A DNA stretch of 64,000 nucleotides from Blautia sp. SC05B48 (lineage in GTDB: Bacteria; Bacillota; Clostridia; Lachnospirales; Lachnospiraceae): assembly GCF_005848555.1 (NCBI RefSeq), contig NZ_CP040518.1, positions 3,487,501 to 3,551,500 on the forward strand. The letters run 5' to 3'. Of this stretch, positions 1 to 64,000 are shown piece by piece (positions within the stretch are counted from its first letter, which is position 1; the number at the start of each line of letters is the position of its first letter). A program made the translations under genes and the position numbers. The notes under the pieces are model-generated. The model searched no databases, was not told the origin of the DNA, and saw only the letters and a list, made by a program, of their open reading frames with translations.

Positions 1-1166
<1,166 letters not shown>

Positions 1167-1285
1167 TTACTGCCAAACTTTTCTGTTTTTTTTATGCAGT
1201 TTTAACAATAAAGCACTGCTGTACGGCGAAAGAATTCCCACCACATTCCGGAAAGGCGCCAGGAAAAGTCATCACAACATAAAAA

Positions 1286-1316
1286 AGAGATCCTGCTACT
1301 CTTTTACAGAATCTCT
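1286..1316 (-). terminator. Rho-independent terminator of the LacI-family gene
   Basis: Stem of ten pairs (1286-1295 with 1307-1316, one G-U pair), followed on the minus strand by six U. The hairpin overlaps the last codons and stop of the regulator gene, so it separates the regulator from the glucosidase gene downstream. Confidence 0.75.
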
Positions 1317-2303
1317 CTTTACAAGCCAGACAGGGCTTTTTACATTTTTTTCGGCAGGTTCCTTTCCCTCTGCCATAAGAAGCAGCTTCCGCAGGGCCAG
1401 AACTGCTTTCTGATGAATATCCTGATGAATAGTGGTCAGCTTTGGCCTGACGATCTGCGCATAAAAATTATCATCAAAGCCGGTAATGGAAATCTGATCC
1501 GGAATCCGGATTCCCTTGTCTGTAAAAAAATTGATGGCCTCCACAGCTGTGTAATCCGAAGAAAATGCCAGAGCCTTTGTCTCCAGAAAATGAGGCAGCA
1601 GCTCTTCATATTTTTTCAGTCTGCGCCGGGGTTCCTGGGGAACCACCACATAGCGGGAGCGGCTGCAGAAGCCGCCATTTTTTTCCATAGCCTGTTTGAA
1701 TCCAAGCCATCTGGCATAATCACTGTCCTGCTCTGTTTCCGCAACAAAAAGTGCCCGGTGGTATCCACAGGAATACAGATATTCCCCGATCTGATATCCG
1801 CCGGAATAATCATCCACTCCTACATTCTGAAAGCTATATCCGCCCTTCGGATAGGCATCGATCAATACCATTTTTTTATTCAGCTTTCTGGAAAGCTGGT
1901 GATACTGTTCTTCATTATACCCTATAATGATAAGACCTTCCACATTCCAACGGGATGCCATATCTACCACATTATCGATCCGTTCACCGCCAATGAGCAT
2001 AATATAATAGCCTCTGTTTTCTGCTTCGACCTGCAGCGTTCCTGTGATCTCTCCCACAAAAGAATCCTGCAGAGACTGCATACCATGAATGAAGGAAAAA
2101 CCAAGAACCACTCCAATGATCCTTGAGCCGTGTCCTGATAGCATCACAGATCCCATGTGGGGAACAGAATTCTGCTCCTTCAGGATCGCCGTGATCCGGT
2201 CAATGGTACTCTGTGAAACCCGTTTTGTATTTCCATTGATCACATTAGATACGGTTGTACGACTGACACCTGCCATATCCGCGATATCCTGCAGCCTTAT
2301 CAT
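1296..2303 (-). CDS. LacI/GalR-family transcriptional regulator
   Basis: 335-residue repressor-type protein. The N-terminus carries the LacI helix-turn-helix (LQDIADMAGVSRTTVSNVIN, residues 4-23), followed by a hinge and a periplasmic-binding-protein-like sensor domain with the typical TGFDDNFYAQIVRPKLTT stretch near residue 275. Length is normal for the family. Its start overlaps the stop of the small upstream gene by four bases (ATGA), so the two are translationally coupled. It probably controls the GH13 glucosidase gene downstream, where a CG-centred palindrome is present. The effector sugar cannot be read from sequence; a gluco-oligosaccharide is a reasonable guess. Confidence 0.92.
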   Translation of the reverse strand: MIRLQDIADMAGVSRTTVSNVINGNTKRVSQSTIDRITAILKEQNSVPHMGSVMLSGHGSRIIGVVLGFSFIHGMQSLQDSFVGEITGTLQVEAENRGYYIMLIGGERIDNVVDMASRWNVEGLIIIGYNEEQYHQLSRKLNKKMVLIDAYPKGGYSFQNVGVDDYSGGYQIGEYLYSCGYHRALFVAETEQDSDYARWLGFKQAMEKNGGFCSRSRYVVVPQEPRRRLKKYEELLPHFLETKALAFSSDYTAVEAINFFTDKGIRIPDQISITGFDDNFYAQIVRPKLTTIHQDIHQKAVLALRKLLLMAEGKEPAEKNVKSPVWLVKRDSVKE

Positions 2304-2470
2304 TTCATTGAATACTGCATCAGCTCATAATGAAGCTCACAGCCCTCATAGATTTCTGCCGGAAGTAATGCTCTGGCAACCACTTTCAGTTCCTCCTCCG
2401 GCTGATCCACACGCTTCAGATGTGCATAATCTCCGTCAATCTGTTCCACGATATAATCACATACTAACAT
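2300..2470 (-). CDS. small DUF3006-like protein
   Basis: 56-residue protein beginning MLVCDYIVEQIDGDYAHL. The pattern of a short beta-rich protein with an (I)D..(D)GDYA start, acidic middle and ALLP..I.EG turn resembles the DUF3006 family, whose function is unknown. The start was chosen because a GAGAGG site lies just before it; a longer reading from 2560 adds 30 residues that look non-coding. It is coupled by a four-base overlap to the LacI-family gene. Similarity is by eye only. Confidence 0.6.
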   Translation of the reverse strand: MLVCDYIVEQIDGDYAHLKRVDQPEEELKVVARALLPAEIYEGCELHYELMQYSMK

Positions 2471-2562
2471 TTTTTTGTCCTCTCTCTTTTCTTTTTGCTC
2501 ATGCTTCAATAACCTGTATGAGCACAATTCGTTTCTCTGACTGCTTATTTTCAAATGCACCT

Positions 2563-2594
2563 AAAAACAGGCTACAGCAAATGCTGCAGCCTGT
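2563..2594 (-). terminator. terminator of the EF-G-like gene
   Basis: ACAGGCT (2567-2573) pairs with AGCCTGT (2588-2594), with extra GCA/TGC pairs inside. A run of five U follows on the minus strand. It lies about 35 bases after the stop of the EF-G-like gene. Confidence 0.75.
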
Positions 2595-2628
2595 CAACTC
2601 TTTATTCTGCCTTAAAGGATCTCTCTGT

Positions 2629-4719
2629 TTATTCGTCAGCACTGTCAATCTTGCTTGCGCGTGCCGCGATCTCTTTCTCCTGGATATCATTAGGAGCCTG
2701 CTCATAGCGTGCAAATTCATAGGAGAAATCTCCGCTTCCACCGGTCATGGAACGAAGGACTGTGGAATAACCATAAATCTCAAGAAGCGGAACATCTGCC
2801 TCAATGATGGTATTTCCTTCGTGATCCGGATTCATTCCGAGAACACGACCACGTCTCTTGTTCAGATCTCCCATAACATCACCGGTATATTTATCCGGAA
2901 CTGTAACCTTCATGGAGATGATCGGCTCAAGAAGTACAGGAGAAGCTTCCATAAAGCCCTTCTTGAAGGCAAGGATAGTTGCCATCTTAAACGCCATCTC
3001 AGAAGAATCTACCGGATGATAAGATCCATCGTAAAGGGTTGCCTTCACACCAACGACTGGATATGCAGCCAGAGGTCCCTTCAGAACACATTCCTGAAGT
3101 CCCTTCTCAACAGCCGGGAAGTAGTTCTTCGGAACTGCACCACCTACAACTACCTGCTCAAATACATAAGGTGTCTCCAGATCACCAGATGGCTCAAAGC
3201 GCATCTTAACGTGGCCATACTGTCCGTGTCCGCCGGACTGTTTCTTATGTTTGCCTTCCACATCTGAATTCTTACGAAGTGTTTCACGGAACGGAACCTT
3301 CGGTTTGGAAAGCTCCACATCCACTTTATAGCGCTCCTTCAGCTTGCTGACAACGATATCCAGATGCTGATCACCCATACCGTAGATCAGACTCTGACGG
3401 TTTGCACTGTCATTGACAACCTTCAATGTTCTGTCCTCTGTCATCATCTTGGCAAGGGACTGTGCGATCTTATCCTCGTCACCCTTCTTCACTGCCTTAA
3501 ATCTCTTGTATGTATATGGCGTGGAAAGTATAGCCTTTGGATAAAGGATCGGATTCGCCTTGGTTGCAAGGCTGTCACCGGTCTGTACACTGCCAAGCTT
3601 GGCGATGGCACCGATATCCCCTGCAAAAAGCTCCGGAACTTCGATCGGTTTGGAACCTTCCATGACATAAAGCTTGTTTACACGCTCCTCTGTTCCCTTC
3701 TCTACATTAAGAAGTGTATCATCGGATTTCAGCACACCGGAGCATACCTTGATCAGAGAATATTTACCAAGGAACGGATCCGCGATGGTCTTAAATACAT
3801 AGGCAGATTTTGCCTTGGCAAAGTCATAATTGGCCTCAAAGATCTCGTTAGTCTTCTGTGCGATACCATTGCAGGAACGTCCGCTTGGGCTTGGGAAGTA
3901 ACCGCAGATATCATCCAAAAGGTTAGATACACCGCGAAGGTTCACCGGTGATCCCATGCATACCGGAACAATACTTCCATCCTGTACATTGGTTGCAATA
4001 GCTGCGGAAATCTCTGCTACGGAGAAGGTATCTCCCTCGAAATAACGGTCCATAAACTCTTCGCTTGTCTCTGCAACAGACTCCATCAGAGTTTCATGAT
4101 ATTTCTCAAGATATTCTGTCAGATAATCCGGAACCGGGCATTCTTCCTTGCCGGCCTTGTCAATATATCTTCTTCCTGCCTGCTTCACAACATTGACATA
4201 ACCTACAAACTTACCATCCTCACGGATTGGGAAATGAAGAGGAGCGATTCTCTTGCCGTACAGCTCTGTCAGCTCTTCCACGACCTCACGATAGCTGACA
4301 TCATCCACGTCCATATCTGTAACAAAGATCATTCGCGGAAGCTTATATTTCTCGCAGAGATTCCATGCTTTCTGTGTTCCTACCTGGACACCGGCCTTAC
4401 CGGAAACAACGATGATCGCTGCATCTGCGGCGCTGACTGCCTCTTCAACTTCTCCCACAAAATCGAAGTATCCGGGAGTATCCAGTACATTTACCTTCAT
4501 CTTGTCCCATGGTACCGGGATCAGAGAAGTTGTGATGGAAAAATGTCTCTTTATTTCTTCCTTGTCATAATCGCTGACAGTATTGCCATCCTCAACACGT
4601 CCGAGTCTGCTCGTCATACCTGCCAGATAAGCCATTGCCTCAGCCAGTGTTGTTTTGCCTGCGCCACCATGACCTAATAGGACTACATTTCTGATTCGGT
4701 CTGTTCTGAAAACGTCCAT
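2629..4719 (-). CDS. EF-G-like translation GTPase (EF-G paralogue)
   Basis: About 696-residue GTPase with the full EF-G layout: G domain, beta-barrel domain II, and domains III-V, including the domain IV stretch GGHGQYGHVKMRFEPSG and the C-terminal RGRVLGM motif. It differs from canonical FusA. G1 is GHGGAGKTT (16-24). The switch I stretch is RHFSITTSL instead of the usual RGITI. G3 is DTPG (80-83). The G4 motif reads TDMD (134-137) instead of NKxD. This matches the EF-G2/EF-G-like paralogue group, whose role in elongation or recycling is not settled. Start at 4719 is preferred over an upstream ATG because GGGAGG lies just before it. It is monocistronic, between its own promoter and terminator. 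Confidence 0.88.
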   Translation of the reverse strand: MDVFRTDRIRNVVLLGHGGAGKTTLAEAMAYLAGMTSRLGRVEDGNTVSDYDKEEIKRHFSITTSLIPVPWDKMKVNVLDTPGYFDFVGEVEEAVSAADAAIIVVSGKAGVQVGTQKAWNLCEKYKLPRMIFVTDMDVDDVSYREVVEELTELYGKRIAPLHFPIREDGKFVGYVNVVKQAGRRYIDKAGKEECPVPDYLTEYLEKYHETLMESVAETSEEFMDRYFEGDTFSVAEISAAIATNVQDGSIVPVCMGSPVNLRGVSNLLDDICGYFPSPSGRSCNGIAQKTNEIFEANYDFAKAKSAYVFKTIADPFLGKYSLIKVCSGVLKSDDTLLNVEKGTEERVNKLYVMEGSKPIEVPELFAGDIGAIAKLGSVQTGDSLATKANPILYPKAILSTPYTYKRFKAVKKGDEDKIAQSLAKMMTEDRTLKVVNDSANRQSLIYGMGDQHLDIVVSKLKERYKVDVELSKPKVPFRETLRKNSDVEGKHKKQSGGHGQYGHVKMRFEPSGDLETPYVFEQVVVGGAVPKNYFPAVEKGLQECVLKGPLAAYPVVGVKATLYDGSYHPVDSSEMAFKMATILAFKKGFMEASPVLLEPIISMKVTVPDKYTGDVMGDLNKRRGRVLGMNPDHEGNTIIEADVPLLEIYGYSTVLRSMTGGSGDFSYEFARYEQAPNDIQEKEIAARASKIDSADE

Positions 4720-4758
4720 ATGTAATACCTCCCTGTTTGTCTTACTTAATATGTTCAC

Positions 4759-4787
4759 ATTTTACTAAATTTCCATGCAAATTTCAA
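4759..4787 (-). promoter_or_regulatory. sigma-A promoter of the EF-G-like gene
   Basis: On the minus strand TTGAAA (4782-4787), 17-base spacer, TAAAAT (4759-4764). It lies about 40 bases before the start codon. No operator-like repeat was seen. Confidence 0.7.
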
Positions 4788-4868
4788 GTATTTTATTCAA
4801 TTTTGACAACTTTTTTTCAGAAAATTTTTCGCATTACCGTCAATTAATACAGAACAGTCGTCTTTCTT

Positions 4869-5591
4869 TCAGAATTTCCGGTTTACATACTTTTTCACGG
4901 CATCCACAGAACGGTTCAGTACCAGCTCTTCCGGAAAATCCAGTTTGGTCAGAAGGTCTCTGGCAAGATCAAACTCCCCGATCAGAAGGTCAAAATGGGC
5001 ATCACTGTCCATAACCACAGGTACCCGATATTTTTTGCAGTATTCCAGCATGATGGTATCATTCTCCACTGCATTCTCACGGTTACAGTCAGGGTCCATG
5101 GAGTGGTTGTTCAGTTCCAGGACTTTACCGTATTCTCTGGCTCCCTGTACAAGCGCCTCATAATCGATATCGTATCTTCCGTCATCCGGATGTCCGATGA
5201 TATTGACACACGGATTCTTCATAGCATTAAGATAGGCCTCCGTATTCTCCTGCCTGCTGCCTGGTCTGATGCATGGAACATGAAGACTTGCAATGACCAC
5301 GTCCAGCTTCTCCAGGGTTTTCTGCTCAAGATCTACCGTTCCCGCCGCATCCAGGATATTCACCTCCGAACCCAGAAGCAGCTGGATCCCATACATTTCA
5401 CGGGGTACCACCTTTATATTCTGAAAATAAAACTTATGACAGGTTCCCGGCATTTTCGGTGCATGCTCTGTGATCCCCAGGAGTTCAAGACCTTTATCGG
5501 AAGCAGCCCTGGCCATCTCGCGAAGTGTGCAGTATGCATGTCCGCTGGCTACGGTGTGTGTGTGAAGATCCATTACTGACTGATATTTCAT
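4869..5591 (-). CDS. PHP-domain phosphoesterase (YcdX-like)
   Basis: 240-residue metal-dependent phosphoesterase of the PHP superfamily. Seen: DLHTHT near residue 8 (metal ligands), TEHAP near 41, GSEVNI near 74 (acidic ligand), ASLH near 101, GHPDDGRYDID near 132, and DSDAH near 194. This is the full PHP ligand set and matches the YcdX/histidinol-phosphatase-like branch. The protein binds probably three metal ions and is cytoplasmic. The start at 5591 follows AGAGGAG closely; a longer frame upstream lacks a convincing ribosome site. The substrate is unknown. It reads toward the EF-G-like gene, but that gene has its own promoter. Confidence 0.85.
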   Translation of the reverse strand: MKYQSVMDLHTHTVASGHAYCTLREMARAASDKGLELLGITEHAPKMPGTCHKFYFQNIKVVPREMYGIQLLLGSEVNILDAAGTVDLEQKTLEKLDVVIASLHVPCIRPGSRQENTEAYLNAMKNPCVNIIGHPDDGRYDIDYEALVQGAREYGKVLELNNHSMDPDCNRENAVENDTIMLEYCKKYRVPVVMDSDAHFDLLIGEFDLARDLLTKLDFPEELVLNRSVDAVKKYVNRKF

Positions 5592-5676
5592 GCTAAATTC
5601 TCCTCTGTATCTTATATTGTTTTTTCTTATTATATTATACGTCCGAAATCTCTGATTTCTCAAGCCTTTTTCTATT

Positions 5677-5736
5677 GTTACTGTTCACTCCGTTCTCAGC
5701 AACACGCTTCGCGGAATATTACCAATGAACAGTAAC
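5677..5736. repeat. short palindromic intergenic repeat, copy 1
   Basis: Perfect 11-base inverted ends GTTACTGTTCA (5677-5687) and TGAACAGTAAC (5726-5736) flank about 38 bases. A diverged copy in the opposite orientation starts at 46385; over 35 bases it differs almost only by transitions. This suggests a family of short dispersed elements rather than a terminator, since no U-run follows. Confidence 0.6.
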
Positions 5737-5815
5737 TTTCTATTACTCTTCCCTATTCGCAAAACATTACGGTAAACAGCTATAAAAATGGCCTTCCTGT
5801 TTCCTCTAACATTTG

Positions 5816-5844
5816 TTGACATTTTTCACACTTTCTTTTACAAT
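5816..5844 (+). promoter_or_regulatory. sigma-A promoter of tyrA-aroA
   Basis: TTGACA (5816-5821), 17-base spacer, TACAAT (5839-5844), near consensus. The start codon of tyrA is 66 bases downstream, preceded by GAAAGGA. No leader peptide rich in Tyr or Phe was found. Confidence 0.75.
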
Positions 5845-5909
5845 ATAGCCGTGATTTACACTATTAAAGAATAAAAGTAAAAAGTAACCTGAAAGGACTC
5901 TGAAGTACT

Positions 5910-7001
5910 ATGAAAACCATAGGTTTTATCGGCCTTGGACTGATTGGCGGCTCCATTGCCAAAACCATACGAAAATTTCACCCGGATTATCGCCTGATTG
6001 CCTTTGACAAAGACAGAAGCGCTCTGGCAGAGGCGGTCAGTTTAAACGTGATCAACGGGATCTGTGATATTGAAGATGAACAGTTATATAACTGTGATTA
6101 TCTTTTTCTCTGTGCACCTGTAGAATTCAATGTGGAATACATGGAAAAGATCAAAGCTTCTCTTGGAGAGAACTGTATCCTCACAGATGTAGGCAGTGTA
6201 AAAAACGTTATCCACGAAAAAGTAACCGAGCTCGGACTTGAAGGACGCTTCATCGGCGGTCATCCAATGGCAGGCTCCGAACGCAGCGGTTTTTCCAATT
6301 CCAGTGATCATCTCCTGGAAAATGCTTACTATATCATCACTCCGGGAGGAGAAGTTGCTTTGGAAAAAATTTCTGATTTCACAGAACTGATCTCCTCTCT
6401 TGGTGCGATCCCCCTTGTTATCACTGCAGAAGAACATGATTTCATCACGGCAGGAGTCAGCCACCTTCCTCATATTGTAGCCTCTGCTCTCGTAAATCTT
6501 GTAAATCTTCTGGATAACGACGCCCAGTATATGAAAATGATCGCAGCCGGCGGTTTCCGTGATATCACACGTATTGCCTCTTCTTCACCGGTTATGTGGG
6601 AACAGATCTGTCTGGAAAATCAGAAAAACATTTCCACGGTTCTGGATGAATTTATCCGTATGCTGATCCAGATCCGCTGTTCCATTGACAACAAAGAAGC
6701 TGACAACATCTTTGACATGTTTGCAAGCTCCAAGGATTACCGTGACTCCATTGACATTATAGACAACAGCCTGATCCCCCGCTCCTATGTCCTTTATATT
6801 GATGTGGCAGATGAGGCCGGTGCCATTGCAACCATTGCAACCATCCTTGCAACAGAAAAGGTCAACATCAAAAATATCGGTATTATCCACAACCGAGAAT
6901 TTGAAGATGGCGTTCTGAAGATCGAATTTTATACAGACGCAGCCCTGGAGCAGGCTAAAGTGCTTCTTACAAAACGTAATTACAAGATCTGCGAACGCTG
7001 A
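5910..7001 (+). CDS. tyrA: prephenate dehydrogenase with ACT domain
   Basis: Converts prephenate to 4-hydroxyphenylpyruvate with NAD+ in tyrosine synthesis; cytoplasmic. 363 residues. The N-terminal Rossmann fold shows GLGLIGGS at residues 7-14. The catalytic region shows GGHPMAGSERSG near residue 118 (the family His) and the helical part HFI..GVSHLPH near 180. The C-terminal ACT domain (about residues 290-363, YVLYIDVADEAGAIATIA) is the usual site for tyrosine feedback. It is first in a two-gene operon with aroA; the 71-base gap holds a strong hairpin. Confidence 0.95.
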   Translation: MKTIGFIGLGLIGGSIAKTIRKFHPDYRLIAFDKDRSALAEAVSLNVINGICDIEDEQLYNCDYLFLCAPVEFNVEYMEKIKASLGENCILTDVGSVKNVIHEKVTELGLEGRFIGGHPMAGSERSGFSNSSDHLLENAYYIITPGGEVALEKISDFTELISSLGAIPLVITAEEHDFITAGVSHLPHIVASALVNLVNLLDNDAQYMKMIAAGGFRDITRIASSSPVMWEQICLENQKNISTVLDEFIRMLIQIRCSIDNKEADNIFDMFASSKDYRDSIDIIDNSLIPRSYVLYIDVADEAGAIATIATILATEKVNIKNIGIIHNREFEDGVLKIEFYTDAALEQAKVLLTKRNYKICER

Positions 7002-7010
7002 TATATAAAC

Positions 7011-7035
7011 GGCAGCAGATATCCGATCTGCTGCC
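7011..7035 (+). other. intercistronic hairpin between tyrA and aroA
   Basis: GGCAGCAGAT (7011-7020) pairs fully with ATCTGCTGCC (7026-7035). No U-run follows, so it is not a standard terminator. It could be an mRNA processing or stability element between the two cistrons. Confidence 0.5.
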
Positions 7036-7072
7036 ATGTATTTCAAAAATAACAATACAGGCAGGTACTAAT

Positions 7073-8347
7073 ATGGAAATCAAAAAAGCTAAGAAATTAT
7101 CCGGTTCTCTCGCCATTCCCGGAGATAAATCCATTTCTCACAGAGCTGTCATGTTCGGCTCTCTTGCAGAAGGCACTACCAGGATCACAAATTTTCTGGA
7201 GGGCGCAGACTGTCTCTCAACTATTTCCTGTTTCCGGAAAATGGGTATTAACATTGAAAATACAGAAGGAGAGATCCTGGTCCACGGAAAAGGTCTCCAT
7301 GGTCTCAGTGCTCCATCAGAGACTCTTGATGTCGGCAACAGCGGCACTACCACCCGTCTCATCTCCGGGATCCTTGCAGGACAGAACTTTGTATCAGAGC
7401 TTACCGGCGATGCTTCCATCCAGAAACGCCCTATGAAACGGATCATGACTCCGCTTTCCCAAATGGGTGCCGATATCATAAGTCTCAACGGAAACGGATG
7501 TGCACCGCTTAAGATCTCCGGAAGAAAGCTCCATGCCATCCACTACAATTCTCCGGTAGCATCTGCCCAGGTAAAATCCTGCGTACTTCTTGCCGGAATG
7601 TACTCTGACGGCATTACTCGTGTAACAGAACCGGTCCTTTCCAGAAATCACACGGAGATCATGCTGAATTACTTTGGCGCCGATGTAACCTCAAAAGAAA
7701 CAACAGCATCCATCAAACCGGATCCATCTCTTTACGGACGTGAGCTCCTGGTTCCGGGGGATATCTCTTCTGCAGCTTATTTTATCGCAGCTGGTCTTCT
7801 TGTTCCCAACAGTGAGATCCTTCTGAAAAATGTGGGAATCAACCCGACCCGTGACGGTATCCTTCGTGTATGCAGGGCCATGGGAGCAGATATCACTCTT
7901 CTCAACAAGACCACAGAGGGCGAACCTACTGCCGATCTTCTGATCCGCTCCTCTGCTCTTCACGGAACCACAATAGAAGGTGCGATCATTCCTACTCTGA
8001 TCGATGAACTTCCGATGATCGCCGTTATGGCAGCTTTTGCAGAAGGAACCACGGTTATCCGGGATGCACAGGAGCTTCGTGTCAAAGAGTCCGACCGCAT
8101 CCAGGTTATGACAGAAAATCTTCGGAAAATGGGCGCAGATATCCAGGCAACCGAAGATGGCATGATCATTCATGGTGGAAAAGCCCTTCATGGCGCAGAG
8201 ATCGATTCTCATCTGGATCACCGTGTAGCTATGTCTTTTGCAGTAGCAGGACTGCTTTGTGAGGGAGCACTTTCCATCAAAAACGGAGAATGTGTCAACA
8301 TCTCCTATCCGGAATTCTATTCCGATCTTTATAGTCTGGCAGAATAA
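7073..8347 (+). CDS. aroA: 3-phosphoshikimate 1-carboxyvinyltransferase (EPSP synthase)
   Basis: Joins shikimate 3-phosphate and phosphoenolpyruvate to form EPSP, the penultimate step to chorismate; cytoplasmic. 424 residues, normal length. Seen: GDKSISHRA at residues 18-26 (substrate-binding Lys, Ser and Arg), LDVGNSGTTTRL near 85, GDASIQKRPM near 112, SAQVKSC near 164 and VKESDRI near 340. The NSGTT loop has glycine at the position that in some family members determines herbicide sensitivity; class assignment was not attempted. It lies directly downstream of tyrA and shares its promoter, then ends at a strong terminator. Confidence 0.97.
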   Translation: MEIKKAKKLSGSLAIPGDKSISHRAVMFGSLAEGTTRITNFLEGADCLSTISCFRKMGINIENTEGEILVHGKGLHGLSAPSETLDVGNSGTTTRLISGILAGQNFVSELTGDASIQKRPMKRIMTPLSQMGADIISLNGNGCAPLKISGRKLHAIHYNSPVASAQVKSCVLLAGMYSDGITRVTEPVLSRNHTEIMLNYFGADVTSKETTASIKPDPSLYGRELLVPGDISSAAYFIAAGLLVPNSEILLKNVGINPTRDGILRVCRAMGADITLLNKTTEGEPTADLLIRSSALHGTTIEGAIIPTLIDELPMIAVMAAFAEGTTVIRDAQELRVKESDRIQVMTENLRKMGADIQATEDGMIIHGGKALHGAEIDSHLDHRVAMSFAVAGLLCEGALSIKNGECVNISYPEFYSDLYSLAE

Positions 8348-8364
8348 TTATCTTTTATCCAGAC

Positions 8365-8434
8365 AGAGAGCATTTTCATGTATCACAACATCTGTTCCAT
8401 CAGATGACAGTGCATAAAATGCTCTCTTTTTTTG
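8365..8434 (+). terminator. terminator of tyrA-aroA
   Basis: AGAGAGCATTTT (8365-8376) pairs with AAAATGCTCTCT (8416-8427), with a long loop and seven U after it. It separates aroA from the dehydrogenase gene downstream. Confidence 0.85.
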
Positions 8435-8587
8435 TATTTCGTATAATTTTTATTTATTATGGATACTATAATCCCAAAATAAAACCATTTTTTTGATAAA
8501 TTTTATTGCTTTTCCCACTTTCCAAATTCCTACTATTATGGTATTATTTTTTCGGAAAATAATTATTTCCAGAGAGGAGCAACGATT

Positions 8588-9574
8588 ATGAAAATTTTGT
8601 TTTATGACACCAAGAGCTACGATAGGGATTTTTTTGAGAAGCTGCTTCCATCTTATCCAGGTATTGAAATTAAATTCATTGAAGCAAATATCCATGAAGA
8701 AACCGCAGCTCTTGCCCACGGCTACGATGCCATCTGTGCATTTGTAAATGCAGATCTCGGCGCACCGGTCATTGAGGAGCTTCACCGCCAGGGTGTAAAA
8801 CTGATCCTGATGCGCTGTGCCGGATACAATAATGTTGATCTGGAAACTACAGCAAAATGTGGGATCCAGGTGGCACGTGTTCCCGGTTATTCTCCGGAAG
8901 CAGTTGCCGAACACGCCATGGCACTGGCCCTTACCGCCAACCGGCACACCCATAAGGCATATATCAAATGCCGTGAAAATAACTTTGCACTGAACGGTCT
9001 CATGGGCGTTAACTTTTATCAGAAAACTGCCGGCATCATCGGCACCGGAAAAATCGGTCAGGCAATGGCAAAAATCTGTCGCGGCTTTGGCATGAAAGTA
9101 ATTGCTTATGATCTTTTCCCTAATAAAAATCTTGACTTTCTGGAGTATGTTTCACTGGACGAACTCCTTTCCACCAGTGATCTGATCAGTCTGCACTGTC
9201 CGATGACTCCGGAAACAGAGCATCTGATCAACTCCGAAACTATTGCAAAAATGAAAGATGGTGTGATCCTTGTAAATACCTCCAGAGGTGGACTGATCAA
9301 AACAGATGATCTGATCGCAGGTATCCGTGATCACAAATTCTTCGCTGTTGGTCTGGATGTTTACGAAGAAGAATCCGCATATGTATATGAAGACATGTCA
9401 AGCAGCATTCTTCCTACTTCCACGATCCAGCGTCTTCTGTCCTTCCCAAATGTGACCATGACCTCACATCAGGGATTCTTTACGGTAGAAGCACTGACCA
9501 ATATTGCGGAGACAACCCTGGAAAACGCAAAAGCTTTTATGGATGGAGCTGAAATGAAGAATCTGGTCCACTGA
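8588..9574 (+). CDS. D-2-hydroxyacid dehydrogenase (D-lactate dehydrogenase type)
   Basis: 328-residue NAD-dependent enzyme that most likely reduces pyruvate to D-lactate. The nucleotide-binding Rossmann motif GTGKIGQAMAK begins near residue 152. The catalytic Arg is in VNTSRGGLIKTD near 234. The acidic helper is in DVYEEES near 258, and the catalytic His is in TSHQGFFTVEAL near 296. The YEEE and SHQGF wording matches fermentative D-lactate dehydrogenases more closely than phosphoglycerate or hydroxyisocaproate enzymes. It is preceded by AGAGAGGAG and ends at a bidirectional terminator. The 240-base gap upstream holds an AT-rich promoter region that I could not resolve. Confidence 0.88.
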   Translation: MKILFYDTKSYDRDFFEKLLPSYPGIEIKFIEANIHEETAALAHGYDAICAFVNADLGAPVIEELHRQGVKLILMRCAGYNNVDLETTAKCGIQVARVPGYSPEAVAEHAMALALTANRHTHKAYIKCRENNFALNGLMGVNFYQKTAGIIGTGKIGQAMAKICRGFGMKVIAYDLFPNKNLDFLEYVSLDELLSTSDLISLHCPMTPETEHLINSETIAKMKDGVILVNTSRGGLIKTDDLIAGIRDHKFFAVGLDVYEEESAYVYEDMSSSILPTSTIQRLLSFPNVTMTSHQGFFTVEALTNIAETTLENAKAFMDGAEMKNLVH

Positions 9575-9596
9575 TCATTCTCAGCCCTGACACGCA

Positions 9597-9645
9597 AAAT
9601 CCCCCGGATACTGATCGTTTATCTGTATCCGGGGGTCTTATTTTG
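9597..9645. terminator. bidirectional terminator
   Basis: CCCCCGGATA (9601-9610) pairs with TATCCGGGGG (9626-9635), flanked by A-rich and T-rich runs. It stands between two convergent genes and can serve both the dehydrogenase and the lipoprotein transcripts. Confidence 0.85.
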
Positions 9646-9656
9646 TTCTTTTGGTT

Positions 9657-10190
9657 TTAATAGATCTCGTCAAAAGACTGTCCGTCATCGTCTGTGTAAT
9701 AAATGCGCTTTGCATCCTGAGTAAAGATCAGCTTCTGTTTCCCTGCATCATCAAGGCTGCACTGCTGATAGGTGACACCCTCCTCTACCGGAAGCATACT
9801 GTCTGCATTATCATAGTCTGCAGCAGTCAGATTGGAGGGTACATGGCCATACTCATAAATGTACTGGGCCACTTCATCTTTATCTGTATAAGTGCCATTT
9901 TCATCCAGTTTCTTTTTGCTCTGCGAGTCTGCTGCATCCGATGAAGCGGCCCCATCTGTATCTCCTGATCCTGCAGCACCTTCAGAATCCTGCAGCTGCT
10001 CCAGGTCGCTTTCATCAGCTACTGCCATCTCACCATCACCATTCTGGTCCATGGCTTCCACTTCATCCTCACTCAGAGGTTCCAGGTCATCCTGAAAAGC
10101 GGATTCGTCATATTTTTCCTTATTTTTGCAGCCTCCCAGCATAACCGCCACCCCGGCAATCACCAGAATAAAATATCTGAACTTTTTCAT
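9657..10190 (-). CDS. lipoprotein with degenerate barnase-like domain
   Basis: 177-residue surface lipoprotein. It has a signal peptide with lipobox LGGC (Cys21), an acidic linker with an EF-hand-like loop DQNGDGEM (48-55), and a Ser/Ala/Asp-rich spacer. The C-terminal part (about 95-177) resembles microbial ribonucleases of the barnase family: YTDKDEVAQYIYEYGHVPSN matches the first helix region, and KRIYYTDDDGQSFDEIY matches the last strand. The middle, where barnase carries its catalytic loop, is shortened by roughly 25 residues. The usual ..REG.LP becomes NADSMLP, and the usual TDH becomes TDD, so the general base and the catalytic histidine appear lost. It starts three bases after nfo. 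Probable role: binding, not cleavage; unknown. Confidence 0.7.
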   Translation of the reverse strand: MKKFRYFILVIAGVAVMLGGCKNKEKYDESAFQDDLEPLSEDEVEAMDQNGDGEMAVADESDLEQLQDSEGAAGSGDTDGAASSDAADSQSKKKLDENGTYTDKDEVAQYIYEYGHVPSNLTAADYDNADSMLPVEEGVTYQQCSLDDAGKQKLIFTQDAKRIYYTDDDGQSFDEIY

Positions 10191-10193
10191 GGA

Positions 10194-11039
10194 TCAATCT
10201 CCTTTCATGGAATATCGTTCTCGTAAAAGTGAAATTTCTCTTTTCCATCCTTCATCATCATTTGGTGTCTCCAGAATAAAGGGGATTCCCTCAAGAGCCG
10301 GATGGCACACCACATTCACAAGTGCATCCAGGCCGATCTGACCTTCGCCGATCTTTGCATGACGATCCTTATGACTGCCCAGTCCATTTATACTGTCGTT
10401 AAGATGAACAGCCTTCAATCTGGAAAGGCCGATCACCTGGTCAAACTCATCAAGAACACCATCCAGATCATGGACAATGTCATAACCGCCATCCCATACA
10501 TGACAGGTATCCAGACAAACACCCAGTTTATTATTTTTTTCCACCCTGTCAATGATATCACGAAGCTCCTGAAATGTTGCTCCTACTTCCGAACCCTTGC
10601 CGGACATGGTTTCCAGAAGGACGATCGTACTCTGTTCTTCTGTAAGGACATCATTGAGGATTTCCGAAATTTTGGCAATTCCCGTCTCAGTTCCCTGTCC
10701 TACATGACTGCCCGGGTGAAAATTATAATAATTTCCCGGCGTATATTCCATGCGTTTCAGATCATCTGCCATAATCTCTCTTGCAAAATCTCTCAGATTT
10801 TCTTTTGCGGCACAGGCATTCATGGTATACGGTGCATGTGCCACCAGCTTTCCAAAATGATTTTCCCCGGAAAGCTTCAGAAATCTTTCCACATCTACGG
10901 GATCGATCTCTTTTGCCTTGCCTCCTCTGGGATTGCGGGTAAAAAAAGCGAACGTATTTCCGCCGTTTTTCAGCATCTGACGTCCCATGGCGGCATAGCC
11001 TTTGGACGAACTTGTATGATTTCCGATATATAATACCAT
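10194..11039 (-). CDS. nfo: endonuclease IV (AP endonuclease)
   Basis: Zinc-dependent apurinic/apyrimidinic endonuclease for base-excision repair; cytoplasmic. 281 residues, the usual size. Metal ligands are visible in order: AHAPYTMN near 68, NFHPGSHVG near 106, [10 protein letters not shown] near 143, [13 protein letters not shown] near 175, KAVHLNDS near 209, [10 protein letters not shown] near 224 and LETPND near 257. Its stop lies three bases before the lipoprotein start, so the two are probably co-transcribed. Start ATG at 11039 has a GGGAGA site somewhat upstream. Confidence 0.96.
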
Positions 11040-11131
11040 GTCAGCACCATCTCCCTGTAGTTTATATTTCTGCCTTCTGGCTTAACTATTATATCAAAAA
11101 CTTCTTTTTCTGAAAAGTCCGCGATTCTTTC

Positions 11132-11160
11132 TTTACAATACTTACCATTCTTTCTATAAT
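11132..11160 (+). promoter_or_regulatory. promoter of the capA-like gene
   Basis: TTTACA (11132-11137), 17-base spacer, consensus TATAAT (11155-11160), about 30 bases before the start codon. Confidence 0.7.
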
Positions 11161-11192
11161 AAAGATATCTTTACATATGAAGGAGAAAAAGA

Positions 11193-12512
11193 ATGGCAAA
11201 CGACAATCGAAGGCGGCCGCCTCATGGCCATGATCCGGAGCAGGCACGCAGGGAAGCCGCCAGAGCACGAGAAACACGTCAGAAGCAATCTGGTTCTGCA
11301 TCCCGAAATTCCCGTTCACATTTCACTGGGACTCGCAGGAATGACATCAGCAAAAAATCCAGATATTACCAGGTACGCCGTCAGAAAATGTTTCTTGCAG
11401 CTGGCGGGATCCTGATCATACTTATTCTTGTGATCATTTTTTCCGCACGTGCATGCATTTCTTCCCGTAAAGCTGCAGAAGCCGCCGCACTGCAGAAGGC
11501 ACAGGAAGAGGAGGCCGCAAAAAAGGCAAAAGAAGAAGCTGCTGCTGTGAAAGATCCCGTTTCACTGACGCTCAGTGTAGTCGGTGACTGCACGTTGGGT
11601 ACCGATGAGACCTTTGATTATGACACAAGTCTGAACGCATACTACGACAACAACGGCAAAGATTATTTCTTTAAAAATGTAAAAAGCATCTTTGAGGCAG
11701 ATGACCTGACAATTGCCAATTTTGAAGGAACCCTCACCGATTCCGATGCCAGAGAAGATAAAACCTTTGCATTTAAAGCGCCTGCCGAATATGCTCAGAT
11801 ACTCACCAGCGGTTCCGTTGAAGCCGTAAACACCGCAAACAATCACAGCCATGATTACGGAGAGCAAAGCTACACGGATACTCTGACTGCTCTGGACAAT
11901 GCAAACATTACACACTTCGGTTATGATGATACTGCAGTTATGGATATCAAAGGGGTCAAAGTTGGTCTTGTCGGAATTTATGAGCTGAACGACCACCTTG
12001 GACGTGAACAGCAGCTGAAAGATAACATCGCAAAGGTCAAAACAGATGGAGCAGAACTCATTGTTGTGATCTTCCACTGGGGCAATGAGACCGAAACAGT
12101 TCCTGATACCAATCAGATGACACTTGGCCGCCTTGCTATCGATGAAGGTGCAGATCTGGTATGCGGCCATCATCCGCATGTACTCCAGGGAATCGAAACC
12201 TATAAAGGAAAAAACATCGTCTACAGTCTTGGTAATTTCTGCTTTGGAGGAAACAGCTCTCCAAGTGATATGGACACCATGATCTTCCAGCAGACCTTCA
12301 CTATCACCTCAGAAGGCGTACAGGCTGATAACGTGACCAATATCATTCCCTGCTCTATTTCTTCCGCAGATGGCTACAACAACTACCAGCCAACTCCTGC
12401 ATCCGGAGATGAGGCATCCAGGATCAAATCCAAGATAGAGGAACGCAGTGCTGCAATTCCGGCCGCGGATTCTTCATCCGCTACATCGGAAGGCTCTGAC
12501 AGTGAAGAATAA
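11193..12512 (+). CDS. CapA-family membrane-anchored metallophosphatase-like protein
   Basis: 439 residues. The N-terminal 60 residues are basic and disordered. One transmembrane helix (about 67-85, LAAGGILIILILVIIFSA) is followed by a charged Ala/Glu/Lys coiled segment and then the PGA_cap/CapA domain (about 125-400). Typical CapA motifs are seen: VGDCTLG near 129, NFEGTLT near 175, NTANNHSHDYG near 210, HWGNETE near 288, CGHHPHVLQG near 322 and YSLGNFCFGG near 342. This family resembles calcineurin-like phosphoesterases and is linked to poly-gamma-glutamate or capsule export. No pgsB/pgsC partners are nearby, so true polyglutamate synthesis is doubtful. A Ser-rich acidic tail ends the protein. 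Confidence 0.85.
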   Translation: MANDNRRRPPHGHDPEQARREAARARETRQKQSGSASRNSRSHFTGTRRNDISKKSRYYQVRRQKMFLAAGGILIILILVIIFSARACISSRKAAEAAALQKAQEEEAAKKAKEEAAAVKDPVSLTLSVVGDCTLGTDETFDYDTSLNAYYDNNGKDYFFKNVKSIFEADDLTIANFEGTLTDSDAREDKTFAFKAPAEYAQILTSGSVEAVNTANNHSHDYGEQSYTDTLTALDNANITHFGYDDTAVMDIKGVKVGLVGIYELNDHLGREQQLKDNIAKVKTDGAELIVVIFHWGNETETVPDTNQMTLGRLAIDEGADLVCGHHPHVLQGIETYKGKNIVYSLGNFCFGGNSSPSDMDTMIFQQTFTITSEGVQADNVTNIIPCSISSADGYNNYQPTPASGDEASRIKSKIEERSAAIPAADSSSATSEGSDSEE

Positions 12513-12527
12513 ATAGAATAACCCAAA

Positions 12528-12594
12528 AATAATATCCCAACAGATCCTGTGATAATGCATGTTTCCATGCTGCGATCCGTTGGGATATTATTTA
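12528..12594. terminator. bidirectional terminator
   Basis: Long stem: AATAATATCCCAACAGATC pairs with GATCCGTTGGGATATTATT (one mismatch). It lies between the convergent capA-like and queA genes, with A/T runs on both sides. Confidence 0.8.
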
Positions 12595-12615
12595 TATAAA
12601 AAGTAATTTTAGATC

Positions 12616-13641
12616 TTATTCGATCATCATGGCATCTCCAAAACTGAAGAAACGATATCTTTCCTTCACAGCTTCCTCGTAAGCAGCCATAATATGTTCT
12701 TTTCCGGCAAGGGCTGAAACCAACATCAGAAGCGTGGACTCCGGCAGATGGAAATTGGTGATCAGTCCATCGATAGCTTTGAATTTATAACCAGGATAGA
12801 TAAAGATCTCTGTCCATCCGCTTCCGGCCTTCACGATTCCGTCCTCTCCGGTTGCTGACTCCAGGGTACGGCAGCTGGTAGTTCCCACAGAAATCACCCT
12901 TCCACCGTTTTTCTTTGTGTCATTGATCAATTTTGCCTGATCTTCTTCCACAATATAAAACTCCGAGTGCATGTGGTGCTTTTCTACATCATCTACCTTT
13001 ACCGGGCGGAAGGTTCCGAGACCTACATGTAAAGTTACATGTGCAATATTCACACCCTTCTCCTTTACCTTCTCAAGAAGCTCCGGCGTGAAGTGAAGTC
13101 CTGCGGTAGGTGCGGCAGCAGATCCCTCATTCTTTGCATATACAGTCTGATAACGGTTCTTATCCTTCAGCTTGTGGGTAATATACGGCGGCAGCGGCAT
13201 TTCTCCCAACTGATCCAGGATTTCTTCGAAAATCCCCTCATAATGGAACTGGATCAAGCGGTTTCCCTCATCTACAATATCAATGATCTCACCCTTCAGG
13301 ATACCGTCACCAAAAGTGATCTTTGCACCGGGACGTGCTTTTTTTCCCGGCTTTACAAGACACTCCCAGATATCATTTTCGCGGCGTTTCAGAAGCAGGA
13401 TCTCGATCAGTGCTCCAGTTTCTTCCTTGTGACCATAAAGACGTGCCGGGATAACCTTGGTATCATTGATCACAAGGCAGTCTCCCTTATGCAGGTAATC
13501 CAGTATATCGGTAAAATGACGATGTTCAATACTTCCATCTTTCAGGGACAGATGCATCAGTCTGGAAGAGCTTCTGTCCTCCAGCGGATCCTGAGCGATC
13601 AGTTCCTGCGGCAGATCATAATAAAAATCTGATGTTTTCAT
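12616..13641 (-). CDS. queA: S-adenosylmethionine:tRNA ribosyltransferase-isomerase
   Basis: Transfers the ribosyl group of SAM to preQ1 at tRNA position 34, making epoxyqueuosine. 341 residues. It begins [17 protein letters not shown] and shows the typical [43 protein letters not shown] and [14 protein letters not shown] blocks. The ATG at 13641 was chosen because it matches the family N-terminus and lies two bases after the trmD stop, with the ribosome site inside trmD. A longer reading from 13698 overlaps trmD and is unlikely. It is the last gene of the ylxM-ffh operon as read here. Confidence 0.96.
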
Positions 13642-13643
13642 AA

Positions 13644-14396
13644 TTATTTTTCCACTTCCTCTTTCCACTGTTTGCGAAGCCTGCGGACCTCGTTCCACTC
13701 TTTGTTGGTCAGATCAGCCTTTGGTAAAAGATCCGGCCTCCATTTGGCTGTACGGATGATAGACTGCTCTCTTCTCCATTTATCCACATTGGCATGATGT
13801 CCGGAAAGCAGCACCTCCGGAACCTTTTTTCCATGCCATTCCTCCGGGCGGCTGTACTGGGGATACTCCAGAAGATTCCCGGAAAAGGATTCCGTCTCAC
13901 CGGATTCCTGATTATTCAGAACACCTGGTACCATTCTGGAAATAGAATCCATCATGACCATAGCTGGAAGTTCTCCACCGGTAAGTACATAATCACCAAT
14001 GGAAACATAGTCTGTTACGATTTCTTCCAGAACACGCTCATCAATTCCCTCATAATGACCACAGAGGAAAACCAGGTCTTCTTCAAGGGCAAACTCTTTT
14101 GCCATATCCTGATTGAAGGTTTTTCCCTGAGGAGTCAGAAAGATCACGCGGGGTTTCCTTCCAATACGTTCTGCAATGGATTCATAAGACAGATATACCG
14201 GCTCTGCCTGCATCAGCATTCCGGCTCCGCCGCCATAAGGATAATCATCTACCTTCTGGTGCTTATTGAATGCAAAATCCCGTATATTAATCGCTTCCAG
14301 TGATAACAGTCCCTTTGTAATGGCACGGCCTGTAATACTTGTGTTCATTCCGTTCTCGATCATTTCCGGAAACAATGTAAGTACATGATAATTCAT
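13644..14396 (-). CDS. trmD: tRNA (guanine-N1-)-methyltransferase
   Basis: Methylates G37 of tRNAs with SAM, preventing +1 frameshifting; acts as a dimer with a trefoil knot. 250 residues, begins [12 protein letters not shown]. Knot and SAM-pocket motifs are visible: [12 protein letters not shown] near residue 53, [12 protein letters not shown] near 110 and [11 protein letters not shown] near 131. The C-terminal domain has [13 protein letters not shown]. It abuts rimM (next base) and is followed two bases later by queA. The common neighbour rplS is not here. Confidence 0.97.
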
Positions 14397-14903
14397 TTAA
14401 ACAAGCCCTTTCATCAAATGTACAGTCATGGTATTTTTTTCAACATCCACATCAAGAACACAGTCATGTATCGCAGGAAACAGAATTTCCTCGCCATCCA
14501 CACGATCTACAATATAAACATCATTAGCACCGGTCTCCATCACATCACGGAGCACTCCGAATTTCTCCCCATTCTCCAGAAGTACTTCCATTCCGATGAG
14601 ATCCGCCACATAATATTCGTCCTCGCCAAGCTCCTGTGCCTCTTCACGTGGGATCCAAAGCTCACGGCCCTTGTACATTTCAATATCATTGATGTTGTCA
14701 ATGCCTTCAAACTTCAGGATCGCAAGATTTTTAAAAAACTTTACATTCTGAATATTCAGTCTGCGAAGCTCTTTTCCTGTATCCAGAAGCACATATTCAA
14801 TATCAAGAAAACGCTCTGCGTCGTCCGTTGTTGGAAAAACTTTTACTTCACCACGGACGCCATGGGTCGTTGTAATAACTCCTACCTTTAATAAATCTTC
14901 CAT
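14397..14903 (-). CDS. rimM: 16S rRNA processing protein RimM
   Basis: Assembly factor for the 30S head that binds S19. 168 residues. Starts MEDLLKVGVITTTHGVRGEVKV, the classic RimM N-terminal barrel. The C-terminal PRC-barrel contains YYVADLIGMEVL and ILFPAIHDCVLDVDV. A clear AAGGAG site precedes the ATG. It sits between khpA and trmD in the standard Firmicute order. Confidence 0.96.
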   Translation of the reverse strand: MEDLLKVGVITTTHGVRGEVKVFPTTDDAERFLDIEYVLLDTGKELRRLNIQNVKFFKNLAILKFEGIDNINDIEMYKGRELWIPREEAQELGEDEYYVADLIGMEVLLENGEKFGVLRDVMETGANDVYIVDRVDGEEILFPAIHDCVLDVDVEKNTMTVHLMKGLV

Positions 14904-14962
14904 TTTTGCTCCTTTTCAGAGTAAAAACAGGAGCCATGGAATCCACAGCTCCTGTCTCTTTT

Positions 14963-15193
14963 TCATTGCAGAATATCTACAATCACTTTTTTGCTGCTTT
15001 TTGAAGAAGCCGCTTTCACAACAGTACGGATTGCCTTGGCAATTCTGCCCTGTCTTCCGATAACCTTACCCATATCGGCTGGTCCGACCTTCAGTTCAAC
15101 AACGATCGCGTCGTCTTTTTCAGTCTCAGTAACGACTACTTCATCCGGATTTTCAACAAGAGATTTTGCAATTACTTCTACAAGTTGTTTCAT
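14963..15193 (-). CDS. khpA: KH-domain RNA-binding protein KhpA
   Basis: 76-residue protein with one KH domain. The signature GKVIGRQGRIAKAIRTVVKA lies at about residues 42-61. KhpA binds RNA and, with KhpB/Jag in relatives, influences cell division and small-RNA networks. Preceded by AGGAGG. The place between rpsP and rimM is the conserved Firmicute position. Confidence 0.95.
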   Translation of the reverse strand: MKQLVEVIAKSLVENPDEVVVTETEKDDAIVVELKVGPADMGKVIGRQGRIAKAIRTVVKAASSKSSKKVIVDILQ

Positions 15194-15248
15194 TACATAC
15201 CTCCTTGCTCCTGCCTCATTGAGGTCACAGATCCAAATCTGTCAGGTA

Positions 15249-15494
15249 TTATTTCTCGATTCCGGCAAGTTTAAGAAGCTTAGCAACTACCTCTGTAGGC
15301 TGAGCACCAGCTGCAAGCCATTTTTTAGCTGCCTCTTCATCGATTTTGTATACGCTTGGGTCAAGATTCGGATCATATGTTCCGATCTCTGCGATACATC
15401 TTCCGTCACGTTTGCAGCGGGAATCTGCTACTACGATTCTATAGAAAGGTGCTTTCTTCTGTCCCATTCTTCTTAATCTGATCTTAACTGCCAT
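15249..15494 (-). CDS. rpsP: 30S ribosomal protein S16
   Basis: 81-residue S16 with the diagnostic N-terminus [20 protein letters not shown] and the IGTYDPN block. Part of the 30S body. Preceded by TGGAGG. It lies between ffh and khpA. Confidence 0.98.
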
Positions 15495-15539
15495 TTTTGT
15501 TTTCCTCCAATTATCTTTCTGAAAATTTATTGTTATTTA

Positions 15540-16892
15540 TTAAAAGGGAAGCTTAAAGCCGCCTCTTTTTCCCATGTTCATCTTGCCGCCTGTTAATCCC
15601 GGCATCTGTTTCATCATCTTCTTGCTCTGCTCAAACTGCTTCACAAGACGATTTACTTCTGTAATATCCACTCCGGCACCTCTGGCGATGCGGTTCTTGC
15701 GTGAAATGTTCAGAATGTTTGGGTTACTTCTCTCCTGAGGTGTCATGGAAAGAATGATAGACTTGGTACGGTCCATAGCCTTCTCATCGATCATACCCTC
15801 GATGTCCTTCATCTTGCCACCCATTCCGGGAAGCATATTCAGGATACTGGAAATACCACCCATCTTGTTCATCTGCTCCATGCTGGTAAGATAATCATTG
15901 AAGTCGAAGTCCATTTTTTTCAGCTTCTTCTGCATCTCCTGAGCCTGTTCCTGATCCACAGATGCTTCCACCTTTTCGATCAGACTCATTACATCGCCCA
16001 TTCCAAGGATTCTGGAAGCCATACGCTCCGGATAGAACTGTTCCAGATCTGAAAGCTTCTCTCCCATACCAACATAGAAGATTGGTTTGCCGGTCACGGC
16101 TTTAATGGAAAGCGCAGCGCCGCCTCGTGTATCACCGTCCATCTTAGTCAGGATCACACCGTCAATGCCAACTTTATCAGAAAAATTCTGCGCCACATTT
16201 ACCGCATCCTGTCCTGTCATGGCATCAACTACAAGCACTGTAGCATCTACATTCACATTCGCTTTGATATTCTCAAGCTCCTGCATCATATCCTCATCAA
16301 TGTGAAGACGTCCTGCCGTATCGATGAGCACAACATTCTGCTGATTGGATTTCGCATGCTCGATAGCTGCTTTTGCAATATCCACGGGATTCTGCTTATC
16401 TCCCATGGAAAAGACCTCGACGCCCTGTTTCTCACCGTTTACCTGCAGCTGTGTGATCGCTGCCGGACGGTAAACATCACAGGCCACAAGCAGTGGTCTC
16501 TTTCCCTTGGATTTCAGTTTGCCTGCCAGCTTGGCAACCGTCGTTGTCTTACCTGCACCCTGAAGACCAACCATCATAAGAACGGTAAGATCCATTCCCG
16601 GTTTGATCGGAAGCTCTGTTGTCTCACTTCCCATCAGGTTGACCAGCTCATCATTTACGATCTTGATCACCATCTGTCCCGGATTCAGACCATTCATAAC
16701 ATCCTGTCCGATAGCCTTTTCCTGAACGGATTTTGTAAACTGCTTAACGACCTTAAAGTTAACATCCGCCTCCAGAAGCGCCATCTTAACTTCCTTCAGT
16801 GCCACCTTGACATCAGCCTCCGTGAGACGGCCCTTGCCCTTCAGTTTCTTAAATACATTCTGCAGTTTATCTGTTAAACTCTCAAATGCCAT
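15540..16892 (-). CDS. ffh: signal recognition particle protein Ffh
   Basis: SRP54 GTPase that binds signal sequences and 4.5S/scRNA and docks on FtsY. 450 residues. N domain four-helix bundle; G1 GLQGAGKTTTVAKLA at about 108-122; DTAGRLHIDE near 190; TKMDGDTRGG near 247; then the Met-rich M domain (about 300-430) with SMTPQERSNP and RIARGAGVDI. It is four bases from ylxM, with which it is normally co-transcribed. Its receptor gene ftsY is in this window at 29006. Confidence 0.98.
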   Translation of the reverse strand: MAFESLTDKLQNVFKKLKGKGRLTEADVKVALKEVKMALLEADVNFKVVKQFTKSVQEKAIGQDVMNGLNPGQMVIKIVNDELVNLMGSETTELPIKPGMDLTVLMMVGLQGAGKTTTVAKLAGKLKSKGKRPLLVACDVYRPAAITQLQVNGEKQGVEVFSMGDKQNPVDIAKAAIEHAKSNQQNVVLIDTAGRLHIDEDMMQELENIKANVNVDATVLVVDAMTGQDAVNVAQNFSDKVGIDGVILTKMDGDTRGGAALSIKAVTGKPIFYVGMGEKLSDLEQFYPERMASRILGMGDVMSLIEKVEASVDQEQAQEMQKKLKKMDFDFNDYLTSMEQMNKMGGISSILNMLPGMGGKMKDIEGMIDEKAMDRTKSIILSMTPQERSNPNILNISRKNRIARGAGVDITEVNRLVKQFEQSKKMMKQMPGLTGGKMNMGKRGGFKLPF

Positions 16893-16895
16893 TGA

Positions 16896-17219
16896 TCATA
16901 ACTCCTCTAATATCACATTGGAAATCGCCGCAATATCTTCGGCGTGGTACTTGTCAGCCAGTTCATGGATCTTTATGACCTGACTGCGGATGTTCAGGAA
17001 TTTCTCGACCAGATGAAGCTTCTCTTCATATTCTTCCAACGTCCGATTGCACCGTCTGATCATATCATGTACACCCTGTCTGCTGATGCCAAGTTCCTCA
17101 GCAACCTCACTTAAGGAATAGTCCTCAAATACCACACTGGTGTACACCTGCCGCTGCCTCTCTGTCAGAAGCTCTCCATAAAAATCAAATAAAAATGTCT
17201 GCTCTACAAATTTCTCCAT
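16896..17219 (-). CDS. ylxM: YlxM-type helix-turn-helix protein
   Basis: 107-residue UPF0122 protein. It contains a sigma-70 region-4-like helix-turn-helix ([21 protein letters not shown], about residues 34-54). It is known as a partner or regulator of the SRP in Gram-positive bacteria. First gene of the operon, with its own promoter just upstream. Confidence 0.93.
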
Positions 17220-17236
17220 CTGTAATCACCTTGGCT

Positions 17237-17265
17237 ATCATACACGATTCCATCATACCTGTCAA
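17237..17265 (-). promoter_or_regulatory. promoter of the ylxM-ffh-rpsP-khpA-rimM-trmD-queA operon
   Basis: On the minus strand TTGACA (17260-17265), 17-base spacer, TATGAT (17237-17242). Leader is only about ten bases, so the transcript starts almost at ylxM. Confidence 0.75.
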
Positions 17266-17303
17266 GGGTTTTTGCTTTACAAATTTATTTTTTTCTGAAT
17301 TTC

Positions 17304-17361
17304 ACAAAAAAAGGCCGAAAAAGCACTTTTCTGTTGGGTTTTGCAGGCTTTTCCGACCTTT
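17304..17361 (-). terminator. strong terminator after the methyltransferase remnant
   Basis: 15 consecutive pairs (17310-17324 with 17347-17361, two G-U) and a run of U on the minus strand. It follows the decayed gene at 17403 and protects the ylxM promoter from upstream transcription. Confidence 0.8.
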
Positions 17362-17402
17362 GTTATTCTATTTACTTCTTATTAATAGGCCTTATGCTTC
17401 GA

Positions 17403-17672
17403 TCAAAACATTTCCTTTGTCATTTTATCGATTTCCTGATCCACTGCCTCATATACACCCGGGATACACGAGAAATTCAGGCCATGGGTGGTGCATGGAA
17501 TAAAATAAAGCTTACCACAGTCTCTGCAAAGCTGATCTGTTGACTCTTCGATCATTTCCTGATTCCAGTCAAAGCGATCTACCTTACCGTTGTCGATACC
17601 ACCCATAAATGTGATATCTTTTCCATATTCTTTGATCAGCTTCGGAAGATCATTAACTGACATACAGCCCTG
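17403..17672 (-). pseudogene. C-terminal remnant of a uroporphyrinogen-decarboxylase-type methyltransferase
   Basis: Only the last 90 or so residues survive: QGCMSVNDLPKLIKEYG, ITFMGGIDNGKVDR and GLNFSCIPGVYEAVDQEI match the C-terminus of the UROD/MtaA family (corrinoid-linked demethylases or methyltransferases). The frame continues upstream to 17699 but those residues do not fit the family, and no start with a ribosome site exists. The N-terminal three quarters are missing. The original terminator remains. The neighbouring PucR-type regulator, transcribed away, could have controlled the lost gene. Confidence 0.7.
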
Positions 17673-17728
17673 CCCTTTTTTCCGCACTTGTTTTGCCACA
17701 CCCCAATATAAATGACTTGTTTCTGCAC

Positions 17729-17757
17729 TTGTTTTTTCCTTATGATTCCATTATACT
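17729..17757 (+). promoter_or_regulatory. promoter of the PucR-family gene
   Basis: TTGTTT (17729-17734), 17-base spacer, TATACT (17752-17757). The TTG start codon is about 80 bases downstream behind GGAAGGAGG. Confidence 0.55.
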
Positions 17758-17839
17758 GTAAATCAAAAGAATCACAATTCCACATAATATGGCTATTATT
17801 CCTGTTTTTTCCTACAAAATATAGGAAGGAGGATTTTCC

Positions 17840-19378
17840 TTGAAACTCAGTGCAAAACTCATCTGCTATCATTTACAGAAATCTTTTACCCTGCATACAT
17901 CCAGGCTGGATACATTCCCCGCCCTTTCCTGCCCTTCCTGCTTTGAAAAGAACACTTCTCTTCAGGATGGACGTGTTTACCTTATCACAGATCCGGATTT
18001 TCAGCTCACTTTTCATCATCCTAAAAATATTCTGTTCCTGATGATTGGAAAAATCTATCAGAACTACGAATTAACTCAGCCAAACATATGTATCATCCCT
18101 GAAGATATTCCGGTCAATATTGTCTTTAACAGGCTTCAGGATATTTTTATCCTCTATGATCAGTGGAATCAGTCCCTGATGGATTCCCGTCTTCAGAACG
18201 CTTCTATCCAGGATCTTCTGAATCTTACAGCTTCCGTTATTCCTAATCCAATAATGCTGATCGGTATGGATTTTACTATCATTGCCTCCAGAGACTGGAA
18301 TCTAAGTGATCTTTCCAATTCTGTTTTGGGTTCCACTGAAAATTCCTGGGCCATTGTGGACAGCCTGAAGCAGGATCCTCATTACGAAGAGGCTTTTTAT
18401 AAAACCGGATATTTTTATTATCCGGGAAATGGCCTTACTGCTCCTTCTCTTTGCGTAAATATCTCCAATAATGATAAAGCAGTATACAGGCTGATGTTTT
18501 CCGAAGGTGAGGTTCCCCTGGATGATACGTTTGGTTTTGTTCTGGAGTACCTTTCCCAGATGGTATCCCATGCACTTTCCACAGGTATCATGCACAGCCG
18601 GGATAAAGCTTTTCCTCTTCATCAGATTTTTATGTCCATTCTGACAGATCCCGGAGCTGATTATGTAAAAATCAGTCAGCAGCTGACAAATGCGGGATGG
18701 CTTTCTTCCCATATGTATCAATGCATCCTGATCCAGACCGGACTGATCGACCAGAAAAATCTGACCCTTAATGCCATCTGTAACTATCTGGAAAATACAA
18801 TTCCCGCCACCTGTGCCACGGAGCACAAAGGCAATGCTGTGCTTTTTATCAATCTGGATCTCTGCACTCTGACTATCCATGAGATTTCCGATAAGATCGA
18901 GGGCTTTATCAAAAGCAGCATGTTAAGCGCCGGATACAGCCGGAAGATGCTTGGACATTTTAATTTCCACCGGCAATACACGCAGGCTTCTGTTACCCTG
19001 CAGGTTGGAAAACGCAAAAATCCCGCAGAAAGTATCCACTATTTTGACTCCATCGCTCTGCCCTATATTCTGGAACAGGCAACCAAAAAGCTTCCTGCTT
19101 ACATGATCTGTCACGAAAAGCTTCTGTCAATGAAATATAAGGATGAGGCAAAGCAATCTCATCTCTATGAAACACTGCGTTGTTTTCTGGAGCACAACCA
19201 GAACATTTCTCATACTGCCAGCGCTTTATTTATCCACAGAAGTACTCTTCTTTATCGTCTGGATAAGATCAAAGCTTTTCTGGATTCAGATCTTACAGAC
19301 AGAAACGAGATCCTGTATCTGCTGCTTTCTTTTCATCTGATGGATATGGAAGAAGAAAACCGGAATGCAAGATCATAA
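17840..19378 (+). CDS. PucR-family transcriptional regulator
   Basis: 512 residues with a TTG start; AGGAAGGAGG lies eight bases upstream. The N-terminal part is an undefined sensor region (about 1-260), with a GGDEF-like/CdaR-type middle (about 260-420). The C-terminal PucR helix-turn-helix is YETLRCFLEHN followed by ISHTASALFIHRSTLLYRLDKI (about 445-478). In Lachnospiraceae such regulators commonly sit beside corrinoid methyltransferase or demethylase operons. Here only a fragment of such a gene remains on the other side of the promoter, so the regulator may be orphaned. Ligand unknown. Confidence 0.87.
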   Translation: MKLSAKLICYHLQKSFTLHTSRLDTFPALSCPSCFEKNTSLQDGRVYLITDPDFQLTFHHPKNILFLMIGKIYQNYELTQPNICIIPEDIPVNIVFNRLQDIFILYDQWNQSLMDSRLQNASIQDLLNLTASVIPNPIMLIGMDFTIIASRDWNLSDLSNSVLGSTENSWAIVDSLKQDPHYEEAFYKTGYFYYPGNGLTAPSLCVNISNNDKAVYRLMFSEGEVPLDDTFGFVLEYLSQMVSHALSTGIMHSRDKAFPLHQIFMSILTDPGADYVKISQQLTNAGWLSSHMYQCILIQTGLIDQKNLTLNAICNYLENTIPATCATEHKGNAVLFINLDLCTLTIHEISDKIEGFIKSSMLSAGYSRKMLGHFNFHRQYTQASVTLQVGKRKNPAESIHYFDSIALPYILEQATKKLPAYMICHEKLLSMKYKDEAKQSHLYETLRCFLEHNQNISHTASALFIHRSTLLYRLDKIKAFLDSDLTDRNEILYLLLSFHLMDMEEENRNARS

Positions 19379-19401
19379 AAAACGGAAACTCTCTTAAATA
19401 T

Positions 19402-20226
19402 TTAGCGTTTTCCCAGCTGCCAAAATGCAACTGCACTGGCTGCCGCCACATTCAGTGAATCCACACCGTGTGCCATTGGAATACATACCGTATAATCACA
19501 GTCCGCAATGGTCTCCGAAGCAAGGCCATCCCCCTCTGTTCCAAGAACTACTGCCAGTTTTTCTTCTGCCATCAAATGAGGATCATCAATATCAAAGGAA
19601 TCCTCCCTAAGAGCCATGGCTGCCGTCTTAAATCCCATCGCTTTCAGAGACCGGATTCCTTCCGTTTTCCACTCTGTTTTTTCATCAAAAAAAGTCCATG
19701 GTATCTGGAATACGGTTCCCATGCTGACACGGATCGCACGGCGGTACAATGGATTGCTGCACCCCGGTGTCAGCAGCACCGCATCCATCCCAAGAGCCGC
19801 CGCAGAACGAAAGATCGCGCCTATATTAGTAGGATTTACCACATTTTCCAGAACTGCGATCCTGCGGGCATTTTTGCATACATCGACTATATCAGGCATC
19901 GCCGGCCGACGCATGGCACAGAGCATTCCTCTTGTCAGCTTGAATCCGGTCAGCTGCGTCAGCACATCAAATTCTGCCGTATAAACCGGAATGTCTCCAC
20001 AACGACGGATCAGTTCTTTTGCCTCGCCCTCAACATGTTTATGTTCCACCAGAAAAGAAATCGGCTGGCACCCAGAATCCAACGCTCTCTCAATAACCTT
20101 CGGACTCTCCGCAATAAAAATCCCCTTCTCCGGTTCTGCCCGGTTCAAAAGCTGTATTTCCGAGATCCTGGCATATACATCCAGCTCCGGAGCGTTAAAA
20201 TCTGTGATTTCTATGATGTTTGACAT
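19402..20226 (-). CDS. TrmH/SpoU-family RNA methyltransferase
   Basis: About 274-residue SAM-dependent RNA 2'-O-methyltransferase. N-terminal substrate-binding domain, then the knotted SpoU domain with VLENVVNPTNIGAIFRSAAA near residue 130, VLLTPGCSNPLYRRAIRVSMG near 156, VVLGTEGDGL near 231 and IPMAHGVDSLNVAAA near 253. An ATG two codons further upstream is too close to the AGGAG site, so 20226 is preferred. Which rRNA or tRNA nucleotide it modifies cannot be told. Confidence 0.9.
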   Translation of the reverse strand: MSNIIEITDFNAPELDVYARISEIQLLNRAEPEKGIFIAESPKVIERALDSGCQPISFLVEHKHVEGEAKELIRRCGDIPVYTAEFDVLTQLTGFKLTRGMLCAMRRPAMPDIVDVCKNARRIAVLENVVNPTNIGAIFRSAAALGMDAVLLTPGCSNPLYRRAIRVSMGTVFQIPWTFFDEKTEWKTEGIRSLKAMGFKTAAMALREDSFDIDDPHLMAEEKLAVVLGTEGDGLASETIADCDYTVCIPMAHGVDSLNVAAASAVAFWQLGKR

Positions 20227-20293
20227 GATCATTTTCTCCTGTTCTGTCTTCTTGTTTTCATCCTGCTATTGTAACAGAATCTCTTTGCAAAAG

Positions 20294-20326
20294 AAAGCCA
20301 GGTGTTATATGTTTTCACCTGGCTTT
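20294..20326 (-). terminator. terminator of the alpha/beta hydrolase gene
   Basis: AAAGCCAGGTG (20294-20304) pairs with CACCTGGCTTT (20316-20326). On the minus strand it is followed by CTTTTG. It ends the transcript starting with the hydrolase gene. Confidence 0.7.
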
Positions 20327-20356
20327 GCTACTACTTGTAAAACAATTTATTTATAT

Positions 20357-21163
20357 TCAGATCCTCACTTCCATCCACCGGATCATATCCCCAATCACTT
20401 CATCTTTACAATACTCATTCAGGATCTCATGAAAAAGTCCGCCGTAAATCTTCATCTGCTTGTCTTTTGATCCTGCTTCTTTAAAGAAATCATAGGTATC
20501 CTGTACACTTACCAGACCATCTTTCTCGCCGTGTGTCATAAGGACCGGATAATGGAACTCTGCTTTTTTCTCTTTGAACCAGTCAAGTCCGTCACAGATC
20601 GCATAGCATAGACCAGCTGTAAAGGACTGTTTATTGTATGGATCTTTTCCATACCAGTCTACTACTTCCTGTACAGAGCATACACCTGAACCCAGCTGAT
20701 TAGTAAGGCGTGTATGTACATCCATTCCTCCCGGCACACCACGTATCAGATTGCCGTTATCTGCGGTCAGCGCACCACTGGTAATAATCCCCCGGAGCTT
20801 TTTGTCCGGATATTTGGCTCCGTACAGAGAAACTGTAAAGCCTCCCATGCTGTGTCCAAGAAGAAATACCGGGATATCCGGATTTTCTTCAATTGCCATA
20901 TCCACAACTACGTTGGTGTCGTCCAGAAGCTCATTGAAATCTGAATAAAAAGTCTCTTCACCCTCAGACCGTCCATGTCCTCTGTGATCAAAGCGATAGG
21001 TTCCGATTCCCGCCTCATGAAGTTTTTCCGCAAAATAATCGTACCTGCCCTGGTGCTCACAGAGTCCGTGGACAATTACGATCACAGCTTTATTGTCTGC
21101 TGCTGTTTCTTTTTTCAGATACAGTTTCATTCCGTCAAACGATGTGATCATACTTTCACCCAT
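20357..21163 (-). CDS. alpha/beta hydrolase, monoacylglycerol-lipase type
   Basis: 268-residue serine hydrolase of the Hydrolase_4/lysophospholipase group. Seen: HGLCEHQGRYD near residue 31 (oxyanion region), RFDHRGHGRSEG near 57, nucleophile elbow LGHSMGG near 102, acid in THGEKDGLV near 210 and the catalytic His in GLFHEILNE near 242. No signal peptide, so cytoplasmic or peripheral. The HGxxEHxxRY and GHGxSxG wording fits monoglyceride lipases. GGGAGG precedes the start. Natural substrate unknown. Confidence 0.88.
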   Translation of the reverse strand: MGESMITSFDGMKLYLKKETAADNKAVIVIVHGLCEHQGRYDYFAEKLHEAGIGTYRFDHRGHGRSEGEETFYSDFNELLDDTNVVVDMAIEENPDIPVFLLGHSMGGFTVSLYGAKYPDKKLRGIITSGALTADNGNLIRGVPGGMDVHTRLTNQLGSGVCSVQEVVDWYGKDPYNKQSFTAGLCYAICDGLDWFKEKKAEFHYPVLMTHGEKDGLVSVQDTYDFFKEAGSKDKQMKIYGGLFHEILNEYCKDEVIGDMIRWMEVRI

Positions 21164-21324
21164 AATAAAACCCTCCCTTTTCTTTCTGCGAGATACATAT
21201 CCCCATTATATGTCTCACGCTATCTGATAGGTTTATCATATCATGAAATCTGTATTTTGATAACCCTTATTTGTAATTATCAGCAATTATATGTTTTTTA
21301 CAAAAAGTAATAAAAAATAAAGGG

Positions 21325-21353
21325 TTGACATATTTTGTTTTCTGAACTATAAT
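21325..21353 (+). promoter_or_regulatory. consensus promoter of a small peptide unit
   Basis: TTGACA (21325-21330), 17-base spacer, TATAAT (21348-21353): a perfect sigma-A promoter, stronger than any other in the window. It drives only the short unit up to 21535. Confidence 0.85.
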
Positions 21354-21366
21354 CATCTCAGTACAA

Positions 21367-21398
21367 CGAGGTACCTCTTAAAGGTATCTCGTTTTTTT
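21367..21398 (+). terminator. promoter-proximal terminator (attenuator)
   Basis: CGAGGTACC (21367-21375) pairs with GGTATCTCG (21383-21391), followed by seven T. It sits about ten bases after the predicted transcription start and before the peptide frame, so full-length transcripts need readthrough. Confidence 0.75.
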
Positions 21399-21443
21399 GT
21401 TATATATAGTTTATTTAAGAATATTACCCAAGGAGGAATCTCG

Positions 21444-21497
21444 ATGGTAAACTTCTACCTTATGCCAAAAAAGGAAAATATCCGTGGTAGGAAATAA
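21444..21497 (+). CDS. 17-codon peptide frame behind an attenuator
   Basis: Encodes MVNFYLMPKKENIRGRK, preceded by the very strong ribosome site AAGGAGGA at 7-8 bases. The peptide is basic at its C-terminus, has no signal peptide or transmembrane segment and matches nothing I recognise. It lies between the attenuator and a terminator, with no larger gene on this strand downstream. It may be a translated leader left from a lost regulated gene, a small regulatory peptide, or non-functional. Confidence 0.5.
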   Translation: MVNFYLMPKKENIRGRK

Positions 21498-21535
21498 AAA
21501 AGAAGAGGCTGTCAATAATCAGCCCCTTCTTTTTC
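21496..21535. terminator. bidirectional terminator
   Basis: AAAAAGAAG-GGCTG pairs with CAGCC-CTTCTTTTT with a bulge on each side. It ends the peptide unit on the plus strand and the Na/Pi gene on the minus strand. The peptide stop codon overlaps its left edge. Confidence 0.8.
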
Positions 21536-21540
21536 ATTTC

Positions 21541-23349
21541 TTATTCTACTTCTTCCGGCTCCATGCTGAGCATATGGCCTTCCTGATTTCCAATATCATA
21601 TTTCTGTCCGTATTCCTTGAAATACTGGTAGTAGTCCGCATTGTTTGTGGGATAGATCTTGGAATCGTGAATATGAAGATCAGATCCTGTCTCTCCGCTC
21701 TTCATAAGTGCCACCATAGCACTTGCACAGTGAGTTGCGATACGACAGAAACTGTTGAGGATATCACTAAATACCGTTCCCTCTTCCAGTCCGCATTTGC
21801 CTTGGCTCAGTCGCTCTGCATGACGCATCTTCAGTACATCACAAAGTCCTGTGATCACAGCTCCGAGAGGTGCTACTCTCTGTGCCATTTCTTTATCGTC
21901 TTTCATGAAAGCATTGCAGGTTATATTGATATCCTCACGAACTGCCTCCATAACAACATTCAGCTCATCCCAGGCTTCCTGTGAAAAATTCGTATGGTTA
22001 TCATGCATTTCATTGGACATATGAGCAATGTAAGAAGCATGATCACCGATACGCTCAAAGTCATTGATCGTATGCAGATACAGTGAAGTCTGTCTTGTCT
22101 GTGCAGAATTCATCTCTCTCTTTGTCAGCTGGATCAGATACTCTCCTAGACGACTTTCATACTTGTCGATCAGATCCTCTTTTCGCTGAACCTTATCATA
22201 CTTATCCTGCTGATAATCATTCAGAAGATTCATGGCTCTGTTGACATTCTTACGGAGCTTCTTGGACATTCCGTTCATTACACGGTGACACTGTGCGATA
22301 GCAAGGGCCGGGTAATTCAGAAGACGCTCTTCCAGAAGATCAAAGTCTGCCTCATCTTCCAGATCCTCTTTATTATCCTTCACAAGCCAGCATACCAGTT
22401 TCTCAATCTTCGGGATAAACGGGAACAGCACGATAACGGTTGCCAGACGGAAGACTGTGTTCAAAAGAGCGATTGCTACCGGTGTCATGGTCATATCCAT
22501 AAATGTAAAATGTACAAATGCATTTGCCGTATAGAAGATCACAGACCAGAGGATCAGACCAAAGAGGTCATTGATCAGATATACAAGAGCAGTTCTTTTA
22601 CCATTTTTATTGGCTCCAATCGCAGAAATCAGGACCGGACATGCAGCACCGACACCGATACCAAGAACGATCGGGAACGCACTTGCAAACGTCAGGATAC
22701 CGGTTACAGACAGAGCCTGAAGCACACCGACCGTTGCAGATGCACTCTGCAGTACCGCAGTAAAAGCAATACCTACAAGAATACCTGCGATCGGATTGGA
22801 AAACATAGTCAGCATCTTGATGAACATCGGACTCTCACGCAATGGAGATACCGCACCACTCATCATCTGCATACCTGTCATCAGGATTGCAAAACCAAGC
22901 ATGATATTTCCCACGTTCTTATGTAAGGTACGCTTACAGAACATACGGAAAATAATACCAACTACAGCCACAACAGCAGAAATCGTTGCTGTGGAAAGAA
23001 CGCTGGCGATTCCATTGGATCCTTCAATATAAGAAAGACATAAGATCCAGCCAGTAATACTGGTTCCGATATTGGCTCCCATGATGATACCGATCGCCTG
23101 TTTCAGTTTCATCATACCGGAGTTTACAAAACCGATCACCATAACTGTCGTCGCAGAAGACGACTGGATCACACTGGTAACACCAGTACCAAGTGCGACA
23201 CCCTTCAGCGGAGTATTGGTCATCTTATAAAGAAATGCTTCCAGCTTATTACCTGCTGCCAGCTTCAGACCATCGCCCATTAGGGACATACCAAACAAAA
23301 ATAATGATACTCCACACAACAAAGATAAGATCATTGAAAAAATTGCCAT
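21541..23349 (-). CDS. Na/Pi cotransporter with PhoU-like domain
   Basis: 602-residue membrane protein. Two inverted Na_Pi_cotrans repeats show the QSSSATTVM motif near residue 62 and QSASATVG near 202, with GANIGTS and GVGAACPV nearby. Eight or so transmembrane helices end near residue 305. The C-terminal 250 residues are a helical PhoU-like domain with NDFERIGDHASYIA. It imports phosphate with sodium. The start at 23349 is preferred because AAGGAG lies six bases before it; an in-frame ATG six codons earlier has no such site. It is a single gene with its own terminator. Confidence 0.92.
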   Translation of the reverse strand: MAIFSMILSLLCGVSLFLFGMSLMGDGLKLAAGNKLEAFLYKMTNTPLKGVALGTGVTSVIQSSSATTVMVIGFVNSGMMKLKQAIGIIMGANIGTSITGWILCLSYIEGSNGIASVLSTATISAVVAVVGIIFRMFCKRTLHKNVGNIMLGFAILMTGMQMMSGAVSPLRESPMFIKMLTMFSNPIAGILVGIAFTAVLQSASATVGVLQALSVTGILTFASAFPIVLGIGVGAACPVLISAIGANKNGKRTALVYLINDLFGLILWSVIFYTANAFVHFTFMDMTMTPVAIALLNTVFRLATVIVLFPFIPKIEKLVCWLVKDNKEDLEDEADFDLLEERLLNYPALAIAQCHRVMNGMSKKLRKNVNRAMNLLNDYQQDKYDKVQRKEDLIDKYESRLGEYLIQLTKREMNSAQTRQTSLYLHTINDFERIGDHASYIAHMSNEMHDNHTNFSQEAWDELNVVMEAVREDINITCNAFMKDDKEMAQRVAPLGAVITGLCDVLKMRHAERLSQGKCGLEEGTVFSDILNSFCRIATHCASAMVALMKSGETGSDLHIHDSKIYPTNNADYYQYFKEYGQKYDIGNQEGHMLSMEPEEVE

Positions 23350-23520
23350 AATTTTCTCCTTTGTCATACTCGCTTCCTGTCATAATCTGTCAGGAGCCAT
23401 GTTATCCTGAAAATGCAACTTTACATTTCCTTAATCTGGATTTTTCTTATTTTTAACATTTTCCCATTTATTATGCCACATCAATTTCCATATTACAACA
23501 ACAGATTTATTTCGAAAATA

Positions 23521-23565
23521 AAAAAAATCGAAGGCAGCGGATCATCTTCCAAAACTCTGCCTTCG
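23521..23565 (-). terminator. terminator of the methyltransferase-like/nuclease fusion gene
   Basis: CGAAGGCAG (23529-23537) pairs with CTGCCTTCG (23557-23565). Seven U follow on the minus strand. Confidence 0.8.
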
Positions 23566-23601
23566 TAATGAGTATTTTTGAGTGATTTTTCACAAAATTT
23601 T

Positions 23602-25458
23602 CTATTTTTCCAGGCGCATCAGCATATCATCCAAAATATCTTCCAAATACCCGCCCGTTGTTTTTTCCCCATCTTTTTTTATCTGGAGCATCGCTTCCAA
23701 ATCTTCATCGGACAGACAGATGATCAGTTTTCCGCTTTCCCGGAGGCTTCCCCGTGCGGCCATTTTCGCATTTTTATCCGCTCCTTTTCTGGAAATAATG
23801 ATCGCAACTTTACGGAGAGCTTTTTCGTACAGATATTTTTCTGTAGTGTAGATTTCCCTCTGGGTAATAGGCTTTTCATAGTTTTTAAACTCAAACACGA
23901 TATACTTCGTAGAAAAATACTTACAGATCGTGTCAAAAAAATCCTGTGTTACCCCGTTTTTGATCTTACAGCACATGTCAAAGCGATACAGATTTTCTTC
24001 TGTTGTCTTCTGCTGCTCCCACAAAGTCAGATATTCTCCAAGGATATATTTCAGGATAGAAACACAAAGTTCCTCATATTTCTTGAAAGCTGCACTACCA
24101 GTCTCCAGCGCTTTTAACTGCGCTATATAGCTGTCAACAACAGATTCCGGATCCGTATTCTCCACCTGGCTGATTTTCTCAAAAATAAAAGGCTCCGGTC
24201 TCTCCGGTTCTATGTTTTCCACCGAATAATTCAGGATTGAGATCAGTTCATTCTTCAGTTCCGGATAGTCCTCAAAGAGCCACAGCACATTTCGGATGTC
24301 CCAGACATATCCAAGCTTCGCCTCTTCGTACTTTCTCTTGGTCTCATCAGAGATTAGATTCGCCACTACACAGATATTTTGTAATGGCAGATCCTTTTTC
24401 TGATCTGACACTGCTTTTCCAGCCAGACGGCTATAACTCTGCAGCCGGTTAAGTGTAGCGATTTCTTTAGAATCACTGTACATTCTGGTCACAAAAACCC
24501 ATTTCTCATCGCTTTGGAAAGAACCTCCTTTATATGTAAGGAATTCTTCAAAAAGCTGCTTAAAGCGGGCCGTATTTTCCCAGTTTTTCATTTGTACATC
24601 ACCCTCTGAATTTATATAGGGTTCTGCGCAGAGATTGCGAACAATCTGTTCTGTCACTTTTATGTTCGGCGCATATATCAGGCTTCTGTACATCCGGCTT
24701 TTGTTTGGCACAGAACGTGGAAAATCTTCCGGAAATCCCTTTAATCTGGCTATTTCTTTGTGTGTGATCTTATGATAGACGCCATGGATACGGATCAGCG
24801 GCATTTTTCTCAGATTCAGACGAACCTGCCCGGATTCCCGATAACCGCCTTTTTCCCAACACAAAACGCTGTCGCCGGCATGCGAAGCATCGATCTTCTC
24901 TTTCGCAAAATCAATCCTGTAATACCAGGAATCCTGTGGATTCATTTCCACCCAGCCATCCAACAGGTTACTGCTCTTATGGAACTGCACCGGCATGACC
25001 ATATCCGAAGTATTCACTCTTTTTAAAACAATATATGCAAATTCTTCCCGCAGCGGAAATGCAGTAACCTCCGAACTCTGGATATTTTTATGCGTGATAT
25101 GGTATCCATATTCTTGTAGCTGAAAAATGTGTTCCTTTATGAACCCTTTCCATAATTGCTTTTTCATAACAAAAAGAATGACCGGCGGCCGTCTTCTTTG
25201 CACCAGGGCCCAACTACGAAACACCTCTTCTTCTTTCGACTGCGTCAGATCAAAAGCCCAGACATTACTGTCCGGAACTGTGGCAGGATCTATGGAAGAA
25301 AGGCTGCATACAGTTACATTTTGACTTATATTTTCTTGATAGATCTCTGTCACTTTCCTGTCCGGCTCATATGCTTTCAAAATCTCATAACCGGCATTTT
25401 TAAAACCCAGAGTCAGTGCACCGATACCGGCATTAAAGATCACTACTGTATTCTTCAT
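23602..25458 (-). CDS. fusion of inactive cytosine-C5 methyltransferase fold and PD-(D/E)XK nuclease
   Basis: 618 residues. Residues 5-275 follow a DNA C5-methyltransferase: a motif-I-like FNAGIGALTLGFKNAGY (8-24), E31 of motif II, and the C-terminal IARLKGFPEDF (236-246) of motif X. The catalytic Pro-Cys of motif IV is absent (VWAFDLTQ, 67-73), as are the ENV and QxRxR motifs, so methylation is unlikely. Residues 318-410 look like a second, degenerate nuclease-type or Rossmann-like domain (ICVVANLIS, VWDIRNVLWLFED). Residues 455-590 carry an apparently intact nuclease core: D494, then E523-F-K525 (VFEFKNY), and Q533 with YTTEKYLYEKA, as in Mrr-type restriction enzymes. No partner methylase is in the window. 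It could be a lone modification-dependent restriction or defence protein. A decayed nuclease gene lies 15 bases upstream. Confidence 0.7.
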   Translation of the reverse strand: MKNTVVIFNAGIGALTLGFKNAGYEILKAYEPDRKVTEIYQENISQNVTVCSLSSIDPATVPDSNVWAFDLTQSKEEEVFRSWALVQRRRPPVILFVMKKQLWKGFIKEHIFQLQEYGYHITHKNIQSSEVTAFPLREEFAYIVLKRVNTSDMVMPVQFHKSSNLLDGWVEMNPQDSWYYRIDFAKEKIDASHAGDSVLCWEKGGYRESGQVRLNLRKMPLIRIHGVYHKITHKEIARLKGFPEDFPRSVPNKSRMYRSLIYAPNIKVTEQIVRNLCAEPYINSEGDVQMKNWENTARFKQLFEEFLTYKGGSFQSDEKWVFVTRMYSDSKEIATLNRLQSYSRLAGKAVSDQKKDLPLQNICVVANLISDETKRKYEEAKLGYVWDIRNVLWLFEDYPELKNELISILNYSVENIEPERPEPFIFEKISQVENTDPESVVDSYIAQLKALETGSAAFKKYEELCVSILKYILGEYLTLWEQQKTTEENLYRFDMCCKIKNGVTQDFFDTICKYFSTKYIVFEFKNYEKPITQREIYTTEKYLYEKALRKVAIIISRKGADKNAKMAARGSLRESGKLIICLSDEDLEAMLQIKKDGEKTTGGYLEDILDDMLMRLEK

Positions 25459-25473
25459 ATGTTTTTTCCTATC

Positions 25474-25729
25474 TTATTTTTTGTACTGTAACAGCAGCTC
25501 CAAAAGCTTATCACTGTTGATTAGTTTGTTATAATTGATCCCCACAAGCCAGGATATTTCCTGTACATTTCTGTAAAGACTCCGGATAATCTTTCTCCTT
25601 TATCTGCTCCATGGCTGTCCGAGTGCTCTGGTTTCAGTGCAATCTCCTCTCTGGCACTACCGGCATAAGCATGTACCCGTCACCCCTTCTTAATATTCCC
25701 TGAAAAGCAAAATAATTTCGCAGCATCAT
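25474..25729 (-). pseudogene. decayed PD-(D/E)XK nuclease/AAA-ATPase-like (DUF1703 type) gene end
   Basis: Three frames must be joined. MLRNYFAFQGILRRGDGYML runs into LMPV; then EQIKEKDYPESLQKCTGN; then a shift into LVGINYNKLINSDKLLELL, ending at 25474. The sequence EQIKEKDYPESL plus a following GI.Y strongly recalls the C-terminal nuclease of DUF1703/AAA-ATPase-like proteins. The nuclease core itself (D..EFK) is deleted. At least two frameshifts and a deletion make it non-functional. This is the only content of the gap between the fusion gene and glmS besides the glmS terminator. Confidence 0.55.
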
Positions 25730-25774
25730 ATGTTTATATGATACCATGAAACTATTTTTGCGTAAAGATTTTAT

Positions 25775-25820
25775 AAAAAAGCCTCAGAGTATTTTCGCAT
25801 ATACATACTCTGAGGCTTTC
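25775..25820 (-). terminator. terminator of glmS
   Basis: GCCTCAGAGTA (25781-25791) pairs perfectly with TACTCTGAGGC (25806-25816), followed by U on the minus strand. Confidence 0.85.
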
Positions 25821-25841
25821 TCTATAATCAATATATATTTT

Positions 25842-27680
25842 TTACTCCACTGTCACGCTCTTCGCCAGATTTCGTGGTTTATCCACGTCCAGTCCTTTGG
25901 CTACGCTTACGTAGTAGCCCAGAAGCTGAAGCGGGATCACTGCCAGGGATGTTGCAAAGTGCGGGTCTGTTTTCGGGATGTAGACGGTGAAGTCTGCGGT
26001 ATCCTCGATATTGTAATTGCCAAATGTGGTCAGGCCCATAAGGTAGGCGCCACGGCTCTTGCACTCAACCATATTGCTGACTGTTTTTTCGTAGAGATCC
26101 GGCTGGGTCAGCACACCGATCACAAGAGTTCCGTCTTCGATCAGGGAGATAGTTCCATGTTTCAGCTCTCCTGCCGCATAGGCTTCAGAGTGGATGTAGC
26201 TGATCTCTTTCATCTTCAGGCTGCCCTCCAGGCTGATGGCGTAATCAATTCCTCTTCCTACAAAGAAAGCATCTTTTACATTTGCCTGTTTGGAGGCAAA
26301 CCACTGGATACGCTCCTTATCTTCCAGGATCTTACAGATCTTATCCGGAAGTGTCTGCAATTCACTGATATAATTACTGTAGGCTTCTTCTGTGATCGTC
26401 CCTCTTACCATTGCAAACTGGATCGCCAGTGTATAAGCTGCGATCAACTGTGTGCTGTACGCCTTGGTAGTAGCTACAGAAATCTCCGGTCCGGCCAGAG
26501 TATAAAATACATTATCAGCCTCACGTGCTATGGAAGATCCCACTACATTAACGATTCCCAGTGTATGAATACCATTTTCCTTGCATTTACGAAGTGCTGC
26601 AAGGCTGTCTGCTGTTTCACCGGACTGGCTGATGATCACTGCAAGGCTGTTGGTGTTAAGGGCCATTTTTCGGTAACGGAATTCGGAAGCGAGTTCTACC
26701 CTTACCGGGATCTGTGCAAGATCCTCGATCACATACTGTGCTGCCATTCCTACGTGATAAGCGGAGCCGCAGGCTATGATATAGATCTGCTGGATGTTCC
26801 GGATGCTTTCTTCTTCCAGGCCAACTTCGCTGAGGTCGATCTTTCCATCCTTGAGCACGGAATTCAACGTATCCAGCACTGCCTTTGGCTGTTCATGGAT
26901 CTCTTTCATCATGAAATGCTCATATCCGGCTTTTTCTGCTACTTCTGCATCCCATTCAATGGTTTTCAGCTCTTTCTCGATCTCATCTCCATCAAGATTG
27001 TAGAAGGTGACTTCGCCTTTTTTCACACGCGCCATCTCCAAATTGCCGATATAATATACATTGCGGGTGTATTTCAGGATCGCCGGTACGTCAGAAGCGA
27101 TAAAGGATTCATCTTCTGCCACTCCAAGGATCATGGGGCTGTCTTTTCTGGCTACATATATTTCACCCGGATAATCCTTGAACATGATCGCAAGGGCATA
27201 GGAACCACGGATACGCACCATGGAATGTGTGATGGCATCCACCGGTGTTCCCTCATATTTCTTGTAATAATAGTCAATCAGTTTGACTGCTACCTCGGTA
27301 TCGGTCTCAGAATAGAAAGTATATCCTTTACGGGTGAGCTTATTTTTCAGTTCCTGATAGTTCTCAATGATGCCGTTGTGGACTGCTACGATATTACCAT
27401 CGTCTGTCATATGAGGATGTGCATTGTTCTCAGAGGGTTCACCATGAGTTGCCCATCTGGTATGGCCGATACCACAGGTTCCCGGTACTGTCTCTCCGCC
27501 GTTTGTCTTTTCTGACAGAACTTTCAGTCTTCCCTTGGCTTTGATCACTTCAGTCTCGCCCTCTCCGTCACGTACGGCGATTCCAGCGGAATCATATCCT
27601 CTGTATTCCAGCTTGGAGAGTCCATCTAAAAGGATCGGAGCTGCCTGGTGTCTACCTGTAAATCCTACAATTCCACACAT
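25842..27680 (-). CDS. glmS: glutamine-fructose-6-phosphate aminotransferase (isomerizing)
   Basis: Makes glucosamine-6-phosphate from fructose-6-phosphate and glutamine, the entry to peptidoglycan precursors. 612 residues. The start at 27680 is required so that the catalytic Cys follows the initiator Met (MCGIVGFTG). Seen: the glutaminase GHTRWATHG near 72, two SIS sugar-isomerase domains with SQSGETADSL near 350 and the C-terminal end KSVTVE. The upstream gap to ilvA is about 107 bases and holds a hairpin but no glmS ribozyme core that I can recognise. Confidence 0.98.
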   Translation of the reverse strand: MCGIVGFTGRHQAAPILLDGLSKLEYRGYDSAGIAVRDGEGETEVIKAKGRLKVLSEKTNGGETVPGTCGIGHTRWATHGEPSENNAHPHMTDDGNIVAVHNGIIENYQELKNKLTRKGYTFYSETDTEVAVKLIDYYYKKYEGTPVDAITHSMVRIRGSYALAIMFKDYPGEIYVARKDSPMILGVAEDESFIASDVPAILKYTRNVYYIGNLEMARVKKGEVTFYNLDGDEIEKELKTIEWDAEVAEKAGYEHFMMKEIHEQPKAVLDTLNSVLKDGKIDLSEVGLEEESIRNIQQIYIIACGSAYHVGMAAQYVIEDLAQIPVRVELASEFRYRKMALNTNSLAVIISQSGETADSLAALRKCKENGIHTLGIVNVVGSSIAREADNVFYTLAGPEISVATTKAYSTQLIAAYTLAIQFAMVRGTITEEAYSNYISELQTLPDKICKILEDKERIQWFASKQANVKDAFFVGRGIDYAISLEGSLKMKEISYIHSEAYAAGELKHGTISLIEDGTLVIGVLTQPDLYEKTVSNMVECKSRGAYLMGLTTFGNYNIEDTADFTVYIPKTDPHFATSLAVIPLQLLGYYVSVAKGLDVDKPRNLAKSVTVE

Positions 27681-27721
27681 ATTTATCTGTCCTTTCTGTC
27701 TATGCAGGTATTTTCGCAAAA

Positions 27722-27756
27722 GACCGGGCTGTTACATCATATGCAACAGTCCGGTC
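27722..27756 (-). terminator. hairpin terminator of ilvA
   Basis: GACCGG-CTGTT pairs with AACAG-CCGGTC across 27722-27756. A short U-run follows on the minus strand. It separates ilvA from glmS, though the U-tract is weak. Confidence 0.55.
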
Positions 27757-27787
27757 AGAAGTTTCAGTTATTGCAATATAACATGTC

Positions 27788-28999
27788 CTACAGTATAGCA
27801 CGTACCACTCTCGGTTTGCAACCCGCTTTTTCCAAAGCTGCAACGATCTGATTCTTATGATCTGTTCCGAAAGCTTCCATGGTGATCCGAAGTTCTACGG
27901 CTGCATTTCGGTTCGTACTTACAAACTGGTTATGATCCAGTTTGATAACATTACCCTGATTTTCAGCGATCACACTTGCAACACGTACCAGTTCACCTGG
28001 CTTATCCGGGATAAGTACGGATACGGTAAAGATACGGTCACGCTGGATCAGTCCGTGCTGTACAACAGATGACATGGTGATCACATCCATATTTCCACCA
28101 CTTAAGATGGAAACGATCTTCTTATTTTTTACATCCAGATGACGGAGAGCTGCTACGGTAAGAAGTCCTGAGTTCTCTACGATCATCTTGTGGTTTTCTA
28201 CCATATCCAAAAAAGCCACGATCAGCTCATCATCATCGATGGTAATGATATCGTCCAGATTTTCCTGGATATATGGGAAGATATTTTTTCCCGGAGTCTG
28301 TACTGCAGTACCATCTGCGATAGTATTTACGTGAGGAAGCGTTACGACCTCCCCCTTCTCCAGGGATGCTTTCATACATGCCGCGCCTGCCGGCTCAACA
28401 CCGATGACTTTGATGTGCGGGTTCAGAAGCTTCGCAAGTGTGGAGACACCTGTAGCAAGTCCGCCCCCTCCGATCGGTACCAGTATGTAATCTACAAGAG
28501 GAAGTTCCTGCACGATCTCCATGGCGATGGTTCCCTGACCGGTTGCTACTGCCGGATCATCAAAAGGATGGATAAAAGTATAGCCTTTTTCCTCTGCAAG
28601 GGCAAGTGCATGTGCACAGGCTTCGTCATATACGTCTCCGTGAAGAATAACCTCCGCACCGTAACTCTTGGTACGCTCCACCTTGATCAGTGGTGTAGTA
28701 GTTGGCATGACAATGACTGCTTTTACTCCATATTTGTGTGCAGCATAAGCAACACCCTGGGCATGATTTCCTGCAGATGCCGTGATCAGACCTTTATTTC
28801 TCTCTTCATCAGAAAGTGTGCTGATCTTGTAATATGCACCACGCACCTTATATGCACCGGTACGCTGCATATTCTCTGGTTTCAGATAAACCTTGTTTCC
28901 TGTCATATCCGAGAAATAACTGCTGTATATCAGCTTTGTTTCCTGTGTCACTTCTTTTACTTTTGCTGCCGCTTCCTCAAAGCTTTCTAATGTAAGCAT
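27788..28999 (-). CDS. ilvA: threonine ammonia-lyase
   Basis: PLP enzyme converting threonine to 2-oxobutanoate and ammonia. 403 residues. PLP lysine in KVRGAYYKI near residue 50; SAGNHAQGVAY near 75; glycine loop GGGGLATGVS near 180. One C-terminal ACT domain (about 325-400, FTVSVLIPDKPGELVRVASVI). A single ACT domain and this length fit the short, often catabolic or ADP-responsive form (IlvA/TdcB type) rather than the two-ACT biosynthetic form. The ribosome site lies in the end of ftsY, so it may be co-transcribed with the smc cluster. Confidence 0.92.
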   Translation of the reverse strand: MLTLESFEEAAAKVKEVTQETKLIYSSYFSDMTGNKVYLKPENMQRTGAYKVRGAYYKISTLSDEERNKGLITASAGNHAQGVAYAAHKYGVKAVIVMPTTTPLIKVERTKSYGAEVILHGDVYDEACAHALALAEEKGYTFIHPFDDPAVATGQGTIAMEIVQELPLVDYILVPIGGGGLATGVSTLAKLLNPHIKVIGVEPAGAACMKASLEKGEVVTLPHVNTIADGTAVQTPGKNIFPYIQENLDDIITIDDDELIVAFLDMVENHKMIVENSGLLTVAALRHLDVKNKKIVSILSGGNMDVITMSSVVQHGLIQRDRIFTVSVLIPDKPGELVRVASVIAENQGNVIKLDHNQFVSTNRNAAVELRITMEAFGTDHKNQIVAALEKAGCKPRVVRAIL

Positions 29000-29005
29000 T
29001 TGTAT

Positions 29006-29944
29006 TTAGCTCCTTTCTTCTACGTCAAAGAGGGCGTTTACAAATGCATCTGCGTCAAATTTCTGCAGGTCATCGATACTTTCGCCTACTCCGATGTATT
29101 TTACTGGTATGTCAAGCTCAGACTGGATTGCTACTGCGATTCCGCCCTTGGCTGTACCATCAAGTTTGGTAAGAATGATTCCGGTAACATTGGCGACCTC
29201 GGCAAACTGTCTTGCCTGGGAAAGCGCATTCTGGCCCGTGGTTCCGTCAAGAACTACCAGCGTTTCCAAATATGCTTCCGGATACTCACGTTCCAGAATA
29301 CGGTAAATCTTGCGAAGCTCTTCCATAAGATTTTTCTTATTATGAAGTCTTCCTGCGGTATCGCAGATCAGAACATCTGCATTTCTGGCTTTGGCCGCTG
29401 CCACTGCATCATAGACAACAGATGCCGGATCTGCTCCGTCCTGGCCGCCGATGATCTCAACGCCGGCACGGTTGGCCCACTGTGTCAGCTGCTCCCCGGC
29501 TGCCGCACGGAAGGTATCTGCTGCTCCGAGGATGACCTTTTTTCCCTGATCCTTTAATTTACCGGCCAGTTTGCCTACAGAGGTAGTCTTACCTACTCCA
29601 TTGACACCGATCACAAGGATCACGGATTTCCGGTTCTCGAACTCATATTCTGTGCTTTCTACCTGCATCTGTTTTTTGATGCTGTCGATCAGAAGCTGTT
29701 TGCACTGGGACGGCTCCTTGATATGCTGCTCAGCAACCTGCTCCTTTAAATGCTCCAGAATGGAGGTGGTTGCGTTAATGCCGATATCTCCCATGATCAG
29801 GATCTCTTCCAGTTCTTCATAAAAATCATCATCAATACTGGAAAAACCGCTGAAAATGGAATCAAAGCCGGCAACGATATTGTCTCGCGTTTTGGTAAGT
29901 CCGCTTACCAGACGTTTAAAAAATCCTTTTTTTTCTTCTGCCAT
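29006..29944 (-). CDS. ftsY: SRP receptor FtsY
   Basis: GTPase that docks the Ffh-ribosome complex at the membrane. 312 residues, with almost no acidic A domain. N domain, then G1 GVNGVGKTTSVGKLAGKL near 114, DTAGRLHNKKNLMEEL near 196, TKLDGTAKGG near 258 and the C-terminal GVGESIDDLQKF. It follows smc by 18 bases. The absent A domain suggests membrane contact through the basic N-terminal residues KKGFFKRLVSGL. Confidence 0.97.
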   Translation of the reverse strand: MAEEKKGFFKRLVSGLTKTRDNIVAGFDSIFSGFSSIDDDFYEELEEILIMGDIGINATTSILEHLKEQVAEQHIKEPSQCKQLLIDSIKKQMQVESTEYEFENRKSVILVIGVNGVGKTTSVGKLAGKLKDQGKKVILGAADTFRAAAGEQLTQWANRAGVEIIGGQDGADPASVVYDAVAAAKARNADVLICDTAGRLHNKKNLMEELRKIYRILEREYPEAYLETLVVLDGTTGQNALSQARQFAEVANVTGIILTKLDGTAKGGIAVAIQSELDIPVKYIGVGESIDDLQKFDADAFVNALFDVEERS

Positions 29945-29962
29945 ACTGATTCATCCCCTCTG

Positions 29963-32900
29963 TTACTGGGTAAGCTGGTTCTCTACTAAATCTACGGATA
30001 CCAGCGTGGATACCCCTTTTTCCTGCATGGTAATTCCATAAAGCCTGTCTGCTGCATTCATGGTACCACGTCTATGTGTTATTATAATAAATTGTGTGTT
30101 CTTCGTCAACTTCTGAAGATATCCCGCAAAACGTCCTACATTGGAATCATCCAGTGCAGCCTCGATCTCATCCAGAAGACAGAATGGTGAAGGCTTCAGA
30201 TTCTGGATAGCAAAAAGAAGTGCAATGGCTGTCAGTGCTTTTTCTCCACCGGAAAGCTGCATCATGTTCTGAAGTTTTTTTCCGGGCGGTTGGGAAATGA
30301 TCCTGATCCCTGCCTCAAGGATATCCTCGTCTTCCGCAAGTTCCAGAGTTCCCCGGCCTCCGCCGAACAGTTCTTTGAAGGCTTTATCAAATTCTTTCTG
30401 GATCTCTCCGAATTTTTCGCTAAATTGCTTCCGCATGCCCTCATCCAACTCCTGGATGATCTGTTCCAGCGTTTTTTCCGCTTCCAAAAGATCGTTGTAC
30501 TGACCACTTAAGAACGTATGCCGTTCCAGAAGTTCTTTGTAATCCTCAATGGCATTGACGTTGACAGAGCCAAGAGCTCGGATCTCGTCCTTTAATTTAT
30601 GGATCTGCTGCTTCATCACATGCCTGTCATTCATTTCTTCTTTCCTGTACTGCAAGGCATTATTCGGAGTGATCTCGTATTCTTCCCACATATAGGAAAT
30701 CCTTGCTTCCCGGTTCTCTTCGATCTTTTCTGTCTGAGTCTTCAGTCGGAAGCATTCTTTGTCCAGAAGACTGATCTGGCCAGACAGCTCATCACGCTTT
30801 TCAAAAAACTCCTTATGACTTTTTGTGCGCTCTTCCTTTTCCTGCTGCCATTTTTCCAGCTGTTTTGCAGCCGCCTCTTCTTTTGCGGCAAAGCCTTCGA
30901 TCTCCTTACGGACCTTGTCGATCGTCTTTCTCTTTTCTGCAGTTTCCTGGTTGCCTTTTTCCAGAGAATCCAGAATTTCTTCCCTCTCTTTCGAAAGAAC
31001 TTCGATCTCCTCTTTCAGGCGCCGCAGATTTTCCTTTATGAAGCTTTCCTTCTGCTGGGATGCAGATGCGTCAAGACGGATCCTTTCCAGCTTCTCTGAA
31101 GTCTCCGCTTCGTCCTTTTTCCAGTCCTCCAACTCCTTCTGCCGGGTCTCGATAAATGTCTCCAGCTCTTCCTCATCCCTTTTAGATGCTTCAAGCTCCT
31201 GCGTGATCTTTATGTTATCTGCCTGCATGTCTCTTGCCTGAAGACGGATTTCCTCCTGCTCCCTCTCGATCCTGGTATATCCGCCGCGGATCTCCTCCGC
31301 TTTTTTCTCCAGCTGTTCAATGTTCAACCTGGCTGTATTCTGCTGAATGGATTGTTCCTGAAATTTCTGCTGTAGCGCCGCCACAGTATCGCGCATCTTA
31401 TTTCTCCTGCTGCGGTTATCTTCCATGGACTGTCGGATCTCATTATACCCGGCTGCCAGCTCTTTTACCTTCTTTTCCAGTTCCTCGATCTCACGACGAC
31501 GGCCGAGAAGATTGCTGTTGTTCTTAAAAGCTCCACCGGTCATAGAACCGCCTGGACTCAAGGATTCTCCCTCCAACGTTACCATACGGATACTGTGCCG
31601 GTATTTTCTGGCAATGGCAATAGCATGATCGATATGATCCACCACCAGCACTCTGCCAAGAAGATATCCGATCAGACCGTCATATTCCTTCTCTGCAGTT
31701 ACCAGGCCACTGGCAAGACCAATAGCTCCCGGTTCGTTCAACGCACCTCTCTGATTAAACTCGCCTCTTGAAGAAATGCTGTTTAATGGGAGAAAAGTCG
31801 CACGACCATACCGGTTTTTCTTCAGGAATTCAATCATCTGCTTGGCAGTCTGCTCGTTATCCGTAACGATATTCTGAATGCTTCCGCCAAGAGCTGTCTC
31901 AATAGCGATCTCGTAATTTTTTTCTACGTGGATGATATCCGCCACTACGCCACGGATCCCAGGAACATGATCCTTCTGTTCCATGACACGACGAATACTG
32001 TTTCCATATCCATCATAACGTTCTGTGATATTGCGGAGAGATTCCAGTCTGGATGCCTCTCTGTGATAGGACGTCTGTTCCTTTTCCAGCTGTGTATTCT
32101 GCTGTTTAAGGGTTTCCTGAATGGCATGGATCTCCTTTGTAAGACGGCTGCCTTCTTCTCTGGTTTCCTGAATGGCCTTCGTGATAGTGTCGTATTCCCT
32201 CTGTGCCTGATCGATCGCTGACTGCTGCTCCTCTTCCTGGGTTTTCAGGGAAAGGATCCTCTGACTGATCCCTGCTTTCCGGATATCCAACTGCTCCTTC
32301 ATGGCATCAAAACGCTGTGCCTTACCTTTGGTGTTTGCGCGGGAATTAAGGATCTCAATGATCTCATTCTTACCATCTTCCACTGCCTGGGTGCATTCTT
32401 CGATACTGCTCTGGATATTGTCCATTTTTTTCTGCTCGTCAGCAAGTTTTCTGTCGATCTCCCGTAAATTTGCCTGAAGATCTGCTTTTTGCTCTTCCAG
32501 AGCCTCCTGGTCTGCAGATTTTTTCTCCGTATCTTCCTGAACTGCTAAAAGACGGCTGCGATAATGACTGTCATTCTGCTCTCCTGCCAGGATCTGTTCA
32601 TGAAGAACATTGATCTCACCGGACAGCTGCTGTTTACGGATAGCACGATCCCGGCTTTCTTCCCGCAACGCCTCCATCCGCTCATTCAGCTCTTCCAGTA
32701 TTTTTTCCAGACGTTCATATTCATCCTTGGTACGACTATGAGCATTCTGGGCTTCTTTTAACTGATTTTCTGCGATCCTGGTTTTTTCTTCCAGCTCGCG
32801 GATCAGATTTCCGGTGTGTTCATATTCCAGGAGGAACATATTTATATCCAGCTCTTTCAGATTTTCTCTTTTTGCCAGATATATTTTTGCAGTCTCAGAC

Positions 32901-33523
32901 TGACGTTCCAGCGGTTCCAGCTGCTTGGTCAGCTCACTTAAGATGTCCGTGACACGGACCAGATTCTGTTGTTCTTCCTCAAGCTTCTTCAGTGTGGTAT
33001 TTTTTCGTCTTTTAAATTTGACGATCCCGGCTGCCTCGTCAAAAAGCTCTCGGCGTTCTTCGGGTTTTCCACTTAAGATCTTATCGATCTGGCCCTGTCC
33101 GATGATGGAATATCCTTCTTTTCCGATACCGGTATCATAGAACATCTCATTGATGTCCTTTAAACGACAGGAGCTGCCGTTGATGCGGTATTCGCTCTCA
33201 CCGGAACGATACAGTCTTCTGGTAACGGTTACTTCTTCAAAATCCACCGGGAGCTTGTGATCGCTGTTATCAAGTGTAATAGCCACGGACGCAAAGCTCA
33301 GAGGCTTGCGAAGCTCCGTTCCTGAAAAGATAACATCCTGCATATTCCCGCCTCGAAGCTGCTTGGCGCTCTGTTCTCCCAGAACCCAGCGGACTGCATC
33401 GCCAACATTACTTTTTCCGCTGCCATTAGGTCCTACGATGCCGGTGATCCCGTTATGAAATTCAAAATTTATTTTCTGTGCAAAGGATTTAAATCCCTGC
33501 ACCTCTATATTTTTCAGATACAT
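29963..33523 (-). CDS. smc: chromosome segregation protein SMC
   Basis: Ring-forming ATPase of the condensin complex with ScpA/ScpB. 1186 residues. N-terminal Walker A GPNGSGKSNVGDAVRWVLG (residues 32-50); coiled coil about 165-500; hinge about 510-680 (GIRGVVADII to SPGGSMTGGA); second coiled coil; C-terminal signature LSGGEKALTAIALLFAIQ and Walker B CLLDEIEAALDD. Normal length. It lies between rnc and ftsY in the standard cluster. scpA and scpB are not in this window. Confidence 0.98.
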   Translation of the reverse strand: MYLKNIEVQGFKSFAQKINFEFHNGITGIVGPNGSGKSNVGDAVRWVLGEQSAKQLRGGNMQDVIFSGTELRKPLSFASVAITLDNSDHKLPVDFEEVTVTRRLYRSGESEYRINGSSCRLKDINEMFYDTGIGKEGYSIIGQGQIDKILSGKPEERRELFDEAAGIVKFKRRKNTTLKKLEEEQQNLVRVTDILSELTKQLEPLERQSETAKIYLAKRENLKELDINMFLLEYEHTGNLIRELEEKTRIAENQLKEAQNAHSRTKDEYERLEKILEELNERMEALREESRDRAIRKQQLSGEINVLHEQILAGEQNDSHYRSRLLAVQEDTEKKSADQEALEEQKADLQANLREIDRKLADEQKKMDNIQSSIEECTQAVEDGKNEIIEILNSRANTKGKAQRFDAMKEQLDIRKAGISQRILSLKTQEEEQQSAIDQAQREYDTITKAIQETREEGSRLTKEIHAIQETLKQQNTQLEKEQTSYHREASRLESLRNITERYDGYGNSIRRVMEQKDHVPGIRGVVADIIHVEKNYEIAIETALGGSIQNIVTDNEQTAKQMIEFLKKNRYGRATFLPLNSISSRGEFNQRGALNEPGAIGLASGLVTAEKEYDGLIGYLLGRVLVVDHIDHAIAIARKYRHSIRMVTLEGESLSPGGSMTGGAFKNNSNLLGRRREIEELEKKVKELAAGYNEIRQSMEDNRSRRNKMRDTVAALQQKFQEQSIQQNTARLNIEQLEKKAEEIRGGYTRIEREQEEIRLQARDMQADNIKITQELEASKRDEEELETFIETRQKELEDWKKDEAETSEKLERIRLDASASQQKESFIKENLRRLKEEIEVLSKEREEILDSLEKGNQETAEKRKTIDKVRKEIEGFAAKEEAAAKQLEKWQQEKEERTKSHKEFFEKRDELSGQISLLDKECFRLKTQTEKIEENREARISYMWEEYEITPNNALQYRKEEMNDRHVMKQQIHKLKDEIRALGSVNVNAIEDYKELLERHTFLSGQYNDLLEAEKTLEQIIQELDEGMRKQFSEKFGEIQKEFDKAFKELFGGGRGTLELAEDEDILEAGIRIISQPPGKKLQNMMQLSGGEKALTAIALLFAIQNLKPSPFCLLDEIEAALDDSNVGRFAGYLQKLTKNTQFIIITHRRGTMNAADRLYGITMQEKGVSTLVSVDLVENQLTQ

Positions 33524-33536
33524 TGGCCACCTGCTG

Positions 33537-34217
33537 TTATTTTATACTGCGTATTGCCTCTAGGGCTGCAGCCTGTTCTGCTGCCTTTTTTGTATGGCCG
33601 GTTCCGGTTCCCATACTTTTTCCATTGATCAGCGCCTCCACAGTAAAACTCTTACTGTGGTCCGGTCCCTCTTCTTTCAGGAGACGATATTCCACCGGAT
33701 GATTTCCGCCTTCCTGCACCATTTCCTGAAGCACTGTCTTACTGTCATAAAAAATCCTCTTATCCTCCAGATCGTTCAGGATAAATTTCATAACAAAAGC
33801 CTGTGCCGGTTCAAATCCACCGTCCAGATACATAGCCCCGATCAGAGATTCCAGGGCATCAGAAACGATGGAATCTCTTTTACGACCGCCCATCATTTCC
33901 TCACCTCTTCCAAGGAGGATAAACTCCGGAAGCCCGAATTCTCTTGCACAGTAGGCAAGACTCTTTTCACATACCATACTGGCACGTTTCTTGGTCAACT
34001 CACCTTCCTGATTATTTCGGAATTTTTTGTACAGGAAATCACTGCTGATCAACTCCAGCACCGCATCTCCAAGGAACTCCAGACGTTCATTGCATCCAAG
34101 CTTTCCAAGGTGTTTTTCGTTGGCATAGGAGCTGTGTGTCATTGCCTGCTCCAGTAAAGATTTTGCGGTAAACTGGTATCCGATAGTCTGCTCCAGCTTT
34201 TTTAAATTATTTTCCAT
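33537..34217 (-). CDS. rnc: ribonuclease III
   Basis: Double-strand-specific endoribonuclease for rRNA and mRNA processing. 226 residues. Catalytic domain signature CNERLEFLGDAVLELISSDF near residue 42; second acidic cluster SDALESLIGAMYLDGG near 119. C-terminal dsRNA-binding domain starts near 155 and has the TGTGHTKKAAEQAAALEAI helix. The start overlaps the acpP stop by 11 bases. Confidence 0.97.
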   Translation of the reverse strand: MENNLKKLEQTIGYQFTAKSLLEQAMTHSSYANEKHLGKLGCNERLEFLGDAVLELISSDFLYKKFRNNQEGELTKKRASMVCEKSLAYCAREFGLPEFILLGRGEEMMGGRKRDSIVSDALESLIGAMYLDGGFEPAQAFVMKFILNDLEDKRIFYDSKTVLQEMVQEGGNHPVEYRLLKEEGPDHSKSFTVEALINGKSMGTGTGHTKKAAEQAAALEAIRSIK

Positions 34218-34455
34218 TTCTTCTTCCCTTCGTTACCCGGCGAAGAGTCTCCACTGCATCGCCGACAGTAACGATCTCCTCGGCTTCCTCCGGGTCGATA
34301 CGAACATCAAAAGTTTCCTCCAGATCAATAAGAATCTGAAAAAAATCCAGAGAATCCACTCCCAGATCATCCACAAAGGTAGTTTTTTCTGTAATGGCAT
34401 CCATATTTCTTCCCAGAGTTTTTTCGATGATGGTCTTCAGCATTTCCAGTTCCAC
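34207..34455 (-). CDS. acpP: acyl carrier protein
   Basis: 82-residue acyl carrier. The phosphopantetheine attachment site is in DLGVDSLDFFQI (Ser near residue 35); the acidic helix II follows. GTG start at 34455, with AGGAGG nine bases before it; an ATG four codons inside (34443) lacks a matching site. It carries acyl chains in fatty-acid synthesis. It lies between plsX and rnc. Confidence 0.95.
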   Translation of the reverse strand: MELEMLKTIIEKTLGRNMDAITEKTTFVDDLGVDSLDFFQILIDLEETFDVRIDPEEAEEIVTVGDAVETLRRVTKGRRNGK

Positions 34456-34503
34456 GACTGTTCGCCTCCTGTTCTGTCTGTAATATTTCCGGCAATCCCG
34501 GTT

Positions 34504-35550
34504 TTATTTTTTTTCGCTTTTTTCTTTTGCCTGTGCTTTCTGCTCAGCTGCTGTAAACTCCTCGATCTTTTCATTGATCTTCTCTTCCTTAAACTGCTCG
34601 CACTGAAAGATCGCATGACGGATTTCTACACTACTGGCACTTCCGTGGCTTTTGACCACAAGACCTTTCAGACCAAGAAGCGGTGCTCCGCCATATTCAC
34701 TGGCATCAAATGATTTTAAGGTTTTCTTAAGAGCAGGTTTTACCATCAGAGCTCCCATTTTACTGCGAATGTTTGTCATCATACCTTTTTTGATCATAGA
34801 TATCAGAGTAGCTCCCACACCTTCATAAAGCTTGAGGATCACGTTTCCTACAAAAGCTTCACAGACTACTACATCTGCATAACCTGACGGGATATCTCTC
34901 GCCTCAATGCTTCCGATAAAATTGATATCCTTACATGCTTTTAACAGAGGGAATGTAGCCTTTACCAGCGCATTGCCCTTTTCTTCCTCAGCACCGTTAT
35001 TAACGATAGCAACTCTCGGTTTCTTAATACCCACTACATTTTCCATATAGATGGAACCCATCTGTGCAAACTGTACCAGATGATCTGGTCTGGCATCTAC
35101 ATTGGCACCACAGTCAATCAGAAGGGAAACGCCCTTTGCGGTAGGAATCAGCGGAGCAAGAGGTGGTCTCCGGATTCCTTTGATCCTGCCTACGATCACC
35201 TGCCCTCCTACCAGTACCGCACCTGTGCTTCCGGAGGAAACAAAGGCATCGGCCTCCTGTTTTTTTACAAGGTTTAATCCCACTACAATTGAGGAATCTT
35301 TCTTTTTCTGGATAGCCATGACCGGAGGTTCCGCAGTCTCGATCACCTGAGACGCATGCACCACACGGATCCTGTCCTTAGGATAATCCGGGTATTTCCG
35401 GAGCTCTGCTTCGATCACATCCTGTACTCCTGTAAGGATAACCTGGATGTTCTCTTTTTCTTTCACAGCTTCCACTGCGGCTTTTACCGGTTCCTCGGGA
35501 GCATTGTCACCACCCATTGCATCTACAACGACTTTTACTATTTCTGACAT
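34504..35550 (-). CDS. plsX: phosphate acyltransferase PlsX
   Basis: Makes acyl-phosphate from acyl-ACP for phospholipid synthesis; peripheral membrane enzyme. 348 residues. Starts MSEIVKVVVDAMGGDNAPEE (the PlsX N-terminal signature); SSGSTGAVLVGG near 107; VNNGAEEEKG near 187; YGGAPLLGLKGLVVKSHGSA near 291. A Lys/Glu-rich tail ends the protein. Its 5' leader of about 190 bases is highly structured and contains a dispersed repeat. Confidence 0.97.
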   Translation of the reverse strand: MSEIVKVVVDAMGGDNAPEEPVKAAVEAVKEKENIQVILTGVQDVIEAELRKYPDYPKDRIRVVHASQVIETAEPPVMAIQKKKDSSIVVGLNLVKKQEADAFVSSGSTGAVLVGGQVIVGRIKGIRRPPLAPLIPTAKGVSLLIDCGANVDARPDHLVQFAQMGSIYMENVVGIKKPRVAIVNNGAEEEKGNALVKATFPLLKACKDINFIGSIEARDIPSGYADVVVCEAFVGNVILKLYEGVGATLISMIKKGMMTNIRSKMGALMVKPALKKTLKSFDASEYGGAPLLGLKGLVVKSHGSASSVEIRHAIFQCEQFKEEKINEKIEEFTAAEQKAQAKEKSEKK

Positions 35551-35567
35551 ATGTTGTCCTTTCTCTG

Positions 35568-35720
35568 TCCGAAATCTTTTCGGAATGCATATGGTACACT
35601 GTAGTGAAAATCCTCAGACACATCCGTATAAGGATTTTCATTGCAGAGTACCAAAATTTAAGCGGATATTCGAAATCCGCATTCGCTACCTGCTCATAAA
35701 CGAATAACTGCTTCGCAGTT
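35568..35720 (-). repeat. structured plsX leader with dispersed repeat, copy 1
   Basis: Four hairpins in 153 bases: TCCGAAA/TTTCGGA (35568-35584); GGTAC...TGAAAATCC/GGATTTTCA...GTACC (35593-35652); GCGGAT/ATCCGC (35662-35680); AACTGC/GCAGTT (35706-35720). A 37-base core (35668-35704) recurs with about 30 matches at 52654-52690, and a partial copy is at 46535-46570. It looks like a mobile or spread intergenic element lying in the plsX leader. Confidence 0.6.
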
Positions 35721-35744
35721 TATCCGGTTAACGTGCCGTTATTT

Positions 35745-35774
35745 ATGATACTAGAGTTTTGCCTGAGAAGTCAA
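35745..35774 (-). promoter_or_regulatory. promoter of plsX-acpP-rnc-smc-ftsY
   Basis: On the minus strand TTGACT (35769-35774), 18-base spacer, TATCAT (35745-35750). It starts just below the ABC-F stop codon. No FapR-like operator was recognised. Confidence 0.6.
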
Positions 35775-35780
35775 TATCTT

Positions 35781-37616
35781 TTACTCTTTCTGATTTTCAA
35801 TCTGTTCTGCAAGATCATTTAAATATACCCAGCGATCCATTTTTTCGTCCAGTTTCTGCTGGATTTCCTGCTGCTCGTCGGAAAGCTCCCGGAGTTTTCC
35901 CGCATTTGTGGCATTGGCAGCCATCTCTTTATCAATCTGCTCCAGACGTTCTTCCAACGCTGCGATGTCATCGTCAATAGTGTCAAATTCTTTCTGTTCT
36001 TTATAGGTAAATTTCAGTTTCTGTTTCCGGTTCTGTTTCCAGGTATCTGCAGCGGATTTCTTTTTCTCAGGCTCAGCTGTTTCTCCCTGTACTGTACCTC
36101 CATTCATATCCGCGCGCGTTTCCAGAGACTGTCCCTTTCTTTCCTTCGCTTCCAGATAATCCGTATAACCGCCCTCATACTGGACAAGCCGGCCATCTCC
36201 CTCAAATGCCATAATACGGTTCACCACATTATCCAGGAAATAGCGGTCATGGGACACCGTGATCACGATGCCGGAAAAAGAATCCAGATAGTCCTCAAGA
36301 ATGGTCATGGTGGGTATATCAAGATCATTTCCGGGCTCATCAAGAAGAAGAACATTTGGTGCCTCCATCAAAACCTTCAGAAGATACAGTCTTCGCTTCT
36401 CACCTCCGGAAAGCTTCTCCACCGGAGTGTACTGCATGGCCGGATCAAAAAGAAATCTCTCAAGCATCTGGGAAGCTGTGATCCTTCCTTCTTTTGTCGG
36501 AACATATTCCGCCACTTCACGGATATAATCGATCACCCGCTGTCTTCCATCCATATCCGGAACGTTTTGGGCAAGATACCCGATACGGATCGTTTCTCCG
36601 ATCTGAATCTCTCCGGAATCCGGCAAGATCAGTCCATCTGCCATTTTAAGAAGCGTGGACTTACCGCAGCCATTTGGTCCAATGATCCCAAGGCGCTGGT
36701 CACGAAGAACAATATGATCAAAATCATTGATCAAAAGACGACCTTCGATGGTTTTACTTACATGATGAAACTCTATGGTTTTCTTTCCCATACGGGTCTC
36801 AATGGAATCCATTTCCACATTCTGCTCTTTCAGCGGGGTTTTTCCCGCCTTCAGTGCTTCCAAACGGTCAAGCCTTGCTCTCTGTTTGGTACTTCTGGCG
36901 CGGCAGCCTCTTGCTGCCCATTCCAGTTCCATCCGAAGTACGCTGCGGCGCTTCCGGTCACTGGCAAGCTCCATTTCCTCTCTCTGTGCTTTCAGCTCCA
37001 GAAATCTGGAATAATCTCCTGCATAGGAATATAATTTTCCATGGCTGATCTCCAGAATCCGGTTTGCCACACGGTCCAGGAAATAACGGTCATGAGTGAC
37101 CATGATCACCGTTCCACGGAAATTCCGGAGAAAATCTTCCAGCCATGTGACCATTTCTCCGTCCAGATGGTTGGTAGGCTCATCCAGGATCAGAATGTCA
37201 GCCGGATTTAAAAGCATCCTGGCCAGCGCCACTCTTTTCTTTTCACCACCGGAAAGATTGTCCATGTTAATATTCTGATCGGTAATACCAAGTGTATTCA
37301 GCATGCGTCTGGCCTCACTTTCGGTACTCCAGTCCTTCTGCCATTTGCCTTCTGCCACATAGTCCAGAATGGTCATATGCTGCGGAAATTCCGGAGTCTG
37401 GGGAAGCCAGCTGATCCGGATCCCGTTCTGAGTGATCACCTGCCCTTCGTCCGGTTCTTCCTCTCCGGCGATCACGCGGAGCAAAGTAGTCTTACCGGTT
37501 CCGTTTACACCGATGATACCTATTTTTTCTCCCTGATCGATGCCGCAGGAGATATCATCAAATATCACCTTATCTCCAAAAATTTTGTGGATATGTTCTA
37601 TATTAAGAATGTTCAT
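35781..37616 (-). CDS. ABC-F family ATPase
   Basis: About 611 residues, no membrane segments. Two ABC domains: Walker A GVNGTGKTTLL near 35 with LSGGEKKRVALARMLL and ILDEPTNHLD; a linker with a charged helix (about 235-290, RRSVLRMELEWAARGCRARS); second Walker A GPNGCGKSTLL near 345 with LSGGEKRRLYLLKVL and LLLDEPGNDLD. A C-terminal coiled coil spans roughly 540-610. ABC-F proteins act on the ribosome, as translation factors or target-protection resistance factors. The second Walker B loop reads DEPGNDLD instead of DEPTNHLD, as in Uup-like members. Start at 37616 sits nine bases after GGAG. Substrate role is unknown. Confidence 0.92.
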   Translation of the reverse strand: MNILNIEHIHKIFGDKVIFDDISCGIDQGEKIGIIGVNGTGKTTLLRVIAGEEEPDEGQVITQNGIRISWLPQTPEFPQHMTILDYVAEGKWQKDWSTESEARRMLNTLGITDQNINMDNLSGGEKKRVALARMLLNPADILILDEPTNHLDGEMVTWLEDFLRNFRGTVIMVTHDRYFLDRVANRILEISHGKLYSYAGDYSRFLELKAQREEMELASDRKRRSVLRMELEWAARGCRARSTKQRARLDRLEALKAGKTPLKEQNVEMDSIETRMGKKTIEFHHVSKTIEGRLLINDFDHIVLRDQRLGIIGPNGCGKSTLLKMADGLILPDSGEIQIGETIRIGYLAQNVPDMDGRQRVIDYIREVAEYVPTKEGRITASQMLERFLFDPAMQYTPVEKLSGGEKRRLYLLKVLMEAPNVLLLDEPGNDLDIPTMTILEDYLDSFSGIVITVSHDRYFLDNVVNRIMAFEGDGRLVQYEGGYTDYLEAKERKGQSLETRADMNGGTVQGETAEPEKKKSAADTWKQNRKQKLKFTYKEQKEFDTIDDDIAALEERLEQIDKEMAANATNAGKLRELSDEQQEIQQKLDEKMDRWVYLNDLAEQIENQKE

Positions 37617-37661
37617 GCGCATTTTCTCCGTTTTCTTCCAAAGTATATAAAAATCATTTCC

Positions 37662-37690
37662 ATGATAGCGAATTTCCGCGTTTCCGTCAA
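37662..37690 (-). promoter_or_regulatory. promoter of the ABC-F gene
   Basis: On the minus strand TTGACG (37685-37690), 17-base spacer, TATCAT (37662-37667); leader about 40 bases. Confidence 0.65.
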
Positions 37691-37703
37691 GAATCACTGT
37701 TAT

Positions 37704-37881
37704 GACAGGGGAAAGGGCTGTACCTCCCATATGGAAATACAGCCCCTTTGGGGGATTGTTTTTTTATCTGGATCTTGGTCAACAGTTTCTGGTGTCGCCA
37801 GCTGCTTCCCTTCTTTTTCGTATATCCACCGCCTTTCGTATTTTCTGCCACTATTGTAAAAAAATTATCAGGAAATGACAA
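37704..37881 (-). other. possible second promoter and switch-like hairpins upstream of ABC-F
   Basis: A second minus-strand promoter, TTGTCA (37876-37881) and TACAAT (37853-37858) 17 bases apart, would give a longer leader. Between it and the gene, a CCCCC/GGGG pair and a GGGCTGTA/TACAGCCC stem share the same G-run (about 37707-37757), so they exclude each other. On the plus strand the same block is followed by seven T and could terminate. A 54-codon GTG frame (37687-37851) has no ribosome site and is probably not coding. The rest of the gap to 38073 holds the response-regulator promoter only. Confidence 0.4.
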
Positions 37882-38004
37882 CAGACCTGTGACAAAATGA
37901 CAGTTTCCATGAAATATGACATTTTTGTGTTAAATATCTGCCAAAAACACATTCATTTCTGATAACCTTCTACAAAATACGTCATTCCAGGCAAAAATCC
38001 GACA

Positions 38005-38033
38005 TTGGATATACATAAAAGTTATGATATACT
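38005..38033 (+). promoter_or_regulatory. promoter of the LytTR response regulator gene
   Basis: TTGGAT (38005-38010), 17-base spacer, TATACT (38028-38033). Upstream (37890-37930) several GACA(A/G/T)TTT-like words recur and could be LytTR sites, but spacing is irregular. Confidence 0.55.
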
Positions 38034-38072
38034 GTTTTTACTACTCTTTTATAAATCGGAGGTTATATTATT

Positions 38073-38801
38073 TTGAATATTGCAATTATTGATGACATCT
38101 CAACGGATGCAGAAGACCTGAAGAATATCGCTGTTTCCTATTTTGAGAAAAAACATATCCAGGCAGAAATCTATCAGTTTTTCAGCGCAGAAGAATTTTT
38201 TGAAGATTATCAGCCCGGAAAATTTCAGATTCTGTTCCTGGATATTTATATGAACGGGATGACGGGTATGGAAGCTGCGCGCAGGATCCGAAGACAGTCC
38301 GATGACTGCATCCTTGTTTTTGTCACTACCAGCAGTGATTTTGCTGTGGAAAGCTATGATGTAGGAGCCTCCTATTATCTTCTGAAACCCTTTCAGCCTG
38401 AAAAACTCTGTTCCATTCTGGATTCCTTTCAATCCAGGCATTTACTGGCATCCCGTTACATTGAAGTCGTTTCTGACCGGGTTCCCATCCGGGTCCCTCT
38501 GCGCAGCATTTTATATGCAGACACATTCCGAAATGCAGTGTGCCTTCATACCGATGCCGGTCCGGTCCGTTCTTATCTTACCTTTCACAAATTTGAGGAA
38601 CAGATCAGGGACTGCCCTAATTTTCTCTCCTGTTACCGTGGCTGTATCGTCAATATGGATCGTATACAGGAAGCTTCTGAAGAAGGCTTCCTTCTGGACA
38701 ACGGGGAGGTCGTCCAGATCCGGAAACGTGGCTCTTCTGCTATCCGCAAAGCTTATCTTCAGTATCTCTTTGCGTCAGATGAAGAAATATCTCAGCTTTG
38801 A
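38073..38801 (+). CDS. LytTR-family response regulator (AgrA/ComE type)
   Basis: 242 residues, TTG start with CGGAGG ten bases before it. Receiver domain: acidic D7 and D8, phospho-acceptor D57 (ILFLDIYMNGM), T85-T86, K105 (LLKPF). LytTR DNA-binding domain about 135-235 with SCYRGCIVNMDRI and LLDNGEVVQIRKR. The last 62 bases overlap, on the other strand, the end of a GHKL histidine kinase gene. The kinase is the obvious partner, making an unusual tail-to-tail pair. No agrD/agrB-like peptide genes are nearby. Confidence 0.92.
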   Translation: MNIAIIDDISTDAEDLKNIAVSYFEKKHIQAEIYQFFSAEEFFEDYQPGKFQILFLDIYMNGMTGMEAARRIRRQSDDCILVFVTTSSDFAVESYDVGASYYLLKPFQPEKLCSILDSFQSRHLLASRYIEVVSDRVPIRVPLRSILYADTFRNAVCLHTDAGPVRSYLTFHKFEEQIRDCPNFLSCYRGCIVNMDRIQEASEEGFLLDNGEVVQIRKRGSSAIRKAYLQYLFASDEEISQL

Positions 38802-40674
38802 AAATGCCATTTTCAGACTGAAAATCCGCAAACCCTCCATAACGTGCTGCAATTTCCATGATCGACGCAGTTCCGATCCCCTGTCCGGAATGCTTACCCG
38901 AAAAAAATCCTGTTTTATTTCTGCGTAAGGGATCTGTACAGCTGTTCTCTTCTTTTATAAGAAGTTTATTACTTCTGGTACGGATCTGTACACGGACAAA
39001 TCTGGAACTGCCTTTCGGACAAAGCTGTGCCGCTTCTATGGCATTTTCCAGAAGATTACCAAAGAGACGACAAAAATCTGTATCCTGGATCCCTGTTTTT
39101 TCCGGTGCTTCTACCTGACACTGAAAAACGATCCCGTTTTTTCTACATAATTCTTCATAATAATGTAAAATCGCATCGGCAACCTGATTTTTACAGTAAG
39201 ACTGATAGGTTAGCCGTTCCTGGAATTCCCGGGTATACCGGCAAAGATATTTCTGCATTTCTTTATACTGCTCCCGTTCCAGCAATGCCGTCAGAACACG
39301 AAGGTGCTGACGCATATCATGGCGGACACGACTGGTTTCTTCCATCTGTTCCTTTAACCGGTCATAATGATTTTTCTGGGCAAGGAGACGAAGTTCAGTC
39401 TGATGACTATATACCTCATAAGTCAGACGGATCTTATATGCTTCTGACAGATCTCTCCACAGAACACAGCCAAACGCAGCTGTCAGTACCAGCCCACCTG
39501 TCTCCGGGAAACCTCCTCCAAAAATCGGCTCATAAAGATACCCTATCCTATCTGCCACAAGAGAACAGGCATAAACCGTTGTTCCCACCAAAACGATTTT
39601 TCCATATCTGCAATCTGTTTCTCCAAAAGTATTGAGCAGCATATAAACTGCCGCCACTCCTTTGACAGCTTCACTGATCCAGGCAGCTTCATAAAGAATC
39701 CCGGCCGAGGGAAGTATGTCCGCAAAGCTCTCCAGAAAGAAAGCGATCACGATCCAGAGATTGATCAGAAGAGTCAGATATCTCCCCCGTTTTTTCCCCA
39801 TAATACAATCCTCAAGCCGGATCATACAGGAAAGGATCAGATAATAGATCATAGTTTCCAGTGCATACCAGGGTCTTGTGGGCAGAAGAAAAAAATTATG
39901 TATCAGGGGACAGACAGAATATCCCACTACACAAAGGCAGACCAGATTAAAAATGGCAAATTCTTTTGTCCTGGTTCTGATATATACCATAAGTGTCCCG
40001 AACATAATACAGCTACAGAATGCAATGGCACAACCGCTTCCAAGTGCCCGCATTCCTCTCTGTATACTTACCCGAAACGGAGATCCAAAAACCGGAATGT
40101 ACCGGATTCCGGATCTGGTATGGTTTCTGTCTGCTGCTGCTATGACAATTTCCACAGCCCCGGATCCCTGAAATGTAAAAACACGGTTCATGATCCTGTC
40201 CTTATAAGATTTTTCGTCAGGATTCCCCACTTCCCCGGCCAGTTCTCCATTGATATAGATCCGATATGCAGAAAAAACCTCCGTCAGCGAAACAGCCCAG
40301 ATTTTTTCCTCCTCGGGCAGGATCAGAAACATCCGGTATGTCCCACATCCATACGAAGAGGCCTCTTCATTCCCCAGTTCCATTTCATTACGCTCTCCGA
40401 TCGAAATATAACAACTGTAATATCCTGGATTCTTTTTCAGCATCTCAGGTGTAAGCAGCTTTCCCGGAAAATATTGCCATTCCCTGGCAAGATAATGTAG
40501 CTTTGCCGCCGCATCTTTATTATCCAGACAAAGGATTCCCTGAATGGTCTGCTCGCCTTTCGCTGTATATTCATTGTTCACGAGATACATCATAAAAAAA
40601 GCAGTCATAGATAACACTACAGTAAGTCCAAAGATCAGGGTCCATTGCCTACTTTTCTCCTTTATGACTGTCAC
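38740..40674 (-). CDS. 7TM-type sensor histidine kinase with GHKL ATPase
   Basis: 644 residues. N-terminal helix (about 12-32), extracellular domain (about 35-200) resembling a 7TMR-DISM jelly-roll (YRIYINGELAGEVGNP), then about seven transmembrane helices (210-405), a coiled linker, and the kinase core: RHDMRQHL with phospho-acceptor H452, N-box GNLLENAIEAA (N540) and G-box GQGIGTASI. RHDxxxH is typical of AgrC/BlpH-type kinases, which pair with LytTR regulators. Its start overlaps the 40649-41419 gene by 26 bases, so both are one operon; its end overlaps the regulator gene. Confidence 0.88.
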   Translation of the reverse strand: MTVIKEKSRQWTLIFGLTVVLSMTAFFMMYLVNNEYTAKGEQTIQGILCLDNKDAAAKLHYLAREWQYFPGKLLTPEMLKKNPGYYSCYISIGERNEMELGNEEASSYGCGTYRMFLILPEEEKIWAVSLTEVFSAYRIYINGELAGEVGNPDEKSYKDRIMNRVFTFQGSGAVEIVIAAADRNHTRSGIRYIPVFGSPFRVSIQRGMRALGSGCAIAFCSCIMFGTLMVYIRTRTKEFAIFNLVCLCVVGYSVCPLIHNFFLLPTRPWYALETMIYYLILSCMIRLEDCIMGKKRGRYLTLLINLWIVIAFFLESFADILPSAGILYEAAWISEAVKGVAAVYMLLNTFGETDCRYGKIVLVGTTVYACSLVADRIGYLYEPIFGGGFPETGGLVLTAAFGCVLWRDLSEAYKIRLTYEVYSHQTELRLLAQKNHYDRLKEQMEETSRVRHDMRQHLRVLTALLEREQYKEMQKYLCRYTREFQERLTYQSYCKNQVADAILHYYEELCRKNGIVFQCQVEAPEKTGIQDTDFCRLFGNLLENAIEAAQLCPKGSSRFVRVQIRTRSNKLLIKEENSCTDPLRRNKTGFFSGKHSGQGIGTASIMEIAARYGGFADFQSENGIFKAEIFLHLTQRDTEDKLCG

Positions 40675-41419
40675 CTCGCTTTCCGGATCTGCTTCGGATT
40701 CCTACGATCAGCACTGTTAGCACTGTTGCTGCCGTCAGGGCTGCCATTTCAAAAGGATTCCCTTTTATATCTTTTTTTCGACTTTTTACACAGAAGATTC
40801 CTGTCTCGTCCGTGTCAACGATCAGAATATCCTGATTTTTATCCAGGAATGTCTTAAATTTTCTTCCTTGGGAATCCGTAATTTCCATAGTTTCCATATC
40901 TTCCTTGGGAAATATCTCTTTTACAGGTATCATGATCCGGCTTCCCGGAATATCCGTGATCTTCTGAATTCCTTTATAGATCTTTATTTCATATGAATGA
41001 TCGGAAACCTTTTGTACCAGTGTCTGTATTGTGCCATTCTCTGCTACCTTCCAGCTTTGTGCCACAGAAGCAGGGATACGAAGACTGATCCCATCTTTTT
41101 CAAAATTTATATCTCCCATATATTTCAGGATAAGATCCAGACGTTTTCCACTGATCACGGTCCAATTTTCAGTAACAACTTCTGTTACCTTTCTGTCCGG
41201 CTGCTGTACTTCCAGATCAATATTCAAAATATTTTTCATTGCTGCCGAAAAAAGAACTTTTTCTTTTCCAGAAATATTAAATATCCGTGCAAAATCTGAC
41301 ATCAGCGCTTCGGTTTCAGCCCGTACAGTTCTTGCACTATAAATCATACCGACACACAACGCAATAACTTCAAGTATCAACAAAAACCCATATCGTATTG
41401 TTTTTTGCAGATCATGCAT
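40649..41419 (-). CDS. membrane-anchored extracytoplasmic protein of unknown function
   Basis: 256 residues. One N-terminal helix (about 8-28, YGFLLILEVIALCVGMIYSA), a predicted outside domain (about 30-215) with a beta-rich stretch (GISLRIPASVAQSW, SYEIKIYKG), and a second helix near the C-terminus (about 222-241, MAALTAATVLTVLIVGI) followed by a basic tail. I do not recognise the family. It is translationally coupled to the sensor kinase (26-base overlap), so it is likely an accessory sensor or ligand-binding partner. Start has GGGGA nine bases upstream. Confidence 0.7.
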   Translation of the reverse strand: MHDLQKTIRYGFLLILEVIALCVGMIYSARTVRAETEALMSDFARIFNISGKEKVLFSAAMKNILNIDLEVQQPDRKVTEVVTENWTVISGKRLDLILKYMGDINFEKDGISLRIPASVAQSWKVAENGTIQTLVQKVSDHSYEIKIYKGIQKITDIPGSRIMIPVKEIFPKEDMETMEITDSQGRKFKTFLDKNQDILIVDTDETGIFCVKSRKKDIKGNPFEMAALTAATVLTVLIVGIRSRSGKRGDSHKGEK

Positions 41420-41528
41420 ATCTGGTCATCCCCATTGCACATGTTTCATCTATCTGCGTCCAGAATACCTCTTTTTTAGCTTTCAGGCAATCAAATCTAT
41501 ACGTAATAAATCGACATCATTCGAAACA

Positions 41529-41576
41529 GCAAAGGTGCTGATTACTGCTACTGCACAGAATCAGCACCTTTTCATA
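41529..41576. terminator. terminator of MATE exporter 1
   Basis: AAAGGTGCTGATT pairs with AATCAGCACCTTT. U-richer on the plus strand, but it lies right after the MATE stop on the minus strand, so probably bidirectional. Confidence 0.6.
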
Positions 41577-41581
41577 TATCA

Positions 41582-42949
41582 TTATTTCTTTTTCTGCATA
41601 CCTGGAAATCGCCGGAAATAATAGATGACAAACAATACCGCAGTAATTATCCAGGATACCGGATAACTGAGCATGATACTGTCGATCCCTGGATGCGATC
41701 TTACAAAGACAAACAACCAGATGATCCGGAGCAGGCAGACCCCACCACAGGTCAGAATCATCGGAACCAATACTCTTCCGGAACCACGCAGCGCTCCGGA
41801 AAGAATTCCGATCACAACATAAATGGCATAGGATGGAATCAGGAAACGAATCATATGCACCCCAATGTCTACAACCACCTGATCTGTTGTAAACAAATGG
41901 TAGATCGGATTTGCGAACAGAATAAGTGTTCCGCTTACAATAAACGCCGAAATGTATGCCATCACCATACAGACGCGGACACTTTTTCGCATACGGTGGT
42001 ATTTTCTGGCACCATAATTCTGTCCTACAAAGGTGGTAATTGAGATGGCAAAAGCATTGCATACCATCCAGAACACCGCATCAATCTTTCCCATAGTTCC
42101 CCAGGCTGCCACAGTATCAGTCCCCAGCTCATTGACAAAAATCTGAATGGTGAGATTGGCAATGTTGTACATCACTGATTCCAGTCCTGCCGGAAGTCCG
42201 ATCCTGAGAACTGCCCACAGAGAACGAAGATCAAAACGAATCTCATAAAATTCCAGACGATAAATATCCTCTGCACGCATCAGGAACCAGGTTACAAGGA
42301 TGGCACTGACTGCCTGGCAACTGACTGTTGCAAGTGCAACACCGAGGACTCCCATATGAAAGATCACTACAAATACAACATCCAGCAGAATATTCAACAA
42401 ACAGGTAATGATCAGCACATAGAGCGGTCTTTTAGAATCACCTACTGCTCTTAAGATACTGGATACCATGTTGTAGACCAGGTTGAAAAATGTCCCCGCA
42501 AAATAGATATGAAGATACAATACAGAATCGGGAATTACTTCTACCGGTGTTTTCATCAGGCGAAGGATCGGCTCAGCCAGGATAAAACCTGCTGTTCCAA
42601 CAATAATACTGGCGGCCAGGCAGAAGATCATGGATGTGTGAAGTGTTTTTTTGAGATTTTTGTGGTCTTTCGCCCCATAATAATGAGAAATCACTACAGA
42701 CGCACCGGAACATAAACCTACAAAAAAACCTACGATCAGATTCACGATCATACTGGATGAGCCTCCTACTGCTGCCAATGCTTCTTTTCCCACAAAGCGT
42801 CCTACTACAACCGTATCCGCAGTATTGTATATCTGCTGGAACAGAGTTCCAAACAGGATCGGAAAAAAGAATATCAGAAGCTGCTTCCAGACCACTCCCT
42901 CTGTGATCTGGTTCACGGCGGTATTTTTCTGATTCTTGTTCTGTTTCAT
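41582..42949 (-). CDS. MATE-family multidrug/metabolite exporter
   Basis: 455 residues with about twelve transmembrane helices. Typical MATE features: PILFGTLFQQIYNTADTVVVGRFVG near 31-55, a repeat of this half near 240 (GLESVMYNIANLTIQIFVNELG), and the FVGQNYGARKYHRM loop near 310. Exports cationic drugs or metabolites, driven by Na+ or H+. Substrate unknown. A second MATE gene is at 60758; the two are only distantly alike. Confidence 0.93.
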   Translation of the reverse strand: MKQNKNQKNTAVNQITEGVVWKQLLIFFFPILFGTLFQQIYNTADTVVVGRFVGKEALAAVGGSSSMIVNLIVGFFVGLCSGASVVISHYYGAKDHKNLKKTLHTSMIFCLAASIIVGTAGFILAEPILRLMKTPVEVIPDSVLYLHIYFAGTFFNLVYNMVSSILRAVGDSKRPLYVLIITCLLNILLDVVFVVIFHMGVLGVALATVSCQAVSAILVTWFLMRAEDIYRLEFYEIRFDLRSLWAVLRIGLPAGLESVMYNIANLTIQIFVNELGTDTVAAWGTMGKIDAVFWMVCNAFAISITTFVGQNYGARKYHRMRKSVRVCMVMAYISAFIVSGTLILFANPIYHLFTTDQVVVDIGVHMIRFLIPSYAIYVVIGILSGALRGSGRVLVPMILTCGGVCLLRIIWLFVFVRSHPGIDSIMLSYPVSWIITAVLFVIYYFRRFPGMQKKK

Positions 42950-42975
42950 ATTTTTTTATTTTCCCCCCAGAGTAT

Positions 42976-43018
42976 AAAAAAAGCCGGTATACTTATCTCA
43001 GCATACCAGACTCTTTTC
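42976..43018 (-). terminator. terminator of rpmF
   Basis: On the minus strand GGTATGC pairs with GTATACC, followed by CGGC and seven U (plus-strand A-run 42976-42982). Confidence 0.7.
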
Positions 43019-43046
43019 GCATCATATATTGACTGTCTAATTAAAA

Positions 43047-43229
43047 TTAGTCCTCAACTTTGATGATTTCCTTCTTATTGTAGCTTCCGCAAGCTTTGCA
43101 AACTCTGTGTGGCATCATAAGTGCTCCACATTTGCTACATTTAACAAGGTTCATAGCGCTCATTTTCCAGTTCGCTCTTCTCTTGTCACGTCTAGCTTTG
43201 GAAGATTTGTTCTTAGGACAAATGGACAT
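43047..43229 (-). CDS. rpmF: 50S ribosomal protein L32
   Basis: 60 residues: MSICPKNKSSKARRDKRRANW then a zinc ribbon CSKCG...CKACG, so the zinc-binding form of L32. Three bases after the DUF177 gene stop, the conserved arrangement. Confidence 0.97.
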   Translation of the reverse strand: MSICPKNKSSKARRDKRRANWKMSAMNLVKCSKCGALMMPHRVCKACGSYNKKEIIKVED

Positions 43230-43232
43230 AGG

Positions 43233-43760
43233 TTACACCTCCTTAAATTTACTGAATATATCACTGATAGCTGCCATGCGGGGATCCTTAGGCTCCTCCT
43301 TGCATCCGCAGGGACCTTCATTCAGGTTCTTCCCGCAGCGGCTGCAGATACCTTTACAGTCTTCTTTACATAAGACCTTTAAAGGCCAGCATATCAATAC
43401 CTCAAGATAGACCAACCGGTCCACATCCAGGTTCATACCTGTGAGATAGCTGCTTTCATCCAGATCATTGACACGTTCTTCATCAGAAAGCTTCATATCA
43501 AGCTTCTTTTTAAATTCCAGCGGTATCTCAACGGCTACTGTCTCAAGACAACGGTCACAGGGAATACCCACTGTAATCTTACCGGTTCCTGTAAGCTCAA
43601 GAACCTTATCACCGGTATTGGTGATCGTAAGCTCTACCGGTTCCTTCGCAAGTACCGGAAAACTTCCCATCTGAAAATCAATCTTCTCCAGTTCAGGAAT
43701 AACTGATTCCTGGATCGTCTTGCCATCACAGGAAGAAATGTCTAATAAATGAATCTGCAT
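43233..43760 (-). CDS. DUF177 (YceD-like) protein
   Basis: 175-residue member of the DUF177/YceD family. Beta-rich N-terminal part; CDRCLETVAVEIPLEF near 78; acidic DLDESSYLTG near 103; LEVLICWPLKVLC near 125; zinc-like CSRCGKNLNEGPCGC near the end. Family members act in 23S rRNA accumulation or processing. Nearly always upstream of rpmF, as here. Confidence 0.93.
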   Translation of the reverse strand: MQIHLLDISSCDGKTIQESVIPELEKIDFQMGSFPVLAKEPVELTITNTGDKVLELTGTGKITVGIPCDRCLETVAVEIPLEFKKKLDMKLSDEERVNDLDESSYLTGMNLDVDRLVYLEVLICWPLKVLCKEDCKGICSRCGKNLNEGPCGCKEEPKDPRMAAISDIFSKFKEV

Positions 43761-43867
43761 AAGTCTCTCCTATCCACACTCAATCCATTATACATATGGT
43801 CTTGTGATTTGTCAACGTTATTTTCGGGAAAATATTACATTTTTTTAATTTTTTGTTACTGTTGGCT

Positions 43868-43965
43868 TAATCAGAAATTCAGGGTAAATTACGGGGGTGG
43901 ACCTTTAATTGTCCGCCCCCCGAATGTATACTGCTGATCCACAGTAATATATAATTCTGCCTGAT
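43868..43965. other. nested inverted repeat between DUF177 and ackA
   Basis: Outer arms TAATCAG...AATT (near 43868) and AATTCTG..TGATTA (to about 43965) enclose a strong inner hairpin CGGGGGTGGAC/GTCCGCCCCCCG (43891-43922). No U-run on either side. It lies in the 250-base gap after ackA and may stop or protect its transcript, or be a small mobile element. No gene is seen here. Confidence 0.45.
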
Positions 43966-44011
43966 TACCGATCATGCCCGAACGGTTCTGTACCGATACT
44001 GAAACAGCTGC

Positions 44012-45202
44012 TTATACCAGTGCTACAGTCTCACGGCAGATTGCAAGCTCCTCGTTTGTCGGGATAACTGCAACCTTAACTTTGGAATCCGGTGTGGAGA
44101 TCACGATCTCCTCGCCACGATGTCCGTTAGCATCTTTGTCAAGTGTTACGCCAAGGTATCCGAGATAGCTGACAACCTTCTCACGTACCGGGATCGCATT
44201 CTCGCCGATACCTGCTGTGAAGACGATCGCGTCAACACCATTCATTGCTGCAACATATCCGCCTACAAATTTAGCGATGCCATAGCAGAGAACGTCGATC
44301 GCGTTAGCTGCATCCTCGTTTCCGCCTTCAGCTGCTTCGTTGAGGTCACGGAAATCGCTGGAAAGTCCGCCGGAAAGTCCGAGAAGACCGGATTTCTTGT
44401 TAAGTACGTTCATAACGCCCTCGATGTCCAGATTCTCTTTCTTAGCAATGAACTCCATGATAGCCGGATCGATGTTACCGGAACGAGTTCCCATAACAAC
44501 ACCTTCAAGTGGTGTAAGACCCATTGTTGTATCTACGCATTTGCCATTTACAACTGCGCTGATAGAAGATCCGTTTCCAAGGTGGCAGACGATAACTTTG
44601 GAGTTGTCTTTGTCAAGGCCAAGGAAATCAACAGCCCTCTTGGATACGAAGCTGTGAGATGTTCCGTGGAAACCGTATCTTCTTACTTTGTATTTCTTGT
44701 AGAAGTCAAGCGGAAGTCCATAGAGATATGCTTTAGCAGGCATTGTCTGATGGAAAGCAGTATCAAATACGCCTACCTGCGGTACGCCCGGCATAAGCTC
44801 TGCACATACACGGATACCAATGAGGTTCGCCGGGTTGTGAAGCGGTGCAAGGTCGTTGCACTCTTCTACTGCTTTGATCATCTCGTCTGTGATCACTGCG
44901 GAAGAAGCGAATTTCTCGCCTCCGTGTACGACACGATGTCCGATTGCATTAACCTCTTTAAGGCTTCCGATCGCACCTGTCTTATCGTTTGTAAGAGCAT
45001 CCAGTACCATCTGGATCGCTTCTTTATGTGTTGGCATAGCTGCCTCTGTGATCTCTTTGTCACATCCGGCTTTCTGGTATACCAGTCTTCCGTCGATACC
45101 GATTCTCTCGCAGAGACCCTTTGCAAGTACATTCTCTGTCTCAGAATCGATTAACTGATATTTTAATGAAGAACTTCCACAGTTGATAACTAATACGTTC
45201 AT
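44012..45202 (-). CDS. ackA: acetate kinase
   Basis: Converts acetyl-phosphate and ADP to acetate and ATP. 396 residues. Starts MNVLVINCGSSSLKYQLID; HRVVHGGEKF near 88; FDTAFHQTMP near 146; RRYGFHGTSH near 176 (catalytic Arg/His); HLGNGSSISAV near 207; GTRSGNIDPA near 237; FTAGIGENA near 330. Downstream of pta by 27 bases in the usual fermentative pair. Confidence 0.98.
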   Translation of the reverse strand: MNVLVINCGSSSLKYQLIDSETENVLAKGLCERIGIDGRLVYQKAGCDKEITEAAMPTHKEAIQMVLDALTNDKTGAIGSLKEVNAIGHRVVHGGEKFASSAVITDEMIKAVEECNDLAPLHNPANLIGIRVCAELMPGVPQVGVFDTAFHQTMPAKAYLYGLPLDFYKKYKVRRYGFHGTSHSFVSKRAVDFLGLDKDNSKVIVCHLGNGSSISAVVNGKCVDTTMGLTPLEGVVMGTRSGNIDPAIMEFIAKKENLDIEGVMNVLNKKSGLLGLSGGLSSDFRDLNEAAEGGNEDAANAIDVLCYGIAKFVGGYVAAMNGVDAIVFTAGIGENAIPVREKVVSYLGYLGVTLDKDANGHRGEEIVISTPDSKVKVAVIPTNEELAICRETVALV

Positions 45203-45229
45203 GATTTAACTCTCCTGATCTTTTAATAA

Positions 45230-46237
45230 TTATTTATCCTCTGCCTGGCACTGTACTGCTGTGATTGCTACAACGCCTACGATATCGTCTGCAGAGCATC
45301 CGCGGGACAGGTCGTTTACAGGTTTTGCGATACCCTGTGTAACAGGTCCGTATGCTTCTGCTTTACCAAGACGCTGAGCAAGCTTGTATCCGATGTTACC
45401 TGCATCAAGGTCAGGGAATACCAGTACATTAGCTTTACCTGCTACTTCGCTTCCCGGTGCTTTGGATGCGCCTACGCTTGGAACGATAGCTGCATCAAGC
45501 TGGAACTCTCCGTCAAGTTTAAGCTCCGGATGCTCCTCTTTGGCAATTCTTGTAGCCTCTACGACTTTATCTACGTCAGGATGCTTTGCACTTCCCTTGG
45601 TGGAGTGAGAAAGCATAGCTACGATCGGCTCCTCCTGAACAAGAAGCTTGAAGGACTCAGCAGAAGATGCTGCGATCGCAGAAAGCTCGTCCGGAGTCGG
45701 GTTCTGGTTCAGACCGGAATCAGCAAATACGAATGCACCGTTTGCACCATACTCGCAATCCGGAACTACGATCAGGAAGAATGCAGATACAAGCTTGGTT
45801 CCCGGTTTTGTCTTCAGGATCTGAAGGCATGGACGAAGTGTATCTGCTGTAGAATGGCATGCACCGGATACCATACCGTCTGCATCCCCCATCTTAACCA
45901 TCATTACGCCATAGTATGGGTACTGAGTATGAAGGATCTCTTTCGCTTTCTCAGGTGTCATTCCTTTCTTTGCTCTCAGCTCTACAAATTTATCAATATA
46001 TGCCTGAGTTCTGTCAGATTTCTCCGGATCTACGATCTGTGCACCGGAAATATCAAAGCCGCCCTCTGCAGCTTTCTTGTTGATCTCTTCCTCATTACCG
46101 ATGAGGATGATCTTTGCAACTCCCTCTTTCAGAATCTTGTCAGTTGCCTCAAGAGTTCTCATATCCTCTGTCTCTGGCAGTACAATTGTTTTTACGCTTT
46201 CTTTTGCTCTTTTTTTAAGCAGTTCAACAAATCCCAT
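45230..46237 (-). CDS. pta: phosphate acetyltransferase
   Basis: Makes acetyl-phosphate from acetyl-CoA. 335 residues; short clostridial form without an N-terminal regulatory domain. MGFVELLKKRAKESVKTIVLPE start; GDADGMVSGACHSTADTLRP near 131; SHSTKGSAKHPDV near 215; GEFQLDAAIVP near 248; NVLVFPDLDAGNIGYKL near 273. The start at 46237 sits after AAGGAG; a longer reading to 46291 crosses the promoter-side leader. First gene of pta-ackA. Confidence 0.97.
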   Translation of the reverse strand: MGFVELLKKRAKESVKTIVLPETEDMRTLEATDKILKEGVAKIILIGNEEEINKKAAEGGFDISGAQIVDPEKSDRTQAYIDKFVELRAKKGMTPEKAKEILHTQYPYYGVMMVKMGDADGMVSGACHSTADTLRPCLQILKTKPGTKLVSAFFLIVVPDCEYGANGAFVFADSGLNQNPTPDELSAIAASSAESFKLLVQEEPIVAMLSHSTKGSAKHPDVDKVVEATRIAKEEHPELKLDGEFQLDAAIVPSVGASKAPGSEVAGKANVLVFPDLDAGNIGYKLAQRLGKAEAYGPVTQGIAKPVNDLSRGCSADDIVGVVAITAVQCQAEDK

Positions 46238-46269
46238 GATTAAATGGCTCCTTTCTTGATGTAACAAAA

Positions 46270-46332
46270 ACGCTAGTGTCTGTTCGGGCACTACACTATG
46301 TTCATTATACCCCCTTACCCTTTTCTTTTCAA
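46270..46332 (-). promoter_or_regulatory. promoter and leader hairpin of pta-ackA
   Basis: On the minus strand TTGAAA (46327-46332), 17-base spacer, consensus TATAAT (46304-46309). Immediately after, TAGTGT/ACACTA forms a hairpin (about 46272-46298), followed by GCGTTTTTG, which could act as a weak early terminator. Confidence 0.7.
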
Positions 46333-46384
46333 GCGTTTCATTGTCAGAAAATGGCTATACTGCGTATTTTTTGAAGTGCAATTA

Positions 46385-46440
46385 TTACTGTTCACCGACA
46401 ATGTTCTGCGAGGTGTTTTTTGTGGGTAAATGTCACAGAT
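46385..46440. repeat. short palindromic intergenic repeat, copy 2 (degenerate)
   Basis: TTACTGTTCA (46385-46394) and about 25 further bases match the reverse of the element at 5677-5736 with mostly transition differences (..TTCTGCGAGGTGTT against TTCCGCGAAGCGTG). Its other arm is degraded. The rest of this 430-base gap holds the pta promoter and a second repeat. Confidence 0.5.
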
Positions 46441-46534
46441 GGTCAGAGGATTTCGGCTCATGATCATGCATTTGCGTGATTTCTGTATCTTACAAAGGGC
46501 GTTGCCGGGTACAGAGCGTACAGCAGCATTCAGT

Positions 46535-46570
46535 TTTATGGCAGCAAAACAGATTTCGAATGCCGCTTAA
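46535..46570. repeat. dispersed repeat family of the plsX leader, partial copy
   Basis: TTTATGGCAGC...GATTTCGAAT-CCGCTTAA matches the reverse of 35662-35697 with short gaps. It lies just before the tmcAL promoter region. Confidence 0.4.
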
Positions 46571-46665
46571 CTTTTTACATTGCTTATGTTAAAATAGCAC
46601 CATTATCATAATATAAAAACTTATTTCAAGATTTGAATTTTTAGAAACGGCAGGTACTTTTTTAT

Positions 46666-47940
46666 ATGAAAGTTGTTGGAATCATTGCAGAATATAACCC
46701 CTTTCACAAAGGCCACGAATACCAGATCCGCTATGCCCGGGAGGTCCTTGGTGCTGATTATGTTGTGATCGCCATGAGCGGGGATTTTGTACAGAGAGGG
46801 GCTCCTGCCCTTATGGAAAAACATCTCCGGGCTGAGATGGCTCTTCTTGGAGGCGCTGATCTGGTCCTGGAAATACCGGTACAGACAGCAACAGCCAGTG
46901 CAGAGGGTTTTTCCAGAGGAGGGATAAGTCTTCTTGACGGGCTTAGTGTTGTAGATGAGCTATGTTTCGGAAGTGAATGCGGAGATACAGAGACTCTTAT
47001 GAATATTGCACGGATTTTTGTAAAGGAACCGTTTGAATACCGCGAATTCCTTCAGCAGAATCTTCGTACCGGAATGAGTTTTCCTGCTGCAAGAAGCAGT
47101 GCTTTGATCCGTTACATTCGTGGAAAATCCACTTCCGCACATAACACATTCGGTGCTTCATCAAAACATGTTGACCTCATTCTTTCTTCTCCTAACAACA
47201 TCCTGGGAATCGAATACTGCAAAGCACTTCTCCGTCTTAACAGCCGGATCCTTCCTCATGCACTTTTAAGAAAGGGAAGTGGTTATCATGATACAGATTT
47301 TTCTCTTCTTTCCGACGAAGAGTTTCCCTCTGCTTCCGGCATCCGGAGCCTTATGAAAAAATCCGAAGAGGCTGTGCAGTCTGCTGATCTTTCCCGATTG
47401 ATCCCTTCTGCTTCCCTTCCCTGCTTCCTGGATTCTCTCAAAAAAGGAGCATGGCTTTCTGACTCAGCACTGGATCTTCCTCTGCATTACAAACTGCTTC
47501 TGGAATCCGAAAAAACTTTGAAAATGTATCCGGAGCTTTCGGAGGCACTGATCCGGCGTATCCTGAAATCCCGAAATCAATATGAAGGTTTTTCCCAGTT
47601 TGCGGATCTTTTGAAAACACGGGATATTACCCGTTCTGCTATCTGCCGCAGCCTTGTCCGGATCTTTCTTGACCAAAAAACAAACGCACCCGGACATATT
47701 CCCTATGCCCGGGTACTTGGCTTTCGAAAAAACAGCGCTCCGCTTCTCAGCCAGATCAAAAAAAGCTCCTCAATCCCGCTGATCACCAAAGCCGCAGATG
47801 CATCTTCGATCCTCGATAAAACTGCGCTCCGGCTTTTTAATGAAACCTGTGCGGCTTCCAATCTTTACGAAATGCTTCTCTGTCACAAAACAGGTCAGCC
47901 TTTCATCCACGAGATGAAAAAACCGCTGCGGATCATTTAA
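46666..47940 (+). CDS. tmcAL: tRNA(Met) cytidine acetate ligase
   Basis: Acetylates the wobble C34 of elongator tRNA-Met using acetate and ATP (YlbM/TmcAL family). 424 residues. N-terminal nucleotidyltransferase fold: IAEYNPFHKGHEYQI (residues 7-21, HxGH-like), MSGDFVQRGAPAL near 38-50, EIPVQTATASAEGF near 70, LSSPNNILGIEYCKAL near 170. It uses acetate, the product of the pta-ackA pathway that is transcribed away from it. The stop codon is inside a hairpin that serves the convergent transporter operon. Confidence 0.94.
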   Translation: MKVVGIIAEYNPFHKGHEYQIRYAREVLGADYVVIAMSGDFVQRGAPALMEKHLRAEMALLGGADLVLEIPVQTATASAEGFSRGGISLLDGLSVVDELCFGSECGDTETLMNIARIFVKEPFEYREFLQQNLRTGMSFPAARSSALIRYIRGKSTSAHNTFGASSKHVDLILSSPNNILGIEYCKALLRLNSRILPHALLRKGSGYHDTDFSLLSDEEFPSASGIRSLMKKSEEAVQSADLSRLIPSASLPCFLDSLKKGAWLSDSALDLPLHYKLLLESEKTLKMYPELSEALIRRILKSRNQYEGFSQFADLLKTRDITRSAICRSLVRIFLDQKTNAPGHIPYARVLGFRKNSAPLLSQIKKSSSIPLITKAADASSILDKTALRLFNETCAASNLYEMLLCHKTGQPFIHEMKKPLRII

Positions 47941-47952
47941 GATCCACAGCGG
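47917..47952 (-). terminator. terminator of the tryptophan-regulated ABC operon
   Basis: CCGCTGCGGATC (47923-47934) pairs with GATCCACAGCGG (47941-47952), one mismatch; six U follow on the minus strand. The tmcAL stop lies in the loop. Confidence 0.85.
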
Positions 47953-47998
47953 CTTCCGCTACAACTTTCTTAATATATTCCGGTGTTTTGAAATTTAT

Positions 47999-48787
47999 TT
48001 ATTCAGACAAAAGAATACGATCATTGTCCAAAGCCTTTCCGGCTCCTGTCTTAAATTTCTCAAGGAGACCATCCACGGTCATGTTCTTCTTCTCCTCACC
48101 ACCGATATCCAGCACGATATTGCCGGAGTCCATCATCAGGATACGGTTCCCAAGATCAATTGCTGACTGCATATTGTGTGTGATCATCAGACATGTCAGC
48201 TGATTTTCTTCCACGATCCTTCTGGTGAGATCAAGGACTTTCTCAGCAGTTCCCGGATCAAGGGCTGCAGTATGCTCATCCAGAAGAAGTAATTTCGGCG
48301 GATTCATGGTTGCCATCAGAAGCGTCAGCGCCTGTCTCTGTCCGCCGGAAAGAAGACCTACCGGATGGCTCATCCTCTCTTCCAGTCCAATGTCCAGCTT
48401 CTTTAATTCTTCACGAAAACGCTCTTTTTCCTGCCGGGTCGTGCGGGAAAGCCAACCACCCTTGCCGGCTGCAAGTGCAAGATTCTCTTCGATCGTCATT
48501 CCCGGCGCAGTACCACGCATCGGGTCCTGATAAAGGCGTCCGATCTCTTTTGCACGTGCATGCTGCGGCATAAATGTAATATCCCTGCCGTCCAACTCGA
48601 TCGAACCGGAATCTGTAAGAAAATCACCGCAGATCGCATTAAAAAATGTTGATTTTCCTGCACCATTGGAACCGATGATCGTAGCAAAATCGCCTTTTTT
48701 CAGTTCCAGGGAAAGATCTTCTATTGCTTTTTTTTCGTTTACGGTTCCCGGATTAAATATTTTTGAAATATGGCTGATTTTTAACAT
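47999..48787 (-). CDS. ABC transporter ATP-binding protein (tryptophan uptake, TrpZ type)
   Basis: 262 residues. Walker A GSNGAGKSTFFNAI near 39, Q-loop, signature LSGGQRQALTLLMA near 145, Walker B LLLLDEHTAALD near 164, His switch ITHNMQSA near 203. Last of three genes; overlaps none but is four bases from the permease. Energises import of the amino acid recognised by the binding protein. The Trp T-box upstream assigns the substrate. Confidence 0.9.
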   Translation of the reverse strand: MLKISHISKIFNPGTVNEKKAIEDLSLELKKGDFATIIGSNGAGKSTFFNAICGDFLTDSGSIELDGRDITFMPQHARAKEIGRLYQDPMRGTAPGMTIEENLALAAGKGGWLSRTTRQEKERFREELKKLDIGLEERMSHPVGLLSGGQRQALTLLMATMNPPKLLLLDEHTAALDPGTAEKVLDLTRRIVEENQLTCLMITHNMQSAIDLGNRILMMDSGNIVLDIGGEEKKNMTVDGLLEKFKTGAGKALDNDRILLSE

Positions 48788-48790
48788 GGA

Positions 48791-49717
48791 TCATCTTCCT
48801 CCTTTTGTATGAGTCATTCTTCTTCGGATCTGCGGCCACTGTTTCTTAAGATATGGACCGGAAATTGCAAGAACAACGATCACAGAGGATACCAGCTTCA
48901 GCATAAATGCCGGCATGTTGAACCGAAGTGCAATGGTGTACACAAGGCGGAAGATAAAGGAACCAAGTACCATTCCCACCGCTCTCACAAAAATCCCTCC
49001 ATGTCCGAGAAGGGTACCTCCGATCAGCAATGATGCCAGTGCGATGGTGACCATACCCTGACCGATGTTGATATCTACGGATTTCTGTGACTGAGACAGA
49101 AGACATCCGGAAAGTGCGGTAAATGCATTTGCCACGCAAAGACCGATCACTGTTGTAAATACCGGATTGATAGAGGAAGATTTTACCATATCGGAATTAT
49201 TTCCGGTTGCCCTGATCGCAAGACCAAGTCTTGTTTTCAGAAAGAATACCAGAAATACAATCACGAGGATCACTGCGATGGCTGCAATAAGGATATCTTC
49301 CCTGCCTTTTAACGGTGTACCTGCAAGCACGTCCTTCATCATGGTAAATACTGTGGTCGTCCGATTCATATTGATCAGGGATGACCCTCCCATGACCGCA
49401 ATATTTACGGAATATAATGCAGTATTTACAATAATACCTGCAAGCAGGCTATCTACTCCCAGCTTCGTCTGCAGGATAGCCGTTACAAATCCCGATGTAA
49501 CACCTGCTGCCATAGCTGCCGCAATGGACAGGAACGGATGTCCGCTTACAGCAACTACGGCTCCTACAGCGGCTCCGAAGGTAAAGCAGCCATCTGTAGA
49601 AAGGTCGCAGACATTCAGCATGGAATAACTAAGGAACAAGGCAAGAACTGTCAGAGAACAGATCAGTCCAAGCTTCAGGGCTGTCTCCCCGAGGGAGAGC
49701 ATAGTTGCAATCGTCAC
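48791..49717 (-). CDS. ABC transporter permease (TrpY type)
   Basis: About 308 residues with eight or more transmembrane helices; BPD_transp_2-like, as in branched-chain and sugar permeases (GCFTFGAAVGAVVAV, IAGIIVNTALY, IGGTLLGHGG). GTG at 49717 is preferred, because a TTG five codons earlier is part of the GGAGG ribosome site itself. It pairs with the binding protein and ATPase in the operon. Confidence 0.88.
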   Translation of the reverse strand: MTIATMLSLGETALKLGLICSLTVLALFLSYSMLNVCDLSTDGCFTFGAAVGAVVAVSGHPFLSIAAAMAAGVTSGFVTAILQTKLGVDSLLAGIIVNTALYSVNIAVMGGSSLINMNRTTTVFTMMKDVLAGTPLKGREDILIAAIAVILVIVFLVFFLKTRLGLAIRATGNNSDMVKSSSINPVFTTVIGLCVANAFTALSGCLLSQSQKSVDINIGQGMVTIALASLLIGGTLLGHGGIFVRAVGMVLGSFIFRLVYTIALRFNMPAFMLKLVSSVIVVLAISGPYLKKQWPQIRRRMTHTKGGR

Positions 49718-49774
49718 AGTGATTTCCTCCAATTGGATTTATTTCATAACTGCTCACAAAAATGAGCGGTTAAT

Positions 49775-50803
49775 TTATTTTGATTCTACTTCATCAAAGC
49801 TTTCTGCAGTTGTGATCTCGTTTACCTGTGTGCAGAGAGGCTCAAATGCCTTCTTTACGGTATCGAAATCAAATCCAAGTGCCTTGCATGTTTCCGTATT
49901 AACTGTTGCAGTACCATTGTCAAAGGTTTCAACAGCTGTCTTAGACGGATCCGCATTATCTACCAGGATGTCAGCGATCATATCGGCTGTTTTCTGTCCC
50001 AGATTTGCATAATCAACACCATATCCTACAAAGGCACCATTTAATGCAAAGGAGTCGGCACCTGTGTAGTGCGGGATTCTTGCGTCGATGAATTTTTCAT
50101 AAATAGAAAGCTCTGCTGTCATGATGGTGTTGTCCGTAGGTGTAAATACGGCATCCACACCGTCAGCGATCAGTGCATCTGCTGCGAGCTGGACTTCATC
50201 GGTAGTGGTTCCGGTACGCTCTACATATTCGATTTTCTCTTTATCCAGATAATCTTTTGCTTCCTGAATTGCTGTTGTGGAGGAATCCTGTCCTACATCA
50301 TAGAGGAGACCGATCTTCTTTACATCCGGATTCTGTGCCTGGATCAGCTTCATGATAGAAGAAGTATCTAGGTAATCACTGGTTCCTGTAATGTTTGCGC
50401 CAGGAGCATCCAGAGAATCTACAAGACCGGAGCCAACCGGATCAGATACTGCTGAGAAAACAACCGGTGTATCACTTCCCTCTGTAGCAGACTGCATACG
50501 CATTGCTACCGGTGTAGCCACACCTACCATCAGGTCAACCTTATCCGCCTGAAAATCTGAAATGATCTGTTCCATAACACTGGCATCTGCATTACAGTTG
50601 TCATAAGACACATCAAATGTAACACCCTTTTCTTTGCCAAGCTCTTCCAGACGGGACTGGATGTTGTCTACGATCTGGTTCAGGGAAGCATCATCTACAT
50701 AATTGCAGATGCCCACTTTAAAATCCTCCGCCATAACCGGGCTTGCCACCATCATAGTTGTTGCTGCTACTGCTGCTGCGATCACTAACATTCTTTTTTT
50801 CAT
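49775..50803 (-). CDS. ABC transporter substrate-binding protein (TrpX type)
   Basis: 342 residues, PF04392-type binding protein. Signal peptide MKKRMLVIAAAVAATTMMVA with likely cleavage after PVMA; no lipobox cysteine, unlike many Gram-positive binding proteins. Two-lobe fold with VGVATPVAMRMQSAT near 98, TGTSDYLDTS near 142, FTPTDNTIM near 220 and GYGVDYANLGQ near 261. The Trp-specifier T-box directly upstream indicates tryptophan (or a precursor such as anthranilate or indole-type ligand) as substrate. Confidence 0.88.
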   Translation of the reverse strand: MKKRMLVIAAAVAATTMMVASPVMAEDFKVGICNYVDDASLNQIVDNIQSRLEELGKEKGVTFDVSYDNCNADASVMEQIISDFQADKVDLMVGVATPVAMRMQSATEGSDTPVVFSAVSDPVGSGLVDSLDAPGANITGTSDYLDTSSIMKLIQAQNPDVKKIGLLYDVGQDSSTTAIQEAKDYLDKEKIEYVERTGTTTDEVQLAADALIADGVDAVFTPTDNTIMTAELSIYEKFIDARIPHYTGADSFALNGAFVGYGVDYANLGQKTADMIADILVDNADPSKTAVETFDNGTATVNTETCKALGFDFDTVKKAFEPLCTQVNEITTAESFDEVESK

Positions 50804-50910
50804 AATTTTGTTCTCCCTTCTTATTCCGCTTATGATTACTTATTTGTACACCCTGCGGTCTGCTTTTCCGGAACAACTTTCATGCAACAGAATCGCTTTT
50901 CCTGTAACAC

Positions 50911-51195
50911 AAAAACCGTCCCAAGCTTATATCATGCTTGAGACGGTAATAAAAGTTCTTTATTATCGCGGTACCACTCAAATTGACGAATCGTCCACTT
51001 TCCGGCGTACTAACATACACTCCTCATTGGTAACGGGTTCGGTTCCCGTCGGCGCCTACTGTACAGATAAATAGTTCGGGCCGCCCTCGAAAGTCCATTC
51101 AACATCTGGTCCCCTGCGGATTTCCACCACCACCGCTCTCTGTGAAGTTTCCTGAAATGTTTACTTCTCTTTCTCACTGGTTTGTTTTTTAAGTT
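50911..51195 (-). promoter_or_regulatory. T-box riboswitch with Trp (UGG) specifier
   Basis: Transcribed leader on the minus strand. AGAGAG (51135-51141), the GGUGGUGG loop of stem I, then GAAUGGAC with specifier UGG at 51095-51097. The T-box proper AGUGGUACCGCG is at 50967-50978. The terminator CCGUC-CAAGC/GCUUG-GACGG with a U-run is at 50911-50946. Uncharged tRNA-Trp would favour readthrough into the ABC operon. Confidence 0.92.
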
Positions 51196-51201
51196 GTGTT
51201 T

Positions 51202-51230
51202 ACTTTAGCACATCAACGTGAGTCTGTCAA
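51202..51230 (-). promoter_or_regulatory. promoter of the T-box/ABC transporter operon
   Basis: On the minus strand TTGACA (51225-51230), 17-base spacer, TAAAGT (51202-51207); the start is about 7 bases before the T-box leader begins. Confidence 0.75.
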
Positions 51231-51244
51231 GCCCAAAAATAAAA

Positions 51245-52609
51245 TTAATTCTTAAAGCTGTGGATCGGTGCCGGGATCCTTCCGCCTCTCTGTACAAATG
51301 CATCACAGGAGAAGGAATTTACAGGCATGATCGGAGCATATCCAAGAAGGCCTCCGAACTCAACCGTTTCGCCCACACCCTTACCGATAACCGGGATGAG
51401 ACGTACTGCAGTTGTCTTCTGATTTACCATACCGATGGCAGACTCATCTGCGATGATACCTGCCAGTGTGGTCGCCTTGGTATCTCCCGGAACTGCGATC
51501 ATGTCCAGACCAACAGAGCATACACAGGTCATGGCTTCCAGCTTCTCCAGAGTAAGAGCTCCCTCGTTTACCGCATCGATCATTCCCTGATCCTCGCTGA
51601 CAGGAATAAAGGCACCACTTAATCCGCCCACAGCTGCTGCTGCCATAACGCCGCCTTTCTTCACCTGGTCGTTGAGAAGTGCAAGCGCTGCAGTTGTTCC
51701 CGGTGCGCCGGCTCTCTCAAGGCCGATCTCTTCCAGGATCTCAGCTACGGAATCACCGATAGCCGGTGTCGGTGCAAGAGAAAGATCCACGATACCAAAC
51801 GGCACGTCAAGACGCTTGGATGCCTCACGTGCAACCAGCTGTCCAACTCGTGTAACCTTAAACGCAGTACGTTTGATCATCTCGCAGAGGGTTCCGAAAT
51901 CCTCTCCACGAACCTGCTCCAGGGCTTTCTTCACAACTCCGGGGCCACTGACACCTACGTTGATGATGCAGTCCGCCTCTGTGACACCGTGGAACGCGCC
52001 TGCCATGAACGGATTGTCATCCGGTGCGTTGCAGAACACCACAAGTTTGGCACATCCAAGAGAATCCTGGTCCTTAGTAGCCTCTGCTGTTGCAAGGACG
52101 ATCTCGCCCATCAGCTTTACGGCATCCATGTTGATACCGGTCTTGGTGGAACCAACGTTTACAGAACTGCAGACACGCTCTGTTTCTGCCATTGCCTGAG
52201 GAATGGAGCGGATGAGAAGCTCTTCTGCCGGAGTCATTCCCTTGCTTACCAGTGCAGAATATCCGCCGATAAAGTTAACGCCAACTTCCTTGGCACATTT
52301 ATCCAGTGTTCTTGCGATGGTCACAAAATCCTCCGGTTTCTTACATGCAGCCCCGCCAACCAGAGCAATGGGTGTTACGGAAATTCGTTTATTTACAACC
52401 GGGATACCGTACTCGGTTGCGATCTCATCACCGGTAGCCACCAGATTTCTGGCCTTTGTGGTGATCTTTTCGTATATTTTCTGATTCAGTGCATCCAGGT
52501 CAGGATCGATACAGTCCAGAAGGCTGATCCCCATGGTGATGGTACGCACATCCAGATTCTCCTGCTCGATCATTTTATTTGTCTCGTTTACCTCAAAAAT
52601 ATTGATCAT
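51245..52609 (-). CDS. PFL/DUF711 (UPF0210) family protein
   Basis: 454-residue protein of the DUF711 group, structurally related to glycyl-radical enzymes but lacking the radical glycine loop. Typical stretches: [20 protein letters not shown] near 114, [17 protein letters not shown] near 146, [16 protein letters not shown] near 227, [22 protein letters not shown] near 279 and [10 protein letters not shown] near 428. Function is unknown. It sits 70 bases after a small ACT protein gene, a pairing conserved in Firmicutes. Confidence 0.92.
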
Positions 52610-52653
52610 TTTATTTTCTCCCTGATGATTGATGTAAAGTAGATATCATATGC

Positions 52654-52690
52654 ATTCGCAATCCGCATTCGGTGCCTGATCATACTCGAT
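52654..52690. repeat. dispersed repeat family of the plsX leader, copy 2
   Basis: 37-base segment matching 35668-35704 (AATCCGCATTCG shared exactly; about 30 of 37 identical). It includes the stop codon of the ACT gene. Confidence 0.55.
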
Positions 52691-52952
52691 GCATCATGTT
52701 AAAAATATCTTCATGCTGGCAGTGGATCACAACACCGATTTCCTTGCCCAGATTCTCAAGTTCTCTTGCAAGTTCACCGCCATCCTTTTCACATTTTGCT
52801 GTGTCTGCGATCATCATCATGTTGAAGTAACCCTGAACGATGGTCTGAGAAATATCCAGAATATTAACCTGATTCTCTGCAAGATATGTACAAACCTTTG
52901 CAATAATTCCTACTGTGTCGTTTCCTACTACTGTGATAATTGTCTTCTTCAT
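52680..52952 (-). CDS. ACT-domain regulatory protein (UPF0237)
   Basis: 90 residues, one ACT domain: MKKTIITVVGNDTVGIIAKVCTYLAENQVN...DISQTIVQGYFNMMMIAD. The C-terminus carries the usual EIGVVIHCQHEDIFNMMHR. Binds an amino acid or similar small ligand, probably as a regulator of its DUF711 partner downstream. It may be transcribed with the WalJ-coaE-polA group above, since the gap to 52966 is 13 bases. Confidence 0.93.
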   Translation of the reverse strand: MKKTIITVVGNDTVGIIAKVCTYLAENQVNILDISQTIVQGYFNMMMIADTAKCEKDGGELARELENLGKEIGVVIHCQHEDIFNMMHRV

Positions 52953-52965
52953 CGTTTTTTCCTTT

Positions 52966-53763
52966 CTACACTGTGATTATTTCTGATATGTGATCCCTCT
53001 TCGCTACCTGGATCTTAAAATCCCTGGAACGGTACGGGTTGTCACCAAGTGTCACCTCCGAGCACACAGTCTCGTAGGCAAGTTCTTCATAATTGTTTTC
53101 TCTGCTTAAATGGCCTAGAAAAACCGCCTTCAAATTATCATGAAGGATCCGACAGAGCAGACGTCCTGCATTCTCATTGGAGAGATGCCCACGGTCTCCC
53201 AGAATCCTCTGTTTGAGATAATAAGGGTATTTTCCGACCTGAAGCATACGGATGTCATGATTCGCTTCCAAAAGCACCGCATCCAGATTCTCCAGATTTT
53301 TTACAATGTAATCATTATATTTTCCAAGGTCTGTGGCAATGCCCACAGAATGCTCTCCACATTCCAGGCGGTAGCCCACCGGCTGTGCGGCATCATGGGG
53401 AATGGTAAAAGGATTTACCGTCAGGTCCTTGATCTCAAAAGGCTCATCCTCCCGGATCTCGTGGATCAGTCCCTCCGGCATTTTCCCAAGGGATTTCATA
53501 CGAAGCATCGCATCTGCTGTTCCACCTGTGGTATAGATGGGAATTCCGTATTTTCTGGAGATCACTCCCAGTCCCTTGATATGGTCAGAATGTTCATGTG
53601 TGATCAGGATGCCATCCACATCTTTCCCGGTAAGATCCAGGGAATTCAGGCCTTTTTCGATACTCTTCCCGCTGATCCCCACATCTACCAGAACATGTGC
53701 CTCCTCAGAGCCCACATAAATACAGTTGCCGCTGCTTCCGCTGGCAATACTACAAAGTCTCAT
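52966..53763 (-). CDS. metallo-beta-lactamase-fold hydrolase (WalJ/YycJ type)
   Basis: 265 residues. MRLCSIASGSSGNCIYVGS start; metal-binding THEHSDHIKGLG near residue 55; LEANHD near 164; HLSNENAG near 194; FLGHLSRENN near 215. Family members are exonucleases or hydrolases linked to DNA repair and cell-wall regulation. It overlaps the coaE stop by 14 bases. It is not beside a walK/walR pair here. Confidence 0.9.
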   Translation of the reverse strand: MRLCSIASGSSGNCIYVGSEEAHVLVDVGISGKSIEKGLNSLDLTGKDVDGILITHEHSDHIKGLGVISRKYGIPIYTTGGTADAMLRMKSLGKMPEGLIHEIREDEPFEIKDLTVNPFTIPHDAAQPVGYRLECGEHSVGIATDLGKYNDYIVKNLENLDAVLLEANHDIRMLQVGKYPYYLKQRILGDRGHLSNENAGRLLCRILHDNLKAVFLGHLSRENNYEELAYETVCSEVTLGDNPYRSRDFKIQVAKRDHISEIITV

Positions 53764-54349
53764 TTCTCTCTATCCCTTCTCTGATCTGTCTCCGGGTTTC
53801 CTTCAGATCTCCATTATTCCCGATCACATAATCCGTATGTTCTCTGAAAACCTGGTCAGATACCTGGTTTCGGATAATGCCAAGAGATTTCTCTCTGGAA
53901 TAGCCGCGGCTTTCCATCAGACGACGGATCCGGATTTCCTCCTCTGTATACACATACCAGACTTCATCACAGAATTCCTGATAATTCTCTTCCAGAAAAA
54001 GAGCAGCTTCCACAACACAGATTCCTCTTCCGGCATCCTTCTGTTCTCCAAGAAGATCCAGGATTCTCTGCTTTACAGCCGGATGAATGATCCCGTTTAA
54101 TTTCAAAAGCATATCCTTATCTGTGAATACTACATCAGAAATCCGTTTCCGGTCAATAGTTTTATCTTTTTTTATGATTTCTTTTCCAAACAATGCGATC
54201 ACCGCATCGTAACACTCTTCCCCCGGTTCCATCAGAATGTGACCAAGCTGGTCTGCCTGGATCACATATGCCTGGAAATCTTCTTCCAGGATTCCAAGTA
54301 CTGTACTTTTTCCGGCCCCTACTCCGCCGGTTACTCCGATCACTCTCAT
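53750..54349 (-). CDS. coaE: dephospho-CoA kinase
   Basis: Last step of coenzyme A synthesis. 199 residues. P-loop GVTGGVGAGKST (residues 5-16), DADxLGH variant as IQADQLGHIL near 36, HPAVKQRI near 94, VVEAALFLEENY near 115 and the lid RRLMESRGYSREKS near 145. The gene abuts polA (next base), the frequent polA-coaE order. Confidence 0.96.
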   Translation of the reverse strand: MRVIGVTGGVGAGKSTVLGILEEDFQAYVIQADQLGHILMEPGEECYDAVIALFGKEIIKKDKTIDRKRISDVVFTDKDMLLKLNGIIHPAVKQRILDLLGEQKDAGRGICVVEAALFLEENYQEFCDEVWYVYTEEEIRIRRLMESRGYSREKSLGIIRNQVSDQVFREHTDYVIGNNGDLKETRRQIREGIERNETL

Positions 54350-56995
54350 TTATTTCGCCTCATACCAGCTGTCACCCTGGTGCATATCTACGTCAAGTTC
54401 CACTGCAAGATCTGCAGCTCCCTTCATCTCTTCTTCCAGAATACGGGAAACTTCCTCGATCTCTTCTTTCTTTGTCTCGATCAGAAGCTCATCGTGAACC
54501 TGCAGCACCAGCCTTGAACGCAGTCCCTCTTTTTTCATTCGTTCGTAAACATGGTTCATGGCTATTTTGATGATATCTGCTGCAGTACCCTGGATCGGAG
54601 AGTTCATGGCTACACGTTCTCCGAAGGAGCGCTGCATGAAATTACTGGATTTCAGCTCCGGCACGGGCCTTCGTCTGCCGAACATAGTTGTCACATAACC
54701 GTGTTCCTTGCCATCCTTTACCAGACCGTCCAGAAAACCCTTGATCTTCGGATAGGTCTCAAAATATTTCTCAATATAGGCAGCTGCCTCTTTTCTGGTA
54801 ATACTCAGATCCTGGCTCAGTCCAAAGGAACTGATCCCATAAACGATTCCGAAATTTACCGCCTTGGCATTTCTTCGCTGAAGAGATGTCACCTCATCCA
54901 GCGGCACATGAAACACCTGGGATGCGGTGAGCCGGTGGATATCCTCCGCCTCACGATAAGCCTGGATCAGTTTTTCATCACCGGACATATGTGCCAGCAC
55001 ACGAAGCTCGATCTGGGAATAATCTGCATCCAGAAATACAAATCCCTCTTCCGGCACAAAAACCTTACGGATCAGCCTGCCCAGCTCCATGCGGACCGGT
55101 ATGTTCTGGAGATTCGGATCTGTACTGCTGATACGACCGGTTGCTGTGATCGTCTGATTAAAAGTAGAGTGGATCCTTCCATCTTCTCCGATCACATTTC
55201 CGAGACCATCTGCATAAGTGGATTTCAGCTTGGTCAGCTGGCGGTACTCCAGGATATCTTTTACGATGGCATGATCCGGTGCCAGCTTATCCAGGATATC
55301 CGCCGCTGTGGAATAGCCGGTCTTGGTCTTCTTTCCACCTGAAAGTCCCAGCTTTTCAAAAAGGATCACACCCAGCTGTTTCGGGGAATTGATATTAAAC
55401 TCCTCCCCTGCTTCCTGCCAGATGGTTTTTTCCAGCTCCTGGATACGGACTTTAAGTTTTTCGCCATAGCTCTTAAGCTCTTCACCCTTAACGGAAATCC
55501 CCCATTTTTCCATAGAATCCAGGGTAAAGACAAGAGGAAGCTCGATCTCATCATAAACCTTACGCATGCCTGTTTCATCCAGTTTTTCAAGAAGAACTTT
55601 TCGGGCCATGCAGGGCACAAACGCCTGATAGCAGGCATAATTTCCAAGACATTCCAGCTCCTCTTCCCAGGCCTTTTTCAGAGAAGTCTTTCCAAGAAGG
55701 TCTTCCTTTGAGGGGAGCATCATACCATCCAGATATTCTCTGGCGATGTCATCATGGGAATAAGAAGATTTCAGCGGATTCAGAAGATATGCAGCAACCC
55801 CCGCATCAAAAACCTTCTTCGAATCGTCAAGGGAAACATGTTTGAGAACTGATTTAATATCCATAGCACAGAGTACCGTACTGTCCGCCAGAGTTTTCAG
55901 TTTTCCGCAAAGGTAATCCCCTGTGAGAAGTCCTCCCACCGGAATCTGATAGATTTCTTTTTCATCCAGGACCAATCCCACGGTATACACCTGATCCGAA
56001 TCTGCAAGAACAGAAATACCCACCTGATCTTTCTGCGCTGCTTTTTCAAACAGTGCCTCCACACCGGAAAGATCATTGCATGTAAAAAATTCCAGTTCCA
56101 TGGAGGAATCTGCTGTCGTAGCCGGATCAAAACGGTTCAGCATGTTCTTAAATTCCAGGCGTTTACACAATTCATATGCCTCTGGAGTATAGGGATTTTC
56201 CACTTTCGCTTTTTCGTAGGAAAATTCCAGCGGACTGTCTGTGTTGATGGTTGCAAGCTCTTTGGAAAGCTGCGCCAGATCATAATGCTCGCGGAGAGAT
56301 TCTTTCGCCTTATTAGGCTTTACCTCTTCCAGATGCTCATGAGCATTCTCAATGGAACCGAACTGCACGATCATCTTGGTCGCGGTCTTCTCTCCAACGC
56401 CCGGGATTCCCGGAATATTATCGGAGCTGTCGCCCATCAGTGCTTTCAGTTCTATAATCTGCGGCGGCGTTACCTGATATTTTTCAAGAACTTCCGCTGT
56501 ATGGTAGTTTTCAATGGTTGTCTTTCCCCGGACAGTCTTCGGAAGCCGGATCAGCACCTTATCTGTGGCAAGCTGAAGAAGATCCCGATCTCCGGAAAGA
56601 ATGGTAACATCCATGCCCTTTGCTTCACTTCTTCTGGCGACCGTACCAAGAAGATCATCTGCTTCATAGCCTTCCAGAGACATGATGTTGATTCCCATGG
56701 CAGAAAGCATCTCCTTGATCAGCGGAACCTGTTCCCGAAGCTCCTCCGGCATGGGTTTTCGGGTGCCTTTATAGGCTTCATATCTCTTATGCCGGAACGT
56801 AGGTGCACTCAGATCAAATGCAACAGTAAGATACTCCGGCTTCTCTTCCTCCATGATCCTGAACATAATATTCAGAAATCCATATACTGCTCCTGTATGA
56901 CGTCCTTCTGCATTGGTAAGATCCGGCAGACCATAAAACGCACGGTTCAGGATGCTGTGACCATCGATCAGTAATATTTTTTCACTCAAAATCAA
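54350..56995 (-). CDS. polA: DNA polymerase I
   Basis: 881 residues. N-terminal 5'-3' exonuclease/flap domain (about 1-290) with DGHSILNRAF, EGYEADDLLG and LMGDSSDNIPGIPGVGEKTA. The middle 3'-5' exonuclease-like domain lacks the usual D-E metal motifs, so proofreading is probably absent, as in many Firmicutes. Polymerase motifs: A DADYSQIELRVLAH near 655, B RRNAKAVNFGIVYG near 703, C QVHDELLIE near 830. Used in Okazaki maturation and repair. TTG start at 56995 (overlapping the upstream stop) or two codons later at 56989; both sit behind AAGGAGG. Confidence 0.97.
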   Translation of the reverse strand: MILSEKILLIDGHSILNRAFYGLPDLTNAEGRHTGAVYGFLNIMFRIMEEEKPEYLTVAFDLSAPTFRHKRYEAYKGTRKPMPEELREQVPLIKEMLSAMGINIMSLEGYEADDLLGTVARRSEAKGMDVTILSGDRDLLQLATDKVLIRLPKTVRGKTTIENYHTAEVLEKYQVTPPQIIELKALMGDSSDNIPGIPGVGEKTATKMIVQFGSIENAHEHLEEVKPNKAKESLREHYDLAQLSKELATINTDSPLEFSYEKAKVENPYTPEAYELCKRLEFKNMLNRFDPATTADSSMELEFFTCNDLSGVEALFEKAAQKDQVGISVLADSDQVYTVGLVLDEKEIYQIPVGGLLTGDYLCGKLKTLADSTVLCAMDIKSVLKHVSLDDSKKVFDAGVAAYLLNPLKSSYSHDDIAREYLDGMMLPSKEDLLGKTSLKKAWEEELECLGNYACYQAFVPCMARKVLLEKLDETGMRKVYDEIELPLVFTLDSMEKWGISVKGEELKSYGEKLKVRIQELEKTIWQEAGEEFNINSPKQLGVILFEKLGLSGGKKTKTGYSTAADILDKLAPDHAIVKDILEYRQLTKLKSTYADGLGNVIGEDGRIHSTFNQTITATGRISSTDPNLQNIPVRMELGRLIRKVFVPEEGFVFLDADYSQIELRVLAHMSGDEKLIQAYREAEDIHRLTASQVFHVPLDEVTSLQRRNAKAVNFGIVYGISSFGLSQDLSITRKEAAAYIEKYFETYPKIKGFLDGLVKDGKEHGYVTTMFGRRRPVPELKSSNFMQRSFGERVAMNSPIQGTAADIIKIAMNHVYERMKKEGLRSRLVLQVHDELLIETKKEEIEEVSRILEEEMKGAADLAVELDVDMHQGDSWYEAK

Positions 56996-57339
56996 ATTCC
57001 CTCCTTCAGTTCCAGGATCACAAAAACAAGAAAGACCACCAGTGCTGCGATCAGAACACAGACTGCCACTGCAGCGATCGCTCTGTGAAATTTCTTTTTT
57101 CGGATATACCTTTTGGATTTTCGGATATCCTCTTCCAGAAGCTCCTTAAAATCCAGAACAGAATCTTCCCGTTTCTCATCCAGCTGCTGCATGGCCTTAT
57201 GTACAATGAAATATGTGGCAAGCTCATCGTAGCAGGAGGAACACTTCTCAATATGCTCCAGAAAATCCTCCAGATCATTCAACGGCAACGTATGATCGAT
57301 ATATCTATTAACCATTCCCTCTGCAATACGACAATTCAT
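56992..57339 (-). CDS. membrane protein with zinc-finger (zf-HC2, anti-sigma-like) domain
   Basis: 115 residues. N-terminal zinc-binding HC2 motif HIEKCSSCYDEL (about 29-40), a charged helix, basic RKSKRYIRKKKFHR and one transmembrane helix (about 92-112, AIAAVAVCVLIAALVVFLVFVIL). Layout matches an anti-sigma factor with a short tail, but no sigma gene is nearby. Start at 57339 follows AGAGAGGG; a longer reading crosses the promoter. It precedes polA with overlap, so it is part of that operon. Confidence 0.75.
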   Translation of the reverse strand: MNCRIAEGMVNRYIDHTLPLNDLEDFLEHIEKCSSCYDELATYFIVHKAMQQLDEKREDSVLDFKELLEEDIRKSKRYIRKKKFHRAIAAVAVCVLIAALVVFLVFVILELKEGI

Positions 57340-57447
57340 ATTTTCCCTCTCTTTCAAAGCAGCAGATTCTCTCTTACCCAAAAGCTTCTTCTGAAATTCA
57401 GCCCGACAATTTGCCCGGGCCGGAGAAACACTTCCCAGAATGTTACC

Positions 57448-57498
57448 ATTATAGCGAATTAAACGTTGAATGACAAGGGCGGTTTCCTGTGGTATACT
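57448..57498. promoter_or_regulatory. divergent promoters with overlapping -35 boxes
   Basis: Minus strand: TTGTCA (57471-57476), 17 bases, TATAAT (57448-57453), for the zinc-finger-polA-coaE operon. Plus strand: ATGACA (57470-57475), 17 bases, TATACT (57493-57498), for the DegV gene. The two -35 boxes occupy the same six or seven bases, so RNA polymerase can bind only one at a time. Confidence 0.7.
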
Positions 57499-57567
57499 TG
57501 AGATGTCACGGTCAGGAAACAGGAAAATTGACCAAATATGAAAATCCAGGCAAGGAGGATCACCATT

Positions 57568-58437
57568 ATGAAATCTATAGCAATCGTTACAGACAGTAAC
57601 TGCGGCATGTCTCCCGCTCAGGCAAAAGACCTTGGCATCTACATGCTTCCAATGCCGTTTTTTATAGATGATAAGGAATATCTGGAAGACATTGACATGA
57701 ACCAATCAGAATTCTTTCAGCATCTTGAACAAAATCCAGGCTGCAGAGTTTCCACATCCCAGCCCACACCGGAATCCGTCACTACCCTCTGGGACAAGCT
57801 GCTCAAAGACTACGACGAGATCGTACATATCCCCATGTCCAGCGGTCTCTCCAGCTCCATGCAGACTGCCCGTATGCTTGCAGAAGACTATGATGGCCGT
57901 GTACGTGTCGTAAATAACCAGAGGATCTCCGGAACCTTACGTTACTCTGCCATCGAGGCTGTCCAGCAGGCTAAAAACGGTCTCTCTGCCGATGAGATCG
58001 GAACCTGGCTGGAAGAAACCCGCTTCGACTCCAGCATCTATATCACTGTAGCTACTCTGAAGTACCTGAAACAGGGCGGCCGCATCACTCCTGCTGCAGC
58101 AGCCATCGGAACCATGCTCCGTCTGAAGCCGGTTCTGCAGATTCAGGGCGAAAAGCTGGACGCCTTCTCCAAGGCCCGCACCATGACTCAGGCAAAAAAC
58201 ACTATGACTAAAGCCATCAAAGATGACATTGCAGACCGCTTCGGAGAAAAGATCAACCTGGATGTCATCCACTCCCACAACCTGGAAGCGGCCGAAGAAT
58301 TCCGAAAAGAAGTCCTCACCACCTTCCCAAACATCGGTGAAGTCAACATCTTCCCTCTCTCCCTGAGCGTTTCCTGCCACATCGGCCCCGGAAGCCTTGC
58401 TCTCACCTGCTCCAAGGTACACCCGGAAATCTGGTAA
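57568..58437 (+). CDS. DegV-family fatty-acid-binding protein
   Basis: 289 residues. DegV fold: IVTDSNCGMSPAQAKDLGIYMLPMPFFID start, STSQPTPE near 68 and HIPMSSGLSSSMQTA near 95 (lipid-binding Ser/Thr), LKYLKQGGRITPAAAAIG near 172, HIGPGSLAL near 275. Family members deliver fatty acids to FakA-type kinases. No fakA is nearby. Start at 57568 is set by AAGGAGG nine bases before; an in-frame ATG at 57538 lacks one. Confidence 0.92.
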   Translation: MKSIAIVTDSNCGMSPAQAKDLGIYMLPMPFFIDDKEYLEDIDMNQSEFFQHLEQNPGCRVSTSQPTPESVTTLWDKLLKDYDEIVHIPMSSGLSSSMQTARMLAEDYDGRVRVVNNQRISGTLRYSAIEAVQQAKNGLSADEIGTWLEETRFDSSIYITVATLKYLKQGGRITPAAAAIGTMLRLKPVLQIQGEKLDAFSKARTMTQAKNTMTKAIKDDIADRFGEKINLDVIHSHNLEAAEEFRKEVLTTFPNIGEVNIFPLSLSVSCHIGPGSLALTCSKVHPEIW

Positions 58438-58466
58438 ATAATCTAAACAATTTATATTTTTACAAC

Positions 58467-58497
58467 AAAAGCGGAGTCTCTCGGACCCCGCTTTTTT
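58467..58497. terminator. bidirectional terminator between degV and ftsH
   Basis: AAAAGCGG-GTC pairs with GAC-CCGCTTTT; six T on the plus strand and A-rich on the other. Confidence 0.8.
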
Positions 58498-58510
58498 CTT
58501 GCTATCCTGA

Positions 58511-60376
58511 TTAATTTTCCTGTGTATCCTCAATCTCCACCGGTGCTTCATTCAGGATCTTCATAAACTCCTCACCGGTAATCGTCTCATGCTCATACAG
58601 ATACTTGGCAATCTCATGAAGCTTTCCGATATTATCCGTCAGGATCTTCGTAGCCTTTTCATGCTCCCGTCTTACAAGCTCCACAACCTTCTTATCCAGA
58701 AGCGTCTGCGTCTCAAAGGAACAGGTGAGACTTGCGTCTCCGCCAAGATACTGATTGCTCACATTTTCCATGGCAACCATGTCAAAATCATCACTCATAC
58801 CATACCTGCTGATCATCGCTCTGGCAATCTTGGTCGCCTGCTCAATATCATTGGAGGCACCGGTAGTAATAGAATGGAAGATCAGCTCTTCCGCTGCACG
58901 GCCGCCTGTAAATGTAGCGATCTTATTCTCCAGTTCTTCCTTACTCATCAGGAAATGTTCCTGTTCATCCACCTGCATGGTATATCCCAGTGCACCGGAG
59001 GTACGTGGAATGATCGTGATCTTATGGACCGGTGCAGAATCTGTCTGCTTGGCAGCAACCAGTGCATGACCAACCTCATGATAAGAAACGATCAGTTTTT
59101 CCTTATTGGAAAGTACACGATTCTTTTTCTGATATCCGGCAATAACAACTTCGATACTTTCTTCAAAATCCGCCTGTGTGGCAAATTTCCGTCCGTCGCG
59201 GACTGCACGGAGAGCTGCCTCGTTGACAATATTGGCAAGCTCCGCACCGGAGGCCCCGACGGCCGCCTTGGCAATTTCATCAAACCGGACTGTGTCCGCA
59301 ATTTTGATCTTCTTGGCATGGACCTTCAGGATTTCCTCACGCCCCTGAAGATCCGGAAGCTCAACCGGGATCCTTCTGTCAAAACGTCCAGGACGAAGAA
59401 GTGCAGGGTCAAGGGAATCCGGTCGGTTGGTAGCTGCCAAGATCACAACACCCTTGGAACCGTCAAAACCGTCCATCTCTGTCAGAAGCTGGTTCAGTGT
59501 CTGTTCACGCTCATCGTTTCCGCCGCCCATTCCGGAGCCGTCACGTTTCTTGCCGATGGTATCGATCTCATCAATAAATACGATACATGGTGCTTTCTCA
59601 TTGGCCTGTTTAAAAAGATCACGTACCTTGGCAGCACCCATACCAACAAACATCTCCACAAATTCCGAACCGGAAATTGAGAAAAACGGAACCTCCGCCT
59701 CACCGGCAACTGCCTTGGCAAGAAGGGTTTTACCGGTTCCTGGAGGGCCTACAAGAAGGGCACCCTTCGGCATGGAAGCACCGATCTCTCTGTATTTCTC
59801 CGGATTATGAAGGAAATCTACAATTTCCGTCAAAAGCTCCTTGGCTTCATCCTCACCGGCAACATCTGAAAATTTGATTCCCGTAGAGGATTTCACATAA
59901 ACCTTGGCATTGCTTTTGCCAAAGGACATCATTCCTCCCGGTCCTCCGCTGCCCATGGAGCTCATCATCTTCTTGCTGAGCCAGCGTCCCAGAAGAACAA
60001 AGATCGCGATCGGAAGTACATATCCCAGGATCAGAGACAAAAGCAATGACTGCCTCTGGGGTGCAGTTCCCTCTATACTTACTCCTGCATCGTAAAGATG
60101 TGATACAAGATCCTGATCATCTACAGATACCGTCTTGCAATAGACATCATTTCCATCCACTTTCATAGTATAATAAATGTAATCGGAATTAAGGGTTGCC
60201 TCATATACTTTTCCTCTGTCTACGGCTTTCAGAAAGGTGGTGTAATCGGTTTCTTTTACACTTCTCTCAGAAAGAGCAGGAAGAGCAAAAACATTCAGCA
60301 GAACAATAATGACGACCGCAATGATATAATATACATACAGCGGCCGCTTCTCTGGTTTTTTGGAATTCAGATTCAT
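58511..60376 (-). CDS. ftsH: ATP-dependent zinc metalloprotease FtsH
   Basis: 621 residues. Two N-terminal transmembrane helices (about 16-33 and 115-133) around an outside domain; AAA domain with Walker [15 protein letters not shown] near 210, Walker [35 protein letters not shown]; protease HEVGHAL (zinc) near 433. Hexameric membrane protease for quality control. The region 60377-60597 upstream holds a palindrome and the tRNA promoter. Confidence 0.97.
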
Positions 60377-60428
60377 GCAGTCTCCTCCGTTATCTTATAG
60401 TATATCGCTATATCCACAGTGCTATATC

Positions 60429-60466
60429 AGGTGGTACAGCCTTGTAGTACACTGTACCACTTTTTT
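60429..60466. promoter_or_regulatory. palindromic operator-like site upstream of ftsH
   Basis: GTGGTACA (60431-60438) and TGTACCAC (60453-60460) are inverted around a spacer; inside is the perfect GTACACTGTAC (60447-60457). A T-run follows on the plus strand. It lies between divergent ftsH and tRNA-Leu and may bind a GntR-like regulator or form a hairpin in the ftsH leader. Role unknown. Confidence 0.4.
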
Positions 60467-60555
60467 CAGTCAATTTCAAGGATGCCTCATCCGATTTCAT
60501 AAACATTTTAGAATTAAAAATATTTCCAAATAATACCTTTATTCTGAAAAAATCC

Positions 60556-60587
60556 TTGCAAGCCACCTGATACTGTGCTATTATAAT
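60556..60587 (+). promoter_or_regulatory. promoter of tRNA-Leu
   Basis: TTGCAA (60556-60561), 17 bases, TATTAT (60579-60584), or TATAAT three bases later with a 20-base spacer. The tRNA begins about ten bases downstream. Confidence 0.45.
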
Positions 60588-60597
60588 AAATGGTTAT

Positions 60598-60679
60598 GCC
60601 GCTGTGGCGGAATTGGCAGACGCACTTGACTCAAAATCAAGCGGAGCAATCCGTGCCGGTTCGAGTCCGGCCAGCGGCA
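60598..60679 (+). tRNA. tRNA-Leu (anticodon CAA)
   Basis: Acceptor arms GCCGCTG and CAGCGGC pair fully. D arm GGCGGAATTGGCAGACGC; anticodon stem CTTGA/TCAAG with loop CTCAAAA, so anticodon CAA (codon UUG). Long variable arm CGGAGCAATCCGTG marks a class II tRNA. TPsiC arm GCCGGTTCGAGTCCGGC. The 3' CCA is not encoded. Confidence 0.97.
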
Positions 60680-60686
60680 TTCGCAT

Positions 60687-60720
60687 AAAAGACCTGACGG
60701 AGAAATCTGTCAGGTCTTTA
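60687..60720 (+). terminator. terminator of the tRNA-Leu gene
   Basis: AAAGACCTGACGG pairs with CTGTCAGGTCTTT, then TTATTATATAA. It separates the tRNA from the MATE gene 38 bases on. Confidence 0.75.
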
Positions 60721-60757
60721 TTATATAATACAAAAAAATCACGAAAGGAATAAAAAA

Positions 60758-62134
60758 ATGGAAAAAGACAAAAGCTTTTTAGGAACCGAGCCTGTCGGAA
60801 AGCTGCTTCTGCGGCTTGCACTTCCTACAGTTGCCGCACAGCTCATCAATATGCTCTACAATATCGTCGACCGTATCTATATTGGTCATATTCCCGGAGA
60901 GGGTGCTCTTGCCCTTACCGGTGTAGGTGTCTGTATGCCGCTTATCATGGTCGTATCCGCCTTTGCTGCTCTTGTCGGAAACGGAGGCGCTCCCAGAGCC
61001 AGCATCTTTATGGGTAAAAATGACACGTCAAAAGCCGAACAGACTCTCGGAAACTGCTTCACCATGCAGATCATCATCTCCCTGATCCTGACTGTTATCC
61101 TGTTTCTCGGAAACCGCATCCTTCTCCTTGCATTCGGCGCCAGTGCAAACACCATCGACTATGCGGTGGGTTACATGAATATCTATGCAGTAGGAACTAT
61201 TTTTGTACAGCTGACTCTTGGCATGAATAATTTCATCACAGCCCAGGGATTCGCAAAAACCGGAATGCTCTCTGTACTGATCGGTGCGATCTCCAACATT
61301 ATTCTGGATCCGGTTTTTATTTTCGGATTCCACATGGGTGTCCGGGGCGCTGCTCTGGCAACGGTGATCTCCCAGGCATTTTCCTGCATCTGGGTCCTCT
61401 CATTCCTCTTTGGAAAAAAGACCTTCCTGAAGCTTCGGAAAAGCACCATGAAACTGAAAGCCGATATCATTCTGCCCTGTATGGCTCTTGGCTCTTCTCT
61501 CTTTGTCATGCAGCTCAGTGAAAGCGTTATCTCTGTCTGCTACAACTCCTCCCTCTTAAAATACGGCGGGGATGTTGCCGTAGGAGCCATGACCATCCTT
61601 ACCAGCGTCATGCAGTTTGCCATGCTTCCTCTTCAGGGACTTGGTCAGGGTGCACAGCCTATCATCAGCTACAACTATGGTGCACGTAACGAAAAACGTG
61701 TACGTTCTACATTTAAGCTTCTTGTAAAAACAAGTGTTTCTTATTCCGTAATCCTGTGGCTGATCATTATGATCTTCCCGCAGCTCTTTGCCGGAATGTT
61801 TACTTCGGACAGTACATTACTTGTTTTCACAAAGACAGCTCTCCGGATCTATATGGCAGTTGTGTTTATCTTTGGTATCCAGATTGCCTGCCAGATGACC
61901 TTTATCTCCCTTGGCAGAGCCAAAGATTCCATCATCGTGGCTATTGTTCGAAAATTTGTTCTGGTCATCCCGCTGATCTATATTCTGCCCCATATTTTCC
62001 GTTCTGACCGGACAAATGCAGTTTATATGGCCGAGCCGGTTGCGGATATCCTGGCTGTTACATTTACCGCCATCCTGTTTTTCTTTGAGTTTAGAAAAGC
62101 CCTGGCAGAAATCTCCGGCAGCCGGAATCAGTAA
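60758..62134 (+). CDS. MATE-family efflux protein 2
   Basis: 458 residues, about twelve transmembrane helices. N-terminal GTEPVGKLLLRLALPTVAAQ and MLYNIVDRIYIGHIPGEGALALTGVG are typical of the clostridial DinF/NorM-like branch; repeat half ILTSVMQFAMLPLQGLGQGAQPIISYNYGA near 285. Exports drugs or metabolites with ion antiport. GAAAGGA precedes the start. Substrate unknown. Confidence 0.93.
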   Translation: MEKDKSFLGTEPVGKLLLRLALPTVAAQLINMLYNIVDRIYIGHIPGEGALALTGVGVCMPLIMVVSAFAALVGNGGAPRASIFMGKNDTSKAEQTLGNCFTMQIIISLILTVILFLGNRILLLAFGASANTIDYAVGYMNIYAVGTIFVQLTLGMNNFITAQGFAKTGMLSVLIGAISNIILDPVFIFGFHMGVRGAALATVISQAFSCIWVLSFLFGKKTFLKLRKSTMKLKADIILPCMALGSSLFVMQLSESVISVCYNSSLLKYGGDVAVGAMTILTSVMQFAMLPLQGLGQGAQPIISYNYGARNEKRVRSTFKLLVKTSVSYSVILWLIIMIFPQLFAGMFTSDSTLLVFTKTALRIYMAVVFIFGIQIACQMTFISLGRAKDSIIVAIVRKFVLVIPLIYILPHIFRSDRTNAVYMAEPVADILAVTFTAILFFFEFRKALAEISGSRNQ

Positions 62135-62199
62135 CCCTGCATTTGCCCCCCTTCCGCCCTGCTCGTGGTCTTATACCTCTTATCAGACGCTTAAACATG

Positions 62200-62247
62200 A
62201 AACAGCCTTCCAGCATCATTACTAGGATGCATAGAAGGCTGTTTTTA
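62200..62247. terminator. bidirectional terminator between MATE 2 and lysA
   Basis: AACAGCCTTC (62201-62210) pairs with GAAGGCTGTT (62234-62243), five T after it on the plus strand. Confidence 0.8.
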
Positions 62248-62262
62248 TATATTTCTGCTATT

Positions 62263-63552
62263 TTATTTCAATTCGTCTTCATCCTGAAGAAGTTTCTCAA
62301 AAACAGGGAAGCAGTCAAATGTTGCAAAATAATCTCTCGGTGTCTCGGCACGACGGATCATCTCAAAGCTGCCGTCCTCATGAAGAAGGATCTCTGCAGA
62401 TTTCAGTTTACCATTGTAGTTGTAGCCCATTGCAAAACCATGAGCACCTGTATCATGGATCACAAGAAGATCTCCCTTATCGATTTTCGGAAGCATACGG
62501 TCAATGGCAAATTTATCATTATTCTCACAGAGGGAACCTGTCACATCATATTTATGATCGCACGGCTCGTTCTCCTTACCCATAACCGTAATGTGATGAT
62601 AAGCACCATACATAGCCGGACGCATCAGATTTACTGCGCAGGCATCTACGCCGATATATTCTTTATGTGTATGTTTCTCATGGATCGCTTTTGTGACAAG
62701 GCAGCCATACGGTCCCATCATGAAACGGCCAAGCTCTGTATAGATCGCAACATCACCCATTCCTTCCGGAACAAGGACTTCTTCATAAACCTTTCGGACA
62801 CCCTCACCGATCACACGGATATCGTTTGGCTCCTGATCCGGTTTATAAGGAATTCCGATACCACCGGAAAGGTTGATGAATTTAATGTGTGCACCTGTCT
62901 CTTTCTGAAGCTTCACGGCAAGCTCAAACATAACCTTTGCAAGCATTGGATAATAGTCATTGGTCACTGTGTTGCTTGCAAGGAATGCATGGATTCCGAA
63001 CTCTTTGGCACCTTTGGATTTTAGGATACGGAATGCGTCAAAGATCTGCTCGGTAGTCATTCCGTATTTTGCATCTCCGGGATTATCCATGATACCGTTA
63101 CTGATCTTGAATACTCCACCTGGATTGTAACGGCAGCTGATCACTTCCGGGATTTTCCCGAGAGCTTTCTCTACGCTCTCAATATGTGTGATGTCATCAA
63201 GGTTGATGATTCCACCGATCTCATCTGCATATCTGAACTCTTTCTCCGGTGTGTCATTGGAAGAAAACATGATATCGCCCTTTTTGCAGCCTACTGCCTT
63301 GGCCATCATAAGTTCTGTTTCTGAGGAGCAGTCGCAGCCACAGCCATACTCCTGCAGAATATTGATCAGATATGGATTCGGTGTTGCCTTTACCGCAAAA
63401 AATTCCTTGAATCCTTTGTTCCATGCAAAAGCCTCTTTCAGGGCTTTTGCATTCTCACGGATTCCTTTCTCATCATAGAGATGGAAGGGTGTCGGAAACT
63501 TTTCAGTAATCTCGTTGAGTTTCTCAAGTGTCACAAATGGTTCTTTTTTCAT
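62263..63552 (-). CDS. lysA: diaminopimelate decarboxylase
   Basis: PLP enzyme converting meso-diaminopimelate to lysine. 429 residues. PLP lysine in FFAVKATPNP near residue 53; FSSNDTPEKE near 96; SGGIGIPY near 229; ELGRFMMGPYG near 272; second-site CAVNLMRPAMYGAYH near 308 and GAHGFAMGYNYN near 378. The CDAxxxxxRPxxYxAxH block is slightly different from common LysA (CAVNLMRPAMYGAYH) and fits the clostridial subgroup. It follows pyk by about 50 bases on the same strand. Confidence 0.94.
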   Translation of the reverse strand: MKKEPFVTLEKLNEITEKFPTPFHLYDEKGIRENAKALKEAFAWNKGFKEFFAVKATPNPYLINILQEYGCGCDCSSETELMMAKAVGCKKGDIMFSSNDTPEKEFRYADEIGGIINLDDITHIESVEKALGKIPEVISCRYNPGGVFKISNGIMDNPGDAKYGMTTEQIFDAFRILKSKGAKEFGIHAFLASNTVTNDYYPMLAKVMFELAVKLQKETGAHIKFINLSGGIGIPYKPDQEPNDIRVIGEGVRKVYEEVLVPEGMGDVAIYTELGRFMMGPYGCLVTKAIHEKHTHKEYIGVDACAVNLMRPAMYGAYHHITVMGKENEPCDHKYDVTGSLCENNDKFAIDRMLPKIDKGDLLVIHDTGAHGFAMGYNYNGKLKSAEILLHEDGSFEMIRRAETPRDYFATFDCFPVFEKLLQDEDELK

Positions 63553-63604
63553 AATAACTGCATCTCCTGTTTTTTCGACTGCTATTCCCGAAGAAACCTC
63601 AGTC

Positions 63605-64000
63605 TTATTCTGCCTCGATCACGTGCATCATATTTGTCACTGCACCACGACCGTTTGTCATGTTGGTCGCAGGGTCTCCTGCTGTAAATACAACAAGGTC
63701 TCCTTTATGTATCAGATGACGGCTACGGACAACATTCATAGCCTGAGACATGATATGGTCCGTGGTATCTCTCTGATATCCTTTCAGAGGTGTTACACCC
63801 CAGATCAGCTGAAGTTTATGCTGGATAGTTGAGTTCGGTGTGATCGCATAGATCGGAACCTTCGGGCGGAAATTGGAGATCAGTCTGGCTGTATTTCCAC
63901 TCATTGTCGGTGTTACGATAGCGTTCGCCTTCAGGTTCTTTGCAGTACGCACCGTTGCAAGTGCCACTGCACTGGAGATCTTCTCTCTTCCGTCCATGGA
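63605..64000 (-). CDS. pyk: pyruvate kinase, C-terminal part (5' part outside window)
   Basis: Last 131 residues of pyruvate kinase. DGREKISSAVALATVRTAKNL followed by the alpha/beta PK_C domain (AIVTPTMSGNTARLISNFRP, YAITPNSTIQHKLQLIWGV, GDLVVFTAGDP, TNMMHVIEAE). The catalytic barrel lies past base 64000. Makes pyruvate and ATP, feeding the lactate and acetate routes seen in this window. Confidence 0.93.
   Translation of the reverse strand, partial: SMDGREKISSAVALATVRTAKNLKANAIVTPTMSGNTARLISNFRPKVPIYAITPNSTIQHKLQLIWGVTPLKGYQRDTTDHIMSQAMNVVRSRHLIHKGDLVVFTAGDPATNMTNGRGAVTNMMHVIEAE

Follow-up and report, generated by a model that had tools for sequence, protein, structure and literature searches.

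A single-gene fusion of a catalytically dead C5-cytosine methyltransferase domain with a FokI-like nuclease domain in Blautia and other bacteria

The gene described here lies at positions 23602..25458 on the (-) strand of the window, the 64,000-nucleotide stretch of the Blautia sp. SC05B48 genome (one contig, 3.73 Mb) that was analysed, and encodes a protein of 618 aa, the motif positions of which were checked by re-translation. A copy with 94% identity is present in Blautia massiliensis (L002/L019) and, counting the source genome itself, the full-length protein was found in two of 61 related genomes, its own and G004. Three domains can be distinguished: a dead C5-cytosine methyltransferase (MTase) domain (residues 1-283; 24610..25458, (-)), a middle Mrr-like PD-(D/E)XK domain that is degenerate in the window copy (residues 292-425; 24184..24585, (-)) and a C-terminal FokI/Nt.BspD6I-like PD-(D/E)XK nuclease domain (residues 426-618; 23605..24183, (-)). 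The original prediction of a dead C5-MTase fold joined to an intact-looking nuclease in one gene was to be dropped if structure prediction failed to return either fold; both the C5-MTase fold and the PD-(D/E)XK core were predicted, and the architecture is conserved in relatives. Pfam named the methylase part alone, the NCBIfam methylase model scored the protein under its cut-off, and PDC-M36A, a nameless PADLOC candidate, matched the nuclease part. No ATPase domain was found in the protein by the Pfam, PADLOC and NCBIfam scans, and the chain stops after the nuclease.

Residues ~1-284 share the fold and motif order of M.HhaI and M.HaeIII and differ from these enzymes in lacking the catalytic Pro-Cys (motif IV), ENV (motif VI) and QxRxR (motif VIII) of active C5 MTases and in carrying two new invariant residues, E138 and K240. 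Motif I survives as the remnant FNAGIGALTLGF (residues 8-19; 25402..25437, (-)), with Gly13 retained and Asn at the Phe9 position. Motif IV has eroded to VWAFDLTQS (residues 66-74; 25237..25263, (-)), without the catalytic Cys, which is present in this column in none of the 16 aligned dead domains (one has a gap) but in all 61 ordinary relatives. VMKK stands where ENV of motif VI is expected (residues 97-100; 25159..25170, (-)), with V in the column that holds Glu in 61 of 61 ordinary relatives. Motif VIII is rewritten as PLREEFAY (residues 135-142; 25033..25056, (-)), E138 taking the place of the first Arg of QxRxR, and motif IX, ITHKEIARLKGFPEDF (residues 231-246; 24721..24768, (-)), has K240 in place of Gln. 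Both residues occur in 16 of 16 dead domains, whereas the 61 ordinary relatives have Arg (60) or Lys (1) in the former column and Gln (54), Met (3) or a gap (4) in the latter. The 16 dead rows comprise 14 nuclease-fused domains, namely the window's and 13 others, together with L145 and L152, which carry a different C-terminus; two further fusions, L029 and L034, stand outside the alignment. In a tree with 13 motif columns masked, one branch parts the 14 nuclease-fused and two other dead domains from the 61 ordinary ones (SH-aLRT 92; this tree and that of the nuclease domain are quick searches with SH-aLRT as their sole support). Homologues that retained the catalytic Cys would have meant that this gene is simply an ordinary methylase with mutations, a possibility that is ruled out because the Cys is also absent from all 13 other aligned fusion rows; as far as the alignment tells, the window protein is not a decayed methylase. 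The change from Arg to Glu at position 138 places an acidic residue near what is, by homology, the DNA-facing cleft and could weaken MTase-like DNA binding.

For the C-terminal domain, the core fold of FokI/BspD6I-type PD-(D/E)XK nucleases is predicted and the acidic-acidic-Lys site is present in the sequence. The putative metal ligand D494 (23977..23979, (-)) is Asp in 81 of 81 aligned rows, and in the E523-F-K525 stretch of the putative active site (23884..23892, (-)) the Glu is found in 80 of 81 rows (Asp once) and the Lys in all 81. The domain had at first been labelled Mrr-type, which should be replaced by FokI/Nt.BspD6I-like; AspBHI/MspJI gave a weaker match by Z, which concerns the cleavage fold. 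A profile search of solved structures, with E up to 1, found no sequence similarity of the domain to FokI or Nt.BspD6I and returned weak unrelated matches (E >= 0.16). FokI (type IIS) and the heterodimeric Nt.BspD6I/R.BspD6I do not use an MTase fold for recognition, and they have cognate methylases. PDC-M36A resembles the C-terminal domain (3e-14 for the domain alone, 3.2e-13 for the whole protein) and matches 67 of the 81 rows, the match being limited to model positions 285-435 of 457, about 150 positions; no mention of PDC-M36 was found in the literature matched by our search.

The middle domain had been described as nuclease-like but degenerate, and this assessment holds. Relatives match the Pfam family Mrr_cat at this place (up to 3e-12), and the domain is homologous to the Mrr_cat domains of standalone relatives, whereas the window protein has no Mrr_cat match and lacks both the D and the E-x-K, the latter having eroded to VTRMY (residues 323-327; 24478..24492, (-)). 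The D...E-x-K site is retained in L025-L029 and L033 and lost in several lineages. The absence of this site from the window copy, and of any SRA-type reader that we could find, distinguishes the protein from type IV Mrr and AspBHI/MspJI-like nucleases.

In 84,980 species genomes scanned, 117 relatives were confirmed, 80 of which were sorted by their N-terminus. Among these 80, the proposed search for homologues with the same domain order found the dead-MTase fusion at 15 loci besides the window, 11 uninterrupted (L019-L028, L033) and four interrupted (L029, L030, L031, L034); since near-copies are included (L020/L021, L025/L026, window/L019), there are fewer than 15 independent fusion lineages. 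The interruptions are frame changes, stops or a deletion and could reflect decay, switching or assembly error. Judging by record titles, the fusion loci are mostly from Clostridia, with L033 labelled Gastranaerophilales. The other sorted relatives carry a TIR domain (3), a single ResIII-like helicase lobe (5), a truncated, unassigned N-terminus (4) or no recognised added domain (53, only part of which were domain-scanned). The three TIR, Mrr-like and FokI-like fusions (L038:5353-6786, L043:5356-6786 and L060:5419-6912) form one clade in the C-domain tree. The nuclease module stands behind a single SF2-helicase lobe at L055:115-1620, L057:1581-3146, L061:5353-6849, L062:5206-6801 and L066:4487-6082, four of them assigned by Pfam and L066, without a ResIII match, by eye and tree position; by eye, the Walker A motif seems degenerate in all but one of the five, L057 alone showing an intact GVGKT. 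Relatives lacking an MTase domain were found on plasmids and also in four contigs of IMG/VR. On a Rhizobium plasmid (L015:199-3361), genes annotated as TIR, HhH-GPD, 7-cyano-7-deazaguanine synthase and a second TIR immediately precede a standalone copy of the nuclease, a set that may be a multi-gene defence operon. In the C-domain tree of 90 rows, the 16 MTase-fused rows need one change when four truncated rows are not counted and four changes when they are; without the truncated rows, one fusion event is thus enough.

The dead domain itself was followed with a profile search of 397 same-family genomes, 115 of which matched, mostly via ordinary methylases. When ORFs of the best 30 loci were rescored, four ranked above the ordinary methylases: the window protein, that of G641 (identical to L023), L145:1486-3387 (+) and L152:130-2058 (-). 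The last two have a dead C5 MTase, with Cys and ENV lost and with E138 and K240 in common with the window family, on a different C-terminal module; these C-termini are named solely through the similarity (53% identity) of that of L145 to a standalone protein of Ilyobacter annotated as 'DNA-binding protein'. As the dead domains joined to this unrelated C-terminus group with the nuclease-fused ones even with the motif columns masked, the dead MTase domain looks like a module that recombines. In the wider profile searches of class and phylum, seven of 65 ORFs lacked PC[QN], four being the known dead ones (window included) and three, with PCT or PCA, being counted as ordinary. No further dead domain was seen in the best 30 loci inspected from a class sample (391 genomes, 58 matched at 1e-12) or in the seven inspected besides the window from a phylum sample (398 genomes, eight matched at 1e-20), so the dead domain seems rare; a viral scan with the dead-MTase profile found no relative.

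We further compared the domains by pairwise dN/dS. The values for the dead MTase, middle and nuclease domains were 0.36, 0.14 and 0.17 between the window and L019, 0.38, 0.18 and 0.06 between L020 and L022, and 0.34, 0.14 and 0.08 between L020 and L021; L025 and L026, with few changes, gave 0.33, 0.76 and an undefined value, and L023 and L143 are identical. These ratios indicate that the dead MTase domain is under purifying selection, yet it is the fastest-changing domain in the three pairs with enough changes. A fusion that is decaying without function might explain the four interrupted loci among the 15 and the repeated loss of the middle-domain site, but it is very unlikely in view of whole-gene dN/dS of 0.21-0.23 in three pairs (0.60 in the fourth, with few changes), a nuclease site retained in 81 rows (with one E to D) and an architecture retained down to 33% identity.

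In the window, the twelve scanned neighbours resemble genes of housekeeping function (glmS-like, phosphate transporter, SRP54/FtsY-type GTPases, SMC, RNase III), and from these the surroundings do not look like a defence island. Seven neighbours of fusion genes elsewhere were picked by eye, and five match PADLOC models: GajA and GajB beside L033, a PDC-S66-like gene beside L025, a TIR effector beside L026 and a type II MTase beside L027. At L033:1739-4419, in a Gastranaerophilales draft genome, GajA and GajB (Gabija) lie upstream of the fusion gene with one ORF between. Around 83 loci, some of them on short contigs, two neighbour families, both named by eye, recur within 3 kb in at least four loci: integrases in 4 and OLD/Gabija-type ATPases in 5. 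The possibility that the gene sits in a mobile island flanked by glmS and the phosphate transporter was considered and rejected: no clean empty site was found in the relatives without the gene that were checked, since the two flanking genes are not together in them (on the same contig ~26 kb apart in G005, on different contigs in G016 and G009, and 1.6 Mb apart in G001). A near-identical flank in G016 matches the window up to 23603, the stop codon of the gene, followed by unrelated sequence, and this break is suggestive. The glmS-like gene (window 25842-27719) has a second copy in the genome at C1:220744, 84% identical. Six promoter-like sites were found, which is not above shuffles (mean 6.7).

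A type II restriction-modification system would have its cognate active methylase in or beside the gene; here the MTase is dead and, as first noted, no partner was seen, with no other C5 MTase in the 64-kb window and no MTase family recurring in at least four of the 83 loci within 3 kb. A split system with an adjacent C5 methylase was rejected on the same grounds. Ordinary C5 MTases are present in 13 of 16 carrier genomes, versus 88 of 150 family genomes with matches above the Pfam cut-off, a set that includes the window's own and matches to the fusions themselves (Fisher p 0.11), and the source genome has two. None was found in the intact carriers G836 (L023) and G840 (L027), both draft genomes that may miss genes; the other match of G836 is by eye an RsmB-like rRNA methylase, and the sole match of G840 is the fusion itself. 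The idea that a cognate C5 methylase must be present somewhere else in the genome was likewise rejected, as the enrichment is not significant and none is seen in G836, G840 or the carrier with a truncated fusion, G846, with the reservation that drafts can lack genes; nothing clearly points to a methylase being needed for protection. This would suit a strictly modification-dependent, type IV-like nuclease in which the dead MTase would flip and read cytosine in its methylated, hydroxymethylated or glucosylated form, as would the fold similarity to AspBHI/MspJI. We nevertheless consider this unlikely, because that similarity ranks below FokI/Nt.BspD6I by Z and lies in the cleavage fold, and because the marks of the two ordinary C5 MTases of the source genome would need tolerating.

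The original prediction had also named no described system of exactly this architecture. A literature search over mostly openly accessible texts, without supplements, found no C5 version, FokI-like partner or exchange of the dead MTase for a TIR domain or helicase lobe; a precedent in kind does exist in DndH of the DndFGH system, which combines TRDs, a catalytically inactive adenine (DAM) MTase and an REase in one chain (PMC10853773). DndH is the closest precedent, as it likewise joins a dead DNA MTase to an active-looking REase without modification activity of its own (PMC10853773). It differs in its adenine-type MTase, a HerA/FtsK ATPase in the same chain and partner proteins, a combination absent from the window protein, with its C5-cytosine MTase and FokI-type nuclease, no ATPase domain found and no conserved partner seen. 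A dominant-negative role has been put forward for the inactive DAM domain of DndH (PMC10853773), and by analogy the domain studied here might occupy the sites of invader methylases, or partner a resident C5 methylase like inactive DNMT3-type proteins. The ordinary C5 MTases in 13 of 16 carriers agree with such a regulatory role, which is nonetheless rather improbable: two intact carriers (the drafts G836 and G840) show no ordinary C5 MTase, and the nuclease site is conserved although mere occupancy would not need it. In eukaryotes, DRM3 and inactive DNMT3B splice forms are also described as inactive C5 MTases with a non-catalytic role; they act alongside active methylases and carry no nuclease.

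The most economical reading is that of a solitary, single-gene defence nuclease in which the dead C5 MTase would detect invading DNA and bring a FokI-type cutter into place, a proposal that we hold with middling confidence. It draws on the two folds, the loss of MTase residues in the 14 aligned nuclease-fused copies, the intact nuclease site, purifying selection, the sufficiency of a single fusion origin and the lack of a conserved partner among the neighbours compared. From these we infer that the N-terminal domain, derived from a C5 methyltransferase of type II, no longer transfers methyl groups and may now serve as a recognition module, binding a DNA site or a site in a particular modification state. 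The FokI-type domain, a kind that depends on a separate domain for recognition, would be positioned by it and cut, probably once two copies meet in a dimer, and the middle Mrr-like domain of the window copy, without its catalytic residues, may act as a linker or as an extra grip on DNA. The targets would be phages or plasmids, and the host might escape self-cleavage through protection by a methylase that it already has, through a target that is a modified base or through a need for activation. Against the reader-plus-cutter proposal stand the housekeeping-like neighbours in the window, the lack of a significant enrichment of ordinary C5 MTases in the carriers, the two of seven hand-picked neighbours without a PADLOC match, the Arg to Glu change of motif VIII near the presumed cleft and the existence of the nuclease module without any MTase domain, which means that the module must have other routes of control or targeting.

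The dead MTase could instead be an integrated decoy, a bait for anti-restriction proteins or methylase partners encoded by phages; once bound, these would free the nuclease to kill the cell or degrade DNA. The N-termini of the nuclease module do resemble parts of other defence systems (dead MTase, TIR, single ResIII-type helicase lobe), a second, unrelated module (L145, L152) carries the dead MTase as well, and the dead MTase is the fastest-evolving domain in the pairs with enough changes. In a study of BREX-related systems, inactive domains are discussed as sensors or decoys, and inactive REase domains are proposed as decoys (PMC12839542). A bait should retain the surface of the active enzyme, however, from which E138 and K240 depart, and we regard a trap of this kind as improbable. 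More broadly, and still as a doubtful suggestion, the dead C5-MTase family might be a mobile sensor module of bacterial immunity, with a single origin, its own invariants (E138, K240, N265) and at least two unrelated effectors, the FokI-like nuclease and a module for DNA binding that is found by itself as well. Several kinds of sensor would in turn be taken up by the nuclease module, and since they resemble components known from other defence systems (methylase, TIR, restriction helicase), they may be integrated decoys for phage anti-restriction factors, a counterpart of the decoys of plant immune receptors.

By its looks, the protein is a natural counterpart of engineered reader-FokI nucleases, in which one gene couples a FokI-type cutter to a dead DNA-modifying enzyme. 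Should the dead domain read DNA, direct tests become possible of its specificity and of how the host is spared without a methylase of its own; should it be a bait, it would represent decoy-based sensing built of restriction components. In either case, it belongs to a recombining family of sensors and effectors that is not named as such in Pfam, NCBIfam or PADLOC.
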